Source of the DNA: Nakamurella endophytica
GTDB taxonomy: Bacteria > Actinomycetota > Actinomycetes > Mycobacteriales > Nakamurellaceae
NCBI RefSeq assembly: GCF_014646215.1
Contig: NZ_BMNA01000006.1
Location: 1-64,000 of the forward strand
Direction of reading: 5' to 3'
DNA: 64,000 bases
In this document: piece by piece, positions 1 through 64,000 of the stretch
Numbering within the stretch: the stretch's first letter is position 1
Layout: every line of letters begins with the position of its first letter
Made by a program: the position numbers and the translations under genes
Notes under the pieces: generated by a model
Told to the model about the DNA's origin: nothing
Databases searched by the model: none
What the model saw: the letters and a program-made list of their open reading frames with translations, nothing else

Positions 1-66
1 TCCCCCAACAAGATCAATCAGATCGTGTCGCAACACCCGTTCAACCAACGTCTCCGGTCAGTACAT

Positions 67-615
67 CTAGACCCGGATCACGCACAAGGCCTCCCGAGGC
101 CGGTTCTGACCCGGTGGACCACGGCGCCGCACCGGCCCCCATGACGTCAACGCTGCCAGCCGCGCTGCAGGATCGCGCCAGAGCCGGCCGGACAGCAGCA
201 GCGCGAGCGTGAGCGCGGTGCCGGTGACCAGGAACAGGACGCAACCGGCCAGGTCGCCATGATCAGTCGGAGAATCCGCAGGCTTGGGCGCCGTCGCAGG
301 ACCATGCGCAGGATCGTTCACCGCGGGTGGCGCCACCTCTGCGGTCATCGCATCGACTTGGTCGTCGACGGTGATCATCATCGCGGTGGCGTCCCCGGTG
401 GGCCGCTCAGTGGTCGCGTGGGTTGACTGCACTGCGTGTACACGGTCGGATGTACCGCTGGCGCCGGCGGGCAGCAGCGCGCCGTGCCCTCCGGCTGAGT
501 CCTCAGCGGTGAGTACGTGCATGCCGAACAGGCCTGCGAGCACGGCGAGCAGCATCGCGCACCGCAGCGGCAGCGGCGCCCGCCGCCAGCTGACTCGCTG
601 CCTACCGCCCCGCAC
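67..615 (-). CDS. DUF6153-like small membrane protein
   Basis: A protein of about 182 residues with one hydrophobic helix near the N-terminus (MLLAVLAGLFGMHVL), a His/Thr/Pro-rich extracytoplasmic stretch, and a second helix (LAGCVLFLVTGTALTLALLL). The basic C-terminus ends in LCVIRV, which resembles the tail of actinobacterial DUF6153 proteins. The function of that family is unknown. The start is uncertain: GTG at 615 keeps a basic leader before the first helix, and ATG at 555 starts at the helix itself. It lies about 80 bp downstream of nuoN on the same strand and is probably the last gene of the complex I-like operon. The middle region is rich in His and Met, so a metal-related role is possible but inferred only from context. 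Confidence 0.6.
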   Translation of the reverse strand: MRGGRQRVSWRRAPLPLRCAMLLAVLAGLFGMHVLTAEDSAGGHGALLPAGASGTSDRVHAVQSTHATTERPTGDATAMMITVDDQVDAMTAEVAPPAVNDPAHGPATAPKPADSPTDHGDLAGCVLFLVTGTALTLALLLSGRLWRDPAARLAALTSWGPVRRRGPPGQNRPREALCVIRV

Positions 616-695
616 GTGTTCAGTGTTCCATTCGATGCCCGGACGACCCGGCTTCCTCGACGTCCCGCGAGCACGCGTCTGATCCGCGGCCCGGG

Positions 696-2129
696 TCACG
701 GGATGGCACCCAGGATCGGCAGCGAGCCAGCTCCAACACCGAGGAGCAGCACACCAGCGGCGGCGAGGACCACGGTCCGCTCCGCCCATGGCCGGCGCTC
801 CGAGATGTCGCGTCGATCGACGTGTCCCTCAGCGCGGTCGCCTGCTCGCGCCGGGCGGGCGAACGTCGGGGCGAGCCAGCGCAGGAAGTAGAACAGGCTG
901 GCCACGGTGTTGACCGCGGCGACGATGACGAGCCAGGCCAGTCCCCCGTCCCAGGCGGCGGTGAAGGTGGTGAGCTTGCCCAGGAACACCGCGGTCGGGG
1001 GGGTGCCGACCAGGGACAGCAGCGCGACCAGCAACGCTCCGGCCAGCCAGGGCCGGCTCGTGCCCAGACCTCGGTAGGCGGCCAGGTCGGTGCGGTGGGG
1101 CACCGCCGCGACGACGGCGAAGGCGGCGAGGTTGCTCACGGCGTACCCGGCCAGGTAGAGCAGCAGGGACGGTTCGGCCAGCGGGGTGCGGCCGGCGACG
1201 GCCACGGGCAGGAGCAGGAAACCGACCTGGCTGACGGTGGACCAGCCGAGCAGGCGCCGCGGGTCCCGCTGGGCGAAGGCGGCGAAGGTGCCCACCGTCA
1301 TGGACAGCGCGGACAACGCGGCGACCAGCAAGGGCCAGTCGGCCACTCCCGGAAGCGCGTCGATGAGACGGTACATCGCCACCAGCGCGCCGACCTTGGG
1401 CACGGTGGTCAGGAACGCGGCCGCGGCGGTGCTGGCGCCCTGGGCGGCGTCCGGGACCCAGAAGTGCCCGGGCACCGCGCCGGCCTCGAACAGCAACCCG
1501 GCCAGCACCGCCACCGCACCGACAGCGACCACCGCCGGCACGACCGAACCCGAAGTGCTTGAGCCGGCGTACCCGGTGCCGCCGGTCATGGCGAACAGCA
1601 GGGTGACCCCGAGCAGCATCACGATGCCGAACAACGCCCCCAGCAGGTACGTCTTCATCACCGCTTCTGCGGCCCGGGCGGTGCGGCTGATCCCGATGAG
1701 CGCGTACAGCGGGATGCTGGTGAGCAGGTAGGCCACCGCGAGCACCATCAGGTCGGTGGTGCCGGCCAGCACGACGGCCCCGGTCGCGGACAGCAGCACC
1801 AGGCAGCAGGTCTCGCTCTCCCGCGGCGACCCGCGCAGTTCCTCGGTGCCCAGCAGCAGCACCAGCGCCGTGGCCACCGCGATCACCAGCCGGACGGTGC
1901 CGGTGGCCGCGTCGACGGCGTAGCTGTCGGCGAACACCGACCGGTCCGGGCCGGCCAGCGCGACGACGGCGGCCGTGGCGGCCGCCCCGCAGGCCGCCAG
2001 GGCGACGATCCGGGCGATCCACTGCCGCTGCCGGGGCAGGAACGAACCGGTCAGCAGGGTGGCGATGGCGCCGGCGAGCAGGCAGATCTCCGGGAGCAGG
2101 GCGAGCGGGTCCTCGCCCATGCCCGTCAC
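696..2129 (-). CDS. nuoN: NuoN-like antiporter subunit of complex I-like system
   Basis: A polytopic membrane protein of 477 residues (474 if ATG at 2120 is used) related to NADH-quinone oxidoreductase subunit N, one of three antiporter-like proton-channel subunits. GTG at 2129 overlaps the nuoM stop by 4 bp. Family landmarks are present: LLPEICLLAG at the N-terminus, SIPLYALIGISR, VPGHFWVPDAAQG, TTVPKVGAL and RRLLGWSTVSQVGF. Two charged channel residues look changed. The TM5 glutamate that normally precedes SLPLY is absent (AYLLTSIPLY), and the TM7 lysine before the VPxHxWxPD motif is glutamate (FEAGAVPGHFW). The second lysine (VPKVG) is kept. It may therefore conduct differently from a standard NuoN. 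Confidence 0.85.
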   Translation of the reverse strand: MTGMGEDPLALLPEICLLAGAIATLLTGSFLPRQRQWIARIVALAACGAAATAAVVALAGPDRSVFADSYAVDAATGTVRLVIAVATALVLLLGTEELRGSPRESETCCLVLLSATGAVVLAGTTDLMVLAVAYLLTSIPLYALIGISRTARAAEAVMKTYLLGALFGIVMLLGVTLLFAMTGGTGYAGSSTSGSVVPAVVAVGAVAVLAGLLFEAGAVPGHFWVPDAAQGASTAAAAFLTTVPKVGALVAMYRLIDALPGVADWPLLVAALSALSMTVGTFAAFAQRDPRRLLGWSTVSQVGFLLLPVAVAGRTPLAEPSLLLYLAGYAVSNLAAFAVVAAVPHRTDLAAYRGLGTSRPWLAGALLVALLSLVGTPPTAVFLGKLTTFTAAWDGGLAWLVIVAAVNTVASLFYFLRWLAPTFARPARAGDRAEGHVDRRDISERRPWAERTVVLAAAGVLLLGVGAGSLPILGAIP

Positions 2130-3625
2130 CGGCCGACCAGGGAGACCACGACGTCCGCCGCGGGCTCGATGACCTCCAGCAGGAACCGGGGCACGATCCC
2201 GATGACCACGGCCAGCACCAGCAGCGGGCCGGCCGACAGCAGTTCGACCGGTCGCAGGTCGGCGAAGCCGGCCGACTTCGGACCCGGTGCCCCGGTGAGC
2301 AGCCGCTGGATCGCCCGCAGGAACAGCGCCGCGGTGATGAGGATGCCGGGCAGCGCCAGCGCCGCCCACCCGGTGGCGCCGATGCTGCCGGTGAAGACCT
2401 GGAACTCCGCGATGAACCCGCTGAACCCGGGCAGCCCGAGGGAGGCGAACGCCGCGACGGCCAAGAAGCCGGCGAAGCGCGGCGCCGGTCCGGCCAGCCC
2501 GCCGAAGTCGGCGAACTCGTAGCTGCCGGCGCGCCGGTGCAGCACCCCGGCCAGCAGGAACAGCGCACCGGTGATGAGCCCGTGGCTGACCATCTGGGTC
2601 ACCGCGCCGGACACCGCGACCTGCCGGGCGGCGGCGTCGGTCCCGGTGACCACCCCGGCCGCACCGACGGCCAGGACGACGTACCCCATGTGATTCACCG
2701 AGGTGTAGGCGATCATCCGCTTGACGTTGCTCTGGGCCAGGGCCACCAGCGCCCCGTAGAGCACGGACACCACACCGACGGCCACGACGACACCCGCCCA
2801 GGCCCGCCAGGCGTCCGGCAGCATCGGCATGGCGATGCGCACGAAGCCGTAGGTCCCCAGCTTCAGCAGGACGCCGGCCAGCACCGCCGACCCGATGGCC
2901 GGAGCGTCGGTGTGGGCCGGCGGCAGCCAGGTGTGGAAGGGGAAGGTCGGGGTCTTCACCGCCAGTCCGACCAGGACCGCGGCGAGCACCAGACCGCCGA
3001 CCGCTCCGCTGCCCTGCAGGGGGGCCGCGGCGATCAGCGCAGGGATGTCGAAGGTGTGCGGGTCGGCGGCCAGGTACAGCCCGATGAAGCCCACGAGCAG
3101 GGCGAGGGACCCAAAGAACGTGTACAGGAAGAACTTCAGCGCCGAACGGGCCGCGGTGACGCCGTGTCCCCAGCCGGCGATGACGAAGTACATCGCCACG
3201 ATCGACAGGTCGAAGAACAGGAAGAACAGGATGAGGTCCTGCGCGACGAACACCCCGAGACAGGTCGTCTGCAGGAAGCAGAACAGCGCCGCCTGGGTCC
3301 GCGGCCGGGTGCGTTCGGCCAGCGCGTACACCGCGCAGGCAGCGAAGACGACCGTGGTCAGCGCGAGCAACGGCAGAGACAAGCCGTCGACGCCGACGTG
3401 GTAGCTGCTGCCCACCGACGGCAGCCACCGGACCTGCTCGACGAAGGCCAGCCCGCCGTCCGGCGGCGTCCGGTAGGCGATCCACAGTCCGACCACGATG
3501 CCCAGGTCGGCGACCGAGATCCCGACCCAGGTCCACCGGGCGACGCCGTCGGGCAGCCGGCGCGCCGCCGCGAGCACCGCAGCGCCGACCAGGGGCAGGA
3601 ACACCAACACGCTGAGCACGTTCAT
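2126..3625 (-). CDS. nuoM: NuoM-like antiporter subunit
   Basis: A polytopic protein of 499 residues of the NuoM/Mrp antiporter family. Its ATG overlaps the nuoL stop as ATGA, so the two are translationally coupled. Conserved channel elements can be read: LAVKTPTFPFHTWLPPAHTD (TM7 lysine), VLLKLGTYG (central lysine), SNVKRMIAYTSVNHMGY and GFIAEFQVF (the C-terminal glutamate/lysine-equivalent position). The TM5 acidic residue sits in FFDLSIVAMYF, so it is Asp where most NuoM proteins have Glu (FFE). The proton-path framework is otherwise intact, so this subunit is likely functional. It normally pairs with NuoL and NuoN in the membrane arm. Confidence 0.92.
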   Translation of the reverse strand: MNVLSVLVFLPLVGAAVLAAARRLPDGVARWTWVGISVADLGIVVGLWIAYRTPPDGGLAFVEQVRWLPSVGSSYHVGVDGLSLPLLALTTVVFAACAVYALAERTRPRTQAALFCFLQTTCLGVFVAQDLILFFLFFDLSIVAMYFVIAGWGHGVTAARSALKFFLYTFFGSLALLVGFIGLYLAADPHTFDIPALIAAAPLQGSGAVGGLVLAAVLVGLAVKTPTFPFHTWLPPAHTDAPAIGSAVLAGVLLKLGTYGFVRIAMPMLPDAWRAWAGVVVAVGVVSVLYGALVALAQSNVKRMIAYTSVNHMGYVVLAVGAAGVVTGTDAAARQVAVSGAVTQMVSHGLITGALFLLAGVLHRRAGSYEFADFGGLAGPAPRFAGFLAVAAFASLGLPGFSGFIAEFQVFTGSIGATGWAALALPGILITAALFLRAIQRLLTGAPGPKSAGFADLRPVELLSAGPLLVLAVVIGIVPRFLLEVIEPAADVVVSLVGR

Positions 3626-5568
3626 CCTCCAAACACGAACAGGACGCTCACCGCGGCGAGCGCCGCTGCGGCGGTCAGGACGATGACGACCTGGGCGTAG
3701 TACTGGTGCAGCTGGCCGGTCTGCGGGCGCCGAGCCAGGGTGCCCAGCCCGCGGGCACCGCGCGCGATGCTCTGCACCGCGCGGTCGATGCCGGCCCCGT
3801 CGACCCGAGCGGTGACGCCGGCCAGTCGGACGCCGCCGCGCGCGGTCCCGTCCACCGCGCGATCGAGTGCCCGGTCGTCGAAGCGGGCCGCCCACCGACC
3901 GGCGGCCAGCACCGACGACGCCGCGGCGCGCACGCCGGCGTCCACCACGCGGTCGTCGAACCGAGCCAGCTGCTGCGCCAGGGCCAGGACCGGCCCGACG
4001 ACCACCCGGTGGGCCGCGCCCTCCAGGCCGAGCCAGCCCACCGCCCAGCCCAGCCGAGGCGCTCCGCGCCACAGCACCAGCACGACCACGGCCACCGACA
4101 CCACCCCGGACAGCAGCAGCGACGTCCAGTCGGCCGTGGGACTGGTGGTGTCCCCCAGCACCCGACGCACGGCCGACCCAACCGGCGGCAGCGCCAACAC
4201 GCTCAGCACGGACGCCGCCCCGGCCAGCGGCACCATCGGCCACCGCTCGGCCCACCCGACCCGGCGGGTGCCCCGTTCCTGCCGGTCGTACCGGTCCTGG
4301 ACCCCAACCGGAGCCGGAGCCAGGACGACCCGCAGCACCTTCGCCGCGTACGCCGCCGACAGCACCGCACCCACGAGCCCGGTCAGGTACAGCGGGAGCG
4401 AGGTCTCCCGGGCAGCGGCCAGGACCTCGTCCTTCGTCGCCCACAGCGAGAGTGGCGGCACACCGGCCAACGTCACCGCCCCGACCCCGGCGCACCCACC
4501 GACCAGCGGCCACCGCCGCCCCACCCCACGCAGCGCGGCAAGCTCTCTGGTCCCCAGCGCCGACAGCCAGGCCCCGGCGGCCAGGAACAGCAACGCCTTG
4601 GTGGCGGCGTGCGCGATGAGGTGGGCGGTGCCGCCGGCCACCGCCGACACTCCGGCGGCCAGCACCACGAAGCCCAGCTGGGCCGCCGTCGACGCGGCCA
4701 ACAGCTGCTTGAGGTCACGCTGGGCCACAGCCACCAGCCCCACCAGCACCGCGGTCACCGCACCGGCCCACGCCGCCACCTGTGCCGCCCAGCCCGCCGC
4801 GGCCAGCAGCGGCGCCGTACGCAGCAGCAGGAACCCGCCCATCGCGACCATCGCGGCCGAGTGCAGCAGCGCGCTCACCGGGCTGGGACCCTGCATGGCG
4901 CGCGACAGCCAGAACGAGAACGGCAGCTGCGCCGCCTTGCCCAGCGCGGCGACCAGCACCCCACCGGCCGCCACGTGGAGCCAGATCCCGGACGCGGCGG
5001 GCAGGTCCGCCAGCGCCCAGCCGGCGCTGCCGGCCAGCGCCGCCGCCGCGGCCGCGTACAGCCCGAGATCGGCCAACCGGGTGGTCAGGAAGGCCGTCCC
5101 GCCGGCGGCGACGTCCTCGGGCCGGTGCCAGCGGAAGCCGATGAGCGCGTACGACGTCGCGCCCATCACCTCCCACGCGACCAGCAGCGTGGGCAGCGTC
5201 GTCGCGGTCACCGTGACGGTCACCGCCGCGGAGAACAGCAGCATCAGCCCGAAGAACCGACCGGTCGCACCACCGATGTCGCCGCCGGCGAACACCAGCA
5301 CGAACAGCGTGACAGCCGCGACCGCGGGCAGCACGAGCGCCGCCAGACCGTCCACGGCCAGGGCGAAGTCCGCGCCGGCCAGGAACGGCACCGACACCAC
5401 CGGCCGGGCCAGAGCCACCACCACCGCCAGCACCAGGTCGACGACGGCGACCGCGACGGCGACGGCCGCAGGACGCCGACCGTCGGACCCGAGCAGGCAC
5501 AGCACGACCCCGGCCGTCGCCGGGAGCAGCACCGCGGCCACCAGCGCCGCCTGGCTCACCACGGCCAC
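3622..5568 (-). CDS. nuoL: NuoL-like antiporter subunit
   Basis: A protein of 648 residues in the NuoL/MrpA family and the distal proton-pumping subunit of complex I. It carries the full set of channel motifs: WEVMGATSYALIGF (TM5 glutamate), ALGKAAQLPFSFWL and GPSPVSALLHSAAMV (TM7 lysine and following loop), RDLKQLLAASTAAQLG and HAATKALLFLAAG. The long C-terminal part corresponds to the lateral helix region and ends in a hydrophobic segment. A GTG start at 5568 is used, with GTGs at 5562 and 5559 as alternatives. It starts 25 bp after the nuoK stop and overlaps nuoM by 4 bp. Confidence 0.92.
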   Translation of the reverse strand: MAVVSQAALVAAVLLPATAGVVLCLLGSDGRRPAAVAVAVAVVDLVLAVVVALARPVVSVPFLAGADFALAVDGLAALVLPAVAAVTLFVLVFAGGDIGGATGRFFGLMLLFSAAVTVTVTATTLPTLLVAWEVMGATSYALIGFRWHRPEDVAAGGTAFLTTRLADLGLYAAAAAALAGSAGWALADLPAASGIWLHVAAGGVLVAALGKAAQLPFSFWLSRAMQGPSPVSALLHSAAMVAMGGFLLLRTAPLLAAAGWAAQVAAWAGAVTAVLVGLVAVAQRDLKQLLAASTAAQLGFVVLAAGVSAVAGGTAHLIAHAATKALLFLAAGAWLSALGTRELAALRGVGRRWPLVGGCAGVGAVTLAGVPPLSLWATKDEVLAAARETSLPLYLTGLVGAVLSAAYAAKVLRVVLAPAPVGVQDRYDRQERGTRRVGWAERWPMVPLAGAASVLSVLALPPVGSAVRRVLGDTTSPTADWTSLLLSGVVSVAVVVLVLWRGAPRLGWAVGWLGLEGAAHRVVVGPVLALAQQLARFDDRVVDAGVRAAASSVLAAGRWAARFDDRALDRAVDGTARGGVRLAGVTARVDGAGIDRAVQSIARGARGLGTLARRPQTGQLHQYYAQVVIVLTAAAALAAVSVLFVFGG

Positions 5569-5593
5569 CGCCCCGAACCCCGGTAGGTGGGCG

Positions 5594-5896
5594 TCATCCG
5601 GCGAGGTCCGCAGCCATGTCGGTCATGTCCGACTGCCGAGAACGGTGCAACACGGTGGCCACGGCGAAGCCCATGGCCATCTCCACGGTCATCGCGGCCA
5701 GCACCACCAGCAGCAGCACCGCACCGTCGATCTGCGGAGCCAGGAACCACAGCACTGCCGCGACGGCCAGGATCACCGCGTTCAGCATGAGCTCCAGCCC
5801 CATCATCACCATCACCACGACCTGCTGGGACAGAGCGCCGTACAGGCCCACGCAGAACAGGGCCGCCACCACGATCAACACGGCCGGCAGGCTCAC
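5594..5896 (-). CDS. nuoK: NuoK-like subunit
   Basis: A protein of 100 residues with three transmembrane helices, the usual size for NuoK. The GTG start at 5896 overlaps the nuoJ stop (GTGA). Both functionally important membrane glutamates are kept: MGLELMLNAVIL in helix 2 and TVEMAMGFAV in helix 3. NuoK links the quinone-site side of complex I to the antiporter subunits, so retention of both glutamates argues that ion translocation is still under selection. The C-terminal tail has an unusual Met/Asp-containing sequence (SDMTDMAADLAG). Confidence 0.9.
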   Translation of the reverse strand: MSLPAVLIVVAALFCVGLYGALSQQVVVMVMMGLELMLNAVILAVAAVLWFLAPQIDGAVLLLVVLAAMTVEMAMGFAVATVLHRSRQSDMTDMAADLAG

Positions 5897-6456
5897 CGCC
5901 CCACCCCGCCCCGTTGCGGGTCGGTGGGCGGGCGCCGCCGCAGGTCGTCGCCGAGCCGGTCGTACCGGCCGCGCGGCATGGCCAGCACCAGGGCCGCCAC
6001 GATCGTGGCGAACAGCACCGGGCTGACCGTGAGCATGACCAGCATCTTGGGTCCCATGATCGATTCGCCGAGCGCTCTGGTGACGTCCGCGATCGGAGTG
6101 CCGCGTCGAGATGGCCACGGCACCAGCAGCACCCCGACCGTGAGCACGACGAAGAGCCCGACCGACAGGCCCAAGGCGGTGCGCCTGCCGTGCACCATGC
6201 TCATCGGCATCAACGCCGGGTTCATGCCCATGAACATGACCATGTAGACGGCCATGATCGCCATCTCCATGATCATCATGAGGGCGGTGACGACCCCCAG
6301 GTAGTCCTGCCGGAACAGCACCAGGACCACTGCCACCGCGACGAACGAGGCAGCCAGGCAGTACGTCGCCCGCGCCATCGAGTCCACGCGGAACACCAGC
6401 GCCCCGAACACCACCGCGACGCCGGCCAGCACCCAGAACGCCACCGTGCTCAGCAC
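5893..6456 (-). CDS. nuoJ: NuoJ-like subunit
   Basis: A membrane protein of about 187 residues matching NuoJ, with five hydrophobic helices and the segment LFRQDYLGVVTALMMIMEMAIMAVYMVM, quoted here by its key parts YLGVVTALM and EMAIM. A strong ribosome binding site (AAGGAGGAG at 6465-6472) favours GTG at 6456 or 6462. The frame stays open to TTG 6477, but that codon would lie upstream of the ribosome binding site. Met is enriched around the second and third helices (MFMGMNPALMPMSMVHG). It follows nuoH after an 85-bp gap and overlaps nuoK. Confidence 0.85.
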   Translation of the reverse strand: MLSTVAFWVLAGVAVVFGALVFRVDSMARATYCLAASFVAVAVVLVLFRQDYLGVVTALMMIMEMAIMAVYMVMFMGMNPALMPMSMVHGRRTALGLSVGLFVVLTVGVLLVPWPSRRGTPIADVTRALGESIMGPKMLVMLTVSPVLFATIVAALVLAMPRGRYDRLGDDLRRRPPTDPQRGGVGR

Positions 6457-6525
6457 TCCCACCGCTCCTCCTTCCAAATGCGGTCCCGGGGAGCCCGAGG
6501 ACGCGCCGACGCCGCCCCGGTTCCT

Positions 6526-6560
6526 GTCGCTGTCGCTGTCGCTGTCGCCGTCGCCGTCCC
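6526..6560. repeat. Hexanucleotide tandem repeat between nuoH and nuoJ
   Basis: A run of TGTCGC/CGTCGC-type hexamers (plus strand, about five to six units, the last ones degenerate) fills the gap just after the nuoH stop codon. It lies in the only sizeable non-coding gap inside the nuo-like operon. Unit number may vary by slippage. No function can be assigned. Confidence 0.6.
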
Positions 6561-6562
6561 TG

Positions 6563-7507
6563 TCACCGAGCCACCACCACGACCGAGACCACGAGCAGCT
6601 GCAGCAGTGTCACCGGCACCAGCACCAGCCACCCGACCTCCATGAATCGGTCCGGTCGCAGCACCGGCAGCCGGCGCCGCAGCACCACCAGCGCGGACAG
6701 CACGGCAAGCGTCTTGAGGGCCATCCACGCCCATGCGGGCAGCAGCGGTCCCGCACCGCCGCCGAGGAACAGCGCCGCGGCGAACCCCGAGCCCGCGGTG
6801 AGCAGCAGGTACCGGCCGGCCAGCACGATCAGCCGGTCGACGCCCGAGGCCTCGGCCAGCACGCCTCCGGCGATGTCCGAGCCGGCCGGGGCGCTCAGCG
6901 GTCCAAACACCGAGAAGCCGGCCACGCCCAGGCAGAAGGCGAGAAAGGCGACCGGCATCCACACCACGAACCACAGGCTCTGCTGGGCCTGCACCACCCC
7001 ACCGATCCGCAATGTTCCCGCGGCCACCGCCGGTGCCGTCAGCGCGAACATCAGGGGAAGCTCGTAGGCAAGCGCCTGGGCCAGGAAGCGGTACCCGCCG
7101 ATCAACGCGTGCGCGCTGTTGGGCCCCCATCCGGCCAGCCAGACCGCCGCCCACACCGCCACGTCCACCGCGTTGAACCACACCACGCCCACCGGCCAGT
7201 CGACGAGCGTCCAGCGGCCGAGCGGCAGCACCGCGGCCATGAGCAGCGCCGCGACCGGCAGCGCGGCCACCCCGATCCGCCACAGCAGCACGTCGGCCGC
7301 CACGGGGACCCGGCGCCGCTGCCGGAGCAATCGCGCCACCGCAGCGGTGACCGTGCGACGCCGACCCGGTCGAGCCCGGTCTGCCCGACCGGCCGGCACC
7401 GAGTCCAACGCTGCGTCCAGGGCCGCCGCGACCACCGCGCCGGCCAGCAGGACCAGGGCGACCACCGGCGCCCACCCCGCGCTCAGCGGCGTCACGCCCC
7501 CGGTCAC
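6563..7507 (-). CDS. nuoH: NuoH-like subunit, shortened
   Basis: A protein of 314 residues related to NuoH, the membrane subunit that normally forms the quinone chamber with NuoB and NuoD. GTG at 7507 overlaps the upstream stop by 4 bp. Recognisable parts are AGWGPNSAHALIGGYRFLAQ and ALAYELPL (NuoH GWSSNNKYSLLGAMR...QTLSYE), the GPLLPAWAWMALKT segment and the RPDRFMEVGW end. It is shorter than the usual 330-420 residues. The N-terminal RxGPNRVG...QPxADxxK region is barely recognisable, and the acidic cytosolic loop EAExEL that contacts quinone is replaced by APAGSDIAGGVLAEASG. A quinone-binding role is doubtful. Confidence 0.82.
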   Translation of the reverse strand: MTGGVTPLSAGWAPVVALVLLAGAVVAAALDAALDSVPAGRADRARPGRRRTVTAAVARLLRQRRRVPVAADVLLWRIGVAALPVAALLMAAVLPLGRWTLVDWPVGVVWFNAVDVAVWAAVWLAGWGPNSAHALIGGYRFLAQALAYELPLMFALTAPAVAAGTLRIGGVVQAQQSLWFVVWMPVAFLAFCLGVAGFSVFGPLSAPAGSDIAGGVLAEASGVDRLIVLAGRYLLLTAGSGFAAALFLGGGAGPLLPAWAWMALKTLAVLSALVVLRRRLPVLRPDRFMEVGWLVLVPVTLLQLLVVSVVVVAR

Positions 7508-8736
7508 GAGCCGGCCCCCGGATGCCGACGCACGATGGACGCGTCCGGGTCCAGGCTGGCCACGACCAGGCGTGCCGCGGCGAGGTCGAGCCCGGTCACC
7601 AGCTCGGGCAGCCGGTCGAGGCGTTGTCGTTCCAGCTGCGGATCGGCCGGTTCCCCGGCGCCTCGGTCCAGCAGCAAGTCCCGTGCGTGGTCGAGCCGCG
7701 TGAGCAGCCGGTCCCGCACGTCCCCGCGCAGCAGTGCCGGAACGTCGTCGGGGACGCCGCCCGGCGGCCACGGTGCCCGACCGAGCACGCCGAGCCCGCG
7801 CACCGACCAGCGCAGCAGCCGCGAGCGCCGGACCTGGCGGGTCACCTGCGCCACCTCCTGCGCGCAGTCCTCCAACGGTGCTCTGTCCAGGATGCCGTCG
7901 CGGACCCGCCGAAGACGCTGCGACAGGTGGTCCCAGCCCGCGACGGCCAGGAACCGCGCGGCGCTGTCGCACTCGGCGGCGGCGCGCCGGGCCTGCCATC
8001 CCTCCGTTGTGCCTGCCATGATCTTGGGCGCGTGGTCCGCAGCTGGTCCCAGCGTTGACACCTGGGCTTGGACCACAACGTCACCGTGCAGCACGCACCG
8101 CACGACCAGCCCGGCCGGCCAGTGCGGCAGCACCGGTCCCAGCGGCACCGTGAGCTCATCCATCTCCAGGCCGTCGCGGTCGTCCTGCGCTCCGCTCGCC
8201 AGCGGCACGCCGCCCGGCATCGGCATGTCCATGTTCATGTCACCGGAGTCGTCCATGTCGTCCATGTCGTCCATGTCGTCCATGTCGTCCATGTCGCCCG
8301 AGTGATCCACATGGTCAGATCGATTCTGATTGCCATCGGACTCGGCGGGTGCGGGTGCGGGTGCCAAGCTCGATTCCTCGAGATCGGTGGCCTGCCCTCG
8401 GCTGCCGGCGTCAGCGCGCTGTCGAGGGGTATCCAGCAGGGCAGTAGCGGCCTGCTCGAGAACGGCGGCGCAGTCCCGCACGTCGTCCACCAACACCCGC
8501 GCCCGAGGCCCCGGCAGCTGCATCCACACCGCCTGCACCGCCTGAGCGAACTCGCGACCGGGACGGCCGCAGACGGCCAGGACGTCCGCGTCGGCCGGGC
8601 TGGTCGCGAGTCGCCAACCGCGGCACCGGACCTGCCGCTCCACCGCGACCCGCGTGTCGGCCCACCCCGGAACCTCGACGAGCAGCACCGACGCCGCCCG
8701 CACCGCCGCTCCCGTCACCCGCTCGCTCAGACCCAT
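7504..8736 (-). CDS. Degenerate NuoB/NuoD-like fusion with Asp/Met-rich linker
   Basis: A soluble protein of 410 residues occupying the place of nuoB-C-D. Residues 14-100 resemble NuoB without its cluster: SPADADVLAVCGRPGREFAQ and AVWMQLPGPRARVLVDD parallel the NuoB stretch SPRQADVLIVAG...YDQMPEPRWVISMG, but the CC/C/C ligands of cluster N2 are absent. Residues 192-400 resemble NuoD: LTVPLGPVLPHWPAGLVVRC and HGDVVVQAQV parallel GPxHPxxHGVLRLVLxLDGE. Between them lie acidic and His/Met-rich sequences (DHVDHSGD, a five-fold MDD repeat, then MNMDMPMPGG). The start ATG overlaps nuoA by 10 bp. The resemblance is by eye and needs a profile search. It is probably a structural, non-redox peripheral cap, possibly binding metal. 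Confidence 0.6.
   Translation of the reverse strand: MGLSERVTGAAVRAASVLLVEVPGWADTRVAVERQVRCRGWRLATSPADADVLAVCGRPGREFAQAVQAVWMQLPGPRARVLVDDVRDCAAVLEQAATALLDTPRQRADAGSRGQATDLEESSLAPAPAPAESDGNQNRSDHVDHSGDMDDMDDMDDMDDMDDSGDMNMDMPMPGGVPLASGAQDDRDGLEMDELTVPLGPVLPHWPAGLVVRCVLHGDVVVQAQVSTLGPAADHAPKIMAGTTEGWQARRAAAECDSAARFLAVAGWDHLSQRLRRVRDGILDRAPLEDCAQEVAQVTRQVRRSRLLRWSVRGLGVLGRAPWPPGGVPDDVPALLRGDVRDRLLTRLDHARDLLLDRGAGEPADPQLERQRLDRLPELVTGLDLAAARLVVASLDPDASIVRRHPGAGS
8248..8292. repeat. Five-copy 9-bp tandem repeat inside the NuoB/D-like gene
   Basis: Five perfect copies of GTCGTCCAT (plus strand) encode the Met-Asp-Asp repeats on the minus strand. The copies are identical at the DNA level, which points to recent slippage expansion. 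Further His, Asp and Met codons flank the repeat on both sides. Confidence 0.9.
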
Positions 8737-9077
8737 CGCAGCGCTCCCTCACGCCACGCCCACAGCACACCGAGCAGGAGGAGCCCGAGGAACACGAACA
8801 TCTCGACCACCGCGCCGGCGCCCACCTCCCGGACGACCACCGCCCAGGGGTACATGAAAACCATTTCGACGTCGAAGGCCAGGAAGATCAAGGTCGCTGG
8901 GTACCAGCGGACGTGGAACCGCGAGAGCGCGTGCTCGTTAGGGCGCCAAGCGGACAGGAACGGCAGCACACCCAGCGGGCGTGGGTCGACCGCGGTGCGG
9001 AGGGCGACCCACCACAGGAGGGCGACCGAGACAAGGGCGGTGAACAGCATCGAGGCCACCCCGACCAACGTCGACAT
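8727..9077 (-). CDS. nuoA: NuoA-like subunit
   Basis: A protein of 116 residues with three transmembrane helices, matching NuoA. The family core is clear: SRFHVRWYPATLIFLAFDVE followed by MVFMYPWAVV. The loop that normally contains the conserved Glu-Cys-Gly next to the quinone tunnel reads FLSAWRPNEHALS and lacks the cysteine. The ribosome binding site GAGGAGGGC (9081-9089) lies 4-5 bp before the ATG. It starts 40 bp after the copper-storage-like gene and overlaps the next gene by 10 bp. Confidence 0.9.
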   Translation of the reverse strand: MSTLVGVASMLFTALVSVALLWWVALRTAVDPRPLGVLPFLSAWRPNEHALSRFHVRWYPATLIFLAFDVEMVFMYPWAVVVREVGAGAVVEMFVFLGLLLLGVLWAWREGALRWV

Positions 9078-9116
9078 TCAGCCCTCCTCACCACCGTGCC
9101 GAACCGGGCATGACGA

Positions 9117-9521
9117 TCAGCCGAGGCTGTCGAGCAGTTGGCGGCACGCCTGCTCACAGCGCCGGCATGCCTGAGCGCAGACGCGACAGTGGCCGTGCAT
9201 TCCAGCGTGCGACTCACACTCATTCCCGCACGCCTTGCACGCCGCCGCGCATGCCTCCAACACAGCGCGAGTCGCGCTCGCGTCGGACCCGGCAAGCCGA
9301 GTCAGCACCCGCCCGGTCGCCTCACACACGTCCGCGCAGTCCAGGTCGGTCCGGAAGCACGTGACGAGCTCGACGACCGTGTCCTCACTCACGCAGGCGT
9401 CGGCGCATGCCGCGCACGCCTGCGCACACTCCGCGCACGCTTGGATGCACTGCACCAGGACGTCCCGGTCGACTCCGGCCAATCCTCTGGTGCTGAGCAC
9501 CGCGTCCGGACCGCTCATCAT
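9117..9521 (-). CDS. Four-helix-bundle copper-binding protein (Csp-like)
   Basis: A protein of 134 residues with 18 cysteines placed mostly as CxxxC and CxxC along predicted helices (for example CIQACAECAQACAACADAC). This is the pattern of DUF326/copper storage proteins, which bind many Cu(I) ions inside a four-helix bundle. There is no signal peptide, so it should be cytosolic, like Csp3. The C-terminal part adds His residues (ESHAGMHGHC). The ribosome binding site GGGAG at about 9527-9531 supports ATG 9521 (a second ATG follows at 9518). It is the first gene of the minus-strand operon containing the nuo-like genes and is divergent from an ArsR-type regulator. Confidence 0.9.
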   Translation of the reverse strand: MMSGPDAVLSTRGLAGVDRDVLVQCIQACAECAQACAACADACVSEDTVVELVTCFRTDLDCADVCEATGRVLTRLAGSDASATRAVLEACAAACKACGNECESHAGMHGHCRVCAQACRRCEQACRQLLDSLG

Positions 9522-9609
9522 GGGTGCTCCCTTCCGCTCGAGTCGCGGGCACGCCCACCCTCTGACCTGTCCTCTCCCGTCACAATCGAGAGCGACTCAC
9601 GCACGCACA

Positions 9610-9636
9610 ATAACCGCAAACTCGTACGGATAACCG
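9610..9636. promoter_or_regulatory. Direct-repeat candidate operator between csp-like gene and arsR
   Basis: Two identical ATAACCG heptamers at 9610-9616 and 9630-9636 start exactly 20 bp apart, two helical turns. They lie in the divergent intergenic region 20-46 bp before the arsR start. Position and spacing fit a regulator-binding site, but SmtB/ArsR operators are usually inverted repeats, so the assignment is tentative. Confidence 0.35.
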
Positions 9637-9655
9637 GCTGAGAGGCAACTCCACC

Positions 9656-10039
9656 ATGACGTCGGACGCCGAGCCGCACCAGCACCCCGTCGACCCTGTG
9701 CGAGTGCAGTGCGCCCGCGACCATCTGCCCCCCCTGGAGGACGTCGCGCGCACCGCGAGCATCTTGAGCCTGCTCGGCGACCCCACTCGTGCCCGTGTCC
9801 TGTATGCCTTGGACATCGTCGAAGAGCTGTGTGTCGGTGATCTTGCCCTCGCCCTGGACAGCAGCGAAGACGCCATCGGCTACGCCCTACGGATCCTGCG
9901 CACCGCCGGCCTGGTCAACAACCGCAAACAAGGGCGCGTCGTCTACTACCGCCTCGCCAGCGGCTTCCCTGAACCACTGCTGGATCACTGCCTGCGCCGC
10001 CTGGTCGACCTGTCAGCGGACACCGAACCGGACGAGTGA
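9656..10039 (+). CDS. ArsR/SmtB-family metal-responsive repressor
   Basis: A winged-helix regulator of 127 residues. The fold is readable: LLGDPTRARVLYALD, ELCVGDLALALDSSEDAIGYALRIL (recognition helix region, key residues SSEDAIGYALR) and LVNNRKQGRVVYYRLA (wing). The ELCVGDLA segment is the SmtB/ZiaR-type alpha3 with Cys. An N-terminal extension carries His and Cys (PHQHPVDP, VQCARDH), and the last helix has LLDHCLRRL. These supply candidate ligands for a soft or borderline metal. The ribosome binding site GAGAGG is at 9640-9645. It is divergent from the copper-storage-like gene and the nuo-like operon, so it probably controls them in response to Cu(I), Zn or Cd. Confidence 0.88.
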   Translation: MTSDAEPHQHPVDPVRVQCARDHLPPLEDVARTASILSLLGDPTRARVLYALDIVEELCVGDLALALDSSEDAIGYALRILRTAGLVNNRKQGRVVYYRLASGFPEPLLDHCLRRLVDLSADTEPDE

Positions 10040-10098
10040 CCAGCTCGCGCCGGCCAGCTGACGCACCGGCGGTCGTGATGGTGCCGGCCGCGTACGGG

Positions 10099-10422
10099 CT
10101 ACCGCTCGAGGTCTCGGCCGTCGTCCGCGGCTTCGAGGTGCCGGTCGTCATCGCGGACTCGGAGCCCGTCGACGCTGCGTCGCGCTGCCGCCGACCGCTG
10201 CTGCTGTTGCTGTTGTTGCAGGTTGGCGCGGTACCGCTCGGTCATCCGGGCGGTCCGTTCGTTGAGGTCGACGAGTCGTTCCAGGGCCTGGATCAGCCGC
10301 TCGGCCACCGGAGCCGTCGACCATCCACCGGGTGGCGGTGACCCGGGGAACGGCAGCCTCGCCCGCGGAAGCAGCGGATCGGCGTCACGGTCGGGTCGGC
10401 GTGGGGGTCCGGGTGCAGTCAT
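10099..10422 (-). CDS. Hypothetical protein with polyglutamine tract
   Basis: A 107-residue protein of unknown function. It has a Pro/Arg-rich N-terminus, a predicted short coiled coil (VAERLIQALERLVDLNERTARMTERY, key heptads LIQALERL and LNERTARM), then seven consecutive glutamines and a charged tail. It begins 19 bp after the lipoprotein gene. Genes like this often close the lipoprotein end of actinobacterial conjugation modules, but no specific family is recognised. Confidence 0.55.
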   Translation of the reverse strand: MTAPGPPRRPDRDADPLLPRARLPFPGSPPPGGWSTAPVAERLIQALERLVDLNERTARMTERYRANLQQQQQQQRSAAARRSVDGLRVRDDDRHLEAADDGRDLER

Positions 10423-10440
10423 CGCGGAGGGTCCTTTGCG

Positions 10441-11079
10441 TCAGTAGTCGCGGCTGGCGATGCGCCAGCCGTCGGCGGTGCGGACGGCGGTGAGGGTGAC
10501 CGCCAGCGCCTCGTCGGGCGGGTCGCCGCCGGTGGCGCAGGTGGTGTGCAGGGTGCCGGCGGCCTGGACGTGGGCGGTGCTGTCGGTGCGGGGCGCTTCG
10601 GGCGGGATCACGGCGGCGGCGTCGACGACGCGGGCGGTGCAGCGGCGGTCGACGAAGTCCTGCCAGGCCACGCCGGGGCCGCGGCCGTCCCGTCGCAGCT
10701 GAAGGTTCTGCTGCGCGAGCTGCTCGGTGACGTAGGGGGCGGTGCGGTCGATCCAGGCATCGGCCGCGCCGGTGAAGCTGGCCGTCCGGTAGGCGACCAG
10801 CCAGGCCACCGCCAGCTGCTCGACCGCGGCGGTCGGTTCCTCGGCCGCTGAGAAGCCGGCCGAGTTCGTCGGCGGGGATGGCGGCGCGGCGACCCTCGTC
10901 TGGATGCCGGTCGGGCTGGCAGTGCCAGACGGTGTGGGGCTGGGAGCGGCGAGGCGGACGGTCGGCGGCGCGCCCGCCGTGGGTGTGCCGGCGGGCGCGG
11001 TGCACGCGGCCGTCCCCGCGGCGATCGGGGCGGCCAGCAAGGTCAGCAGCAGCCGGCTGGCGCCGGCGCGACCGCTCAT
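10441..11079 (-). CDS. Conjugation-module-type lipoprotein
   Basis: A 212-residue protein with a basic start, a hydrophobic stretch and a lipobox ending in TAACTAPAG, so it is probably a secreted lipoprotein. A Pro/Ser/Thr-rich linker follows. The globular domain (AVEQLAVAWLVAYRTASF, WIDRTAPYVTEQLAQQN, ending VRTADGWRIASRDY) looks like an NTF2/VirB8-like domain as found in actinobacterial integrative and conjugative element cargo. The ATG overlaps the stop of the NlpC/P60 gene (ATGA), which is typical of the NlpC-lipoprotein pair in such elements. No other transfer genes are present in the window. Confidence 0.6.
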   Translation of the reverse strand: MSGRAGASRLLLTLLAAPIAAGTAACTAPAGTPTAGAPPTVRLAAPSPTPSGTASPTGIQTRVAAPPSPPTNSAGFSAAEEPTAAVEQLAVAWLVAYRTASFTGAADAWIDRTAPYVTEQLAQQNLQLRRDGRGPGVAWQDFVDRRCTARVVDAAAVIPPEAPRTDSTAHVQAAGTLHTTCATGGDPPDEALAVTLTAVRTADGWRIASRDY

Positions 11080-12082
11080 GCGCCCGGCCGGACGGCGCCG
11101 ATGAACTCGGCGCCGCGGTTGCCGCCCCAGATGCCGCTGCTGATCTTGACCACATCGCCGGACTGCGGCGCCTCGACCATGCGGTCGTCGCCGAGGTAGA
11201 TGCCGACGTGGTGGATGCCGTTGGCGGCGCCGTTGCTGGAGTACAGGAGCAGGTCGCCGGGCTGCAGGGCGGCTCGGTCGGTCAGGTGACCGAAGGCGGC
11301 CCAGATCGCCTGGGTCTGGTGCGGCACGGCGACGCCGATGCCGGCGTAGGCGTACAGCGCGAGGCCGGAGCAGTCGAACCCGACCTTGGCGTAGTCGCCG
11401 TGGGCGTCGGCCACTCCCCCGTCCCGCATGCCCAGGGTGGGGCCGTTGGCGTCTCCGCCGCCCCATGAATAGGTCACGCCGAGCTGGCTCAGCGCCCGGT
11501 TGATCACCGCCTCGGCGCGCGGGTTGCTGGGCAGGCTGACCGACGTGCCGCCGCCAGGACCGGCCCCGGCGGAGGCGGTGCAGGTGCGGCCCTCGACGGC
11601 GCCGACGACCTGGTTGGCCGGCTGCTCCCACTTGGCGTAAGCGTCGGGGGTCTCGGACTGCTGCACCCGCTGCGCGGCCACGGTGACCGGCAGCTGCTCC
11701 AGCCGGCAATGTCCGGCAGGCCGGTGTAGAACATCGCCGCGGACTTCGCCGGGTCGAGCCGGTCAGCCAGCGGTCCAGGCATCGAGCTGCTGGAACAGCC
11801 CCCGGGAGGACGACATCGGGCCGTTTGTGATCGTCGCGCCGGTCCTGGTGGACCTCGGGTCCCAGACCCTGGCGCGTAGGGCGAAAGGTTGAGGATTAGC
11901 GCGTCACCGGTCGGGGGGGGGTGGGACGGGACGTCCTCGGCGCCGCTCGGGGTGGACGCTTGTGCCGCCGCGGCCTTGGCGCTGAGCAGGGCACCGGTGA
12001 CGAGCAGGGTCCACGTGGAACCCGTGGCGATCCGGCCGGTGCTACGAGTGGTGGGGGGAACTGAGTTCCTCCAGTGCGTCAT
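11076..12082 (-). pseudogene. Frameshifted NlpC/P60 endopeptidase of conjugative-element type
   Basis: The C-terminal NlpC/P60 domain (about 11076-11680) is intact, with VGFDCSGL (catalytic Cys), HHVGIYLG (catalytic His) and a following PQSG. Upstream the same protein continues but changes frame. ADRLDPAKSAAMFYTGLPDIAGW is readable in one frame, here named by its core DPAKSAAMFYTG. The expected EQLPVTVAAQRV continuation is in another frame after an apparent 1-nt loss near 11700. SSRGLFQQLDAW precedes it in a third frame and runs into a stop at 11763-11765. An Ala-rich signal-like segment lies near 12000. At least two frameshifts break the N-terminal half, so the full secreted protein is probably not made. 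Confidence 0.7.
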
Positions 12083-12198
12083 GGCGACCGGTGTGGTGCC
12101 GGCCGCCGGCCGGGCCCGTCCCGACACCCGTGAACCTGGCGGGGTGCGGCCGCCGGCGAGCCGGGTGATCGGCCGATGACCAGGGGAACGCGACTCCG

Positions 12199-12235
12199 TT
12201 CATCGATCGATCGATCGACCGACGGACCGACGGAC
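12199..12235. repeat. Short ATCG/GACC tetranucleotide repeats
   Basis: A small run of ATCG units passes into GACC/GACG units upstream of the GNAT gene stop, in the non-coding gap after the NlpC remnant. It is simple-sequence DNA with no evident role. Confidence 0.6.
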
Positions 12236-12295
12236 GGTGCACAGCCGTGAGCGCCGTCCACGCCGGCCGCACGGTCCGCAGGACGGAGCGCCCGG

Positions 12296-12994
12296 TCAGT
12301 CGGCGAGGTGGCGCCACCAGGTGACGCCGTCGCCGATCCGGCGGAACCCGGCGGTCCGGTAGAGCAGCTCGCCGTCGGGGGTGGCGTTGAGCACCGCATG
12401 CCGCGCGCCGGCGCGCCGCGCACCCGCGCACACCGCCGCCAGCAGGGCGGTGCCCAGCCCGCGCAGCCGGAACGGCGGCCACACCTCCATGTCGAAGACG
12501 CCGGCCAGCTCGCCGTCGACGAACGACCAGGCGTGACCTGCGAACCGGCCGTCGACGTGCGCGCCCGCGTACCACGCGCGGGTCGGCTGCTCGCGAGCCA
12601 GCGCCAGGAGCCGGCCGTACGCCGCGTGCTCGCCCTGGTAGTCATCGGTCTCGAGCTGGAGGCGGACCCGCTGGTCGGCCTCGGCCGGGACGTCCACCAG
12701 CTGGGCGGCCATCCACCACGGCGACCAGCCGCGCTCGAACCCGACCTGTTCCAGCGGCGCGGGATTTACGTCCGGGCCGAGCCACGCCCCGACGACGTCC
12801 CGACCGAGCCCGCGGGCGCGGGCGACACCGCGACGGAGCGCCGGCGCGTCGAGGAGCGTCGGCAACAGCACGTTCCTGCCGTCAGGGCCCGTCCATCCAC
12901 GACATCCCGCCGTCGTCCACACAGTCCCTCCGTCCGCGCGGGCTTGACTGCTGAACCACGCGGCCTGCACTCGCTCGCAGTCGGCCACCGTCAC
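12296..12994 (-). CDS. GNAT-family N-acetyltransferase
   Basis: A 232-residue protein with a C-terminal GNAT domain. The acetyl-CoA motif is RLRGLGTALL (R/Q-x-x-G-x-G/A), preceded by GVFDMEVWPPF (motif with the beta-bulge) and followed by RHAVLNATPDGELLYRTAGF. The N-terminal half resembles a second, degenerate acetyltransferase fold. It starts at GTG 12994. The substrate is unknown. It stands alone between mobile-element remnants and the PIN gene. Confidence 0.8.
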   Translation of the reverse strand: MTVADCERVQAAWFSSQARADGGTVWTTAGCRGWTGPDGRNVLLPTLLDAPALRRGVARARGLGRDVVGAWLGPDVNPAPLEQVGFERGWSPWWMAAQLVDVPAEADQRVRLQLETDDYQGEHAAYGRLLALAREQPTRAWYAGAHVDGRFAGHAWSFVDGELAGVFDMEVWPPFRLRGLGTALLAAVCAGARRAGARHAVLNATPDGELLYRTAGFRRIGDGVTWWRHLAD

Positions 12995-13033
12995 CGCGGG
13001 TGGGGAGGGCCGGCCCCCCGAACCCCGGCCGGA

Positions 13034-13433
13034 TCACGACACCGAGAGCGACTCGACCGGCGCGAGCGGCACCACCCCCCGGGCGCGCGCGGCCATGTCC
13101 GGGTCCACCGTCACCAAGGCGTCCGCCTGCAGCCGCGTCACGGCCAGGTACTCGGCGTCGACGGTGGTGTCCCAGCCCTGCTCCTGGGCGATCCGCCAGG
13201 CGGTGCGCCGGGAGACCCGGTCGCCGAGCAGGCGCATCTTCAGCTGGGTCAGCCCCTCGTGCCGCTCCAGCGCGTCGGCCTCGGTGAGATCACCGCGCCG
13301 CACCGCGGCGAACAGCAAGGCCAGCGCCTGGGAGCACGGTGGCCGGCGCGACCAGGCTGTGCGACGGATGCACCTCGACCCCGGACGAAACGACGTGCAG
13401 CAGGGTGGGCGCGTCGAGCACGTACCGGGTCAT
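13034..13433 (-). pseudogene. Frameshifted PIN-domain (VapC-like) protein
   Basis: Two frames together make one PIN-domain protein. The start (MTRYVLDAPTLLHVV, with the first catalytic Asp) runs from 13433 to about 13340. From about 13318 a different frame carries the rest (ALERHEGLTQLKMRLLGDR, DTTVDAEYLAVTRL with a catalytic Asp, ALVTVDPDMA with the last Asp). The junction is at the codons for ATVL near 13330-13340. A frameshift would inactivate it, or it may reflect an assembly error. No antitoxin gene is recognisable on the 5' side, where the septum-formation gene reads divergently. Confidence 0.65.
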
Positions 13434-13544
13434 GACGCAGGCCGGTCGGAGTCGATCATCCGCCGAGGGTAGGACCGGTTCAGGACGGCGGCCGTCCGGA
13501 ACGGCCGGCACCGCGCGACCCTGCCGGTCCGCCTGCGCCGCGCC

Positions 13545-13550
13545 TACCGT
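13545..13550 (+). promoter_or_regulatory. -10 element of leaderless septum-formation gene
   Basis: TACCGT followed by 6 nt and the GTG start. This spacing places transcription start at or within a base of the start codon. Confidence 0.5.
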
Positions 13551-13556
13551 GGAGCC

Positions 13557-14411
13557 GTGCGGACGGGACGCGGCGCCGGGGGACTCCTCCTGCTGGTGGC
13601 CGTGGCGGGCATGGTTGCGGTGGCCGCCTGGATCCGGCCGCCCATCTCCGGGTCGCCCGCCGCCGAGCCGGTGCCGGCCCCGCCCGCGGTGGGGGACTGC
13701 CTGCTGGTGGACCCCGCGGACGCCGTCGGCCCGCCGACCGGCCCCTGCACGCAGCGGCACCTCGGCGAGGTCGTCGCCGTGCAGCCCCGGGCGGCCGTCG
13801 GCCCCGAGTTGTCGGTGTGCTCGACGCCGGGCGCGGTCACCTACCTCGGCCTGCAGCCCGACGGCACCCTCGACGGCACCTGGTCCCCGGCGACGTTCGT
13901 CGCCGACCGCCAGATCGGGCCCAGCCGGCGCCAGCGGGCGGCCGGCCAGCAGTGGACGGCGTGCGTCCTCGTCCCGGCGCTGCCCGCGGCCGACACCACC
14001 TACACCGGCACCGCACGCGGCGCCTTCGCGGGCGGCCGGCTCCCGCAGGTGTACGCCGTCTGCGCCGGGACGGTGCTGGGGGAGCGGCCGATGCCGTGCG
14101 GGCGTGCGCACACCGTGGAGGTGATCGGTTCGACCTGGGTGACCGGTCCGGTGGACCGCGCCCGGCTGGCCCGGGGGTGCGCCGACCTGGTCCGGCGGGT
14201 CACCGGGCTGGCAGACCCGACGGCCGCAGGGGCGCTCACCCTGTCGTCCGAGGTCGTGGGCTGGTCCAGCGACGGCATGACCGGCGATCCTGCGGACGAG
14301 TCGGTGCGGGCCCGGTCGACCGGGACGGCGCTGTGCGCCGTGCACGCGTCTCGCGAGCTGCGCGCGACGCTCGTCGGGATCGGTGACCGCCCATTGCCGT
14401 GGGAGCGCTGA
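13557..14411 (+). CDS. Septum formation family protein
   Basis: A 284-residue protein anchored by one N-terminal helix (LLLLVAVAGMVAVAAWI), with an extracytoplasmic region containing several paired cysteines (VGDCLLVDP, GPCTQRHLGEV, YAVCAGTV, MPCGRAHTVEV, CADLVRRVTG). This layout, with two repeats of a C...H-x-x-E-V unit, is that of the actinobacterial septum-formation domain. The exact biochemical role is not known. The GTG start fits a leaderless promoter. It is divergent from the PIN remnant and convergent with the NCS1 permease. Confidence 0.75.
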   Translation: MRTGRGAGGLLLLVAVAGMVAVAAWIRPPISGSPAAEPVPAPPAVGDCLLVDPADAVGPPTGPCTQRHLGEVVAVQPRAAVGPELSVCSTPGAVTYLGLQPDGTLDGTWSPATFVADRQIGPSRRQRAAGQQWTACVLVPALPAADTTYTGTARGAFAGGRLPQVYAVCAGTVLGERPMPCGRAHTVEVIGSTWVTGPVDRARLARGCADLVRRVTGLADPTAAGALTLSSEVVGWSSDGMTGDPADESVRARSTGTALCAVHASRELRATLVGIGDRPLPWER

Positions 14412-14433
14412 CGCGACGACCGGACCGCCGAGG

Positions 14434-15843
14434 TCAGCGAGCCGGTGATCCGGGCCGATCCGCGGCCGCCGGGTCGGTGGGCGCCAGCCGCAACGCGAGG
14501 AGGTAGAAGACCACGCCGGCCACGCCGCCGACGATCCACGACACGTCGACGCCGCCCAGCCGCTCCACCAGCGGGCCGGTGTAGAAGGTCTGCGCGATGA
14601 ACGGCACCTGCGCGGCGACGGCCAGGACGTAGGCGACCAGCCCGGGCCACAGGAAGCCGCGGTAGCGGCCGGCCGGGGTGAAGAACGACGGGACGTCGTA
14701 GTCCCCGCGTCGCACCAGGTAGTAGTCGGTCAGGTTGATCGCGCTCCACGGGATGAGCACGTAGAGCAGCACGCTGAGGAAGTTCTCCAGGTTCGCGACG
14801 AACTCCCGGTAGCCCAGCAGCGCGCACAGGGTGCCCACCGCGATGACCGCCAGCGAACCCGCCACCCGCACCACCACGGACCGGCGGACCGTCCGGAAGC
14901 AGCTCACGATGCTCGCGACGGCGAGCATGCCGGTGTACGAGTTCACGACGTCCGACCCGATCAGGCTCAGCGCCAGCACGGGCAGCACCCACCGGCCGGC
15001 CACCTCGCCGATCGCCGCGACGGTCGACTCCGCGTCCGGCAGCAGGCTGGTGACGTACGCGCCGAGGAAGGCGCACAGGAAGGTCGGGACGGCGATGCCG
15101 GCCGCCACCGCCCAGAACGTCCGGGCCAGGTTCACCGTCGGCGGCAGGTAGCGGGAGTAGTCCGAGACGTACGGCGCCCAACTCACCACGGTCACCACGA
15201 ACAGCCCGGTCGCGGCCATGAACGTCGGGAACGACGGCGCCGCCGTGTCCGCCGCCGTGCCACCGGGCGAACCGTGCAGCAGCGCCTGCACCAGCACGAC
15301 GACGAACGTCACCGCGAGCACGGGGGTCATGACCTTCTGGAACCGGTGGATCCAGTCGTAGCCGAACACGGTGAGCACCACGACCGGGACCGCCAGCACC
15401 GCGATCCACACCGGCACGCTGACCGATGACACCAGGAGGTTCAGGGCGTCGGCCTGGATGACCAGCTGCGCGGCCAGGAACCCGACGTCCAGCACGATCG
15501 AGGCGACGAGCACCAGCACCGCGCCGTAGAAGCCGAACTGGCCGCGGCTCTGGATCATCTGCGGCACGCCGAGCCGCGGTCCCTGGATGGCGTGGAACCC
15601 GACCAGGGTCAGCCCGACGAGCACACCGACGACGATGGCGATGCTCGCCCAGAGCAGGTTCAGCCCGAGGAACACCGTCACGCCGCCGAGCACGACGACG
15701 AAGATGTTGGCGTTCAGCCCGAACCACAGCGTGAACTGGTCCCGGACCCGCCCGTGCCGCTCGGCGAGCGGGATGGCCTCGATCGAGCGCACCTCGATGC
15801 CGCCCGGTCCCGTCGCCGGTCCTGCCGTCGTCCCAGTGCTCAC
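14434..15843 (-). CDS. NCS1-family purine/cytosine permease
   Basis: A protein of 469 residues with about 12 transmembrane helices. Motifs of the nucleobase:cation symporter-1 family are present: the N-terminal RVRDQFTLWFGLNANIF, FGLNLLWASIAIVVGVL-type helix 2, GPRLGVPQMIQSRGQFGFYG and the helix 8-10 sequence SWAPYVSDYSRYLP. It probably imports cytosine, a purine or an allantoin/hydantoin-like compound. No salvage enzyme is adjacent. A perfect 19-bp palindrome lies 43 bp upstream of its start. Confidence 0.88.
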   Translation of the reverse strand: MSTGTTAGPATGPGGIEVRSIEAIPLAERHGRVRDQFTLWFGLNANIFVVVLGGVTVFLGLNLLWASIAIVVGVLVGLTLVGFHAIQGPRLGVPQMIQSRGQFGFYGAVLVLVASIVLDVGFLAAQLVIQADALNLLVSSVSVPVWIAVLAVPVVVLTVFGYDWIHRFQKVMTPVLAVTFVVVLVQALLHGSPGGTAADTAAPSFPTFMAATGLFVVTVVSWAPYVSDYSRYLPPTVNLARTFWAVAAGIAVPTFLCAFLGAYVTSLLPDAESTVAAIGEVAGRWVLPVLALSLIGSDVVNSYTGMLAVASIVSCFRTVRRSVVVRVAGSLAVIAVGTLCALLGYREFVANLENFLSVLLYVLIPWSAINLTDYYLVRRGDYDVPSFFTPAGRYRGFLWPGLVAYVLAVAAQVPFIAQTFYTGPLVERLGGVDVSWIVGGVAGVVFYLLALRLAPTDPAAADRPGSPAR

Positions 15844-15885
15844 GTGCCTCCGCCGGCTCTCTGCGCTGCGACATCACCGTCGATG

Positions 15886-15904
15886 GGAGGCGACGGTCGC
15901 CTCC
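15886..15904. promoter_or_regulatory. 19-bp perfect palindrome before the NCS1 permease gene
   Basis: GGAGGCGAC and GTCGCCTCC flank a single G. The symmetry, the length and the location in the 200-bp divergent gap suggest a dimeric repressor site controlling the permease, the methyltransferase, or both. The regulator is unknown. Confidence 0.4.
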
Positions 15905-16042
15905 GTCACGACCGTAGCGGGATCGGCGACCCGGTCTCGCAGCACGAGGACGGAGGTCGCGCGACCACGGCATCACCGCACCGGCGTTGCCGCGCACGCA
16001 AGACGACGCCCGACGCGCGCCTCGGTGCGCCACGGTGGACCG

Positions 16043-16759
16043 GTGACCGACCCCGCCGCGCCCAGCCCTCGTTCCGCCGCCCCGTCCACCGACCCCGTCC
16101 CGCCGACCCACGGCGTCCCGGCGCCGACCGATCCGGCCGCCCTCGCTCCGGGCGGCACCGAGGAGCAGGCCTGGGACCGGCGCTACCTGGAGCGCGAGCA
16201 GGTCTGGAGCGGGCAGCCGAACGGCGCGCTGGTGGCCGAGGTGGCCGGGCTTCCGCCGGGGCGGGTGCTCGACGTCGGGTGCGGGGAGGGCGCGGACGCC
16301 GTCTGGCTGGCCGCCCGCGGCTGGGACGTCACGGGACTCGAGGTGTCCGGCGTCGCGCTCGCCCGGGCCGCCGAGCACGCGGAGCGGGCCGGGGTGTCGG
16401 TGCGGTGGGTGCACTCCGGCCTGGTCGACGCGGGGTTGCCGGCGAAGGCGTTCGACCTGGTCTCGGCCCTGTACCCGGCGCTGCTGCGGGCGCCGGACCG
16501 GGCCGCCGAACGCGCGCTGATCGACGCTGTCGCCCCGGGCGGCCGGCTGCTCGTCGTGCACCACGCCGGTATCGAGGACCAGGAGCCGCACGACGGGTTC
16601 GACCCGGCGGATTACGTCTCGCCGCGGATGGTCGCCGAGCTGCTGGACGACGGCTGGGCGGTCGAGGTCGACGAGCGCCGCGCCCGGGTGGTCCCCCAGG
16701 GCGGGGGCGGTGCGCACCACACCGAGGACCTCGTGCTGCATGCGCGCCGGCTCGCCTGA
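16043..16759 (+). CDS. Class I SAM-dependent methyltransferase
   Basis: A 238-residue protein. The SAM-binding motif I is GRVLDVGCGEGADAVWLA, followed by GWDVTGLEVSGVALARA (motif II) and FDLVSALYPALL; the short form resembles TehB/thiopurine-type methyltransferases. The N-terminus before residue 45 is Pro/Ala-rich and probably disordered. The start is GTG at 16043. The substrate is unknown. The resemblance of the N-terminal WDRRYLEREQVWSGQPN to tellurite-resistance/thiopurine methyltransferases suggests a small nucleophilic or electrophilic substrate. Confidence 0.82.
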   Translation: MTDPAAPSPRSAAPSTDPVPPTHGVPAPTDPAALAPGGTEEQAWDRRYLEREQVWSGQPNGALVAEVAGLPPGRVLDVGCGEGADAVWLAARGWDVTGLEVSGVALARAAEHAERAGVSVRWVHSGLVDAGLPAKAFDLVSALYPALLRAPDRAAERALIDAVAPGGRLLVVHHAGIEDQEPHDGFDPADYVSPRMVAELLDDGWAVEVDERRARVVPQGGGGAHHTEDLVLHARRLA

Positions 16760-16885
16760 GCCGTCCGACACCGCCGAACGGAGTCACCTTCCGTTGAGCA
16801 GTGCAGGTCGGAACGGGTGAAACACTTCGACGCTGAAGAGATGGAGGTTGACGCGGGCCCGTCCCGGGCACCAGAGTCCGAGTCG

Positions 16886-16909
16886 GATCGGTTCGAAGCC
16901 GAACCGATC
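16886..16909. promoter_or_regulatory. 24-bp perfect inverted repeat before the heptose operon
   Basis: GATCGGTTCG and CGAACCGATC are separated by AAGC, centred about 60 bp before the carbamoyltransferase start. It could be an operator for the whole glycan operon or an RNA hairpin in its leader. There is no T-run, so a terminator for the upstream methyltransferase is less likely but not excluded. Confidence 0.45.
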
Positions 16910-16956
16910 ACTGCACCGGACACTGCGGCCGGTCGTCTGCTGGGAGGGCTCTGCCT

Positions 16957-18618
16957 GTGCGAGTGCTGGGCGTCAACGCGATCTTCCACGACCCGTCGGC
17001 GGCGCTCGTCGTCGACGGCGAGGTCCGCTCGGCGGCCGAGGAGGAGCGCTTCAGCCGGCGCAAGCACGGCAAGCGGCCGGTGCCGTTCTCGGCCTGGGAG
17101 CTGCCGGAGCTGGCCATGCGCTGGTGCCTGTCCGACGCCGGGCTCTCCGTCGACGACATCGACGTGGTCGCGTACTCCTTCGACCCCGCGCTGGCCAAGT
17201 CGGCCGACGAGATGGGGCTGTCGGACCCGTGGGACCACCTGCGGGTGACCTACGCCGAGCGCGCGCCCGGCTTCCTCGCCGCCGCGCTACCCGGGCTGGA
17301 CCCGGCGAAGGTGCGGTTCGTCCCGCACCACGTCGCGCACGCGGCCTCCGCGGCGCTGGCCTCGCCGTTCGCCGACAGCAGCGTGCTGGTACTCGACGGC
17401 CGCGGCGAGCGGGCGTCGCACCTGGCCGGGCGGTACACCGGCGGGCGTCTGGAGTACCTGGCCAGCCAGGAACTGCCGCACTCTGTGGGGCTGCTGTACG
17501 AGTCGCTCACCGAGCACCTGGGGTTCCTCCGGTCCAGCGACGAGTACAAGGTGATGGCGCTGGCCTCCTACGGCCGGCCGCGGTTCCTCGAGGAGCTCCG
17601 GGAAACCGTCCGGGCCACCGACGACGGCGGGTTCCTCGCGCCGATCCCGGACTGGGAGCGCTGGGCGCCCCGTCGCATCGACGACGGCACCTGGGGCGGC
17701 GTGCACGCCGACCTGGCCTGCTCCGTGCAGGCCCGCCTCGAGGAGGTGCTGGTCGACCTGGCCCGCTGGCTGCACGCGCAGACCGGGGACCGGGTGCTCA
17801 CCATGGCCGGCGGTACCGCGCTGAACTGCGTGGCCAACTCGCGGATCTGGCGCGAGACGCCGTTCGAAGAGGTGTGGGTGCAGCCGGCGGCCGGTGACGC
17901 CGGCACGGCCCTCGGCGCCGCGCTGCAGGCCGGCGCGGATGCGGGCGACGAGGTGCTGCCGATGCCTGGCGCGGACCTGGGCCGGAGCTGGTCGGACGAC
18001 GACCTGGCCGCCGTGCTGCGCACCGCGGCGGTGCCCTTCGAGACACCCGACGACCTGCCGGCCGCGGTCGCCGACATCCTCGCGGCCAACGGGATCATCG
18101 CCTGGTTCGACGGGCGCAGCGAGTTCGGGCCGCGGGCGCTGGGCCACCGGTCGCTGCTCGCGCACCCCGGTCCGATGGAGAACCTGGAGCGGCTCAACGA
18201 CGTCAAGGGCCGCGAGCAGTTCCGCCCCGTCGCTCCGATGGTGCTCGCCGAGCACGCCGCCGAGATCTTCTCCGAGGGCCCCATCCCCAGCCCCTACATG
18301 CTGTTCGTGCACCGCGTCGCGCCGCAGTGGCGGGAGCGGATCGCCGCCGCCGTCCACGTCGACGGGACCGCCCGGATCCAGACGGTGGACCCGGCGACGC
18401 AGCCCCGGCTCGGCGCGACCCTGGAGGCCTTCCGGGCCCGCACCGGGCTGCCGGTCGTGATCAACACCAGCCTGAACACCGCGGGCCGGCCGATGGTCGA
18501 CGACCCGCGGGAGGCACTCGAGCTGTTCGGGTCGGCGCCCGTCGCGGCGCTGGTCCTCGGGCCGCACCTGGTCCGCCGGTCGGCGCTGTTCGGGTCGGCG
18601 CCGGCCGCACGCGCGTGA
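16957..18618 (+). CDS. NodU/TobZ-family O-carbamoyltransferase
   Basis: A 553-residue carbamoyltransferase. The N-terminal Kae1-like domain starts MRVLGVNAIFHDPSAALV and has the metal-binding VPHHVAHAASA motif at about residue 122, plus TMAGGTALNCVANSRIW. The C-terminal YrdC-like domain has EFGPRALGHRS and KGREQFRPVAPMV. Such enzymes transfer the carbamoyl group of carbamoyl phosphate, through carbamoyl-adenylate, to a sugar hydroxyl. It heads an operon making and transferring a heptose, so the acceptor may be a heptose hydroxyl. Pseudomonas aeruginosa core heptose is carbamoylated in a comparable way. The GTG start follows a 24-bp palindrome, and its stop overlaps the next start. Confidence 0.9.
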   Translation: MRVLGVNAIFHDPSAALVVDGEVRSAAEEERFSRRKHGKRPVPFSAWELPELAMRWCLSDAGLSVDDIDVVAYSFDPALAKSADEMGLSDPWDHLRVTYAERAPGFLAAALPGLDPAKVRFVPHHVAHAASAALASPFADSSVLVLDGRGERASHLAGRYTGGRLEYLASQELPHSVGLLYESLTEHLGFLRSSDEYKVMALASYGRPRFLEELRETVRATDDGGFLAPIPDWERWAPRRIDDGTWGGVHADLACSVQARLEEVLVDLARWLHAQTGDRVLTMAGGTALNCVANSRIWRETPFEEVWVQPAAGDAGTALGAALQAGADAGDEVLPMPGADLGRSWSDDDLAAVLRTAAVPFETPDDLPAAVADILAANGIIAWFDGRSEFGPRALGHRSLLAHPGPMENLERLNDVKGREQFRPVAPMVLAEHAAEIFSEGPIPSPYMLFVHRVAPQWRERIAAAVHVDGTARIQTVDPATQPRLGATLEAFRARTGLPVVINTSLNTAGRPMVDDPREALELFGSAPVAALVLGPHLVRRSALFGSAPAARA

Positions 18619-20351
18619 CGGTGGACGCGGCGGTGACCCGGCGGACGCCGGTGGCGGCGACCGAGCCGGTGGCCGGCACCGGTGTGCCCGAGGTCGCCGT
18701 CGTCGTGCCCACCATCGGCCGGCCGTCGCTGCGCCGCCTGCTGGACAGCCTGGGCGCGCAGGCCGCCGCCGCACCGGTGACCGCCGGGCCGGAGGGTGCT
18801 GCGGCCGCGGGACCTATCGAGGTCGTCGTGGTCGACGACCGGCCGCTGGAGCCCGCCGACCGCACCACCGGCCGCACCGCCGGCGTCCCGCCGGAGCCGC
18901 TCGACGTCCCCGCGCTGCCCTGGCCGTGCCGGGTGCTGCGGTCCGGCGGCCGCGGTCCGGCGGCCGCCCGCAACGTCGGCTGGCGGGCCACCGGCGCGCG
19001 CTGGGTGGCGTTCCTGGACGACGACGTGGTGGTGCCCGAGGACTGGTACGACCTCCTGCTCCAGGACCTGGCCGATGCCGAATCCGACCGGCCGGCCGGC
19101 GCCCGGACGTCCACCGGCGACACCGCCGCGGGCGCTTCGACGCCGGTCGGCGGGGTGCAGGGCCGGCTCGAGGTGCCGCTCCCCGTGGATCGCCGGCCCA
19201 CCGACTGGGAGCGGAACACCGCGGGGCTGCGGGATGCCGCGTGGGCGACCGCCGACATGGCCTACCGGCGGGACGCGCTCGTCGGGGTCGAGGGCTTCGA
19301 CGAGCGCTTCCCGCGGGCCTACCGCGAGGACGCCGACCTCGCCGCGCGGGTCCGCGCCGCCGGCTGGACGCTGCGGCGCGGGGGGCGGACGACGATCCAC
19401 CCGGTGCGGCCCGCCGACGGCTGGGTCAGCGTCCGGGTGCAGGCCGGCAACCGGGACGACGCCCTGCTCCGCCGCCGGTACGGGCGGGACTGGCGCACGG
19501 TCACCGCGGCCGGTCCCGGTCGGGGGCCTGCACACCTGGGCACCGTCGCCGCCGCGGCGGTCGGGCTGGCCGGCCTCGCGGCCCGCCGCCCGCGCGTCGC
19601 GGCCGCCGGTGCACTGACCTGGACGGCGCTGACCACCGACTTCCTGCGCCGGCGGGTCGCCCCGGGACCGCGGCCCCGCGAGGCCGGCGGGACCGCCGAG
19701 CTCCGCCGGATGCTCGCCACGAGCGCGGTCATCCCGGTCGTCGCCGTCGCGCACCGGCTGGCCGGCAGCTGGCGCCACCGGACCGCCACCGCCTGGCCGC
19801 CGCCCGTCCGGGCCGTGCTGTTCGACCGGGACGGCACCCTGGTCCACGACGTCCCCTACAACGGCGACCCGGCCGCCGTCCGGCCCGTCGCCGGGGCCCG
19901 CGAGGTGCTCGACGGGTTGCGGGCGGCCGGCCTGGCGATCGGCGTGGTGAGCAACCAGTCCGGTATCGCCCGCGGGCTGCTGACCGCCGGGCAGGTCGAC
20001 GCGGTGAACCGGGAGATCGAGCGCCGGGTCGGTCCCGTCGGCACCTGGCAGATCTGCCCGCACGGGCCGGACGACGGCTGCCCGTGCCGCAAGCCGTCGC
20101 CGCTGCTGGTGCTGCGCGCCGCGCGGGCGCTGGGCGTCCAGCCGTACGAGTGCGCCGTCGTCGGCGACATCGGCGCGGACGTCGAGGCGGCCAGGGCCGC
20201 CGGCGCCGTCGGCGTGCTGGTGCCCACGCCCGTCACCCGGCAGGCCGAGATCGACGCCGCCCCGCTCGTCGCCGCCGACCTGGCCGCCGCCGTCGAGCTG
20301 GCGCTCGACCGGACCGGCGGGTCGCGCCCGGTGCCAGGAAGCGTCCGGTGA
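18615..20351 (+). CDS. GT2 glycosyltransferase fused to GmhB-like HAD phosphatase
   Basis: A 578-residue two-domain protein. Residues 25-290 form a GT-A glycosyltransferase (VAVVVPTIGRPSLRRLL, VAFLDDDVVVPEDW, FDERFPRAYREDADLAARV). A hydrophobic stretch at 306-340 may contact the membrane. Residues 398-565 are a HAD-IIIA phosphatase close to D-glycero-D-manno-heptose 1,7-bisphosphate 7-phosphatase: LFDRDGTLV (nucleophile and acid Asp), GVVSNQSGIARG, a zinc loop CPHGPDDGCPCRKP and VVGDIGADVEAA. The GTG overlaps the carbamoyltransferase stop. The phosphatase would supply the GmhB step between the two HldE activities encoded downstream. Confidence 0.88.
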   Translation: MTVDAAVTRRTPVAATEPVAGTGVPEVAVVVPTIGRPSLRRLLDSLGAQAAAAPVTAGPEGAAAAGPIEVVVVDDRPLEPADRTTGRTAGVPPEPLDVPALPWPCRVLRSGGRGPAAARNVGWRATGARWVAFLDDDVVVPEDWYDLLLQDLADAESDRPAGARTSTGDTAAGASTPVGGVQGRLEVPLPVDRRPTDWERNTAGLRDAAWATADMAYRRDALVGVEGFDERFPRAYREDADLAARVRAAGWTLRRGGRTTIHPVRPADGWVSVRVQAGNRDDALLRRRYGRDWRTVTAAGPGRGPAHLGTVAAAAVGLAGLAARRPRVAAAGALTWTALTTDFLRRRVAPGPRPREAGGTAELRRMLATSAVIPVVAVAHRLAGSWRHRTATAWPPPVRAVLFDRDGTLVHDVPYNGDPAAVRPVAGAREVLDGLRAAGLAIGVVSNQSGIARGLLTAGQVDAVNREIERRVGPVGTWQICPHGPDDGCPCRKPSPLLVLRAARALGVQPYECAVVGDIGADVEAARAAGAVGVLVPTPVTRQAEIDAAPLVAADLAAAVELALDRTGGSRPVPGSVR

Positions 20352-21463
20352 CCCGGGTGCTGGCCGTCCGGCTGGACAGCGACGGCGACGTGCTGCTGGC
20401 CGGCCCGGCCGTCCGCGCCCTGCGGCACGGCGGTCCCGGCACCGGCCCGGTCGAGCGGGTGGACCTCCTGGGGTCCCCGGCCGGGCGGCAGGCGGCCGGG
20501 CTGCTGCCCGGGGTGGACGACGTGCTCGTCTTCGATGCGCCGTGGACCGGCTACCGGCCGTCCGCCGTGAACCCCGCGGCGGTGCAGGCCCTGGTCGCCG
20601 ACCTGGCCGCCCGCCGCTACGACCGGGCCGTCGTGTTCACCTCGTTCCACCAGAGCCCGCTGCCGATGGCGCTGCTGCTGCGGCTGGCCGGCGTCCCGTT
20701 CGTCGCCGCCGACAGCGCGGACTACCCCGGCGCGCTGCTGGACGTCCGGCACCGCCGCGCCGAGGTCCACGAGGCGGTCGCCGCGCTCCAGCTGGCCGAG
20801 GCGGCCGGGGGAGCCTTGCCGCCGGGCGATGCGGGGCTGCTCGCCGTCCGGCGGCCGCTCCCGCCGGTGGCGGCGCTCGTCCCCGCGGGGCCGTACGTGG
20901 TGCTGCACCCCGGCGCGTCCGTCCCGGCCCGGGCGCCGCTGCCCGGCCACGCCGCCGCCCTCGCCGCCGCGCTGCGGGACGCCGGCTGGCCCGTCGTGGT
21001 CACCGGCGGTCCGGCCGAGCGGGACCTGGGCGCGCGGGTGGCCCGGCAGGCGCGGGCCACCCGGGACGGCGTCACCGACCTGTCCGGCCGCACCGACCTG
21101 GCGCAGCTGGCGGCGGTGCTGGCCGGCGCGGCGGCGGTCGTCGTGGGCAACACCGGACCGGCGCACCTGGCCGCCGCGGTCGGGACACCGGTGGTGTCGC
21201 TGTTCAGCCCGGTGGTGCCGGCCGCGCGGTGGGCACCGTACGGCGTGCCCTCGGTGCTGCTCGGCGACCAGCAGGCGCCGTGCCGGGGCAGCCGGGCCCG
21301 CGACTGCCCGGTGGCCGGTCACCCGTGCCTGACGTCCATCGCCCCGGAGCGGGTGGTCGCCGCGGTGGCCGGGCTCGCCGGACCGCCGCGGCGCGTCGGG
21401 CGGGCACCGTCCGCGGGTACCTCCCACCGACCCGCGGCGACGACACGAGAGGTGGCGGTGTGA
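20348..21463 (+). CDS. GT9 heptosyltransferase-like glycosyltransferase
   Basis: A 371-residue GT-B protein of family 9. It begins VTRVLAVRLDSDGDVLLAGPAVRALR, whose key residues RLDSDGDVLL correspond to the RxSxxGDxL motif. The C-terminal donor domain has VLHPGASVPARAPLP, VVTGGPAER, DLSGRTDLAQLAAVLAGA and VVGNTGPAHLAAAVGTPVVSLF. These are hallmarks of ADP-heptose:LPS heptosyltransferases. It shows a GTGA overlap with the preceding gene. The donor is most likely the ADP-heptose made by the same operon. The acceptor in a Gram-positive envelope is unknown. Confidence 0.9.
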   Translation: MTRVLAVRLDSDGDVLLAGPAVRALRHGGPGTGPVERVDLLGSPAGRQAAGLLPGVDDVLVFDAPWTGYRPSAVNPAAVQALVADLAARRYDRAVVFTSFHQSPLPMALLLRLAGVPFVAADSADYPGALLDVRHRRAEVHEAVAALQLAEAAGGALPPGDAGLLAVRRPLPPVAALVPAGPYVVLHPGASVPARAPLPGHAAALAAALRDAGWPVVVTGGPAERDLGARVARQARATRDGVTDLSGRTDLAQLAAVLAGAAAVVVGNTGPAHLAAAVGTPVVSLFSPVVPAARWAPYGVPSVLLGDQQAPCRGSRARDCPVAGHPCLTSIAPERVVAAVAGLAGPPRRVGRAPSAGTSHRPAATTREVAV

Positions 21464-22416
21464 AGATCCTGGCCTGGCACGTGCACGGATCCTGGATGAC
21501 CTCGTTCGTCCAGGGCCCGGACAGCTACCTCCTGCCGGTGCTGCCCGACCGCGGACCGGACGGCGTCGGGCGGGCCCGCACCTGGGACTGGCCGGCCAGC
21601 GTCACGGAACTCCCGCCCGAGCAGCTGCGGGACGCCGACGTCGACGTCGTCCTGCTGCAGCGCCAGCACGAGATCGAGCTGGTCGAGCGGTGGACCGGGC
21701 GGCGTCCCGGCCGGGACGTGCCCGCGGTCTACGTCGAGCACGACGCGCCGCGCGGCGGCCCGGTCGACAGCCGGCACCCGCTCGCCGACCGCACCGACAT
21801 CCCGGTCGTCCACGTGACCCACTGGAACCGCGAGATGTGGGACAACGGCGTCGCCCCGACGTCGGTGGTCGACCACGGCATCGTCGACCCCGGCCCGCTG
21901 TACTCGGGTGAGCGCGACGGGCTGGCCGTCGCGGTCAACGAGCCGGTCCGGCGCACCCGGGTCGCCGGCACCGACCTGGTGGTCTGGATGGCCGACCGGG
22001 TGCCGGTCGACGTCTACGGCATGGGCACCGACCTGCTCGCCGCGCAGGCCCCGGCGCTCGCCGGCCGGGTGCACAACCTGTCCCAGGACGAGCTGCACCA
22101 CGAGATGGCCCGGCACCGGGCCTATTTGCACCCGTACCGGTGGACCAGCCTGGGGCTGTCCCTGCTGGAGGCGATGACGATCGGCATGCCGGTCGCGGTC
22201 TTCGCCGGCACGGCCGCCCCCGAGGCGGTGCCCCGGGACGCCGGCGTGGTCAGCGCCGACCGCGAGGTCCTGCTCGCGGCCGCCCGGCGCTGGCTGGCCG
22301 ACCCCGACGAGGCCCGGGAGGTCGGCGCGGCCGCCCGCCGCCACGCGCTGGCGCACTTCGGTCTCCAGCGGTTCCTGTCCGATTGGCAGCACGTCCTGAC
22401 GGAGGTGGTCCGGTGA
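21460..22416 (+). CDS. GT4-like glycosyltransferase, short N-terminal domain
   Basis: A 318-residue GT-B-like protein starting VKILAWHVHGSWMTSFVQG. The C-terminal donor domain is clear: VYGMGTDLLAAQAP, MARHRAYLHPYRWTSLGLSLLEAMTIGMPVA, here keyed by HPYRWTSLGLSLLEAM (the E-x7-E-like motif), then DADEAREVGAAARRHAL-type tail. The N-terminal acceptor domain carries YVEHDAPRGGP and VVHVTHWNREMWDNG. Overlaps of 4 bp occur at both ends. The sugar donor is not evident. It could be ADP-heptose or a nucleotide hexose. Confidence 0.82.
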   Translation: MKILAWHVHGSWMTSFVQGPDSYLLPVLPDRGPDGVGRARTWDWPASVTELPPEQLRDADVDVVLLQRQHEIELVERWTGRRPGRDVPAVYVEHDAPRGGPVDSRHPLADRTDIPVVHVTHWNREMWDNGVAPTSVVDHGIVDPGPLYSGERDGLAVAVNEPVRRTRVAGTDLVVWMADRVPVDVYGMGTDLLAAQAPALAGRVHNLSQDELHHEMARHRAYLHPYRWTSLGLSLLEAMTIGMPVAVFAGTAAPEAVPRDAGVVSADREVLLAAARRWLADPDEAREVGAAARRHALAHFGLQRFLSDWQHVLTEVVR

Positions 22417-23669
22417 GGGTCGACCTGGTGTCCGAACACGCGAGTCCGCTGGCGACCCTTGGCGGGGTCGACGCCGGCGGGCAGAACGTGCACGTCGCGG
22501 CGCTGGCGGCGGAGCTGGTCCGGCAGGGCCACGACGTCACCGTGCACACCCGGCGGGACGCGCCGGACCTGCCCGGGACCGTCCGCACCGCGGCCGGGTA
22601 CCGGGTGGTGCACGTGGACGCCGGCCCCGCCGAGCCGCTCGGCAAGGACGACCTCGCGGTGTTCATGCCGCAGTTCGGCCGGGAGCTGCGCCGGTCCTGG
22701 CTGCGCACCGGCCTGCCCGACGTGGTGCACGCGCACTTCTGGATGTCCGGCGTCGCGGCGCTGGACGCCGTCCGCGGCACCGCCGTCCCCGTCGTGCAGA
22801 CCTTCCATGCGCTGGGCACGGTCAAGCGCCGCCACCAGGGCGACGCCGACACCAGCCCCGCCGACCGGGTCACCACCGAGACCCGGGTCGGCCGCCGGGT
22901 GCAGCGGGTGGTCGCCACCTGCTCGGACGAGGTGGCCGAGCTCGACCGGATGGGCGTCCCGGCCGACCGGGTCCGGGTCGTGCCGTGCGGGGTCGACGTC
23001 GAGCACTTCACGCCGCGACCGGCCGCCGACGGAACCGGTCCCGCGGCCACCGACCGGATCGACCCGGTCGGCAGCCGCGGCCGCCCGCGGTACCGGCTGC
23101 TGTCGGTGGGCCGGCTCGTCGGGCGCAAGGGCGTCGACACCGTGATCGAGGCCCTGCCCGCCCTGCCCGACGTCGAGCTGGTGGTGGCCGGCGGCCCGCC
23201 CGCCGCGGATCTGCACCGCGACCCCGAAGCCGTGCGGCTGACCCGGCTCGCGGTCCGGCTGGGGGTGGCCGACCGGCTGCGGCTGCTCGGCAGCGTCGGC
23301 CGCGCCGAGCTGCCCGACCTGTACCGGTCGGCGGACGTCGTGCTGGCCTGCCCCTGGTACGAGCCGTTCGGCATCGTGCCGCTGGAGGCGGCCGCGTCCG
23401 GCCGTCCGGTCGTCGGCTCCGCGGTCGGCGGCCTGCTCGACACCGTGCTGCCCGGCGTCACCGGGCTGCTGGTGCCGCCGCGCGACCCCGCCGCGCTGGC
23501 CGGCGCGGTGTCCGGGTTGCTCGCGGACCCGGCCCGCCGGGAGGCCCTCGGTCGGGCGGCCCGCCGGCGCGCCGTCGACCGCTACGCCTGGCCGGCCGTG
23601 GCCGCGGCCACCGTGGACGTCTACCTCGAGGTCGCCGAGCCAGCCACGGTCGCGGCGGTGGCCCGATGA
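22413..23669 (+). CDS. GT4 glycosyltransferase
   Basis: A 418-residue GT4 enzyme. The N-terminal domain has the sucrose-synthase/SPS-like loop LATLGGVDAGGQNVHVAAL and VVHAHFWMSGVAAL. The C-terminal domain has YRLLSVGRLVGRKGVDTVIEAL, VLACPWYEPFGIVPLEAAASGRPVV (E-x7-E) and VTGLLVPPRDPAALA. It is a retaining transferase by family. It is coupled to both neighbours by GTGA/ATGA overlaps and probably adds one sugar of the carbamoylated heptose glycan. Confidence 0.9.
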   Translation: MRVDLVSEHASPLATLGGVDAGGQNVHVAALAAELVRQGHDVTVHTRRDAPDLPGTVRTAAGYRVVHVDAGPAEPLGKDDLAVFMPQFGRELRRSWLRTGLPDVVHAHFWMSGVAALDAVRGTAVPVVQTFHALGTVKRRHQGDADTSPADRVTTETRVGRRVQRVVATCSDEVAELDRMGVPADRVRVVPCGVDVEHFTPRPAADGTGPAATDRIDPVGSRGRPRYRLLSVGRLVGRKGVDTVIEALPALPDVELVVAGGPPAADLHRDPEAVRLTRLAVRLGVADRLRLLGSVGRAELPDLYRSADVVLACPWYEPFGIVPLEAAASGRPVVGSAVGGLLDTVLPGVTGLLVPPRDPAALAGAVSGLLADPARREALGRAARRRAVDRYAWPAVAAATVDVYLEVAEPATVAAVAR

Positions 23670-26032
23670 CCGGGTGGGCGTGGTTCGAGACGCACGGCGG
23701 CGAGTTGGAGCAGGCCCTGGCGTCGTTGCGGACGCACGAGCAGCGGCTGCTGGACTGGGGCCGTGAGCTGGCTGGGGTGCTCGACCGCGGCGGCCGGTTG
23801 CTGGCCGCCGGCAACGGCGGCAGTGCGGCCGAGGCGCAGCACCTGACGGCCGAGCTGGTCGGGCGGTTCGTCGACGAGCGGCGGCCGCTGTCGGCGATCG
23901 CGCTGGCGGCCGAGACGTCGAGCCTGACGGCGATCGTCAACGACTACGGGATCGACGCCATGTTCGCCCGCCAGGTGCAGGCGCACGGCCGGGCCGGCGA
24001 CGTGCTGGTCCTGCTGTCGACCTCGGGCCGCAGCCCCAACGTGCTGCAGGCCGCGGAACGGGCCCGCGAGCTGGGCATCCGCACCTGGGCGCTGACCGGG
24101 CCCGGCCCGAACCCGCTGACCGAGCGGTGCGACGACGCCGTGGCGATCGACGCGCCGTCCACCTCCGCGGTGCAGACGGCGCACCTGGTCGCGGTGCACG
24201 CCCTGTGCGCCGCGGTCGACGAGGTGCTGGTGCCGGCGGCGGAGCGCCGGACGGCGATTGCGGCCGGTGCGCGTGCGGTGGCCTCGCCGCCGAGGACCGC
24301 GACCCCGGCAGCCGCGGCGCCGGTCCCCGGAGCGGGTGCAGGCAGCGGTACGGCCGCGCCGGTCGTCCGGTCGGGCGTCACCGACCCGTTCGCGGTGCCG
24401 GGACCCGTCCCGGAGCCCCGGGCGGCCGAGCAGGCCCGCCCGTCCGGCCCGTCCGCGGCATCGCCGTCCGCGGCGTCAGACGCGGCGCCGGACGCGCCGC
24501 TGCCGGACGCGGCGCCGCACGTGGTGGTCGTCGGCGACGTCGTCCTGGACCGTGACGTCGACGGCCGGACCGAGCGGATCAGCCCGGACGCGCCGGTGCC
24601 CGTCGTCGACGTGACCGCCGTCCGGGAGAGCCCGGGCGGTGCCGGACTGACCGCGCTGCTGTGCGCCGCGTCGGGCGCTCGGGTGACCCTGGTGGCGCCG
24701 CTCGCCGAGGACACCGGCGGCCGGCGGCTCCGTGACGAGCTGGCGGCCGGCGGCGTCGCGGTGGTCGGGCTCGGCCACGAGGGTGGCACTCGGACCAAGA
24801 CCCGGGTGCGCAGCGCCGGGCAGTCGGTCGTCCGGGTCGACGACGGCGGCCCCGGCGCGCCGGCCCCGGTCGACGGCGAGCTGGCCGCGGTCGAGGCGGC
24901 GCTGGCGGCGGCGGACGTGGTGCTGGTCTCGGACTACGGCGCCGGCGTCACCCGGCACCCGGAGGTGCGCCGCCTGCTCGGTGCCGCGGCGGCCCGCACT
25001 CACGTGGTCTGGGACCCGCACCCGCGCGGCGGCGACCCGGTGCCGCGGTGCGTGCTGGTGACGCCGAACCTCGCGGAGGCGGCCGCGGCGGTGGCCCGCG
25101 CGGGCGGTGCCGCGACGGGCGGCCGGCATCCCGACGAGCTGGCCGTCCGGCTGCGCACCGAGCTGTCGGCGACCGGCGTGTGCGTCACGGCGGGCGAGGC
25201 CGGCGCCTACCTGGCGCTGGCCGGCAGCGACCCGTTGTTCGTGCCGGCGGCGGCCGTCACCGGCGGGGACCCGTGCGGGGCGGGGGACCGGTTCGCCGCG
25301 ACCGCCGCCGTGGCCCTGGCCCGCGGTGCGGTGCTGTCCGAGGCCGTGCAGCGGGCGGTCGGTGAGGCGTCGGCCTGGGTGGCGACGGGCGGCGCCGACG
25401 GTTTCCGGCGACGCCGGGACGAGGCACCGGTCCGCGTCGGGTCCGGGCCGGACGGCGGCGGACCGGACGGCGGATCCGCCGGGCTGCCCGTCGGGGTGGC
25501 GTCGGTCGCCGGGCTGCCCGGCATCGACGCCCCGGCCGACGGGCCCGACGAGGTCCGCCGGCTGGGGGACCGGCTGCGCTTGCGCGGCACCGTCGTCGCG
25601 ACGGGTGGGTGCTTCGACATCGTCCATCCCGGTCACGTGGCGACCCTGCAGGCGGCCCGACGGCTCGGCGACGCCCTGGTCGTGGTGATCAACTCCGACG
25701 AGTCGGTGCGCCGGCTCAAAGGTCCGGACCGGCCGGTGGTGGGCGTCGAGGACCGGGCCAGGGTGCTGCGGGCCTTCGACTGCGTCGACGCCGTCGTGGT
25801 GTTCGACGAGGACGACCCGCGGCAGGTGCTGGACCTGTTGCGGCCGGACGTCTGGGCCAAGGGCGGCGACTACGGCGCCACCCCGCTCGTCGAGTCCGGG
25901 ACGGTGCGCCGGCACGGCGGCCGGGTCGTCCTGCTGCCGTACCTGGACGGCCGGTCGACCACCGGCATCCTGCAGCGGTCCCGGGCAGCCGGAGACGCCC
26001 GGCCGGCCGTGCCGGCCGCGCCGCCGGAGTGA
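23666..26032 (+). CDS. GmhA-HldE fusion: sedoheptulose-7-P isomerase, heptose-7-P kinase, adenylyltransferase
   Basis: A 788-residue three-domain protein. Residues 1-195 are a SIS isomerase of GmhA type (AGNGGSAAEAQHLTAELVGR, LLSTSGRSPNVLQAA, SAVQTAHLVAVHALC). A Pro/Ala-rich linker spans about 200-285. Residues 288-590 form a PfkB kinase like HldE-N (VVGDVVLDRDVDGRTERISP, APVPVVDV, ESPGGAG, GGDPCGAGDRFAATAAVALA). Residues 640-775 are an HldE-C nucleotidyltransferase (GGCFDIVHPGHVATLQAA, NSDESVRRLKGPDRPVV, DVWAKGGDY). In Gram-negatives these are two proteins, GmhA and HldE. With the HAD domain two genes upstream, the route to ADP-D-glycero-beta-D-manno-heptose is complete. No HldD epimerase is seen nearby. 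Confidence 0.92.
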   Translation: MTGWAWFETHGGELEQALASLRTHEQRLLDWGRELAGVLDRGGRLLAAGNGGSAAEAQHLTAELVGRFVDERRPLSAIALAAETSSLTAIVNDYGIDAMFARQVQAHGRAGDVLVLLSTSGRSPNVLQAAERARELGIRTWALTGPGPNPLTERCDDAVAIDAPSTSAVQTAHLVAVHALCAAVDEVLVPAAERRTAIAAGARAVASPPRTATPAAAAPVPGAGAGSGTAAPVVRSGVTDPFAVPGPVPEPRAAEQARPSGPSAASPSAASDAAPDAPLPDAAPHVVVVGDVVLDRDVDGRTERISPDAPVPVVDVTAVRESPGGAGLTALLCAASGARVTLVAPLAEDTGGRRLRDELAAGGVAVVGLGHEGGTRTKTRVRSAGQSVVRVDDGGPGAPAPVDGELAAVEAALAAADVVLVSDYGAGVTRHPEVRRLLGAAAARTHVVWDPHPRGGDPVPRCVLVTPNLAEAAAAVARAGGAATGGRHPDELAVRLRTELSATGVCVTAGEAGAYLALAGSDPLFVPAAAVTGGDPCGAGDRFAATAAVALARGAVLSEAVQRAVGEASAWVATGGADGFRRRRDEAPVRVGSGPDGGGPDGGSAGLPVGVASVAGLPGIDAPADGPDEVRRLGDRLRLRGTVVATGGCFDIVHPGHVATLQAARRLGDALVVVINSDESVRRLKGPDRPVVGVEDRARVLRAFDCVDAVVVFDEDDPRQVLDLLRPDVWAKGGDYGATPLVESGTVRRHGGRVVLLPYLDGRSTTGILQRSRAAGDARPAVPAAPPE

Positions 26033-27108
26033 GCGGCGGGATCGGCGGCCTCACGGACATGCCGGGACCCGGTGCCGGCGGCATCGGGTCCAGGGGCGAC
26101 GACGGCCCCACCGGCGGCCGGGCGCTGGGGCCCGGAGACGTGCTGGTACTCCGGGCGCTCGGGCTGGGCGACGCGCTGGCCGGGGTCGCGGCGCTGCGCG
26201 GCGTGCGCCGGGCCTGGCCGGACCGGCGCATCGTGCTCGCCGGCCCGGCACACCTCGGCCGCTGGCTGCAGGGGTACGGGCTGGTGGACGCGGTGCTGCC
26301 GGCCCACGACCTGGAGCCGCTGGCGCTGCCGCCCGGCGGCGGGCACGTCGGGGTGGACCTGCACGGGCGCGGGCCGGCCAGCCACGCCGTCGTCGCGGCG
26401 ACCCGACCGGAGCGCCTGGTCAGCTGGGCGTCACCGGAGGCCGGCTACCCCGACGGCCCGGTCTGGCGGCGCGACGAGCACGAGGTGGACCGGTGGTGCC
26501 GGCTCGTCACCTGGGCCGGCGGCCCGTGCGGGCGCGACGACCTGCGCCTGCCCAACCCCGCCGCGCCCGGCGACGCCGTCGTCGTGCACCCCGGCGCCGC
26601 CTTCGGGTCCCGCCGGTGGCCGCCGGACCGGTGGCGCGCCGTCGTGACGGCGCTGGCCGGCGCCGGGCATCCGGTGCTGGTGACCGGTAGTGCCGCCGAG
26701 CGGGACCTGTGCGCGGCGGTGGCCGGCACGGCACCTGCGGGCGGCCCCGTCGGCGGATCCGCGGCGGTGGACCGCGGCGAGGTCCGCGACCTGTCCGGCC
26801 GGCTGTCCGTGCCCGAGCTCGCCGAGGTGGTCGGCGCGGCCCGGCTGGTGGCGTGCGGCGACACAGGCGTCGCGCACATCGCCACCGCGCTCGGAGTGCC
26901 CTCGGTGCTGTTGTTCGGACCGATCCCGCCGGCCTGGTGGGGACCAGCGGTCGACCCCGAGCTGCACACCGTCCTCTACCGCGGCGACCCGGCCGCGCCC
27001 GGCGACCCGCACGGCAGCGCGGTCGATCCCGCGCTCGCGCGGATCACCGTCGACGAGGTGCTCGACGCGGTGGACGCGCAGCTCGGCGCACCCGTGGCGG
27101 GCCGCTGA
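26029..27108 (+). CDS. GT9 heptosyltransferase-like glycosyltransferase (second)
   Basis: A 359-residue protein and the last gene of the heptose operon. After a Gly-rich leader of 35 residues it shows GDVLVLRALGLGDALAGVAAL, VVVHPGAAFGSRRWPPDRWRAV, PVLVTGSAAERDL, DLSGRLSVPELAEVVG and ACGDTGVAHIATALGVPSVLLFG. The FGPIPPAWWGP end matches GT9 transferases closely. The GTG start overlaps the GmhA-HldE stop. A hairpin immediately downstream may end the transcript. Confidence 0.9.
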   Translation: MSGGIGGLTDMPGPGAGGIGSRGDDGPTGGRALGPGDVLVLRALGLGDALAGVAALRGVRRAWPDRRIVLAGPAHLGRWLQGYGLVDAVLPAHDLEPLALPPGGGHVGVDLHGRGPASHAVVAATRPERLVSWASPEAGYPDGPVWRRDEHEVDRWCRLVTWAGGPCGRDDLRLPNPAAPGDAVVVHPGAAFGSRRWPPDRWRAVVTALAGAGHPVLVTGSAAERDLCAAVAGTAPAGGPVGGSAAVDRGEVRDLSGRLSVPELAEVVGAARLVACGDTGVAHIATALGVPSVLLFGPIPPAWWGPAVDPELHTVLYRGDPAAPGDPHGSAVDPALARITVDEVLDAVDAQLGAPVAGR

Positions 27109-27110
27109 CC

Positions 27111-27127
27111 CGGTTCCGCCGGAACCG
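27111..27127. terminator. Bidirectional hairpin after the heptose operon
   Basis: CGGTTCC-GCC-GGAACCG lies 2 bp after the last glycosyltransferase stop and 14 bp from the convergent DUF3140 stop. No T-tract is present, as is common in high-GC actinobacteria. Confidence 0.55.
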
Positions 27128-27141
27128 AGCCCGCACGGTGC

Positions 27142-27480
27142 CTAGCGGGCCGGCTTGAGCGGGTCGTGCCCGACGGTCATCAGCCGGTACCGCCAGTGGG
27201 CCTCGCCGGCCACCGGCTCCAGGTCCTCGCGCCGCTCGCTGCGGACCAGATCGACCACCCTGCGCATGACGCGGGCGTCGTCCTCGGTGAGGTCCGTGCG
27301 CCGCTTGCGCAGTACGCCCAGCACCGCCTGGCCGGTGGGTGTGCCGGCCTCGTCCGGCACCGGCTCGGCGTCCGGACCGGAGTCGCGCACCTCGAGCCAC
27401 TCCTGCAGTTCCCGGGACGTCATGTTCACCACGGTGTGGAACTCGTCCCACAGTTCGTCGTCGACGTGTGACTGCGCCAT
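27142..27480 (-). CDS. DUF3140 family protein
   Basis: A 112-residue acidic/basic soluble protein starting MAQSHVDDELWDEFHTVVNM, with TSRELQEWLEV and an end of YRLMTVGHDPLKPAR. This is the DUF3140 layout, a small actinobacterial DNA-binding-like domain of unknown function. It is a single gene convergent with the heptose operon. A degenerate -10 (CAGCAT) sits 6 bp before its ATG, so it may be leaderless. Confidence 0.8.
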   Translation of the reverse strand: MAQSHVDDELWDEFHTVVNMTSRELQEWLEVRDSGPDAEPVPDEAGTPTGQAVLGVLRKRRTDLTEDDARVMRRVVDLVRSERREDLEPVAGEAHWRYRLMTVGHDPLKPAR

Positions 27481-27551
27481 CCCGCCATGCTGCCGCATGC
27501 CGTCGCGGGCCGCTGGATCGCGTCCGGGTGCCGGCCGCCCGGCGCAGCGGC

Positions 27552-29381
27552 TCAGTGCGCCGGCACACCGCTCGCGGTCAGCAGTGCCGTGACCTCGGTC
27601 GCCGCCATCGGCGCGCCGCACCGGAACCCCTGGAGCAGGTCGGCGCCGGCCTCGACCAGGCAGCGCGCCTGCTCGGGGGTCTCGACGCCCTCGCCCACCA
27701 GCTGCAGCCCGAGCCCGGTGGCGATGGCCGCCACCGCGTCCACCACCGTGCGGGCGCGCCGGTCCGCCGGCAACCGCGCGGTGAACGACCGGTCCAGCTT
27801 CAGGTGGCTGACCGGTAGCTCGACCAGCCGGTGCAGCGACGAGTAGCCGACGCCGAAGTCGTCGATCGCGACGGGGTGACCGGCGCTGCGCAGGCGGTCG
27901 AGCACGGGGACCAGCCGGTCGTCGCCGAGGTGGCTCTCCAGGACCTCGACGCCCAGGTCGGCAGCGGTCAGCCCGTCCGTCGCCAGCACCGTCGCGATGT
28001 GGTCGATCAGGTCGTCATCGACGATCTCGCGCGGGCACAGGTTGCAGAACACCGTCCCGGGTGCCGTGTCCGGGAGATCGGCGCGCCACCGGCGCAGCTG
28101 GCCGGCCACCTCCGTGAGCAGCCAGCGGCCGATGGGCACGATCGCCCCGGTGGCCTGCGCGGCCTCGATGAACCGGACGGCCGGGAGCAGCCCCTCGTCG
28201 GGGTGCTGCCAGCGCAGCAGCGCTTCGACGGCCACCACGCCGCCGTCGGTCGTGACGATCGGTTGGTAGTGCACGCGGAACTCGCCCCGATCGAGCGCCT
28301 CGTACAGCCGGCGGCGCTGCACGGCGCCGCCGGGCGTCGGCGGCACGAACCGGCGGACCACCGTCCGGCTCCGGCCGGCGGCCTTCGCCGCGTACATCGC
28401 CGCGTCGGCGTGGTCCAGCAGGTCCGTGGCCGCCGGCCGGTCGGTGGTGACGGTGATGCCGATGCTGGCGGACACCGTGACGTCCGTGGACCCGGCCGGG
28501 ACGGGCGTCGCCACGGCGGCGGACACCCGGTCGGCCAGTGCCACCAGGTGCCGGTGCTGCTGGTCGGCCTCGGCGGGCAGGTCCTCGACCAGGACGGCGA
28601 ACTCGTCCCCGGACAGCCGGCCCACGGTGTCGGCCGACCGGACCGCGGCGCGCATCCGGCTCGCGACGGCCTGCAGCACCCGGTCGCCGACGGCGTGCCC
28701 GTGGGTGTCGTTGACCTCCTTGAACCGGTCCAGGTCGACGAAGAGCACCGCCACCGGGCGGCGGTGCCGCTCCGCGGCGGCCAGGGCGTGGTCGATCAGC
28801 TCGTGGATCAACCCGCGGTTGGGCAGGCCGGTCAGCTCGTCGTGCAGCACGCGGGCGGCCAGGTGCTCCTTGTCGGCCAGGACGTCGGCCCGGTCGGCGG
28901 CCATGACCAGGTAGGAGGTGGCGACGTCGGCGAGCAGCTGCGCCCCGACCCGGTCCGCCGCGGTCCACCCGCCCGGGGCGGCCCGGTAGAGGTCCAGCGT
29001 CCCCCAGCAGCGGTCGCGGGCGGTGAGCGGCAGCACGGCCAGCGACCCGACGCCGGTGTCCGCGGCACCGGCACCGACGCCCGACCAGCGCCGGGCGATC
29101 TCCTCGGCGCCGTCGGCCGACACGGCGACCCGGCCGTCGACCGCTTCGCGCCACGGTCCGCCGTCCGGCGGCTGCAGCAGCCGGGTCAGGGGATTCCCGG
29201 GCGGGCAGGCGTGGGCCAGGGTCGGGGACCCGGTGTCGACGACCCGCACGGCGACCCCGTCGGCGTCCAGCGAGGTCACGGCGACCTCGCAGAGGCGGCG
29301 CAGCACCTGGTCCGCGGCCGGCGCCCCGACGGCCGTCCGGGCCAGGGCGCCCACGGCCAGGCTCAGTCCGGTTCCGTCCAC
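27552..29381 (-). CDS. GAF-GGDEF-EAL cyclic-di-GMP protein
   Basis: A 609-residue protein: a GAF-like sensor at about 1-165, GGDEF at 180-335 and EAL at 355-605. The diguanylate cyclase signature reads RLSGDEFAVL, so it is SGDEF instead of GGDEF, with VLFVDLDRFKEVND, HDELTGLPNR and DAAMYAAKAAGR intact. The EAL part has VVAVEALLRWQHPDEG, FCNLCPREI (Cys where NLS is usual), VEVLESHLGDD, AIDDFGVGYSSL, HLKLDRSF, GEGVET and LLQGFRCG. The phosphodiesterase is probably active. The cyclase tolerates S or A at this position in some proteins. There are no transmembrane segments, so it is a cytosolic sensor. A ribosome binding site GGAGGGAC precedes the GTG start. Confidence 0.92.
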   Translation of the reverse strand: MDGTGLSLAVGALARTAVGAPAADQVLRRLCEVAVTSLDADGVAVRVVDTGSPTLAHACPPGNPLTRLLQPPDGGPWREAVDGRVAVSADGAEEIARRWSGVGAGAADTGVGSLAVLPLTARDRCWGTLDLYRAAPGGWTAADRVGAQLLADVATSYLVMAADRADVLADKEHLAARVLHDELTGLPNRGLIHELIDHALAAAERHRRPVAVLFVDLDRFKEVNDTHGHAVGDRVLQAVASRMRAAVRSADTVGRLSGDEFAVLVEDLPAEADQQHRHLVALADRVSAAVATPVPAGSTDVTVSASIGITVTTDRPAATDLLDHADAAMYAAKAAGRSRTVVRRFVPPTPGGAVQRRRLYEALDRGEFRVHYQPIVTTDGGVVAVEALLRWQHPDEGLLPAVRFIEAAQATGAIVPIGRWLLTEVAGQLRRWRADLPDTAPGTVFCNLCPREIVDDDLIDHIATVLATDGLTAADLGVEVLESHLGDDRLVPVLDRLRSAGHPVAIDDFGVGYSSLHRLVELPVSHLKLDRSFTARLPADRRARTVVDAVAAIATGLGLQLVGEGVETPEQARCLVEAGADLLQGFRCGAPMAATEVTALLTASGVPAH

Positions 29382-29483
29382 TCGACCGTCCCTCCGGCAG
29401 GATCGCCGCTGTCGGACGACGCGCGAGCGGTACCCAGGGCGACGGGCCCTACACGTCCGTTTCGCGACACCGGACCGGCTCGC

Positions 29484-29999
29484 TCAGTCGGCCGACAGCG
29501 AGCCGGACAGCCTCCGCAGCACCGCGTCCATCCGGGCGGTCTCCACCGGCGACAGCGCGGCCAGGATGCGCTGCTCGGCGGCGAGCCGGTCCGCCACGGC
29601 CGTCTCGACCACCGTCCGGCCGCGCTCGGTGAGCAGCAGCGACAGGTTGCGCCGGTCGGGGTGCACCCGCTGCCGCAGCACCAGGCCGGCGGCCTCCAGC
29701 CGGTCCACCCGGTGCGTCATGGCCGCGGCGGACAGCAGCAGCTGCGCGCCCAGCTCGCTGATCGACATCGGCCGGCCGGCCGCACCGGCCCGCAGCAGCG
29801 ACAGCAGGTCGAACTCCCCGGCCGTCAGCCCGTGCGCGGCCACCGCCGCCTCGACCTGGCGGTTGACCAGGGCGGCCACCCGCACCAGCCGCGCCAGCGC
29901 CGCCGAGCCGGACCAGTCCAGGTCGGGACGGACGGTGCGCCACCGCTCCACCGCCTCGTCCAGCGAGTCGGCGGGCTGGGATCGACGTTGCGTCACCAT
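29484..29999 (-). CDS. MarR-family transcriptional regulator
   Basis: A 171-residue winged-helix regulator. The core reads LTAGEFDLLSLLRAG, MSISELGAQLLLSAAAMTHRVDRLEAAGLV (recognition helix region, key part SAAAMTHRVDRLE), RQRVHPDRRNLSLLLTERG and ILAALSPVETARMDAVLRRL. The start is ATG 29999. GTG 30014 overlaps the glycosyltransferase stop and would add five residues. It probably controls itself and neighbours. The ligand is unknown. Confidence 0.87.
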   Translation of the reverse strand: MVTQRRSQPADSLDEAVERWRTVRPDLDWSGSAALARLVRVAALVNRQVEAAVAAHGLTAGEFDLLSLLRAGAAGRPMSISELGAQLLLSAAAMTHRVDRLEAAGLVLRQRVHPDRRNLSLLLTERGRTVVETAVADRLAAEQRILAALSPVETARMDAVLRRLSGSLSAD

Positions 30000-30010
30000 G
30001 GCGGGCCGGA

Positions 30011-30907
30011 TCACTCCAGCATCCGGCGCAGCGCCCGGACGTGCGGCGGGACCACCCGGCGGGCGCGCAGCGCGGCCGCCAGGTCCGGCAGCGCGGCCCG
30101 CACGCCGGCCCGCGTCGCGGGCCCCCCGCGCACCGCCCGGAGCAGGGCGCGGCCGACCCAGGTCCACGGCAGCCGCTGCACCGCGGTGAGCAGGGCGGAC
30201 CGGGTGACGGCGGCGACCCGTGCGGCCCGGTCGTGCCGGCGCGGCGACGGGTGGTGGTGCACCACCACGTCGTCCCGGTAGACGATCAGCGACCCGGCCG
30301 TCGCCAGGTCCAGCGCCAGCCGTTCCTCCTCGCCGGGGAACCGCACGACGTCGTCGAACCCGCCGGCCGCCAGGAACGCCGAGCGGCGCACCATCGCGCC
30401 GCAGGCGATGAACCCGAGCAGCACCGGCCCGGGGGCGCCGGCGGGACGCGGCAGCGGCGAGTCCGGCAGCTGCGCGCAGAGGCCGTCCAGCCGCTCCTCG
30501 GGTCCGACGAGCACCCGCGCCTGCACGACGGCGACGTCCGGATGGGCGGCCAGCACGTCGGCCGCCGCGGCCAGCGACCCGGGTGCCCACCACGAGTCGT
30601 CGTCGGCGAACGCGACGAACTCGGTGGCGGCCCGGCGCACGCCGATGGTGCGGGCGTGGGCGCCGACGTTGTCGGGCAGCGGCACCAGCTGGACGCGCGG
30701 GTGCGCCCGGTGCACCGCGTCAGCGGTGCCGTCGTCGGAGCCGTTGTCCACCAGCACCACCGGCGCGCGGTGCCGGCCGAGCGAGCCGAGCAGCTCGTCC
30801 CGCCGATTGCGGCTCATCACCACGACGGTCACCCGCGGGTCCTCGTCCGGTGGCACCGCTCCGGCCGGGGGTGCGGCGGCCTCCGGCGCGGGGACGGTGG
30901 TGGACAC
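30011..30907 (-). CDS. GT2-family glycosyltransferase
   Basis: A 298-residue GT-A enzyme: VTVVVMSRNRRDELLGSL, VLVDNGSDDGTADAV, FVAFADDDSWWAPGSLAAA (DxD) and RFPGEEERLALDLATAG. A basic C-terminal segment (TWVGRALLRAVRGG, RALRRMLE) may associate with the membrane. The GTG start is at 30907. It lies immediately upstream of marR on the same strand. It resembles enzymes for cell-surface glycans. The substrate is not determinable. Confidence 0.87.
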   Translation of the reverse strand: MSTTVPAPEAAAPPAGAVPPDEDPRVTVVVMSRNRRDELLGSLGRHRAPVVLVDNGSDDGTADAVHRAHPRVQLVPLPDNVGAHARTIGVRRAATEFVAFADDDSWWAPGSLAAAADVLAAHPDVAVVQARVLVGPEERLDGLCAQLPDSPLPRPAGAPGPVLLGFIACGAMVRRSAFLAAGGFDDVVRFPGEEERLALDLATAGSLIVYRDDVVVHHHPSPRRHDRAARVAAVTRSALLTAVQRLPWTWVGRALLRAVRGGPATRAGVRAALPDLAAALRARRVVPPHVRALRRMLE

Positions 30908-31152
30908 GGTCGGACCTCGCGGCGGGTCGGGCCGGCTGCCGGCGCGGACGGGGGAGGGGACGGACCCGTGCTGCGGGTGCTGCCCGGCCTGCGACCCGGC
31001 ACCGGGCCACCTGCCCGTCCTGCAGGTGACGCTACCGTCACGGCACGGCCGGTCGTCGCACGGGTGACCCGTGCGGCGCACCGGTCGCGGGCCGCGCCGG
31101 GACGGTGTCCCGGATGCGCTCGGACCAGCCACGACCATCACAGAGGAGCACG

Positions 31153-31905
31153 ATGCGCCCGCTCGCCGACCGAGTAGTCCTGATCACCGGAGGAGGCAGC
31201 GGTCTCGGCCGGGCCACCGCCCTCCGGCTGGCCCGCGGCGGCGCCGTCCCGGTCGTCGCGGACGTCGACACCGACGGGGCGCAGGAGACCGTCGCGCAGG
31301 TCGAGCGCGCCGGCGGCCGCGCCGAGTGGACCCGGCTGGACGTCACCGACTCCGCGGACGCCGACCGGGTCGTGGCGCAGGTGCACTCGCGGCACGGCGA
31401 CCGCTTCGACGGTCTGGTCAACAACGCCGGCACCGACCGCGGCGCCGGCGTCGTCGACGTCACCGACGAGCAGTGGAACCAGGTCGTCGCGGTCAACCAG
31501 AGCGGGCCGCTGTTCGTCACCCGGGCGTTCCTGCGGGCGGTCGGCGCGGGGTCGAGAACGGCCGAGCGCGAGTTCCCGGCGGACGTCGTCAACGTCATCT
31601 CGATCTCGGCGATCTCGGTCGGCGCCGACGCCGCGGCCTACAACTCGTCCAAGGCCGCGCTGGCCATGCTGACCCAGGTCATGCAGCGCGAGGCGCACGA
31701 GTACCGGTGGCCGGCGCGCATCCACGGGCTGATGCCGAGCGCGATGAACACGCCGATGATGGAGCAGTGGCACCTGTCCGACGAGGTGATGATGGCGCCG
31801 GACACGGTCGCCAGTGCCGTCGAGTTCGTGCTGACCCTGCCGCCGGACACCTTCGTGCAGAACCTGGTGATCAACTCGCGGCGGGAGCCCGGCTGGCCCC
31901 GGTGA
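31153..31905 (+). CDS. Short-chain dehydrogenase/reductase
   Basis: A 250-residue Rossmann enzyme. It has the NAD(P) site VVLITGGGSGLGRATAL, an acidic residue after beta2 (VADVDTDG) suggesting NAD preference, NNAGTDRGAG, the catalytic Ser in ISISAISVGAD and Tyr/Lys in AAYNSSKAAL. A ribosome binding site AGAGGAG at 31142-31148 favours ATG 31153 over in-frame upstream starts. It is a single gene. Its substrate is unknown. Confidence 0.9.
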   Translation: MRPLADRVVLITGGGSGLGRATALRLARGGAVPVVADVDTDGAQETVAQVERAGGRAEWTRLDVTDSADADRVVAQVHSRHGDRFDGLVNNAGTDRGAGVVDVTDEQWNQVVAVNQSGPLFVTRAFLRAVGAGSRTAEREFPADVVNVISISAISVGADAAAYNSSKAALAMLTQVMQREAHEYRWPARIHGLMPSAMNTPMMEQWHLSDEVMMAPDTVASAVEFVLTLPPDTFVQNLVINSRREPGWPR

Positions 31906-31950
31906 GCCGGCGCGGCCGGTACGCCGGTGGGTGCGTGACGACAGGCGAGT

Positions 31951-31994
31951 GAGCCGGTCCGGCCGTCGTGGGGCATCCGCGGCCGGGCCGGCTC
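31951..31994. terminator. Bidirectional hairpin between SDR and CYTH-CHAD genes
   Basis: A 14-bp stem (GAGCCGGTCCGGCC with GGCCGGGCCGGCTC, one G-T pair) closes a 16-nt loop. It reaches the stop codon of the convergent CYTH-CHAD gene and follows the SDR stop by 45 bp. Confidence 0.5.
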
Positions 31995-33684
31995 AGCGCC
32001 GCAGCGCGGCCAGGAGCTCGCCGTCCTCGATGCGTGCCCAGGCGTCGCCGAAGTCGTCGACGGCGCCGTGCGCCACCGCCTGCTCGAACGCGTGCAGCCG
32101 GCCGAACGTGAAGCCCGCGGTGCCGTCCGTGTCCGGCCGGCGGGCCAGCTCCACCAGCAGCGCCGCCGAGGTCAGGGCGTCCTGGTGCTCGCCCAGCACC
32201 TCCTGCAGCTGCTCGACCGCCGCCGCGAACACCACGGCGGGGCTGCCGAGCGCCGGCACCGCCGCCTCCACGGCGTACCGCAGGGCCTTGGCGCGCTTGC
32301 GGGTCTCGTGGACGGCGTCGCCACCCTCCTCGGCCTGCGTCTGGGCCAGGGCGCGCACGGCCGAGGACCGCAGCGACCGCCACCGGGCCGCGACCAGCTC
32401 CGGCAGCTCCGCCGTCGCCGGCCGGCCGGACCGCCGGGCGAGGGCCGGTTCGGCGAGCAGCTGGTCGATCCCGCGCAGCAGCTCGAAGTAGCGCTCCGAC
32501 CGGATGTACTCGCCGACCGCCGCCAGCAGGGCCGGCTCCGTGCGCCGGTAGTGCGCCGCCAGGCGGTCCTGCGCCGCGGCCGCGAACTCGGCGGGCTCGT
32601 CCACCAGCTGGGCGGTCAGCCGGTCCCGCAGCACCTCCAGGTCCCGGGCGCCGGACAGCACCCGCCCCAGGTCGCGGAGCTCCGCGCGGAGCAGCGGCAC
32701 CGCCGGGGTGTCGAACAGTGGCGCGTAGGCGCCGAGCACCGACCGCAGCCGCCGGGCCCCGGCCCGCGCGTCGTGCAGTGCCTCGCCGGCGCCCTCGCGC
32801 AGCGCCCGGTCGGCGACGATCTGCGCGTCCCGCAGCCGGGCGAGCGCGGCCAGCACGGCGGCGCCGGCGGTGCGGTCGGCCTTTCCGGTCCCGGATCCGG
32901 TCCCTGACGCGGATCCGGTCGCGGTCCGGTCGCCGTCCGGTGCGGCCGGCTCGCGCCCCAGCGCCCTGGCCAGCTTCGACGCGGACGAGGCCGGGCGGGC
33001 GCCGGCAGCGCGCAGGGCCGCGACGGTGGCGGCCAGCTGCTCGGCGGTGCCGGCCAGCAGCTCGACCTCCAGCTCGCGCCAACGCAGCGGCTCCGTCCCG
33101 GTGTCCGCGGTGCCGGTCGCGGTCAGCCGGGACGCCGCGACGTGGTCGTCGGCCAGCTCGACCAGGTCGGTGCCGGCCGCGTCGGCCAGCCGGCGCACCA
33201 CCCGACGGTTGCGGATCCGGCACACCGGCACCAGCGGCCGGCCACGCGCCGCCCCGGCCACCAGCTCGGCCAGCGCCGCGGGTACCCGCTGCGGGACGCC
33301 GCCGTCACCGTCCGGACGGTCGACAGCCGGTCCACCGGCCGGGTCGGCAGCCGCCGCGCCGTCCTCCAGCGGCAGGGTGACCTCGGTGCGGGCACCACCG
33401 CCGGCCGGGAGCTTGAGGTGCCAGCCGGCGTCGTGGCCGCCGGTCCGCCGCCGCAACGTCAGCCGCGACGACAGCAGGTCCAGCCGCGCGGTGTCGTAGT
33501 AGACGGCGTCGAGCTCGTACACCTCGGGAGCGGACACCGTGCGGATCCCGGACCCGCGGAGCCGGCGGTGACCGGACAGGTCCGGCAGGTCCTCGTCGCC
33601 GGCGATCTCCAGCTTGGTCTCCACCTCCAGCTGCCGGTTCGGCACGGGGCGCCGGGTCTCGTCCCGCAGGCGGCCGGATGTCAT
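31993..33684 (-). CDS. CYTH-CHAD domain protein
   Basis: A 563-residue protein. The N-terminal CYTH domain (residues 15-250) begins QLEVETKLEI (ExExK) and includes YYDTARLDLL, LTLRRRTGG and WHLKLPAG, a triphosphate-tunnel fold. The C-terminal CHAD domain (about 290-560) is helical with conserved His: GEALHDARAGARRLRSVL and AVHETRKRAKALRYAVE. Such fusions hydrolyse inorganic triphosphate and bind polyphosphate through CHAD. A long Ala/Gly/Thr linker (TATGSASGTGSGTGKADRT) joins them. The start ATG is 63 bp from a divergent amidohydrolase. Confidence 0.9.
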   Translation of the reverse strand: MTSGRLRDETRRPVPNRQLEVETKLEIAGDEDLPDLSGHRRLRGSGIRTVSAPEVYELDAVYYDTARLDLLSSRLTLRRRTGGHDAGWHLKLPAGGGARTEVTLPLEDGAAAADPAGGPAVDRPDGDGGVPQRVPAALAELVAGAARGRPLVPVCRIRNRRVVRRLADAAGTDLVELADDHVAASRLTATGTADTGTEPLRWRELEVELLAGTAEQLAATVAALRAAGARPASSASKLARALGREPAAPDGDRTATGSASGTGSGTGKADRTAGAAVLAALARLRDAQIVADRALREGAGEALHDARAGARRLRSVLGAYAPLFDTPAVPLLRAELRDLGRVLSGARDLEVLRDRLTAQLVDEPAEFAAAAQDRLAAHYRRTEPALLAAVGEYIRSERYFELLRGIDQLLAEPALARRSGRPATAELPELVAARWRSLRSSAVRALAQTQAEEGGDAVHETRKRAKALRYAVEAAVPALGSPAVVFAAAVEQLQEVLGEHQDALTSAALLVELARRPDTDGTAGFTFGRLHAFEQAVAHGAVDDFGDAWARIEDGELLAALRR

Positions 33685-33746
33685 GCCCCGTTGGTACCGC
33701 ACCGCGCCGGGGCCGGCACCTGCGGGGCCCGTGCGACAGTGGTCGC

Positions 33747-35030
33747 GTGCACGCGACCCCCACGGCCGGATCCGCCGACGGCGCAGCTCCGTCCACCGTC
33801 TGGCGGGGGGCCCGGCTCGCGGGCGGGGCGGCACCGGGCGCGGACGCGCAGGCGGACGCCGTGTGGGTGACCGGCGGCCGCATCGCCGCGGTGGGGTCCG
33901 CGGACCGGGTGCTCGACCAGGCGCGCGAGGCCGGCCCGGCGACCGTGGTCGACCTGGACGGCGCCGTCCTCGCCCCCGGGCTGGTGAACATGCACGTCCA
34001 CCTCGGCCTGGGCCTGCCCGGACCGATGGCCGACGCCCTGCACGCCGCGAACCTCGCCGAGCTGGTGCTGCTCATGGCCGACGCGGCCCGGCGCACGCTG
34101 CACGCCGGCGTGACCACCGCCCGGCTGGTCGGCGAGAGCCGCTACGCCGACATGGCTCTGCGGCGGGCCATCGACACCGGCGCCGTCCCCGGGCCGCACC
34201 TGGTCACGGCCGGGCATGCGCTGTGCTGCACGGGCGGCCACGGCCACGACGCCGACGGGATGGAGGCCGACGGGGCCGACGGCTTCCGGCGCGCCACCCG
34301 CGAGCAGCTGCGGGCCGGCGCGGACCTGATCAAGGTGTGCATCTCGGGCGGCATCGCCGGCGAGCACGAGGCCATCGACACCCCGCAGCTGACCGACGAG
34401 GAGATGGCGGCCGTGCTCTCGGTGGCCCACGACTGGGGACGCCTGGTCACCGCGCACGCCGGGCCCGCCGACGCCATCCAGCGGGCGGTCCGCCTCGGGC
34501 TCGACGGCGTCGAGCACGGCTACCGGATGGACCGGGCGACCACCGACCTGCTGGCCGAGCACGGCGTCTGGTACGTCCCGACGATCACCGTCTCCCGCTG
34601 CGAGGAGTTCTTCGACCTCCACCGGGTCCCGCGGTGGATGAAGGAGCGGGCGCTGGCGGCCGGGCCCGACCATTGGCAGAGCCTGCAGAACGCCATCGCG
34701 TCCGGCGTCCCGATCGCGATGGGCAGCGACATGCCGCCGTTCGCCCCGTTCGACGGCACCACCGCCACCGTCCGCGAGATGGAGTTCATGGTCGAGGCCG
34801 GCATGTCGGACGCCGCGGTCTTCGCCGCCGCCACCAGCGAGGCGGCGCGCTACCTGGGGACGCCGGACGAGCTCGGGTCGCTGGTGCCGGGCGCCCGTGC
34901 GGACCTCTTGGTGCTCGACGGTGACCCCGCCGCGGACGTGTCGGCCCTGCGCGGCCTGCACGCCGTGCTCAAGAACGGCGACATCGTGCGCGACGACCGG
35001 CATCTCGCTGCCCGCGCGGTCGCGGCATGA
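33747..35030 (+). CDS. Metal-dependent amidohydrolase
   Basis: A 427-residue enzyme of the amidohydrolase superfamily, imidazolonepropionase/prolidase-like branch. Metal ligands are readable: NMHVHLGL (HxH, residues 83-85), LIKVCISGG (bridging Lys), VTAHAGP, GVEHGYRM and IAMGSDMPP (catalytic Asp). The C-terminal GARADLLVLDGDP is the usual closing strand. The GTG start has a degenerate -10 (GACAGT) 6 bp before it, suggesting a leaderless mRNA. It is the first gene of a four-gene overlapping operon. A cyclic amide or Xaa-Pro-like substrate is likely, not determined. Confidence 0.88.
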   Translation: MHATPTAGSADGAAPSTVWRGARLAGGAAPGADAQADAVWVTGGRIAAVGSADRVLDQAREAGPATVVDLDGAVLAPGLVNMHVHLGLGLPGPMADALHAANLAELVLLMADAARRTLHAGVTTARLVGESRYADMALRRAIDTGAVPGPHLVTAGHALCCTGGHGHDADGMEADGADGFRRATREQLRAGADLIKVCISGGIAGEHEAIDTPQLTDEEMAAVLSVAHDWGRLVTAHAGPADAIQRAVRLGLDGVEHGYRMDRATTDLLAEHGVWYVPTITVSRCEEFFDLHRVPRWMKERALAAGPDHWQSLQNAIASGVPIAMGSDMPPFAPFDGTTATVREMEFMVEAGMSDAAVFAAATSEAARYLGTPDELGSLVPGARADLLVLDGDPAADVSALRGLHAVLKNGDIVRDDRHLAARAVAA

Positions 35031-35440
35031 CCGCTCCGGAGGCGGGTCGCGCGGCACCGGACGCCGGCTCGCAGCCCGAGGGCGTGCCGGGCGGGAGCAG
35101 CGGTGCCGACGAGTCCGCCGGGACGGATGCGGTGACCGAGCTGTACGACCTCGCCGTGGTGGTGGACCGCATCGAGGGTCGCAGCGTGTGCGGGCTGGAG
35201 CCCGGCGACCGGTGCGAGGTCACCGGTTCCAACCGGCTCACCATTCCGGCGGGGCATCATTTCTGCCTCTACGCGCTCGCCGCGGTGCTGCCCCTGCTGC
35301 CCGCCAAGCAGCGCCGGCTCCCGGCCCAGGACTGGCTCGACCGGGACACCGAGGTGGCCTGCCCGGACCCGGACGAGCGGGTGGTGCTGCGCATCGACCG
35401 CGGCCCGCTGCGCCGCTACCGCACCGGCGACCTGACGTGA
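35027..35440 (+). CDS. TIGR04076 family protein
   Basis: A 137-residue protein. After a disordered 45-residue leader, the domain VVVDRIEGRSVCGLEPGDRCEV, IPAGHHFCLYALAAVLPLLPAKQR matches the TIGR04076 small-protein family (Cys in the V-x-C-G-L-x-x-G-D motif, a second Cys in FCLYAL). The function is unknown. It overlaps both neighbours by 4 bp, so it is made together with the amidohydrolase and the LLM oxidoreductase. Confidence 0.78.
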   Translation: MTAPEAGRAAPDAGSQPEGVPGGSSGADESAGTDAVTELYDLAVVVDRIEGRSVCGLEPGDRCEVTGSNRLTIPAGHHFCLYALAAVLPLLPAKQRRLPAQDWLDRDTEVACPDPDERVVLRIDRGPLRRYRTGDLT

Positions 35441-36468
35441 CGGCCCCTGCCGATACCGGGCTCCGGGTGTCCGTCGCGCTGCAGACGGACAAGACGCCCG
35501 CGGCGTACGCCCGGCTCGGCGCGGCCGTCGAGACGCTGGGGTTCGACGGGCTCAGCGTCTTCGCCGATCTGGGGTACCAGCCGCCGCTGCCCGCGCTGCT
35601 GGCGGTGGCGGGGGCGACCCGGCGGATCCGGCTCGGTGTGGCCGGCTGGAGCCCCGCGCTGCTGCACCCCGTGGAGATCGCCGGGCAGCTCGCCGCCCTG
35701 CACGACGCCGCGCCCGGCCGCGCCTACCTGGGCCTGGTCCGCGGCAGCTGGCTCGATCGCATCGGCGTGGCCACCGACCGGCCGGTGCGCCGGCTGGCCG
35801 AGTGCATCGGCGTGCTCACCCGGCTGCTGGGCGGTGACGACCAGGGCTACCACGGCGAGATCTACACGCTGGCACCGGGTTTCCGGCTGGCCTACCCGCT
35901 GCCCGACCGGATGCCGCCGCTGCTGGTCGGCACCTGGAGCCCGACGACCGCGCGGCTCGCGGCGCTGCACGCCGACGAGGTCAAGCTCGGCGGCTGCACC
36001 AATCCCGACATGGTGGCGCTGATGCACAGCTGGCTCACCGGGGCCGCGGCCGCCGCCGGGCGGCCGGACGCCCCTGGCGTCGTCGCCGGCGCGGTGACCG
36101 TCGTCGACCTCGACCGCGGGGCCGCGCTGCGCCGCGCCCGCCGGGAGGTGGCCATGTACCTGGACGTGGTGGCGGAACTGGACCGCACGCTGGAGGTCGA
36201 CCCGGACCTGCTGGCGCGGTTGCGGTCCCGGTTGCGGGACGGCGACGCGGACGGGGCGGGCGCGGTCATCGACACGGACCTGCTGCGGCGCTTCGCGTTC
36301 GCCGGGACGCCGGCCGACATCGTCGAGCAGTGCACCGCGCTGGCCGCTGCCGGAGCCGGGCGCATCGAGTTCGGCACCCCGCACGGGCTGACCGACGACG
36401 GCGGGATCGAACTGCTCGGCCGCGCGGTGCTGCCGGCGCTGCGGTCCACCGCCGGGGACGCCCGGTGA
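35437..36468 (+). CDS. LLM-class flavin/F420-dependent oxidoreductase
   Basis: A 343-residue TIM-barrel protein of the luciferase-like superfamily: AAVETLGFDGLSVFAD, TRRIRLGVAGWSPALLHPVEIAGQLAALHDAAPGRAYLGLVRGSW (key parts RIRLGVAG and AYLGLVRGSW) and PPLLVGTWSPTTARLAALHADEVKLGG. The C-terminal FAGTPADIVEQCTALAAAG helix is typical. It resembles methylene-H4MPT reductase-like F420 enzymes in lacking obvious FMN-monooxygenase traits. The cofactor is not certain. It overlaps both neighbours. Confidence 0.88.
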   Translation: MTAPADTGLRVSVALQTDKTPAAYARLGAAVETLGFDGLSVFADLGYQPPLPALLAVAGATRRIRLGVAGWSPALLHPVEIAGQLAALHDAAPGRAYLGLVRGSWLDRIGVATDRPVRRLAECIGVLTRLLGGDDQGYHGEIYTLAPGFRLAYPLPDRMPPLLVGTWSPTTARLAALHADEVKLGGCTNPDMVALMHSWLTGAAAAAGRPDAPGVVAGAVTVVDLDRGAALRRARREVAMYLDVVAELDRTLEVDPDLLARLRSRLRDGDADGAGAVIDTDLLRRFAFAGTPADIVEQCTALAAAGAGRIEFGTPHGLTDDGGIELLGRAVLPALRSTAGDAR

Positions 36469-38138
36469 CCGGCGCGACCGGCCCGGCCGGCTCGGGCGTC
36501 GCCGCCACCCGGGCGGTGGCCGACGAGCACGTGCGGGCTCTCGCCCGGCTGGACCCCGCCGCCGCCCAGGTGCTCGGTGCCGACCCCGAGGTGCTCGTCC
36601 CCGACCTGTCCCCGGACGGCTGGGAGCGGCGGCGTGCCCTGGACGGCGCCACGCTGGCCGCCCTGCAGGCACTTTCGGACGCCGGACCGCCGGACGCGCT
36701 GCGGGCCGCGATGACCGAGCGTCTCGGGTCCGACGCCGCCCTCCACGACAGCGGTTTCACGACCGGGTTGCTGGCCCCGCTGGCCACCCCGGCGCACCTG
36801 CTGCGGCAGCTGTTCGACAACCTGCCGACCGCCGGCACGGCCGACTGGGAGCGGGTGGCCGTCAACCTGCGCGCGGCGGCGGCCGGCTACCGGGACTGGG
36901 GCACCACCCTGCGGTGGTCCGCCGCGAGGTTCCGGCCACCGGCGGCCCGCCAGGTCCGGGGGGTCGCCGCCGCCGTCCGGTCGTGGACCGACCCCGCGGG
37001 CATCGACTACTACCGAGGTCTGGTGGCCGGTGCGGAGGTCGCCCCGGCGCTGGAGCGCGAACTGGTCGACGCCGCCGAGCAGGTGTCCGCCGCCGCCGAC
37101 GGCTTCGCCGATCTGCTCGAGCGCGAGCTGGCCCCGTCGGCGGACCCCCGGGACGGCGTCGGGCGCGAGCGCTACGCCGTCACCAGCGCCGCCTTCCTGG
37201 GCACGGAGGCCGACCCGGACGAGCTCTACCGGTACGGCTGGGCGGAGCTGGCCCGGCTGGGCGCGCAGGCCCGGGCGCTCGCCGGGTCGCTGACCGGGTC
37301 GGCCGACCTGCCGGCGGCGCGCGAGGCGCTGGACGCCCGCCAGCAGGGCCGCGTGCCGGTCGGTGCCGCGCTGGTCGACTGGCTGCAGGGACGGCTGGAC
37401 GCCGCGGCGGACCAGCTCTGGGGACACCACTTCTCCGGCGCCCCCGCACCCGTCGAGGCGCGCATGGTCACCGCCGGGTCCGGCGTCCTCTACTACACGC
37501 CGGCGGATCCCGCGGGCACGCGGCCGGGGCGCGTCTGGTGGTCCGTGCCGCCCGGCACCGCGTCGGTGCCGACGTGGCGCGAGGTGAGCACGGTGCACCA
37601 CGAGGGGTTGCCCGGGCACCACCTGCAGCACGCCGTCACCGCGGGCCTCGCCGACCTGCACCCGTGGCAGCGCCACCTGTGCCACGTGCACGGCTATGCC
37701 GAGGGCTGGGCGCACTACGCCGAACAGCTCGCCGTCGAGCTCGGGCTGGTCCGCGACGACGCGGAGCTGCTCGGGGTGCTCGACGCGCAGCTGTGGCGGG
37801 CGGCCCGGATCGTCGTCGACATCGGCCTGCACCTCGACCTGCCGATCCCCGCGGGGACCGGGCTGACCGACGCCGGGCGCTGGACGCCCGAGGTCGGCGC
37901 GGACCTGCTGCACCGCGCCGCCGGGGTGGACCCGTCGACGGCCCGGTTCGAGGTGGAGCGCTACCTCGGGTGGCCCGGCCAGGCGTTGGCGTTCCGGGTG
38001 GGTGCGCGGCTGATCGGGGCGATCCGGTCCGACGCCGAGCGTCGCCCCGGTTTCGACCGGCGCGCCTTCCACGACGGTCTGCTGGCGCTGGGCCCGATGG
38101 GACTGGGGCCGCTGGCCCGGCAGGTCGCCACGGGCTGA
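36465..38138 (+). CDS. DUF885 zinc-peptidase-like protein
   Basis: A 557-residue helical protein. The metal site HHEGLPGHHLQ (about residues 378-388) and the later glutamate in GYAEGWAHYAEQLA define the DUF885/M32-like gluzincin fold. Other conserved parts are YYTPADP and FEVERYLGWPGQALAFRVG. Some members act as peptidases or dipeptidases. With the amidohydrolase and the LLM oxidoreductase it may degrade a peptide-derived or cyclic amide compound. The last gene of the operon, it ends 22 bp from a convergent regulator. Confidence 0.88.
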   Translation: MTGATGPAGSGVAATRAVADEHVRALARLDPAAAQVLGADPEVLVPDLSPDGWERRRALDGATLAALQALSDAGPPDALRAAMTERLGSDAALHDSGFTTGLLAPLATPAHLLRQLFDNLPTAGTADWERVAVNLRAAAAGYRDWGTTLRWSAARFRPPAARQVRGVAAAVRSWTDPAGIDYYRGLVAGAEVAPALERELVDAAEQVSAAADGFADLLERELAPSADPRDGVGRERYAVTSAAFLGTEADPDELYRYGWAELARLGAQARALAGSLTGSADLPAAREALDARQQGRVPVGAALVDWLQGRLDAAADQLWGHHFSGAPAPVEARMVTAGSGVLYYTPADPAGTRPGRVWWSVPPGTASVPTWREVSTVHHEGLPGHHLQHAVTAGLADLHPWQRHLCHVHGYAEGWAHYAEQLAVELGLVRDDAELLGVLDAQLWRAARIVVDIGLHLDLPIPAGTGLTDAGRWTPEVGADLLHRAAGVDPSTARFEVERYLGWPGQALAFRVGARLIGAIRSDAERRPGFDRRAFHDGLLALGPMGLGPLARQVATG

Positions 38139-38160
38139 CCGGCCGGCCGGCCCGGTGCGG

Positions 38161-38988
38161 TCAGCCGTCGGCCGGCAGGTCGGTGCCGGTGACCGGGACG
38201 TGCAGCAGGTACGAGGTCGAGTTGTCGTCCACGGCGCGCAGCACGGTGACCCGGAAGTCGCGCCGGCCGTGGACCGGGTGGCGCATCCGCCGCAGCCAGC
38301 TCCGGTTCTCCAGCACCCGCTGCTCGTCCCACCAGCGGACGAAGTCCGGGCTGCTCTCCCGGAGCTCCAGGACGGCGGCGCGGAGCCGGTCGTCGTCGGG
38401 CCGGTCGGCGAAGACCACCCGCATCCGCGCGACCGTGTCCCGCACGTGGTCCGCCCAGTCGACCAGCCGCTCGCGGGCCTCGGGCTCGGTGAGCAGCCAG
38501 CGCACCAGGCTGCGCCGACCGGGCAGGGCGCCGAAGTCGGTGAACCACTCGGCCGCGGCGTCGTTCCACGCCAGCACGTCACCGGAGAGGTTGCTCGCGT
38601 AGAACGGGTGCGGCGACTGACGCAGCGACTCCGCGATCGACGGCACCAGGTCGGCCCGGGGGCCGTCCTCCGCCTGGGCCGGCACCGCCCGTCCGGAGGC
38701 CATGGCATGCAGGAACCGGCGCTCGTCCGGGGACAGCGCCAGCACCGTGGCGATCTGGTCCAGCGTCCCGGCCGACGGACGGATGTCCCGGCCCTGCTCG
38801 AGGAACGTGTACCAGGTGGCGCTGAGGCCGGCCAGCTGCGCGACCTCCTCCCGGAGCAGGCCGCGGGCCCGGCGCCGCCCGCCCACGGCCAGGCCGCGGT
38901 CGGCCGGGTCGATGGCGGACCGGCGGGTGCGCAGGAACCGTCCCAGCTCCTCGCGCCGGAACCGGTCCTGGACATCGCCCGGTGTCAC
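38161..38988 (-). CDS. XRE-family regulator with MmyB-like sensor domain
   Basis: A 275-residue regulator. An N-terminal helix-turn-helix (GLLREEVAQLAGLSATWYTFLEQGRD, key part REEVAQLAGLSATWY) is followed at residues 105-265 by the MmyB-like ligand-binding domain (PFYASNLSGDVLAWNDAAAEWF, RSLVRWLLTEPEARERLVDW, FVRWWDEQRV, VLRAVDDNSTSYLL). MmyB-type domains are PAS-like and may bind a fatty acid. They usually repress nearby oxidoreductases. The GTG start has the ribosome binding site GAGGAGGGGG. A 27-bp dyad lies 33 bp upstream. Confidence 0.9.
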   Translation of the reverse strand: MTPGDVQDRFRREELGRFLRTRRSAIDPADRGLAVGGRRRARGLLREEVAQLAGLSATWYTFLEQGRDIRPSAGTLDQIATVLALSPDERRFLHAMASGRAVPAQAEDGPRADLVPSIAESLRQSPHPFYASNLSGDVLAWNDAAAEWFTDFGALPGRRSLVRWLLTEPEARERLVDWADHVRDTVARMRVVFADRPDDDRLRAAVLELRESSPDFVRWWDEQRVLENRSWLRRMRHPVHGRRDFRVTVLRAVDDNSTSYLLHVPVTGTDLPADG

Positions 38989-39020
38989 GGTCGCAGCGCC
39001 CCCTCCTCGGCGGCATTCGG

Positions 39021-39047
39021 GATGCTGGTACTGCCGGTAGTGGCATC
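39021..39047. promoter_or_regulatory. 27-bp interrupted dyad upstream of the XRE/MmyB gene
   Basis: GATGC-N3-TAC-N5-GTA-N3-GCATC is perfectly symmetric at 16 positions. It ends about 33 bp before the regulator's start codon, so it is a good candidate for an autoregulatory operator. Confidence 0.5.
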
Positions 39048-39364
39048 ACCATACGTCTGGCAGGCCGCCGGGGAGCTTTCGCACAATGGGTCCGCCCGCG
39101 GATCAGCCGACGAGGGGTCGGCTGAACCCACCGGGATGCGATCGGCACGGTCCGCCCGCGCCGCCCGGCGCCGGGGCCTACCGGCGACCGGGTGCCGCGG
39201 ACGGCGACGGCAGCCCGATGGCGCCGTCGTCCGCCCGGCGGGCCCTGGTCCGGCGCCGTCGAAGCCGAGCGGTCGCGGCTGTGGCGCTTCTCCGGTGGCC
39301 GTCGCCCACCCGCGACCCGGGACGGGCATGCCCGTCCGCACCCGCCGCGCCCGTCCCTTCGACG

Positions 39365-39408
39365 CGACCCGGGTTCGTCGACCGAGCGACCCGGGTCCGT
39401 CGACCGAG
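39365..39408. repeat. 22-bp tandem duplication
   Basis: Two adjacent 22-bp copies, CGACCCGGGT-Y-CGTCGACCGAG, differing at one base, lie in the gap before clpB. The role is unknown and may be only a recent duplication. Confidence 0.75.
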
Positions 39409-39490
39409 CCCGCTCCGCGCCGCCAGGACCTCTCCACCGACGCCACCGGTCCCCAGGATCAGCCGCGCCCTCCGGGCGTCACCGGGACGG

Positions 39491-39523
39491 TCGACGGACA
39501 GGGTTGAGTGGAATAGACTCAAC
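39491..39523 (+). promoter_or_regulatory. clpB promoter with HspR-type (HAIR) operator
   Basis: GTTGAGT-N7-ACTCAAC at 39503-39523 is a perfect inverted repeat matching the HspR-associated inverted repeat CTTGAGT-N7-ACTCAAG except at the outermost pair. It covers a -10-like TAGACT (39514-39519), which is 17 bp from a -35-like TCGACG (39491-39496). HspR binding would block the promoter, giving heat-shock derepression of clpB. Confidence 0.85.
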
Positions 39524-39599
39524 TTGCCTGCGTTGGAGTCAGCGGCCGAGCCGTCTGGACCGGTCGCCCCCCGTTGACACCTCACGAGGACCACCGAGC

Positions 39600-42218
<2,619 letters not shown>

Positions 42219-42220
42219 GT

Positions 42221-42253
42221 CACCGGGTCGGCACCGGGTCGGCACCGGGTCGG
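42221..42253. repeat. Three-copy 11-bp repeat after clpB
   Basis: CACCGGGTCGG occurs three times in tandem between the clpB stop and its terminator hairpin. No role is evident. Confidence 0.85.
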
Positions 42254-42260
42254 CACGGAG

Positions 42261-42302
42261 AACCGGCCGTGCCGGGGCGCATTCGCCCCGGCACGGCCGG
42301 TT
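42261..42302 (+). terminator. clpB terminator hairpin
   Basis: A perfect 19-bp stem (left arm AACCGGCCGTGCCGGGGCG) with a CATT loop lies 43 bp after clpB. There is no long T-run, which is normal for high-GC actinobacterial terminators. Confidence 0.85.
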
Positions 42303-42389
42303 CGCGTTGCGCGGGTGGGCTCCGAACGAGGGACGTGCCGCCGGACCGTCCGTGCCGGCCACGGCGGCGGGTTAGGGTCGATGTCGATC

Positions 42390-43181
42390 ATGACCGTCTC
42401 GGAAGGACTCTCGTTGCGCCGTCACCACCTGCTCGTGCTCGTCGCTCCCGTCGCCATCGCGCTGACGGCCGGGTGCGGCTCCTCCGATCCCGGCCCGGCA
42501 GCCTCGACGTCCACCTCCACGTCCATGTCGTCGTCAGGGGCGGCATCGTCGTCGGCGGCTCCTTCGTCGGCGCCGGCTCCCTCGTCCGCGCAGTCGTCGG
42601 CCGGCGTGTCGGCTGCCGGTAGCACCTCGGCCGGATCGACGCCGGCCGGATCCTCGGCCGCCGGCCCGGCATCGACACCGGCGTCCGGCGCTGGCTTGCC
42701 GGCGGCGAGCTCGCCGGCGTCCACCGGGACGTCCGCTGCACCGTCGCCGACCTCGTCGGCCACTGCTGCCACCTCGTCGGCGACGGGCCCGGCGGCGGGC
42801 TCCACCGGGTCGGCCCAGGCCGCGCCGAACGGCGCGGTGATCAAGGCCGGCGCCGCCAAGGCGTTGCCCGCCGCGGTCGGCGCCTGGACGTCGGCGGCCG
42901 GGTCGTCCGGTCCCGGAACGATCTACACCAGCGGCAACAGCACGGTGATCGTCAGCTTCCTGGCCGGCGCGAAGTACGCCGGGCTGGCCACGAACGTCAC
43001 CCGCTCGGTCACCAAGGCAGGGACCGGCGTGTGCGGGTCCACCTCGGAACCGAGCAACCTGACCTGCTACCTGGCGACCGCCGACGGCGTGCTGAACCTG
43101 TCCGCCGACGCGGGCGACACGCCGCTCCCAGCGCTGGTCTCGTTCGCCGGGGCGCTGACCGCCCGGCTCGGCACGGCATGA
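42390..43181 (+). CDS. Ser/Ala-rich secreted lipoprotein
   Basis: A 263-residue protein with a basic N-region, a hydrophobic core and the lipobox ALTAGC. The next 135 residues are almost only Ser, Ala, Thr, Gly and Pro, a spacer that would lift the C-terminal domain off the membrane and may be glycosylated. The C-terminal domain (KALPAAVGAWTSAAG, TIYTSGNSTVIVSFLAGAKY, with one disulfide pair in GVCGSTSEPSNLTCYLA) is not recognised. A TAGGGT -10 at 42373-42378 puts transcription start near 42385, so ATG 42390 is chosen over ATG 42381. Confidence 0.75.
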   Translation: MTVSEGLSLRRHHLLVLVAPVAIALTAGCGSSDPGPAASTSTSTSMSSSGAASSSAAPSSAPAPSSAQSSAGVSAAGSTSAGSTPAGSSAAGPASTPASGAGLPAASSPASTGTSAAPSPTSSATAATSSATGPAAGSTGSAQAAPNGAVIKAGAAKALPAAVGAWTSAAGSSGPGTIYTSGNSTVIVSFLAGAKYAGLATNVTRSVTKAGTGVCGSTSEPSNLTCYLATADGVLNLSADAGDTPLPALVSFAGALTARLGTA

Positions 43182-43196
43182 CCCGCGGACACCGCC

Positions 43197-43224
43197 GGCG
43201 CGGCGGGCCGGCCCGCTCCGCGCC
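43197..43224 (+). terminator. Hairpin after the lipoprotein gene
   Basis: GGCGCGG and CCGCGCC flank the self-complementary CGGGCCGGCCCG with a 2-nt bulge, 15 bp after the stop. It is probably a terminator. Confidence 0.4.
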
Positions 43225-43253
43225 TCGGACAGCGCAGTGACACACTGATCCCC

Positions 43254-43412
43254 ATGGGTCTCCTCGTCGCACTGCTGGTCATCTGGGTCGTCCTCGCCGT
43301 CCTCGGCTTCGTCATCAAGGGCCTCCTCTGGCTGGCGATCATCGCTCTCGTCCTGTTCGTCCTCACCGCCATCTGGGGCGCCATCCGCCGCCGTACCACC
43401 GGCGTCCGCTGA
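43254..43412 (+). CDS. Small hydrophobic membrane protein
   Basis: A 52-residue protein that is nearly all hydrophobic. Two helices are likely (MGLLVALLVIWVVLAVLGFV and GLLWLAIIALVLFVLTAIWG), closed by a basic tail IRRRTTGVR that should face the cytoplasm. Small proteins of this kind are common in actinobacteria, with no assigned role. A clear ribosome binding site is lacking. ACTGAT 6 bp before the ATG is a possible -10 for leaderless expression. Confidence 0.65.
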   Translation: MGLLVALLVIWVVLAVLGFVIKGLLWLAIIALVLFVLTAIWGAIRRRTTGVR

Positions 43413-43684
43413 CCCGGCCCGTCCGGTGACCCGGTCCGGCTCCTGCGCCGGACCGGGCCGCGGGACGGATCCGGCCCACCTGGTCAGGCCGACCGGACCA
43501 GGCGCTCCGAGCGGAGACGCCCGGATCTGCCCAGGCCGGTGCCCCGGCACCGGCCCGGCCGTCACGCGGTGGGCTCGGGCCGCTCCGTACGCCGGGTATC
43601 GCGCGCCCGGGTCCCGCCCGCCGACCGGCGCGGATCGGCACGGGCGGAGCGCAACGCGGAACGGACGGCCGCCGGTGGGCCCGC

Positions 43685-43690
43685 TACCCT
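43685..43690 (+). promoter_or_regulatory. -10 element of leaderless pabB
   Basis: TACCCT followed by 6 nt and the GTG start codon at 43697. Confidence 0.5.
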
Positions 43691-43696
43691 CGTGCG

Positions 43697-44725
43697 GTGC
43701 TCCGCCCGGCCCTGGCCTCGTTCGCCGGGCTGTACGCCACCGACCTCGTCGAGACGGTCGACCTGCGGGCGCACCCGGAGGCGCTCGACCGCGGATGGTG
43801 GGCCGTCGTCGCCACCTTCGAAGGGCGGGTCACCGGCCACCGGTTCGCCCGGGTCGGCCGCGGCCCGGTGCCGCCGGCGTCCCGGCCCTGGCACGGACCG
43901 GCGCCGGAGGCGTGGACCAGCTCCCTCGACCGGGCCGGCTACCTCGCCGGCGTGCAGCGCATCCGCGAGCGGATCGCCGCCGGTGACGTCTACCAGGTCA
44001 ACCTCTGCCGGCTGCTGTCGGCGCCGCTGCCTGCGGACGCCGACCCGGTGGTGCTCGCGCACCGGCTGGCCGCGGCCAACCCGGCGCCGTTCGCCGGGCT
44101 GGTCGTCACCGGCGACGGGGAGTGGGTCGTCACCGCCTCGCCCGAACTGTTCCTGGAGCGCGCCGGCGACCGGGTGACCTCCGGCCCGGTCAAGGGCACG
44201 GCACCGCCCGGAGAACCGTTCGCCGCCAAGGACCTCCCGGAGAACGTGATGATCACCGACCTGGTCCGCAACGACCTCGGGCGGGTCGCCAGGCCGGGCA
44301 GCGTCCGGGTGACCGCGCTGGCCGCCACCGAGGACCACCCCGGCCTGCGGCACCTGGTCTCGACGGTCACCGCCGAGCTGCGGCCCGGCGCCGGCTGGGC
44401 CGACCTGCTGCAGGCCGCGTTCCCGCCCGGGTCGGTCAGCGGCGCGCCGAAGCACACGGCGCTGCAGGTGATCCGCGAGCTGGAACCGGTGCCGCGCGGC
44501 CCCTACTGCGGCGCGGTGGGTTTCGTCGACGGCGACCGGGCCACGGCCCGGCTGGCCGTGGGCATCCGCACCTTCTTCACCACCGCCGGCCCGTCGCGCC
44601 CGGCGTCGCGGCTGCACTTCGGGACGGGCGCGGGGATCACCTGGGCCTCGGACCCGGCGGCCGAGTGGGCCGAGACCGAGCTCAAGGCCGGCCGCCTGGT
44701 CGGCGCCGCCTCCGGCCAGGGCTGA
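43697..44725 (+). CDS. pabB: Aminodeoxychorismate synthase component I
   Basis: A 342-residue chorismate-binding enzyme. Conserved parts include RIAAGDVYQVNLCRLL, VVTASPELFLERAGD, GPVKGTAPPG, LPENVMITDLVRNDLGRV (catalytic region), PPGSVSGAPKHTALQVI and FGTGAGITWASDPAAEW. The length and motifs fit the short PabB type, which makes 4-amino-4-deoxychorismate for folate. Anthranilate and isochorismate synthases are longer. No pabA or pabC lies beside it. A hairpin follows 3 bp after the stop. Confidence 0.85.
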   Translation: MLRPALASFAGLYATDLVETVDLRAHPEALDRGWWAVVATFEGRVTGHRFARVGRGPVPPASRPWHGPAPEAWTSSLDRAGYLAGVQRIRERIAAGDVYQVNLCRLLSAPLPADADPVVLAHRLAAANPAPFAGLVVTGDGEWVVTASPELFLERAGDRVTSGPVKGTAPPGEPFAAKDLPENVMITDLVRNDLGRVARPGSVRVTALAATEDHPGLRHLVSTVTAELRPGAGWADLLQAAFPPGSVSGAPKHTALQVIRELEPVPRGPYCGAVGFVDGDRATARLAVGIRTFFTTAGPSRPASRLHFGTGAGITWASDPAAEWAETELKAGRLVGAASGQG

Positions 44726-44728
44726 GAG

Positions 44729-44745
44729 CCGCCGGCAGCCGGCGG
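44729..44745 (+). terminator. Hairpin after pabB
   Basis: CCGCCGG-CAG-CCGGCGG directly after the stop codon. Short, stable and without a T-run. Confidence 0.45.
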
Positions 44746-44794
44746 ATCCACGGCAGGGCCTTGACGGGCGCCGGACGCAGTCCTACGGTCGGTG

Positions 44795-44810
44795 CCTAAA
44801 TCGTTTAAGG
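44795..44810. promoter_or_regulatory. LacI-type operator before the MFS transporter
   Basis: CCTAAATCGTTTAAGG is a near-palindrome around a central CG, the usual form of LacI/GalR operators. It lies just upstream of a TACGGT -10-like element (44828-44833), overlapping the -35 position, so binding should repress the transporter. A LacI-family gene lies 3.8 kb downstream on the same strand. Confidence 0.55.
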
Positions 44811-44864
44811 CTTCGTCGGAGCGGCCGTACGGTGCCTTGGCGTCCCCTACGAGGAGGTATCGGG

Positions 44865-46202
44865 ATGCACTTCGACGACCAGGACACCCCGCGGGTACGG
44901 CGGTTCCAGCGCAAGGTGACGCTGCTGTCCGCCGGCGGCACCTTCCTGGACGGTTACGACCTGACCGTCATCGCGGTGGCGCTGCCGCTCATCGCGGAGC
45001 AGTGGCCACTGACCGCGGGGACCAAGAGTCTGATCACGGTGGCGGCGATCGCCGGGTCGTTCCTCGGGGCGACCTTGCTGGGCCGGTTGACCGACCGGCT
45101 GGGGCGCAAGGCCGTGTACGTGATCGACCTGCTGGCCTTCGTGCTGTTCGCGGTGGCCACCGCCTTCTCGCAGACCGTCTGGCAGCTGGTGCTGTTCCGG
45201 TTCCTGCTCGGGGTGGGCATCGGCGCCGACTACCCGATCTCGGCGACCCTGGTCTCCGAGTTCAGCTCCAACAAGCGCCGCGGGCGGCACGGCACGTCCT
45301 TGGCGGCCATGTGGTTCGTCGGTGCACTGGCGGCCTACGTCGTCGGTCTGGCGGTCGCGCCGCTGGGCGACTGGGCCTGGCGGGCGCTGCTGCTGGTGGG
45401 CGCGGTGTTCGCGCTGGTGGTGTTCCTCTTCCGGATGACGCTGCCGGAGTCGCCGCGCTGGCTGGCCTCCCAGGGCCGGCACCAGGAGGCCGTCGAGGTC
45501 CTGCGCACGGTCACCGGGCGCACCGACATCACGATGGTCGAGGCCGCGCCGGTGGCCAGGCCGCCGGTGTCCTCGCTGTTCGTCGGGGCGGCCCGCCGGC
45601 GCACGCTGTTCGTCTGCGGGTTCTGGTTCTGCTACGCGACGGCCTACTACGGCATCTCGCTCTACACCCCGACCATCCTTGCGCCGCTGACCCACGGGTC
45701 GCGGACGCTGACCATCGTCGGCTCCGGCGCGGTCGCCCTGATCGGCCTCGTCGGGTCGATCGTCGGCATGAACCTCGTCGACGGCTGGGGACGCCGGCCG
45801 CTGATCATCACCTCGTTCGCCGGGCTGACCGTCGCGCTGGTGGTGCTCGCGCTGAACAGCTCACCGAGCCTGGGCTTCCTGATCGCGCTGTTCAGCGTCG
45901 CCGTGCTGTTCGCCAACAGCGGCGGCGGCATCCTCAACTTCGTCTACCCGACGGAGCTGTTCCCGACCGCCCTCCGGGCCACCGGCACGGGCGTGGCCAC
46001 GTCGGTCAGCCGGATCGGGTCGATCCTCGGCGTCGTGGTGTTCCCCAACCTGGTCGCGGCCTGGGGGACGAACGTCGCGCTCTGGTTCTTCGCCGCCGTG
46101 GGCCTGGCCGGCCTGCTGATCTGCGTCTCTCTGGCCCCGGAGACCCGCGGCCGGACACTCGAGGACATCACCCGGGAGGAGCGCGTCCGTGTCGCGGGCT
46201 GA
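44865..46202 (+). CDS. MFS transporter, sugar/metabolite porter type
   Basis: A 445-residue, 12-helix major facilitator protein. It has LSAGGTFLDGYDLTVIAVALP in helix 1 (key part FLDGYDLTVI), GRLTDRLGRKAVYVIDL (loop 2-3 motif), GVGIGADYPISATLVSEF, LPESPRWLASQGRHQEA and YPTELFPTALRATGTGVA. The PESPRWL and PTExFPT motifs are those of sugar and aromatic-acid porters. The ribosome binding site GAGGAGGT (44851-44858) fixes the ATG at 44865. A LacI-type operator lies upstream, and the next gene overlaps by 14 bp. Confidence 0.9.
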   Translation: MHFDDQDTPRVRRFQRKVTLLSAGGTFLDGYDLTVIAVALPLIAEQWPLTAGTKSLITVAAIAGSFLGATLLGRLTDRLGRKAVYVIDLLAFVLFAVATAFSQTVWQLVLFRFLLGVGIGADYPISATLVSEFSSNKRRGRHGTSLAAMWFVGALAAYVVGLAVAPLGDWAWRALLLVGAVFALVVFLFRMTLPESPRWLASQGRHQEAVEVLRTVTGRTDITMVEAAPVARPPVSSLFVGAARRRTLFVCGFWFCYATAYYGISLYTPTILAPLTHGSRTLTIVGSGAVALIGLVGSIVGMNLVDGWGRRPLIITSFAGLTVALVVLALNSSPSLGFLIALFSVAVLFANSGGGILNFVYPTELFPTALRATGTGVATSVSRIGSILGVVVFPNLVAAWGTNVALWFFAAVGLAGLLICVSLAPETRGRTLEDITREERVRVAG

Positions 46203-47883
46203 CCGCCCCGGCGCGGCGGTGCCCGACGCGGCCGCCGGACCGGGGCCGGGCCGGGGCGACACCGCCCGCCGGACGCTGATCCGGCGGGAGCCCGGCCCGG
46301 GCGGCTACCGAGGGCTCGAGGACGGGCCCGGCGAGCCGCACGTCGTCCGCGACGATCTGTGCCCGGCCGGCGGCGGCGGCTGGCCGGCCGGCGGCGACCG
46401 GGTGGCGGAGCTGCTGCACCTGACCGACTTCCAGCTGGCCGACCTGTCGTCGCCGAGCCGGCTGGAGTTCCTGCAGCGACTGGCCGGCGTGCCGGCGTGG
46501 CGACGGATGCTGCCCGCCGTCCGTCCCCAGGAGTTCCTGCTCGAGCAGGCGCTGGAGATGGTGGCCCGCACGGTGCGCCGCGCGGTGGCCGACGGCACCG
46601 TGTCGCCCGACGTCGCGGTCTCGACCGGGGACAACACCGACTCCGCCCAGCTCGACGAGCTCCGCCGGTACCTGGCGCTGCTCGACGGCGGCCCGGTGCG
46701 GCCCGCCGCCGGCACCGGTGACCCGTACCCCACGACGTCCGGGGACCCGCACTACTGGAACCCGGAGCCCGGGTCGACGGACCGGTGGCGATCCGATCGG
46801 GGCTTCCCGCAGTACCCGGGCGCGGTGGCCGCGGCCGCGGCACCGTTCACCGCGACCGGGCTCGGGCTGCCCTGGCTGGCCTGCTTCGGCAACCACGACT
46901 GCCTGCTGCAGGGCCGGGTCCCGGCGCCGGCCGGGTACGACGACTTCCTCACCGGTGACCGCAAGCCCGTCGCCCTGCCGGCCGGCGCCGAACCCGGGGA
47001 CGACGCGCTCGACCGCTACCTGCAGGACCCGTACCGCTTCTCCGCCGGCCCGGCGGTCCCCGTGACGGCCTCGGCCGACCGCCGGATGGTCAGCCGCGCC
47101 GAGTGGGTCGGCGCCCACCTGGACGGCGGCGAGCCGGCGGGGCACGGCTTCACCGAGCGGAACGCCGACGACGGCACCGGCTACTACTGCTGGGACGGCG
47201 TCCCCGGGCTCCGGGTCGTCGCGCTGGACACCACCAACCCGGCCGGCGGCGTCGACGGGTGCGTCGACGAGCGGCAGTTCGAGTGGCTCGAGCGGTGCCT
47301 GGCGCAGGTGCACAGCCGTTACACCGGCACGGACGGCCGGGAGGTCGACGGCGGGGGCCAGGACCAGGTGGTGGTGGTCTGCTCGCACCACGGCCTGTCG
47401 ACGCTGACCAACGGGACGGGCGACGGCACCTGGGGCGGCCGGCTCCGGCTGGCGGCCGAGGTGGAGCGGCTGCTGCACCGGTTCCCGAACGTCGTGCTCT
47501 GGCTGTCCGGGCACACCCACGTGAACCGGGTGACGCCGCGGCCGGGTCCCGCCGGCGGCTTCTGGGAGGTCTCCACCAGCTCGATCGCCGAGTGGCCGGT
47601 GCAGGTCCGCTCGCTGGCGCTCACCCTCGTCCCGGGGCACGGCATCACGGTGCGCAGCACGGTGCTGGACTCCGACGCGCCCGCGGCGCCGGACGGCGGC
47701 ACCGGCGTGGAGCAGCTCGCCTCGCTGCACCGCGAGGTCGCCGCCAACGACGACGGGTCGGTGGGCGGTCTGCAGGCGCAGGGCGCCCGGACGGATCGGA
47801 ACGTCGAGCTGCGGACGCCCCGTGCCGCGGGGGTGCTGGAGGCGCTCGTCGCGGGCCGGCGCCGGAGCGCGGTCCCGACGTGA
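46189..47883 (+). CDS. TIGR03767-family metallophosphoesterase
   Basis: A 564-residue calcineurin-like phosphoesterase. Metal-binding motifs in order are LHLTDFQLAD, VSTGDNTDSAQL (GDN), CFGNHDCLLQG (GNHD), VVCSHHGLSTL and LSGHTHVNRV (GHTH). The overall length and the FWEVSTSSIAEWPVQ segment fit the TIGR03767 actinobacterial family. No signal peptide is seen, although many relatives are Tat-exported. It overlaps the MFS gene by 14 bp and mgtC by 4 bp, so the three are one transcript. It may act on a phosphorylated form of the transported compound. Confidence 0.87.
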   Translation: MSRADRPGAAVPDAAAGPGPGRGDTARRTLIRREPGPGGYRGLEDGPGEPHVVRDDLCPAGGGGWPAGGDRVAELLHLTDFQLADLSSPSRLEFLQRLAGVPAWRRMLPAVRPQEFLLEQALEMVARTVRRAVADGTVSPDVAVSTGDNTDSAQLDELRRYLALLDGGPVRPAAGTGDPYPTTSGDPHYWNPEPGSTDRWRSDRGFPQYPGAVAAAAAPFTATGLGLPWLACFGNHDCLLQGRVPAPAGYDDFLTGDRKPVALPAGAEPGDDALDRYLQDPYRFSAGPAVPVTASADRRMVSRAEWVGAHLDGGEPAGHGFTERNADDGTGYYCWDGVPGLRVVALDTTNPAGGVDGCVDERQFEWLERCLAQVHSRYTGTDGREVDGGGQDQVVVVCSHHGLSTLTNGTGDGTWGGRLRLAAEVERLLHRFPNVVLWLSGHTHVNRVTPRPGPAGGFWEVSTSSIAEWPVQVRSLALTLVPGHGITVRSTVLDSDAPAAPDGGTGVEQLASLHREVAANDDGSVGGLQAQGARTDRNVELRTPRAAGVLEALVAGRRRSAVPT

Positions 47884-48602
47884 GCCTGGTCCCGGTCGTG
47901 ACGCACAGCAGCGTGCTCGAGGCCGAGCTGCTGCTGGCGACCTTCGTGCTGTGCTCGCTCATCGGTCTGGAGCGGCAGTCCCGGCAGAAGAGTGCCGGCT
48001 ACCGCACCCACGTGCTGGTCGGACTGGGCGCGTGCTCGTTCACGATCGTCTCCGGTTTCGGGTTCACCCTGGTGCTGGGGCAGGAGGTGAACCTGGACCC
48101 GTCCCGGATCGCGGCGCAGGTGGTCAGCGGCATCGGCTTCCTCGGTGCCGGGGTGATCTTCAAGGGCGGCGACGTGGTGCGTGGTCTGACCACCGCGGCG
48201 ACCATCTGGCAGTCCGCCGCCGTCGGCATGGCCTGCGGGGCCGGGATGCTGTCCCTGGCCGTGCTGCTCACCGTCCTGCACCTGGTCACCCTGTACGTCG
48301 TGGCGCCGCTGATGCGCCGGGTGCCGAACGCCGACCGCAAGCGGGTGCTGCGGGTCACCTATCTGGACGGCCACGGCGTGCTGCGGGACATCCTGGCCCT
48401 GGCGTCCTCGACCGGGTTCGCCTCGACCATCGAGCGCAGCCACCGCCGCTCCGGCGCCGCCGGCCCGACGATCACCATGGACATCCGGTTCCTGGGCCGG
48501 CTGCCGGTGCGGGACCTGGTGCCGCCGCTGATGCAGCTGGACGGCGTGGAGGACATCGCCCTGCGCGACGCCGCCCAGGACGACGACGGGGACGGCGACT
48601 GA
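47880..48602 (+). CDS. MgtC/SapB family membrane protein
   Basis: A 240-residue protein with five N-terminal helices and a cytosolic ACT-like C-terminal domain. The MgtC signature is present: LIGLERQSRQKSAGYRTHVLVGLGAC (key part GLERQ...GxRTH) and GIGFLGAGVIFKGGDVVRGLTTAATIW. MgtC proteins modulate F1F0 ATPase or growth at low magnesium in pathogens. Here the role is unknown. The GTG overlaps the phosphoesterase stop. Confidence 0.9.
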   Translation: MSLVPVVTHSSVLEAELLLATFVLCSLIGLERQSRQKSAGYRTHVLVGLGACSFTIVSGFGFTLVLGQEVNLDPSRIAAQVVSGIGFLGAGVIFKGGDVVRGLTTAATIWQSAAVGMACGAGMLSLAVLLTVLHLVTLYVVAPLMRRVPNADRKRVLRVTYLDGHGVLRDILALASSTGFASTIERSHRRSGAAGPTITMDIRFLGRLPVRDLVPPLMQLDGVEDIALRDAAQDDDGDGD

Positions 48603-48609
48603 CACGACC

Positions 48610-48615
48610 TACGAT
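48610..48615 (+). promoter_or_regulatory. -10 element of leaderless lacI-type gene
   Basis: TACGAT with a 6-nt spacer before the GTG start at 48622. Confidence 0.5.
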
Positions 48616-48621
48616 CCGCCG

Positions 48622-49632
48622 GTGGAGGCGCACCGCGAGCAGGGCCGCCGGCCGACCATCGATGCCGTCGCGCGGGCGGCCGGGGTGTCGCGGGCGCTGG
48701 TCAGCTTCGCGTTGAACGGAAAGCCGGGCGTCTCGGCCGAGCGCCGCGCGGCCATCCTGGCGGTGGCGGAGGAACTGGGCTATCGCCCCGATCCGGTCGC
48801 CCGGGAACTGCGCACCGGCCGGTCGCAGATGTTCGGCTTCATCGTCCGCAACGTCGCCAACCCGTTCTTCAACGACGTCCTGGCGGCCATGCAGGAGGCG
48901 GCCTTCCTGGACGACGTCACCGTCGTCGCCATGGACTCCGAGTACTCCGCCGACCGCGAGCGGCGGCACATCCGCACGCTCGCCGGGCGTCGGGTCGGCG
49001 CGCTGGCGATCGCGCCGGTGGGCGACGCCGCTGCGGTCGCCGAGTGGCAGGCGCTGCGGCCGGGAGCGCGGACGGTGATCGTCAACTCGAGCGCCGCGAC
49101 CGCCGGGCCGGTGTCCAGGGTGGCGCCCGACTCCACGGCGGCGGTCACCCTGGCGGTGGAGCACCTGGTCGCCCGCGGCCACCGGGACATCGGCTTCCTG
49201 ACGGCGCCGGTGGGGCTGCTCTCCGACGAGGACCGGCTGCGGACCTACCTGGACGTCTGCCTCCGGCACGGCCTGACGCCCCGGCTGCTGCAGACCGACC
49301 TGCGTGGCGACGCCATCGCCGCGGACGTGGCCGCCGTGCTGGGCGGCAGGGACCGGCCGACGGCCGTCGTCACCAACTCCGACTTCGCCGCGCACTTCGT
49401 CTACCACGCGGCGCGGCGCGTCGGGCTGCGCGTCGGGGCGGACGTCTCGGTGGTCGGGCACGACGACCTGGAGACCTCGGCCCTGCTGGACCCGCCGCTG
49501 ACGACGGTGCGGGTGGACCGGCGGTGGATCGGCGCGGCGGCCTACCAGCGACTGGCCGGCCGGGCGGACCAGGACGCCGCCGCGCCCGTCGAGCTGGTGG
49601 TGCGCGGCTCGACGGCCGCCGCACCCGGCTGA
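48622..49632 (+). CDS. LacI-family transcriptional regulator
   Basis: A 336-residue repressor. The N-terminal HTH and hinge are RPTIDAVARAAGVSRALVSFALNGKPGVS and ELGYRPDPVARELRTGR (key parts VARAAGVSRALVSFAL and YRPDPVARELRTG). The periplasmic-binding-like sensor follows (FGFIVRNVANPFFNDVLAAM, TVIVNSSA, VVGHDDLETSALLDPPLTTVRVD). Proline at HTH helix 2-3 (usual VSPATVSR) is replaced (VSRALVSF), which may change operator preference. Candidate operators with a central CG lie at 44795 and at 63044. Confidence 0.92.
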   Translation: MEAHREQGRRPTIDAVARAAGVSRALVSFALNGKPGVSAERRAAILAVAEELGYRPDPVARELRTGRSQMFGFIVRNVANPFFNDVLAAMQEAAFLDDVTVVAMDSEYSADRERRHIRTLAGRRVGALAIAPVGDAAAVAEWQALRPGARTVIVNSSAATAGPVSRVAPDSTAAVTLAVEHLVARGHRDIGFLTAPVGLLSDEDRLRTYLDVCLRHGLTPRLLQTDLRGDAIAADVAAVLGGRDRPTAVVTNSDFAAHFVYHAARRVGLRVGADVSVVGHDDLETSALLDPPLTTVRVDRRWIGAAAYQRLAGRADQDAAAPVELVVRGSTAAAPG

Positions 49633-49659
49633 CCGCCGCGGCCCCGGCCACCGCACTCC

Positions 49660-49695
49660 GACCGCCGCGACCCGACCGCCGCGACCCGACCGCCG
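49660..49695. repeat. 14-bp tandem repeat
   Basis: GACCGCCGCGACCC repeated about 2.6 times in the gap between the lacI-type and SDR genes, just before the SDR promoter. The cause and role are unknown. Confidence 0.8.
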
Positions 49696-49713
49696 CCCGG
49701 CACGGCCGCTGGC

Positions 49714-49719
49714 TACCGT
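49714..49719 (+). promoter_or_regulatory. -10 element of leaderless SDR gene
   Basis: TACCGT, 6 nt, then the ATG at 49726. Confidence 0.55.
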
Positions 49720-49725
49720 CGGGGG

Positions 49726-50499
49726 ATGCCCACCGCTCTGGTCACCGGCGCCTCGTCCGGCATCGGCGCCGCCTTCGCCCGCCGCCTCGCGGCCGCCGGT
49801 CACCACCTGGTGCTCGTCGCCCGGGACGCGGCCCGGCTCGAGGACGCGCGCGGGCCGCTGCGCGCGCAGGGCGCCCCCGACGTCGAGGTGCTGGCCGCGG
49901 ACCTGACCGATCCGGCGCAGCTGCAGGCCGTGCAGGAGCGGCTCGCGGACCCCGGTCGCCCGGTGGACCTCCTGGTGAACAACGCGGGGCTGGCCGTCGG
50001 CCACGACTTCCTGGACGCACCGCCCGCGGAGCTGCAGCACCAGATCGACCTGAACGTGACCGCAGTGACGCTGCTGGCCCGGGCCGCGCTGCCCGGCATG
50101 GTGGCCAGGGGGCACGGGGGCGTCATCAACGTGGCGTCCGTCGCCGGGCTGATCCCCGGACGCGGCACCACCTACGCCGGGTCCAAGGCGTTCGTCGTGG
50201 CGCTCACCGAGGGACTGACGACGCCGCTGCGCGGCACCGGGGTGCGGGTGCAGGCGCTGTGTCCCGGCTTCGTCCGGACGGAGTTCCACCGGCGCGCCGG
50301 CATCGACATGAGCCGCGCCCCGGGTTGGGTCTACGTCGACGTCGACACCGTCGTCCGCACGTCGCTGGCGGACCTGCGCGCCAACCGCCCGGTGTCGGTG
50401 CCCGGCCCGCTGTACCGCACCCTCGTCGGGGCGGTCCGGGTGCTGCCGCGCGGGCTGGTCCGGCGGGTGGCCGGCGGCCTGGAGCGCGGCCGGACCTGA
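49726..50499 (+). CDS. Short-chain dehydrogenase/reductase
   Basis: A 257-residue SDR. TALVTGASSGIGAAFAR (cofactor site), LVARDAARLE (Arg suggests NADP), LLVNNAGLAVGHDF, INVASVAGLIPGRG (Ser) and TTYAGSKAFVVAL (Tyr/Lys) are intact. The C-terminal segment VPGPLYRTLVGAVRVLPRGLVRR resembles the hydrophobic tail of ketoacyl/DltE-like SDRs. It is a single gene with a leaderless promoter, convergent with an alpha/beta hydrolase. Confidence 0.9.
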   Translation: MPTALVTGASSGIGAAFARRLAAAGHHLVLVARDAARLEDARGPLRAQGAPDVEVLAADLTDPAQLQAVQERLADPGRPVDLLVNNAGLAVGHDFLDAPPAELQHQIDLNVTAVTLLARAALPGMVARGHGGVINVASVAGLIPGRGTTYAGSKAFVVALTEGLTTPLRGTGVRVQALCPGFVRTEFHRRAGIDMSRAPGWVYVDVDTVVRTSLADLRANRPVSVPGPLYRTLVGAVRVLPRGLVRRVAGGLERGRT

Positions 50500-50503
50500 C
50501 CGG

Positions 50504-50534
50504 CCCGGCGGGTGTCGGGGCGACGTCCGCCGGG
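50504..50534. terminator. Hairpin between SDR and alpha/beta hydrolase genes
   Basis: CCCGGCGG pairs with CCGCCGGG across a 15-nt loop in the 54-bp gap between convergent genes. Confidence 0.35.
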
Positions 50535-50553
50535 GATGCCGGCAGCGGAGCGG

Positions 50554-51627
50554 TCAGGCGTCCAGGTGCATGAGCAGCGCGCCGAGCACCTCGTCGGTCC
50601 GCTCGATGTGCGGGCTGTGCCCGGCGCCGGCGACGACCGTCTCGGTGTACACGCCGCCTCCGGAGCGGTAGGCGTCGAGCACCGAGCGGGTCTGCGCGAC
50701 CATCGGCTGCGCCGGGACCCGGTCCGCGCCCGGGTAGCCCGGGACCGCGCCGAGCGCCCCGAGGTGCGCCAGGTCGAACATCGACGTGTCCGAGACGATC
50801 TGGTCGAGCTCGCCGCGGAGCCACAGCAGCGGCGGCTTGGGCTCGACGTCGGTGACCGCCGACAGGTCCAGGTGCGTCGGCGCCATGGTGTTCAGCACGC
50901 CGCGGCGGCCGGGTGCGACCCCGGGCCAGGACGGCGACGTCGTCGAGTCCCCGGGGTAGTTGTCCTCGCCGACCGCGGTCGAGAGCATCGAGGCCAGGTA
51001 CAACTCCTCGTCGGCGCCGTCCCAGCCCGGCGCGACGTAGAAGGAGCGCAGCACCGTCAGCGGCGACGCCGCCGACGTGGTGCCGTCGTCACCCGTGCGC
51101 AGGCCCTCGACGAAGTCCGGGTTCACCGTGCCCGCGCCGGAGCCGGCACCGTCCGGTGCGATCAGCCGGCCGTCCACGCCGACCGTCCCGCCGAACCCGT
51201 ACGGCGACAGCGGGTTGATCAGGGTGGCGGTGCGCACGTCCGCCGGCCGGTCGCAGATCATCTGCAGCACCACGCCGCCGCCCATCGACCAGCCCAGCAG
51301 GTCGACCTGACCGAGGCCGAGCGCGTCGACGGCGGACCACACGTCGTCGGCGAAGTCGGACAGCCCCCGGGTCGCGTCCACCGGCAGCGTGTCGGTGCCG
51401 CCGAACCCGCGCAGGTCGACCGCGATGGGCCGGATCCGCGGCGCCTCGTGCTCCAGTCCCGCCATCAGCGGGAAGAAGAACGGCGACGACGAGACGTTGC
51501 CGTGCACCAGCACCAGGGGACGGCCGTCCACCCGGTCGGCCAGCTCCCGCACGCAGACGGTGAGCCGACCGGTGTCGATCGAGTTGACGGCGAAGTTCTC
51601 GAGGTGGTGCCGGCTGTGACGAGCCAC
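50554..51627 (-). CDS. Alpha/beta-fold hydrolase
   Basis: A 357-residue hydrolase. It has PLVLVHGNVSSSPFFFPLMAG (oxyanion region HGN), VDLRGFGGTD, LLGWSMGGGVVLQMI (nucleophile elbow G-W-S-M-G), LLWLRGELDQIVSD (acid) and VVAGAGHSPHIERTDEVL (His). The cap domain between about 150 and 260 is Asp/Gly-rich. The ester, epoxide or lactone substrate is unknown. It is divergent from pyrE. Confidence 0.9.
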   Translation of the reverse strand: MARHSRHHLENFAVNSIDTGRLTVCVRELADRVDGRPLVLVHGNVSSSPFFFPLMAGLEHEAPRIRPIAVDLRGFGGTDTLPVDATRGLSDFADDVWSAVDALGLGQVDLLGWSMGGGVVLQMICDRPADVRTATLINPLSPYGFGGTVGVDGRLIAPDGAGSGAGTVNPDFVEGLRTGDDGTTSAASPLTVLRSFYVAPGWDGADEELYLASMLSTAVGEDNYPGDSTTSPSWPGVAPGRRGVLNTMAPTHLDLSAVTDVEPKPPLLWLRGELDQIVSDTSMFDLAHLGALGAVPGYPGADRVPAQPMVAQTRSVLDAYRSGGGVYTETVVAGAGHSPHIERTDEVLGALLMHLDA

Positions 51628-51712
51628 GATCTGACCTTTCGGCGGGGACGTCCCGCGAGCATGCCACCGCCGCCGGGTCCGTACGGACCGGATCGGCCCA
51701 GGACCGCTGCAC

Positions 51713-51718
51713 TAGGGT
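51713..51718 (+). promoter_or_regulatory. -10 element of leaderless pyrE
   Basis: TAGGGT with a 7-nt spacer to the GTG at 51726. This argues against the GTG at 51717, which overlaps the element. Confidence 0.55.
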
Positions 51719-51725
51719 GACCCGG

Positions 51726-52310
51726 GTGAGCGGAGCGGAGCCCCCGGTGCAGGACGACCGGCCACCGGCGGTCGACGCCGCGGCCAAGGCGCGGCTGGCC
51801 GAGCTGGTCCGCGAGCTGGCGGTGGTGCACGGCCGGGTGGTGCTGGCCTCCGGCCGGGAGGCCGACTACTACATCGACGGCCGGCTGCCCAGCCTGCACC
51901 ACGAGGCGGCGCCGCTGATCGGCCGGTTGCTCCGCGAGCTGACGGCCGACTGGGACTACGACGCCGCCGGTGGATTGACCCTTGGCGCCGACCCGGTGGC
52001 CTCGGCCATCCTGCACGCGCCGGGTCGCCCCGTCGACGCCTTCGTGGTGCGCAAGCAGACCAAGGACCACGGGCTGCAGCGCCGCGTCGAGGGACCCGCC
52101 GTGCGGGGCCGCCGGGTCCTCGCCGTCGAGGACACCTCCACCACCGGCGGGTCGGTGCTGCAGGCCGTGGACGTGCTCCGCGAGGAGGGCGCCACGGTCG
52201 TCGGCGTCGCCACCGTCATCGACCGGGCCACCGGCGCGGCCGAGGCGATCCGGGGACGGGGCCTGCCGTACCGCCACCTGCTGGACATGGCGGACCTGGG
52301 GCTCGCCTGA
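51726..52310 (+). CDS. pyrE: Orotate phosphoribosyltransferase
   Basis: A 194-residue type I phosphoribosyltransferase of pyrimidine biosynthesis. Landmarks are LASGREADYYIDGRLPSLHHE, LTLGADPVASAI, VDAFVVRKQTKDHG (catalytic loop with K and the K/H pair) and the PRPP motif VLAVEDTSTTGGSVLQAV. It converts orotate and PRPP to OMP. The start at 51726 fits the -10 element. It is followed by a TrmH-type methyltransferase gene, a neighbourhood often seen in actinobacteria. Confidence 0.93.
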   Translation: MSGAEPPVQDDRPPAVDAAAKARLAELVRELAVVHGRVVLASGREADYYIDGRLPSLHHEAAPLIGRLLRELTADWDYDAAGGLTLGADPVASAILHAPGRPVDAFVVRKQTKDHGLQRRVEGPAVRGRRVLAVEDTSTTGGSVLQAVDVLREEGATVVGVATVIDRATGAAEAIRGRGLPYRHLLDMADLGLA

Positions 52311-52417
52311 CCGGCTCGGGAGCCGGGGCGCCGACCCCCGGCGACCACCGGGCCGGGACGGCCCGGACCGCCGACGCCGGCGCCGGGCCCACCGAGTGGG
52401 AGACCGGGCCCGCCGGC

Positions 52418-53023
52418 GTGGGCGTCGGGCCGCACCCGCAGCCGTGGCCGTCCGATCCCCGGCTCGACCCCGACCTGCTGGCGGCGGGGGACCGGCGCAA
52501 CGTGGTGGACGCCTACCGGTACTGGCGGCGGGAGGCCGTCGTCGCCGACCTGGACCGTCGCCGGCACCCGTTCGAGGTCGCGATCGAGAACTGGGGGCAC
52601 GACCACAACATCGGCACGGTGGTGCGCACGGCCAACGCGTTCGCCGCCGCCCGGGTGCACATCGTCGGCCGGCGGCGGTGGAACCGGCGCGGCGCCATGG
52701 TGACCGACCGGTACCAGCACCTCGAGCACCACGACGACACGGCGTCGCTGGTCGCGCACGCCCGGACCCACGAACTGGTCGTCGTCGCCGTCGACAACCT
52801 GCCGGGAGCCGCGCGGTTGGAGACGGCGGAGCTGCCCCGCCGGTCGCTGCTCCTCTTCGGCGCCGAGTCGACCGGGCTGACCGCCGAGGCGGCGGCCGCC
52901 GCCGACCTGGTGGTGGCCATCGCGCAGTGGGGGTCGACGCGGTCGGTGAACGCCGGCGTGGCCGCCGGCATCGCCATGCACGCCTGGATCCGGCGGCACG
53001 CCGACCTGGGCACGGCCTGGTGA
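52418..53023 (+). CDS. TrmH/SpoU-family RNA 2'-O-methyltransferase
   Basis: A SPOUT methyltransferase of 201 residues or slightly more. The three SpoU motifs are HDHNIGTVVRTANAFAA, LLLFGAESTGLTAEA and STRSVNAGVAAGIAMHAW, forming the knotted SAM site. The start at GTG 52418 is the first suitable codon. The same frame is open back to the pyrE stop, and TEWETGPAGVGVG just upstream looks protein-like, so a longer start using a rare codon is possible. It acts on tRNA or rRNA. The target nucleotide is unknown. Confidence 0.88.
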   Translation: MGVGPHPQPWPSDPRLDPDLLAAGDRRNVVDAYRYWRREAVVADLDRRRHPFEVAIENWGHDHNIGTVVRTANAFAAARVHIVGRRRWNRRGAMVTDRYQHLEHHDDTASLVAHARTHELVVVAVDNLPGAARLETAELPRRSLLLFGAESTGLTAEAAAAADLVVAIAQWGSTRSVNAGVAAGIAMHAWIRRHADLGTAW

Positions 53024-53135
53024 GCCGCCCGGTCACCGGCCGGTGACCGGCGGACGGCCACCCGCACGGCGGAGGCCGATCCGGTGGTGCCACGCCGTCC
53101 TGCCCGATGCGGCCCGTGACCATGGTGACTCTCGG

Positions 53136-53141
53136 TAGATT
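53136..53141 (+). promoter_or_regulatory. -10 element of leaderless small membrane protein gene
   Basis: TAGATT with a 7-nt spacer to the ATG at 53149. Confidence 0.5.
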
Positions 53142-53148
53142 GCCGGCC

Positions 53149-53418
53149 ATGAGCCTGGACTACTCGGCCGTCAAGGACGCCGCTCCCTGGGCGCTGGTCG
53201 CGGTGGCGGCGGTCGGCGTCGTGGTGGCAATCGTGATCAGGAAGATCGTCGGCAAGATCCTCACGCTGGTGCTGGCCGCCGCGCTCGTCTTCTTCGGCTG
53301 GCAGCAGCGGGACCGCGTCATGGACTGGGCGGGCAGCACGGCGAGCGGAGTCCGCTCGGGCGCCTGCGCGTCCCAGCCGAGCTTCTTCGGAGTGGACGTC
53401 AGCTTCCCGGGCTGCTGA
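53149..53418 (+). CDS. Small membrane protein, unknown function
   Basis: An 89-residue protein with a hydrophobic pair of helices (WALVAVAAVGVVVAIVI and ILTLVLAAALVFFGW) separated by RKIVGKI, and a short C-terminal region with three Cys (GACASQPSFFGVDVSFPGC). The tail probably faces outside and may form a disulfide. The start is ATG 53149, set by the leaderless promoter. ATG 53107 upstream is unlikely. No family is recognised. Confidence 0.65.
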   Translation: MSLDYSAVKDAAPWALVAVAAVGVVVAIVIRKIVGKILTLVLAAALVFFGWQQRDRVMDWAGSTASGVRSGACASQPSFFGVDVSFPGC

Positions 53419-53522
53419 CCGGGCCGCTCATCGGGTCGCGGACGGCGCTGCCCCGAGCGTGCCGGCGGGGAGCTGCTCGCCGTGGGCGCGGCGACCCGGG
53501 TCAGGGCGGTGTCAGGGCGGTG

Positions 53523-54176
53523 TTAGGGCCGGCCGGCGCGGCGCCGCTGCGCCATGTGCAGCAGCGCGGGCACCGCGGAGACCAGCACGACGATCACCAC
53601 GGCGGCGACGAAGATGACGTCGACGTTGTTCTTGACGAAGTCGATCTGGCCGAGGAAGTAGCCGGCCAGCGTCACCGCGGCCACCCACAGCAGACCGCCG
53701 ATCGCCGAGTAGACGGTGTAGATCCGCACGTTCATCCGGGACGCCCCGGCCATCACGGTCGCCACCGTCCGCACCACCGGCACGAACCGGGCCAGCACCA
53801 CGGTGACCTTGCCGTAGCGGTCGAAGAAGGCCTGCGACCGCTCGATGTACTCGGGCTTGAGGAACTTGGCGTCCGGCCGGCGGAACACGGCCGGCCCCAC
53901 CTTGTAGCCGATGGCGTAGCCGACCATGTTGCCCGCGAACGCCGCCACCCACAGCAGGGCGATGAACAGCACGAGGTTGATCCGCAGCGACCCCTCGGCG
54001 ACGAACAGCCCGGCGATGAACAGCAGCGTGTCGCCGGGCAGGAAGAAGCCGATGAGCAGGCCGCACTCGGCGAACAGGATCGCCATCACGACGACCACCG
54101 CCCACGAGCCGGTCGACTGGATCAGGTGGGACGGGTCCAGCCAGCCCGGGAGGATGGCCATCGAGGAGGTGGTCAC
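53523..54176 (-). CDS. DedA-family membrane protein
   Basis: A 217-residue DedA/SNARE-associated protein. It has FAECGLLIGFFLPGDTLLFIAG (family motif E-x-G-L-x-x-x-F-x-P-G-D), NMVGYAIGYKVG, FFDRYGKVTVVLARFVPVVRTVATVMAG (key part ARFVPVVRT) and a C-terminal helix. DedA proteins include undecaprenyl-phosphate flippases. GTG 54176 sits 7 nt after a -10 element on the minus strand, so it is the preferred start. Confidence 0.92.
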   Translation of the reverse strand: MTTSSMAILPGWLDPSHLIQSTGSWAVVVVMAILFAECGLLIGFFLPGDTLLFIAGLFVAEGSLRINLVLFIALLWVAAFAGNMVGYAIGYKVGPAVFRRPDAKFLKPEYIERSQAFFDRYGKVTVVLARFVPVVRTVATVMAGASRMNVRIYTVYSAIGGLLWVAAVTLAGYFLGQIDFVKNNVDVIFVAAVVIVVLVSAVPALLHMAQRRRAGRP

Positions 54177-54183
54177 CCCGCAG

Positions 54184-54189
54184 AGACTA
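54184..54189 (-). promoter_or_regulatory. -10 element of leaderless dedA-type gene
   Basis: TAGTCT on the minus strand, 7 nt before the GTG start at 54176. Confidence 0.5.
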
Positions 54190-54297
54190 CCGGCGCCGGG
54201 GCGAGCTGCCTGTGAGTTCACCCCGGTCGCGCTGCCCGTCTGTGCAGGTGGGAGACCTGCGTCACCCACCGGGCGGCGCCAGGGCGGCCCGCCACGC

Positions 54298-54303
54298 TAG
54301 CGT
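54298..54303 (+). promoter_or_regulatory. -10 element of leaderless FAD oxidase gene
   Basis: TAGCGT, 6 nt, then the ATG at 54310. Confidence 0.5.
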
Positions 54304-54309
54304 GCGTCC

Positions 54310-55743
54310 ATGGCCGCACCCGTGCTGCGCCCGCCGTCGACGCCCGCCGGTGCGGACCTGCCCGCCACGCTCCGGTCGGTCCTGCGACCGGACCAGGTGC
54401 TCACCGATCCCGACGTGACCCGCGGCTACGCCAGGGACATGGTGCCCACGGCTCCGTCCGGGCTGCCCCTGGCGGTGGTGTTCCCGGAGAGCACGGCGGA
54501 CGTGGTGGCCGTGGTCCGGCGGTGCGCGGCAGCCGGTGTGCCGATCGTCCCGCGCGGTGCCGGGTCCGGTCTGACCGGCGCGGCCAACGCCGTCGACGGA
54601 GCGGTGTCGCTGGTGATGACCCGGATGAACCGCATCCTGGAGATCGACGAAGGCAACCGGCTGGCGGTGGTGCAGCCCGGCGTCGTCAACCGCGCGCTGC
54701 GGACCGCGGTCGAGGCCCGCGGGTTGTTCTACGCGCCGGACCCGTCCTCCTACGACTGGTGCACCGTGGGCGGCAACCTGTCGACGAACGCCGGCGGGCT
54801 GTGCTGCGTGAAGTACGGGGTGACCACCGACGCCGTGCTCGGGCTGGAGGTCGTGCTGGCCTCCGGCGAGGTGCTCCGCACCGGTCGCCGGACGGTCAAG
54901 GGCGTGGCGGGGTACGACCTGACCCGGCTGCTCGTCGGGTCGGAGGGCACCCTCGCTGTGATCACCGAGGCCACCGTGCAGCTGCGGCCGCTGCCAGCGG
55001 CGCCGTGCACCCTGGTGGCCGCCTTCGACTCGGCCGAGGCGGCCGGCGCCGCGGTCAGCGGGGCCATCCGCGCCGGGCTGGTGCCGAGCCTGCTCGAGAT
55101 CATGGACGCCACCTCGATCCGGGCGGTCGAGCGGCACACCGGCGTCGAGCTGCTCGGTCCCGGCGCCGACACCCCGGCCGCCCTGCTGCTGGGTCAGTCG
55201 GACGCGGGCGGCGCCGTCGGGCTGTCCGAGATGGAGCGGTTGGAGCAGGTGTGCCAGGACAGCGGCGCCACCTTCAGCTACGTCACCGCCGACCTGGCGG
55301 AGGGACGGATGCTGCTGCAGGCGCGCCGGGACGTGCTCACCGCGCTGGAGACCGTGGGCACCTGGCTGACCGACGACGTGTGCGTGCCCCGCACCCGCAT
55401 CGCCGAGCTGATCGCAGACTGCGAACGCATCGCCGCGCGGGAGGGCGTGACCATCGCCGTGGTCGGGCACGCCGGTGACGGCAACATGCACCCGACGGTG
55501 GTCTACGACGCGGCGGACGCCGAACAGGCCGCCGCCGCGGAGCGGGCGTTCGGCGCCATGCTGGACGCCGGCCGGGCGCTCGGCGGCACGGTGACGGGGG
55601 AGCACGGGGTCGGCCGCATCAAGCAGCCGTACCTGGCCGCCGAGATCGGCCCGGTCGGGCTCGCCGTGCACCGCGCGGTCAAGCGTGCGCTGGACCCGGA
55701 CGGGTTGTTCAATCCCGGGTCGATGTTCTCCCTCGTCGACTGA
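54310..55743 (+). CDS. GlcD-type FAD-linked oxidase
   Basis: A 477-residue flavoprotein of the vanillyl-alcohol-oxidase fold, close to glycolate oxidase GlcD and D-lactate dehydrogenases. The FAD site has PIVPRGAGSGLTGAANAVDG and YDWCTVGGNLSTNAGGLCCVKYG; the later parts are KGVAGYDLTRLLVGSEGTLAVI, VVGHAGDGNMHPTVVYD (active-site His) and GTVTGEHGVGRIKQPYL. No GlcE/GlcF partners are adjacent, so a stand-alone 2-hydroxyacid dehydrogenase is likely. The promoter is leaderless. Confidence 0.92.
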   Translation: MAAPVLRPPSTPAGADLPATLRSVLRPDQVLTDPDVTRGYARDMVPTAPSGLPLAVVFPESTADVVAVVRRCAAAGVPIVPRGAGSGLTGAANAVDGAVSLVMTRMNRILEIDEGNRLAVVQPGVVNRALRTAVEARGLFYAPDPSSYDWCTVGGNLSTNAGGLCCVKYGVTTDAVLGLEVVLASGEVLRTGRRTVKGVAGYDLTRLLVGSEGTLAVITEATVQLRPLPAAPCTLVAAFDSAEAAGAAVSGAIRAGLVPSLLEIMDATSIRAVERHTGVELLGPGADTPAALLLGQSDAGGAVGLSEMERLEQVCQDSGATFSYVTADLAEGRMLLQARRDVLTALETVGTWLTDDVCVPRTRIAELIADCERIAAREGVTIAVVGHAGDGNMHPTVVYDAADAEQAAAAERAFGAMLDAGRALGGTVTGEHGVGRIKQPYLAAEIGPVGLAVHRAVKRALDPDGLFNPGSMFSLVD

Positions 55744-55932
55744 CCCGTACGACGCCGACCGGCGCACGGGCGCTGCACGACGCCGCACGACGTGGCACGG
55801 CACGACGGGCACGACGCGGGCCGGCCCCAGCCCGACTCCCGCCGGAACCGGCCAGCGCCGAACGGAACCGGCTGGCCCCGACCGGGCGCCGGCCTGCCGG
55901 GGCCGGCCTGCCGGGGGCGTCCTGCCGGGGGC

Positions 55933-55953
55933 GCGGGTCCTGCACGGACCCGC
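55933..55953. terminator. Hairpin between FAD oxidase and Mn catalase genes
   Basis: GCGGGTCC-TGCAC-GGACCCGC, a perfect 8-bp stem 14 bp from the catalase stop, serves convergent genes. The rest of the 223-bp gap has CCTGCCGGGG-type repeats and no gene. Confidence 0.55.
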
Positions 55954-55966
55954 AGCCCCTGGCGGA

Positions 55967-56848
55967 TTACTCCCGGTTCAGCTTGTCCTGGATGACCCCG
56001 GCGACCTTCTCCACCACGTTCGGCAGCTCGGTCGTCCCGTAGAACCGGGAGTCCGGGTGCGTGGGCGGCGGCATCGGCACCCCTGCCGGCGGCTCGGCGA
56101 CGTAGCTGAACTCGCCCTTGCCGTCGATCGACGGGCCGCTGGCCCACCGTCCGTCACCGGCTTGGCCGCCGTCGGAGAAGTTGATGTACTGGTAGGACAC
56201 GTCGGTGTCCTCCTGCGACTGCGGGAAGTTGCTCGGCACGGGCAGGCTCTCCACGCCGGACTCCTTGAGGTCCTCGATCGCCGCGAGCCACTGGTTCTGG
56301 TGCATGGTGTCCCGGGCGATTAGGAACTTCAGCAGGTCACGGACGCCGTGGTCGTCCGTCATGTGGTACAGCCGGACGGCCTGCACGCGGCCCTGCATCT
56401 CGGCGTTGGCGTTGGCGTGGAAGTCGGCCATCAGGTTGCCGCTGGCCGTGATGTAGCTGCCCTGCCACGGGTTGCCCATGCTGTCCACCGGGCGGGCGCC
56501 GGCACCGGCGACGATGGCGTGCTGGATGTCCGTCCCGCCGACGACCGCGGCCACCGTCGGGTCCGACTGCACCGCATCGGAGGTGATGCCCAGCGGTGCC
56601 TTCTCGAGCAGCTGCGCGATCATGGTCGCCAGCATCTCGACGTGCCCGAACTCCTCGGCGCCGATGCCGAAGACCATGTCGCGGTACTTGCCGGGGATGT
56701 GCATGTTCCAGGCCTGGAAGGCGTACTGCATGGCCACGGAGATCTCGCCGTACTGGCCGCCCAGCACCTCCTGCAGCTTGCGGGCGTACACGGCGTCGGG
56801 CTTGCTCGGCTTGACCTTGTGCTGCAGTTCCTGACGGTGGAGGAACAT
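55967..56848 (-). CDS. Manganese catalase
   Basis: A 293-residue ferritin-like dimanganese catalase that breaks down hydrogen peroxide. Ligand motifs are GGQYGEISVAMQYAFQAWN (first Glu), IGAEEFGHVEMLATMI (Glu and His), NANAEMQGRVQAVRLY (Glu) and ARDTMHQNQWLAAIEDL (His). The start MFLHRQELQHKV is the family's usual beginning and has GAGGAGG as its ribosome binding site. The C-terminal GEFSYVAEPPAGVPMPP extension is typical. It is a single gene in this window. Confidence 0.93.
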   Translation of the reverse strand: MFLHRQELQHKVKPSKPDAVYARKLQEVLGGQYGEISVAMQYAFQAWNMHIPGKYRDMVFGIGAEEFGHVEMLATMIAQLLEKAPLGITSDAVQSDPTVAAVVGGTDIQHAIVAGAGARPVDSMGNPWQGSYITASGNLMADFHANANAEMQGRVQAVRLYHMTDDHGVRDLLKFLIARDTMHQNQWLAAIEDLKESGVESLPVPSNFPQSQEDTDVSYQYINFSDGGQAGDGRWASGPSIDGKGEFSYVAEPPAGVPMPPPTHPDSRFYGTTELPNVVEKVAGVIQDKLNRE

Positions 56849-57091
56849 CGGCAACGCCTCCTCGAGGTGGAACTCCTGGATGCTGACAGTCCCGTTCCCG
56901 GGCTGCGCGAGCCGAAAACCGGCGACGGCGGAACGGTTCTCGTCTACAGCGCTGTCGTCGCCGGCGGTCCGTGTTGCGTCGGGGTTCGGCGGCGGTTCCG
57001 CCCGCCCGGCCGCGTCGGACCGCCGCCGCGCCCGCGGAACCCGCACGATGGGACCGGGCCGGGACGACCGGTCCGACGGCGAGAGGGAGCG

Positions 57092-59485
57092 ATGCGGTCA
57101 CGGGACATCGACGCGGCGGCGATCCGGCGGACGGCCGCCGGACTGCTGTCCTCGTTCTGGTCCCGGCCGCGGGTCCGGCGCCCGCTCGACCTGGCCAGGC
57201 TGCTGCTGGCCCTGGCCGGTCTGGTGGTCCTGGCGACCGTGGTGGTCCTGGCCGGAGCGGGCATGCCGGACCCGACCGCCCTGGTGCCCGCGGTCCCGGC
57301 CAGGACCCTGACCCGCAGGGCGATCTCTCTGGTCAACGCGGCGTCCTCGCTGGCGATCCTCGGGATCCTCGCGGTCGTCGCACTGCGCGCCCTGCGGTTC
57401 CGCCGGTTCGCCGTCACCTCGGCGCTGCTGTCCTGCGGGCTCGGCGTCCTCGCCGGCTGGCTGCTCCCGGAGGGCGTGCGGCTGCTCGCCGGCCACGCCT
57501 CGGCACAGGTCCTGATCGGGCCGCCGGTCCAGTCGGCCGGCATCCCGGTGACGGCCGCCATCGCCCTCTTCGTGGGGGCGGACCTGCAACGGCGGCGCTG
57601 GTGGCTGGTCAGCCGGCTGGCCGTGGCCGTCGTGGTCGGCTGCTCGCTGCTGCTCGGCAGCCTCACCGTGCCCAGTGCGGCCTACGCCGTCCTGGTCGGG
57701 ATCTGCGCCGGGCTGGCCGTGCGGGTGTCCCTCGGGGTCGTGCCGGCACGGCCGTCCGAGCTGGCGATCCGCACGGTGCTGGAGCGCGGCGGGCTGCCGG
57801 TCACCTCGTTCCAGCCGCACGACGACGCCGCGGGCCGGATCACCTACCTGGCCGCCGACGGCACCGGCCGGACGCTGGTGGTGACGGTCATCGACCCGGA
57901 CCGGCGCGGGGTGCCGCTGGCGCGCCGGGCCGGCCGGGTGGTCCGGCTGCGCGCCGCCGTCGTCGGGCATCCGGCGCTGTCGCTGCGCGGACAGCTGGAG
58001 CGCCGGGCGCTGACCACCTCGCTGACCACTGCCGCCGGGGTCACCGCGCCGCAGGTGCTGGCGCTGCTGTCGGCGGGACGGGCGCTGGTGCTGGTCGAGC
58101 AGCCGATCGGCGGCGAACCGCTGCGCGCGGCCGCCGACGGCGCCGTCCCGTCGGACCTGGGCCCGGCCTTCGCGGCCCTGCGCCGGCTGCACGGCACCGC
58201 CGTGGCGCACGGCGCGCTGAGCGCCGAGACGGTGCTCGTGCAGCCCGACGGCGGCGTCGGCTTCGCGGACTTCACGCTCGCCCAACCGGCGGCCACCGAG
58301 CTGCAGCGGGAGCTCGACGTCGTCGCGCTGCTGGTCGCCGCGGCGGTCGTCGTCGGGGTGGCGCCGGCCGTGGCCGGGCTGCGGTCCGGGTACCTGTCCG
58401 ACGCCGTCGCCGAGGCCCGGCTGTCCGCGCTGCTCCAGCCTCTCGTGCTGCCCCGGCCGACCCGGCGGGCCCTGCGCGGCACGTCCGTGCTGGCGGACCT
58501 GCGGGCCGCGCTGGCCCACCCGGCCGTGGCCCGGGCCGCCGGGCGCCCGCCGCGGCTGGAGCGGCTGCGCCCGCGGACCGTGGTCAGCGTCGTCGGCGGC
58601 ACGGTGGCCGCGTACGTCCTGGCCACCCAGCTCTCCCACGTCAACCTGGCGCAGGTCTTCGCCCACGCCCGCCTGGGCTGGCTGGGCGCGGCGGTGCTCG
58701 CCTCGGCGGTGACCTACGTCGGTGCGGCGCTGGCGCTGCACGCGTTCGTGCTGGTCCGGCTTCCGCTCGGCCGGACCACACTCGTCCAGCTGGCGTCGTC
58801 GTTCCTCGCCCTGGTCACCCCGCCGACCGTCGGCCACGTCGGCCTGAACATCCGCTACCTGCAGCGCAGCGGGGTGCCCGCCGCCACCGCCGCCGCGGAC
58901 GTGGCGGTCAAGGAGGCGGTCACCGTCGCCGTGACCGTGCCGGTGCTGCTGGTCTGCGGCTGGCTGAGCGGGGTGTCCGGGTCCCGGCTGTCCTTGCTGC
59001 CCAGCGGCGACGTGCTGGTGGTGCTGGCGGCGACCGCCGCCGCGGTCGCCGTCGTCGCCGTGCTGCCGCCCACCCGGCGCCTGGCCTGGCGCCGGTTGCA
59101 GCCGCTGGTCCGGCAGACCGTGCCCCAGCTGGTGGCGGCGCTGAGCAGCCCGCGCCGGCTGGTGCTGGCGGTCACCGGGGTGCTCGTGCTGGACGCCGGG
59201 TACGTGCTGGCCCTCGGCGCCTCGTTGCGCGCCTTCTCCGCCGAGTTGCCCATCACCGTGCTGGTGGTGGTCTACCTGGCGGCATCGGCCATCGGGTCGG
59301 CCGCACCCACCCCCGGCGGCCTCGGCGCCGTCGAGGCGGCGCTGGTCGGCGGGCTGACGGCCACCGGCATCCCGGTCGCCATCGCCATCCCGGCGGTGCT
59401 GGTGTTCCGGGCGGCGACCTTCTGGCTGCCCGCGCCGCTGGGCTGGGGGGCGTTCGTCCTGCTGCAGCGGCGCGGCCGCATCTGA
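57092..59485 (+). CDS. Flippase-like (AglD/UPF0104) membrane protein with kinase-like domain
   Basis: A 797-residue protein. The N-terminal 230 residues contain about six hydrophobic helices. Residues 235-450 look like a kinase-fold domain (RALVLVEQPIGGEPL hinge, LRRLHGTAVAHGALSAETVLV, GVGFADFTLAQP), with HG replacing HRD and ADF replacing DFG, so it is probably a pseudokinase. The C-terminal 300 residues form the LPG-synthase/AglD-type transmembrane domain (FLALVTPPTVGHVGLNIRYLQ, VKEAVTVAVTVP, SAAPTPGGLGAVEAALVGGL). It is probably a lipid-linked substrate flippase or regulator. The ATG follows a GAGAGGGA ribosome binding site. Confidence 0.85.
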   Translation: MRSRDIDAAAIRRTAAGLLSSFWSRPRVRRPLDLARLLLALAGLVVLATVVVLAGAGMPDPTALVPAVPARTLTRRAISLVNAASSLAILGILAVVALRALRFRRFAVTSALLSCGLGVLAGWLLPEGVRLLAGHASAQVLIGPPVQSAGIPVTAAIALFVGADLQRRRWWLVSRLAVAVVVGCSLLLGSLTVPSAAYAVLVGICAGLAVRVSLGVVPARPSELAIRTVLERGGLPVTSFQPHDDAAGRITYLAADGTGRTLVVTVIDPDRRGVPLARRAGRVVRLRAAVVGHPALSLRGQLERRALTTSLTTAAGVTAPQVLALLSAGRALVLVEQPIGGEPLRAAADGAVPSDLGPAFAALRRLHGTAVAHGALSAETVLVQPDGGVGFADFTLAQPAATELQRELDVVALLVAAAVVVGVAPAVAGLRSGYLSDAVAEARLSALLQPLVLPRPTRRALRGTSVLADLRAALAHPAVARAAGRPPRLERLRPRTVVSVVGGTVAAYVLATQLSHVNLAQVFAHARLGWLGAAVLASAVTYVGAALALHAFVLVRLPLGRTTLVQLASSFLALVTPPTVGHVGLNIRYLQRSGVPAATAAADVAVKEAVTVAVTVPVLLVCGWLSGVSGSRLSLLPSGDVLVVLAATAAAVAVVAVLPPTRRLAWRRLQPLVRQTVPQLVAALSSPRRLVLAVTGVLVLDAGYVLALGASLRAFSAELPITVLVVVYLAASAIGSAAPTPGGLGAVEAALVGGLTATGIPVAIAIPAVLVFRAATFWLPAPLGWGAFVLLQRRGRI

Positions 59486-59509
59486 CCGCGCCGGCCGCGG
59501 CGTGGCGGA

Positions 59510-60718
59510 TCAGGTCCAGTACAGCAGGCGGGCCCCGGGCAGCCGGGTCGCGACGGCGTCGCTGAACCAGCCACGCAGGTCGGCCATGACGTCCGCCGGG
59601 TAGACGTACTTGACCCCGCCGAACTTGGAGCGCTTGGCGCGGCGGCGGTCCTCGTCCATCTCCAGCCGGGTGGCCGGGTACCAGCCGAGCAGCACGTCCT
59701 TGCTGGCCGGCGTGAACCGGTGGGTGATGATCTCGGCCGTCAGGTCGACGTCCGGCACGCCGGCCAGCTCCGCGGCGACCCGGTCGAGCAGGCTGCCGTA
59801 CGACTCCTGCCACCCCGGTACCGGCATGACCGGGGCGATCGTCAGGCCCACCGGGTACCCGGCCCGGGCCAGCCGGCCCAGGGCGTGCAGCCGCTGCGGC
59901 ATCCGGGCGGTCCCGCCCTCGAAGCGGCCGGCGACCTCGTCGGCGTTGACCGAGAACCGGACCCGGGTGCGGCCGCCGTGCGGCAGTCCGGTCAGGCCCG
60001 CCACGTCGTCGAACTTCGTGGTGAACCGCAGGGACGGCGCGTCCCCGTAGCAGCCGGTGCCGACCCGGGTGATGGCCTCGGCGAGCGACCCGGTCAGATG
60101 CTCGATGCCCAGCGGATCGGTGTAGCAGGACAGCTCGAACGTGGTGCCCTCGTGGCCGCGGTCCGCGGTGCCGCTGGTGACGGCGCCCCGCCCGGCGTGC
60201 GTCCGGATACCGTCCAGCACCTCGTCGAGGTTGGCGTACGCCCGGGTCACCGGAGGTCCGGCCAGCGACCCGGCCAGGTAGCAGTACTGGCAGTGCGCCG
60301 GGCAGCCGCGCGCCAGGTCGATCCGCCAGTCGGCGCTCGGCGGGATGGGCTGTGGCTTGCGCACGCTCGGCGGGGCGACCACGACGGCCAGCGTCGACTT
60401 GGCGCGGGCGTACACCTCGCGCTCGTTGCCCTCCCGCAGGCCGGTCACCTGGTCGCCGCGGAGCACCTCGATGTCCTGGACGCCGGCGGCCTCGCACCGG
60501 GCGACGATCTCGCGCGTGTGCGGCAGCTCCGCGGCCGACCGGGTGATGCGGACGTGCCGCGGGATCCAGCGCCGCACCGCACCGTCGGGACCGGCCTCCG
60601 CGGGGGCGGGACCGGCCGGGGTGCGGGGAGCCCGGTCGACCAGGGCGACCGAGGCGGGCACGGGCGGCTCGAGCGGCTGGGGGACGGACGGGGCGACGAC
60701 GGCGGCGCTGGGGGTCAC
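59510..60718 (-). CDS. Spore photoproduct lyase-family radical SAM protein
   Basis: A 402-residue radical SAM enzyme. The cluster motif RGCPAHCQYCYLAG (C-x3-C-x2-C) is followed by SCYTDPLGIEHLTGSL, RVRFSVNADEVAGRFEGGTAR and EIITHRFTPASKDVLLGWYP, matching spore photoproduct lyase. In Bacillus it repairs the UV spore photoproduct. Many actinobacterial homologues occur in organisms without endospores, so the function here is uncertain. The start GTG 60718 gives a 90-residue Pro-rich leader, and GTG 60820 would add 34 residues. It lies 20-120 bp after a phosphotransferase gene on the same strand. Confidence 0.85.
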   Translation of the reverse strand: MTPSAAVVAPSVPQPLEPPVPASVALVDRAPRTPAGPAPAEAGPDGAVRRWIPRHVRITRSAAELPHTREIVARCEAAGVQDIEVLRGDQVTGLREGNEREVYARAKSTLAVVVAPPSVRKPQPIPPSADWRIDLARGCPAHCQYCYLAGSLAGPPVTRAYANLDEVLDGIRTHAGRGAVTSGTADRGHEGTTFELSCYTDPLGIEHLTGSLAEAITRVGTGCYGDAPSLRFTTKFDDVAGLTGLPHGGRTRVRFSVNADEVAGRFEGGTARMPQRLHALGRLARAGYPVGLTIAPVMPVPGWQESYGSLLDRVAAELAGVPDVDLTAEIITHRFTPASKDVLLGWYPATRLEMDEDRRRAKRSKFGGVKYVYPADVMADLRGWFSDAVATRLPGARLLYWT

Positions 60719-60841
60719 ACCTGGATCAACACCGCGGCGCTGCGCGGCCTTCCCCCCCGCCGACCGGTGATCGGGATCTGTCGTCCGGACGGGGAGCCGG
60801 GCGCGCGTGCCCCGGTCCACGACGAACCGGGTCGCCGCTCG

Positions 60842-61885
60842 TCACCGGTCGGCGTCGCCGTGCCGTCCCGCGACCCCGGCCCGCAGCAGCCCGGCCTGCA
60901 CCAGCAGGTCCCGCAGCCGGCGGTCCAACCCCCGCATCGAGGCGTCCGCGCCGGCGGGGCGGTCGTGGGTGATCCAACACCGCTCGGCGGCCAGCAGCAG
61001 GGCGCGGTGCACGTCGAAGCGCTGCAGCTCGGGTCCCGCCGTCACGCCGTACGCCCGCACCAGCTCGGGTACCAGTGCCGGTTCGTGGTGCTCGACGTGC
61101 ACCGCGGTCAGCGCCAGGTCGGCGAGCGGGTCGTCCCAGCCCGCCTTCTCCCAGTCGACCAGCCCGGACGGCGCCCGGTCGGGGGCGAGCAACAGGTTGC
61201 CGCCGTTGACGTCGTGATGGCACAGCACGGGACGCCGGCAGCCGGCCAGGGCATCGCGGCGGGTGCGCAGCAGCCGGCCGACGCCGTCCGCCAGCTCCGG
61301 CGGGCCGCCGCTCGAGCGGAACTCCGGCTCCAGCGCCACCCAGCGGCGGTGCACCCGTTCGACCGCGTCCGGACCCGGTCCGTCCGCTGCGGCGTCCCCG
61401 GCGTCGTCGTCCGGGACCACCGGCCCGAACCGCGCGCCGGTGCGGCGGTGCAGGGCCCGCAGCACGCCCGCGGCCGCCCGCAGGATGCCCGCCGTCTCGG
61501 CCACCGTGCACCGGGGGCGGACGTCCGACCACCGCTCCCCGGGGAGCCGGCCGATCACCAGGTAGGCACCGGCCGGCCCTCCCGGTCCCGCCGGTGCGGT
61601 GCCCCGTGCCGCGACGGCCGGCACCGGCACACCGGGCAGCCCGGCCGCGAGGCGCAGCGCGGCGTCCTCGACCAGCGCCCGCGACGCCGCCGGCGCCGGG
61701 AACACCTTGAGCACCCAGCGCGAGCCGTCCGGGGCGGCGAGGCCCGTCAGGTGGCCGACCGCGCCCTGCACCGGCGGCCGCCACGCGTCGGGGACCATCC
61801 CGAGCCGCGCCCGGACGTCCTCGAGCGCGGCGCGGACGGCGGCGTCGGGGGCCCGGGCGGCGGCGTCGGGGGCTGGGCCGGTCAC
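60842..61885 (-). CDS. Aminoglycoside-phosphotransferase-like kinase
   Basis: A 347-residue protein of the APH/choline-kinase fold. It has RWVLKVFPAP (Lys of lobe 1), RPVLCHHDVNGGNLLLA (catalytic HxDxxxxN) and SGLVDWEKAGWDDPLADLAL (D-x-E metal site). The substrate is unknown. Members phosphorylate antibiotics, sugars or homoserine-like molecules. GTG 61885 is used. It is convergent or co-directional with small genes around it and has no antibiotic-resistance context. Confidence 0.85.
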   Translation of the reverse strand: MTGPAPDAAARAPDAAVRAALEDVRARLGMVPDAWRPPVQGAVGHLTGLAAPDGSRWVLKVFPAPAASRALVEDAALRLAAGLPGVPVPAVAARGTAPAGPGGPAGAYLVIGRLPGERWSDVRPRCTVAETAGILRAAAGVLRALHRRTGARFGPVVPDDDAGDAAADGPGPDAVERVHRRWVALEPEFRSSGGPPELADGVGRLLRTRRDALAGCRRPVLCHHDVNGGNLLLAPDRAPSGLVDWEKAGWDDPLADLALTAVHVEHHEPALVPELVRAYGVTAGPELQRFDVHRALLLAAERCWITHDRPAGADASMRGLDRRLRDLLVQAGLLRAGVAGRHGDADR

Positions 61886-61913
61886 CGGGACGGGCTGCCC
61901 GAATGGGGGCGGG

Positions 61914-62123
61914 TCACGCCAGCAGGCTGACGATGCCGGCCGTCACGCCGACCACCAGCCCCAGCAGCACGGCCAGCAGCAGCACCTGGCCCGCCGTGAG
62001 CCGTCGCCGGCCACCGGGCGCGGGCTGCTCCCGGGCGGGGGCCTCGCGCGCGGCCCCGGCCATCGCCCGCAGCGCCTGGGACAGCACGGTCTCCGGATCG
62101 CCGGGGCGGTCCTGCGGGCTCAC
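61914..62123 (-). CDS. Small membrane protein coupled to sigma factor
   Basis: A 69-residue protein with a soluble N-terminus (VSPQDRPGDPETVLSQALRAM, keyed by PETVLSQALRAM) and one C-terminal helix (GQVLLLAVLLGLVVGVTAGIVSLL). GTG 62123 overlaps the sigma-factor stop by 4 bp, so the two are made together. It sits where an anti-sigma or accessory protein would be, but has no zinc-binding anti-sigma motif. The function is not known. Confidence 0.65.
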   Translation of the reverse strand: MSPQDRPGDPETVLSQALRAMAGAAREAPAREQPAPGGRRRLTAGQVLLLAVLLGLVVGVTAGIVSLLA

Positions 62124-62764
62124 CGCGCCCGCATGATGTCGCCCAGCTTGGCGACCGCGCGGCTGGCGGTGGACTTGACCGTGCCCTTGGACAGCCCGGT
62201 GGCCTCGGCGATCTCGGCCTCGGAGAGCCCGCCGTAGTAGCGCAGCACCAGCACCTCGCGCTGCCGGGGGGCGAGATCGGCGAGGGCGGACACGACCGCC
62301 TGGTGCTCGGCCGTGAGCAGCGCCAGCGACTCGGCCGACCGTTCGGTGCCCGGATGCGGCGGCACGTAGGCGCGGGCCGTGCGCCGGCGCCGCAGCATGG
62401 ATCGCGAGCCGTTGACCACCGCCGTCCGCAGGTACCCGATGGCAGCCGCGGTGTCGCGCAGCCCCGACCAGTTGCGGAAGAGCCCGGCGAAGGCCTCCTG
62501 CACGACGTCCTCGGCGGACGCCTGGTCGTCGACCAGCAGGATGGCCAGCCGCACCATGCCCATTCTGTGGGTGCGGTAGATGTCGTCGATCGTCATCGGG
62601 CCGCCGGACGGCCGCTCGTCCGGCGGCATGGGGTTCAGGGTGACCAGCGAGCCGAGGGTCCGTTCCACGTCGGACTCGTAGCTCGGCGGGTCGGCGACCG
62701 CACCGTCCGGGGCGCCGTCGTGGTCCGCCGGGCGGGCGTCCGCCGACGCCCGGTCCTGCGCCAT
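62120..62764 (-). CDS. SigE-family (ECF-type) RNA polymerase sigma factor
   Basis: A 214-residue sigma factor. Region 2 reads YRTHRMGMVRLAILLVDDQASAEDVVQEAF (key part DQASAEDVVQEAF), and region 4 reads LAPRQREVLVLRYYGGLSEAEIAEATGLSKGTVKSTASRAVAKL (key part LSEAEIAEATGLSKGTVKS). The SigE70-type actinobacterial family normally has a short non-ZAS partner gene, here the overlapping 69-residue membrane protein. ATG 62764 is chosen. The frame is open further upstream, but that region is Pro/Arg-rich. MTIDDIYRTHR inside may be a second start. Confidence 0.87.
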   Translation of the reverse strand: MAQDRASADARPADHDGAPDGAVADPPSYESDVERTLGSLVTLNPMPPDERPSGGPMTIDDIYRTHRMGMVRLAILLVDDQASAEDVVQEAFAGLFRNWSGLRDTAAAIGYLRTAVVNGSRSMLRRRRTARAYVPPHPGTERSAESLALLTAEHQAVVSALADLAPRQREVLVLRYYGGLSEAEIAEATGLSKGTVKSTASRAVAKLGDIMRAR

Positions 62765-63043
62765 CCCGACCCCCGTCCGTCCGTCGTCGCGCGGTCCGAC
62801 CGCCACCCAGCCGTCGCCCGGTTGGTTCCGCCGGCGGGCTGCCCCGATCCTGGCACGGCCGGCCGACGTCGGGGCGCACGGCCGCTGCCCGACCGGCGTG
62901 ACGGTCGCCCGGTCGTGGCTGGTCGGAGGGGTTGTCGCGGCCGGTGACGGGCCCTGCGCGGACCGGCGCACCGCTGTGCGTGGCGTCGTCGGGGTTACGG
63001 GATTGTTACCGCTGGCGAGCGATCACGACTTGCGCATCGGCAT

Positions 63044-63057
63044 TGCAAGCGTTTTCA
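63044..63057. promoter_or_regulatory. Perfect LacI/cre-type operator before the ABC transporter gene
   Basis: TGCAAGCGTTTTCA matches the cre consensus TGNAANCGNTTNCA at every fixed position. In actinobacteria such CG-centred sites are bound by sugar-responsive LacI proteins. Confidence 0.75.
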
Positions 63058-63068
63058 TGCTCAGGTGC

Positions 63069-63084
63069 TGTGAGCGCCCTCACA
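63069..63084. promoter_or_regulatory. CRP-type box in the ABC transporter leader
   Basis: TGTGA-GCGCCC-TCACA matches the CRP consensus TGTGA-N6-TCACA exactly and is part of a 20-bp palindrome GCTGTGAGCGCCCTCACAGC (63067-63086). It lies 33 bp before the start codon. Confidence 0.7.
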
Positions 63085-63116
63085 GCGGTTCGTGTCCAGG
63101 AAGAGAGGTCAGCCGA

Positions 63117-64000
63117 GTGTCACGTACGTCGGCCAGCAGAGCGATGGCGAGCATCGCCGGGATCGGTGCCGTCGCGCTGATCCTGACCGCCTGTGGCGGT
63201 AGCGACAACAGCGGCGGTTCCAGCAGTTCCAGCGCGTCCAGTGTGTCCTCCAGCTCCTCCGACACCGCCTCGTCCAGCTCGGCCGGCACCGGCTCCGGCA
63301 GCGAGAGCTCGCCGGCAGCGCCGAACTCCGGTTCCTCGTCTGCGTCGAGTGGCGGGTCTTCCGGTGGTTCGAGCTCCGGCTCGGCACCGACGAGCGGTGG
63401 GTCACTGCCCAACGACGACGCCACGTGGTGCGACGACACCAAGAAGGCCTTCCCCGACATCTCCGGCAAGACCGTCACGGTCTACGCCGGGATCACCGGC
63501 GACGAGGGCACGCAGCTGTCCAGCTCGTGGAAGGACTTCACGACCTGCACCGGCGTGAACGTCACCTACACCGCGGACAAGAACTTCGAGACCCAGATCG
63601 TCCAGCAGGCCACCGCCGGCAACGCGGCCAACATCGCCTTCGTGCCGCAGCCGGGCCTGCTGCAGCAGCTCGTTGCCACGGGCAAGGTCGTCGAGGCGCC
63701 GGCCCAGGTCGCCGCCAACGTCGACAAGTACTGGGACAAGGGCTGGAAGACGTACGGCACGGTGGACGGCAAGTTCTACGCCGCCCCGCTGGGCGCCAAC
63801 GTCAAGTCGCTGGTCTGGTACTCGCCGAAGATGTTCAAGGCCAAGGGCTACACCGTGCCCACCACGTGGGAGGACATGGTCGCGCTCTCGGACAAGATCG
63901 CCGCCGACAACCCGAGCGGTCCCGCGGCGTGGTGCGCCGGTATCGAGTCCGGCACGGCCACCGGGTGGACCGCCACCGACTGGCTGGAGGAGGTCGTCCT
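63117..64000 (+). CDS. ABC transporter sugar-binding lipoprotein (partial, truncated by window end)
   Basis: At least 294 residues of an extracellular solute-binding protein. GTG 63117 has ribosome binding site AGAGAGG at 63102-63108. The signal peptide ends in the lipobox LILTACGG. A Ser/Gly/Ala-rich linker of about 80 residues follows. The mature domain (TVTVYAGITGDEGTQL, NIAFVPQPGLLQQL, KFYAAPLGANVKSLVWYSPKMF, VPTTWEDMVALSDKI, CAGIESGTATGWTATDWLEEV) matches family 1 alpha-glucoside/trehalose binding proteins such as AglE/ThuE. Permease and kinase genes should follow beyond the window. Control by a LacI protein and CRP is indicated by two perfect sites. Confidence 0.9.
   Translation, partial: MSRTSASRAMASIAGIGAVALILTACGGSDNSGGSSSSSASSVSSSSSDTASSSSAGTGSGSESSPAAPNSGSSSASSGGSSGGSSSGSAPTSGGSLPNDDATWCDDTKKAFPDISGKTVTVYAGITGDEGTQLSSSWKDFTTCTGVNVTYTADKNFETQIVQQATAGNAANIAFVPQPGLLQQLVATGKVVEAPAQVAANVDKYWDKGWKTYGTVDGKFYAAPLGANVKSLVWYSPKMFKAKGYTVPTTWEDMVALSDKIAADNPSGPAAWCAGIESGTATGWTATDWLEEVV

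Follow-up and report, generated by a model that had tools for sequence, protein, structure and literature searches.

Repressors of the SmtB type often sense Zn or Cd, with SmtB, ZiaR and CadC responding to Zn(II) or Cd(II)/Pb(II), while CsoR is a copper sensor. Csp3 proteins are described as Cu(I) stores (PMC10155185). Among complex I variants, the accessible part of a 2025 survey reports fusions that join subunit D to C, or D to B and C, and a fusion of B and D only was not found there (PMC12361115). Here we analyze a locus of Nakamurella endophytica in which a csp gene, a divergent SmtB-type repressor gene and a complex I-like operon lie side by side, and which we interpret, with a probability of about 0.7, as the head that places a copper-response operon under the control of metal repressors.

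Organization of the operon head

The window, that is the whole stretch of 64,000 nucleotides analyzed (contig NZ_BMNA01000006.1), carries the following features at the head of the operon:

9117..9521, minus strand: csp, cytosolic copper storage protein of the Csp3/Ccsp type (134 residues, 18 Cys)
9611..9632, no strand: candidate ArsR operator TAACCG-N10-CGGATA, between csp and arsR (consensus TACCCG-N10-CGGGTA)
9656..10039, plus strand: arsR, SmtB-type metal-sensing repressor (127 residues; HxHP...ELCVGD)

Both genes are present where the initial annotation had placed them, and the identity of csp as a gene encoding a Csp protein with 18 Cys was confirmed. Indeed, the product matches PF03860 (5.9e-10) and, over residues 13-134, the Csp3/Ccsp protein of S. 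lividans (PDB chain 6q6b_B, 4.7e-46), all 18 Cys aligning with Cys of 6q6b, and no signal peptide was evident by inspection. Judging from this alignment, it is the orthologue of S. lividans Csp3 and is predicted to bind Cu(I) in the cytosol. The csp and nuoA (9077-8727) genes share a strand and are separated by 39 nt, in which a scan of the head found no terminator-like site, its single terminator-like match being the candidate operator itself. A scan of the same region for sigma-70 promoters found none, as may be expected in a high-GC actinobacterium.

The arsR gene diverges from csp across a 134-bp gap, and a palindromic candidate operator lies at its own promoter. Its product matches NCBIfam NF033788 (69.8 bits for a cut-off of 55), and its nearest solved relative is SmtB (best PDB match, 7.6e-14). 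The earlier proposal of an ArsR-type sensor with Cys and His ligands holds in part: HxHP and ELCVGD are present in the 17 readable orthologues out of 17, which designates HxH together with the Cys and Asp of ELCVGD as candidate metal ligands. On the other hand, the CxxxH sequence of the window protein was rejected as an SmtB-like site because Cys19 is replaced by Ala or Arg in the orthologues.

A complex I-like operon with modified subunits

Downstream of csp, the window contains the following genes:

8727..9077, minus strand: nuoA-like subunit (PF00507, 8.9e-24)
7504..8736, minus strand: fused NuoB-NuoD-like protein without cluster and quinone-site features, hinge at residues ~140-176
6563..7507, minus strand: nuoH-like subunit, quinone loop replaced
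5893..6477, minus strand: nuoJ-like subunit (PF00499), start possibly at 6462
5594..5896, minus strand: nuoK-like subunit (PF00420)
3622..5568, minus strand: nuoL-like antiporter subunit, proton-path residues kept
2126..3625, minus strand: nuoM-like antiporter subunit, proton-path residues kept, TM5 Glu changed to Asp
696..2129, minus strand: nuoN-like antiporter subunit, TM5 Glu lost, TM7 Lys changed to Glu here
67..594, minus strand: DUF6153-like membrane protein, weak family match, start uncertain

No gene for NuoC, E, F, G or I is found when the gene order of the operon is read directly, and relatives carry the same eight genes. That the DUF6153 gene closes the operon is right as to its position, last and on the same strand, but its match to PF19650 is weak (21.6 bits, below the cut-off of 27.7) and a gap of roughly 100 bp precedes it. 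Scans of the window against Rfam and for tRNAs gave no matches. Next to arsR, positions 10385-12127 encode an NlpC/P60-like and a lipoprotein-like product which, by eye, are of a kind seen in actinobacterial conjugative elements, and the operon possibly lies at the border of such an element.

Across 112 loci, the acidic motif of the NuoH quinone loop is replaced by WGPF...GxDIAGGVxAE. In NuoL and NuoM, the key residues show little or no variation, with the exception of the Glu to Asp change in TM5 of NuoM. The TM5 glutamate of NuoN, on the other hand, is missing in 106 loci out of 106, and nearly all of them have a Leu in its place. At the position of the NuoN TM7 lysine, a charge swap is observed, with Lys in 79 and Glu in 26 of the 106 loci, the window being among the latter.

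The profile of the fused B-D protein matches NuoB over a short core (2.1e-6), and residues 179-404 of its structure model (mean pLDDT 83.7) superpose on NuoD of mycobacterial complex I (8e9h_D; Z 17.6, 3.4 A, 208 residues). As the rows of the structure alignment are mostly residues 180-404, the assignment of the N-terminal half rests on the sequence profile. The CC pair of the N2 cluster cysteines is absent from the window protein (P0005), and 16 of 112 B-D proteins contain at most one Cys in total. Lacking NuoC, E, F, G and I as well as the NuoB cluster cysteines, and with its quinone loop replaced, the complex is thus predicted to be unable to carry electrons.

The hinges that join the two halves of the B-D proteins are rich in Met (7.6%), His (11.9%) and Asp (16.0%), versus 1.1, 2.5 and 7.7% elsewhere in the same proteins, and MDHG/HGDM repeats are frequent in them. 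These repeats recall the copper-binding segments of CopA/PcoA-type proteins, which is a lead only. The hinge of the window protein (residues ~140-176) is rich in Met and Asp, and some hinges have almost no Met or His, with two or fewer in 15 of 109 proteins. An MxM motif directly before the NuoD-like part is nearly invariant among 41 aligned B-D proteins. By homology, the hinge region faces the cytosol, and its composition suggests that it probably binds copper.

Distribution of the operon and conservation of its head

The fused B-D protein served as a tag for finding related loci, genomes being scanned with an 8-row B-D alignment since a 30-row alignment was too divergent. Of the 298 genomes scanned in the order, 53 encode it. 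Across actinobacteria, we gathered 80 named loci, in Arthrobacter, Cryobacterium, Kineococcus, Modestobacter, Micromonospora, Salinispora, Mycolicibacterium, Nocardioides and others. The core order A-BD-H-J-K-L-M-N is constant in every locus complete enough, the exceptions being loci at contig ends.

The initial annotation had called for a check of whether other genomes conserve the csp-nuoA junction, and the outcome was negative: among the loci compared, no direct junction was found outside this genome, where it occurs twice, in the window and in a copy on contig C7 whose csp is frameshifted, an intact csp lying nearby. Because the direct junction is confined to this genome, the presence of csp in cis is a local variation; what is conserved is the control through a metal regulator. 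In Micromonospora halophytica, a single DUF305-like gene separates the operon from csp, which lies upstream in the same orientation. The C7 copy (L035; G000:C7:48000-66000, 12528-12922) repeats the whole head and operon, with B-D proteins 81% identical; beside it lie another csp, which is intact and has the same operator, as well as a DUF6153 gene, a gene for a DUF305-like lipoprotein and a P-type ATPase fragment.

Of the 113 unique loci, 18 encode an orthologue of ArsR (mostly 60-75% identity) close to the operon, usually divergently from nuoA. Furthermore, a comparison of 39 genomes revealed divergent arsR-csp pairs at nine further places, not all of which are close to a nuo-like operon. We read this ArsR as a Csp3 repressor that took in the complex I-like operon, or the reverse.

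Candidate operators at the nuoA promoters

Reading the DNA upstream of the loci with ArsR orthologues revealed the palindrome TACCCG-N10-CGGGTA, of which the window site is a degenerate version matching 10 of 12 positions. Among 41 loci, perfect copies of TACCCG/CGGGTA number 10 at a spacer of 10 and 0-1 at each other spacer from 0 to 24, and in eight of these loci, including L037 and L041, the palindrome lies 43-77 bp before nuoA. At these two loci, the box is at the nuoA promoter, yet arsR is located beyond nuoN, at the opposite end of the operon. A box near nuoA is found at 15 of the 18 loci with an ArsR orthologue versus 2 of the 94 without. In the whole 4.94-Mb genome, a pattern fitted to the window site retrieves three sites, all at csp/arsR (one in the window, one at the contig C7 copy and one at the second csp promoter), and the backward control pattern gives one match. 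The ArsR box defines a candidate regulon.

A second type of operator was found in relatives. The CsoR box TACCCC-N3-GGGGTA, whose consensus was taken from PMC3902906, precedes nuoA by at most 400 bp in 18 of 112 loci, and ArsR is missing there. CsoR half-sites at other spacers occur at 0-1 loci, and shuffles give 0.25 on average. No locus among the 112 carries both boxes; the window has the ArsR box and no CsoR box. Since CsoR senses copper, the metal at the CsoR-box loci is probably copper.

The recurrent neighbors of the operon are genes for DUF305 proteins, CsoR, copper ATPase, CopZ, multicopper oxidase and Csp. CsoR genes are found at 16 loci versus 0.55 expected from genome-wide counts and Csp genes at 14 versus 0.23, figures that overstate the strength of the enrichment because the loci share ancestry and are not phylogenetically independent. 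As 45 of 113 unique loci have neither a copper neighbor, an ArsR orthologue nor an operator, the copper link is common, not universal. The loci devoid of a copper sign (e.g. L099, L108, L136 and L142) include Mycolicibacterium and Salinispora loci in recurring chromosomal contexts. In the flanks of L075-L154, genes for TlpA thioredoxin, CcdA/DsbD, BlaI, an M48-type peptidase and a BNR-repeat lipoprotein recur, also where csp is missing.

Discussion

The suggestion made from the window sequence, namely that the nuo-like operon is metal-induced and linked to copper, gains comparative support from the ArsR and CsoR operators predicted at nuoA promoters, from the uniqueness of the ArsR operator genome-wide and from copper-gene neighbors far above expectation. 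In the mechanism that we propose, a dimer of the SmtB-type ArsR would occupy 9611-9632 at low metal and repress both arsR and the csp-nuo-like operon. Binding of a metal, most likely Cu(I), to the N-terminal HxH arm and to the Cys and Asp of ELCVGD would release ArsR. The cell would then produce Csp3, which would sequester Cu(I) in the cytosol, along with a complex I derivative presumed unable to carry electrons and keeping the proton paths of NuoL and NuoM. As the B-D hinge probably binds copper, we propose that copper at this site might gate or drive ion movement through the membrane arm, the candidate step being a Cu+/H+ exchange or a metal-gated proton path. These proposals differ in strength: control of the operon by metal is well supported and very likely, copper is probably the usual signal, and transport of copper by the complex I derivative itself is doubtful.

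That csp, arsR and the nuo-like operon simply travel together in metal islands, the complex I derivative being unrelated to metal, would agree with the 45 of 113 loci without any copper link, with the arsR-csp pairs found apart from nuo-like genes and with the exact csp-nuoA junction not being conserved. However, operators of two unrelated families of metal regulators lie at nuoA promoters with a sharp spacer specificity, and L037 and L041 have the box at nuoA with arsR at the other end, which makes mere neighborhood quite improbable. The nature of the signal is a separate matter: since SmtB-type repressors are often Zn or Cd sensors, the ArsR branch may not sense copper, and Csp3 would act as a general thiol sink in a response to Zn(II) or Cd(II)/Pb(II). 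SmtB is the closest solved relative of ArsR, and the HxH/Cys/Asp set resembles the second site of SmtB (alpha3N), both points in favor of such a signal. Against it, the predicted regulon of ArsR consists of csp and of the same operon that bears CsoR boxes in relatives, and Csp3 proteins are Cu(I) stores (PMC10155185), so that we regard a Zn, Cd or Pb signal as unlikely.

As another alternative, a proton-conducting arm could be induced by metal and not handle it, restoring the pH or the membrane potential after copper damage to respiratory iron-sulfur proteins, with the hinge as a merely flexible or buffering linker. The invariance of the proton-path residues of NuoL and NuoM, the absence of the redox parts and the hinges devoid of Met and His all fit such a role, whereas the enrichment in Met, His and Asp and the MDHG/HGDM repeats of most hinges are hard to explain for a neutral linker; we hold this to be a serious possibility, if short of even odds. 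The copper-handling proposal in its complete form, a copper transport machine derived from complex I by discarding redox chemistry, endowed with a copper-binding B-D hinge and Cu+/H+ exchange and induced by ArsR or CsoR with or beside Csp3, is tentative and rather doubtful as a whole. The reading of the region as the control head of a copper-response operon concerns its regulation, and it is this one that we favor.

In the literature searched, which covered few subscription papers, no complex I-like operon was found as a member of the CsoR regulon or under copper regulators. The accessible text of the Kineococcus radiotolerans copper proteome (PMC2928746) does not mention complex I-like subunits, which speaks neither for nor against our reading. 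If the latter is true, a copper-controlled, non-respiratory branch, present in many actinobacterial genera and likely annotated simply as NADH dehydrogenase, would be added to the complex I superfamily. Such operons would offer a direct handle on the role of the complex I membrane arm when electron transfer does not drive it.

Comparison with known systems

Csp3, SmtB-type repressors and complex I relatives are all of known kinds. The csp product resembles S. lividans Csp3/Ccsp (PDB 6q6b, 6ek9) in its 18 Cys and cytosolic type; unlike that of S. lividans, the csp gene diverges from an SmtB-type arsR and precedes a complex I-like operon. ArsR shares with SmtB and the ArsR-SmtB repressors the winged-helix family, the ELCVGD motif, the divergent layout and the operator between the genes, but the C-terminal alpha5 ligand set of SmtB is apparently not kept (alignment by inspection), and ArsR is distinguished by a conserved N-terminal HxHP arm and a GC-rich palindrome of 22 bp with a 10-nt spacer. 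The likeness to the CsoR copper regulon of actinobacteria resides in the candidate CsoR operator at nuoA, present in 18 loci and absent from the window, and in the CopZ, CopA, Csp and DUF305 neighbors.

With energy-converting hydrogenase-related (Ehr) complexes and Mrp antiporters, the operon shares a membrane module of the complex I superfamily, antiporter-like subunits and redox chemistry that is absent or doubtful. We know of no counterpart among them for its set of subunits, its B-D fusion, its copper regulators and its copper-gene context. With respiratory complex I (NuoA-N), it has A, H, J, K, L, M, N and a B-D pair of NuoB/NuoD ancestry in common. It differs from respiratory complex I by lacking C, E, F, G, I and the N2 cluster ligands, by its replaced quinone loop, by the fusion of B and D through a hinge rich in potential metal ligands and by its placement under metal repressors.
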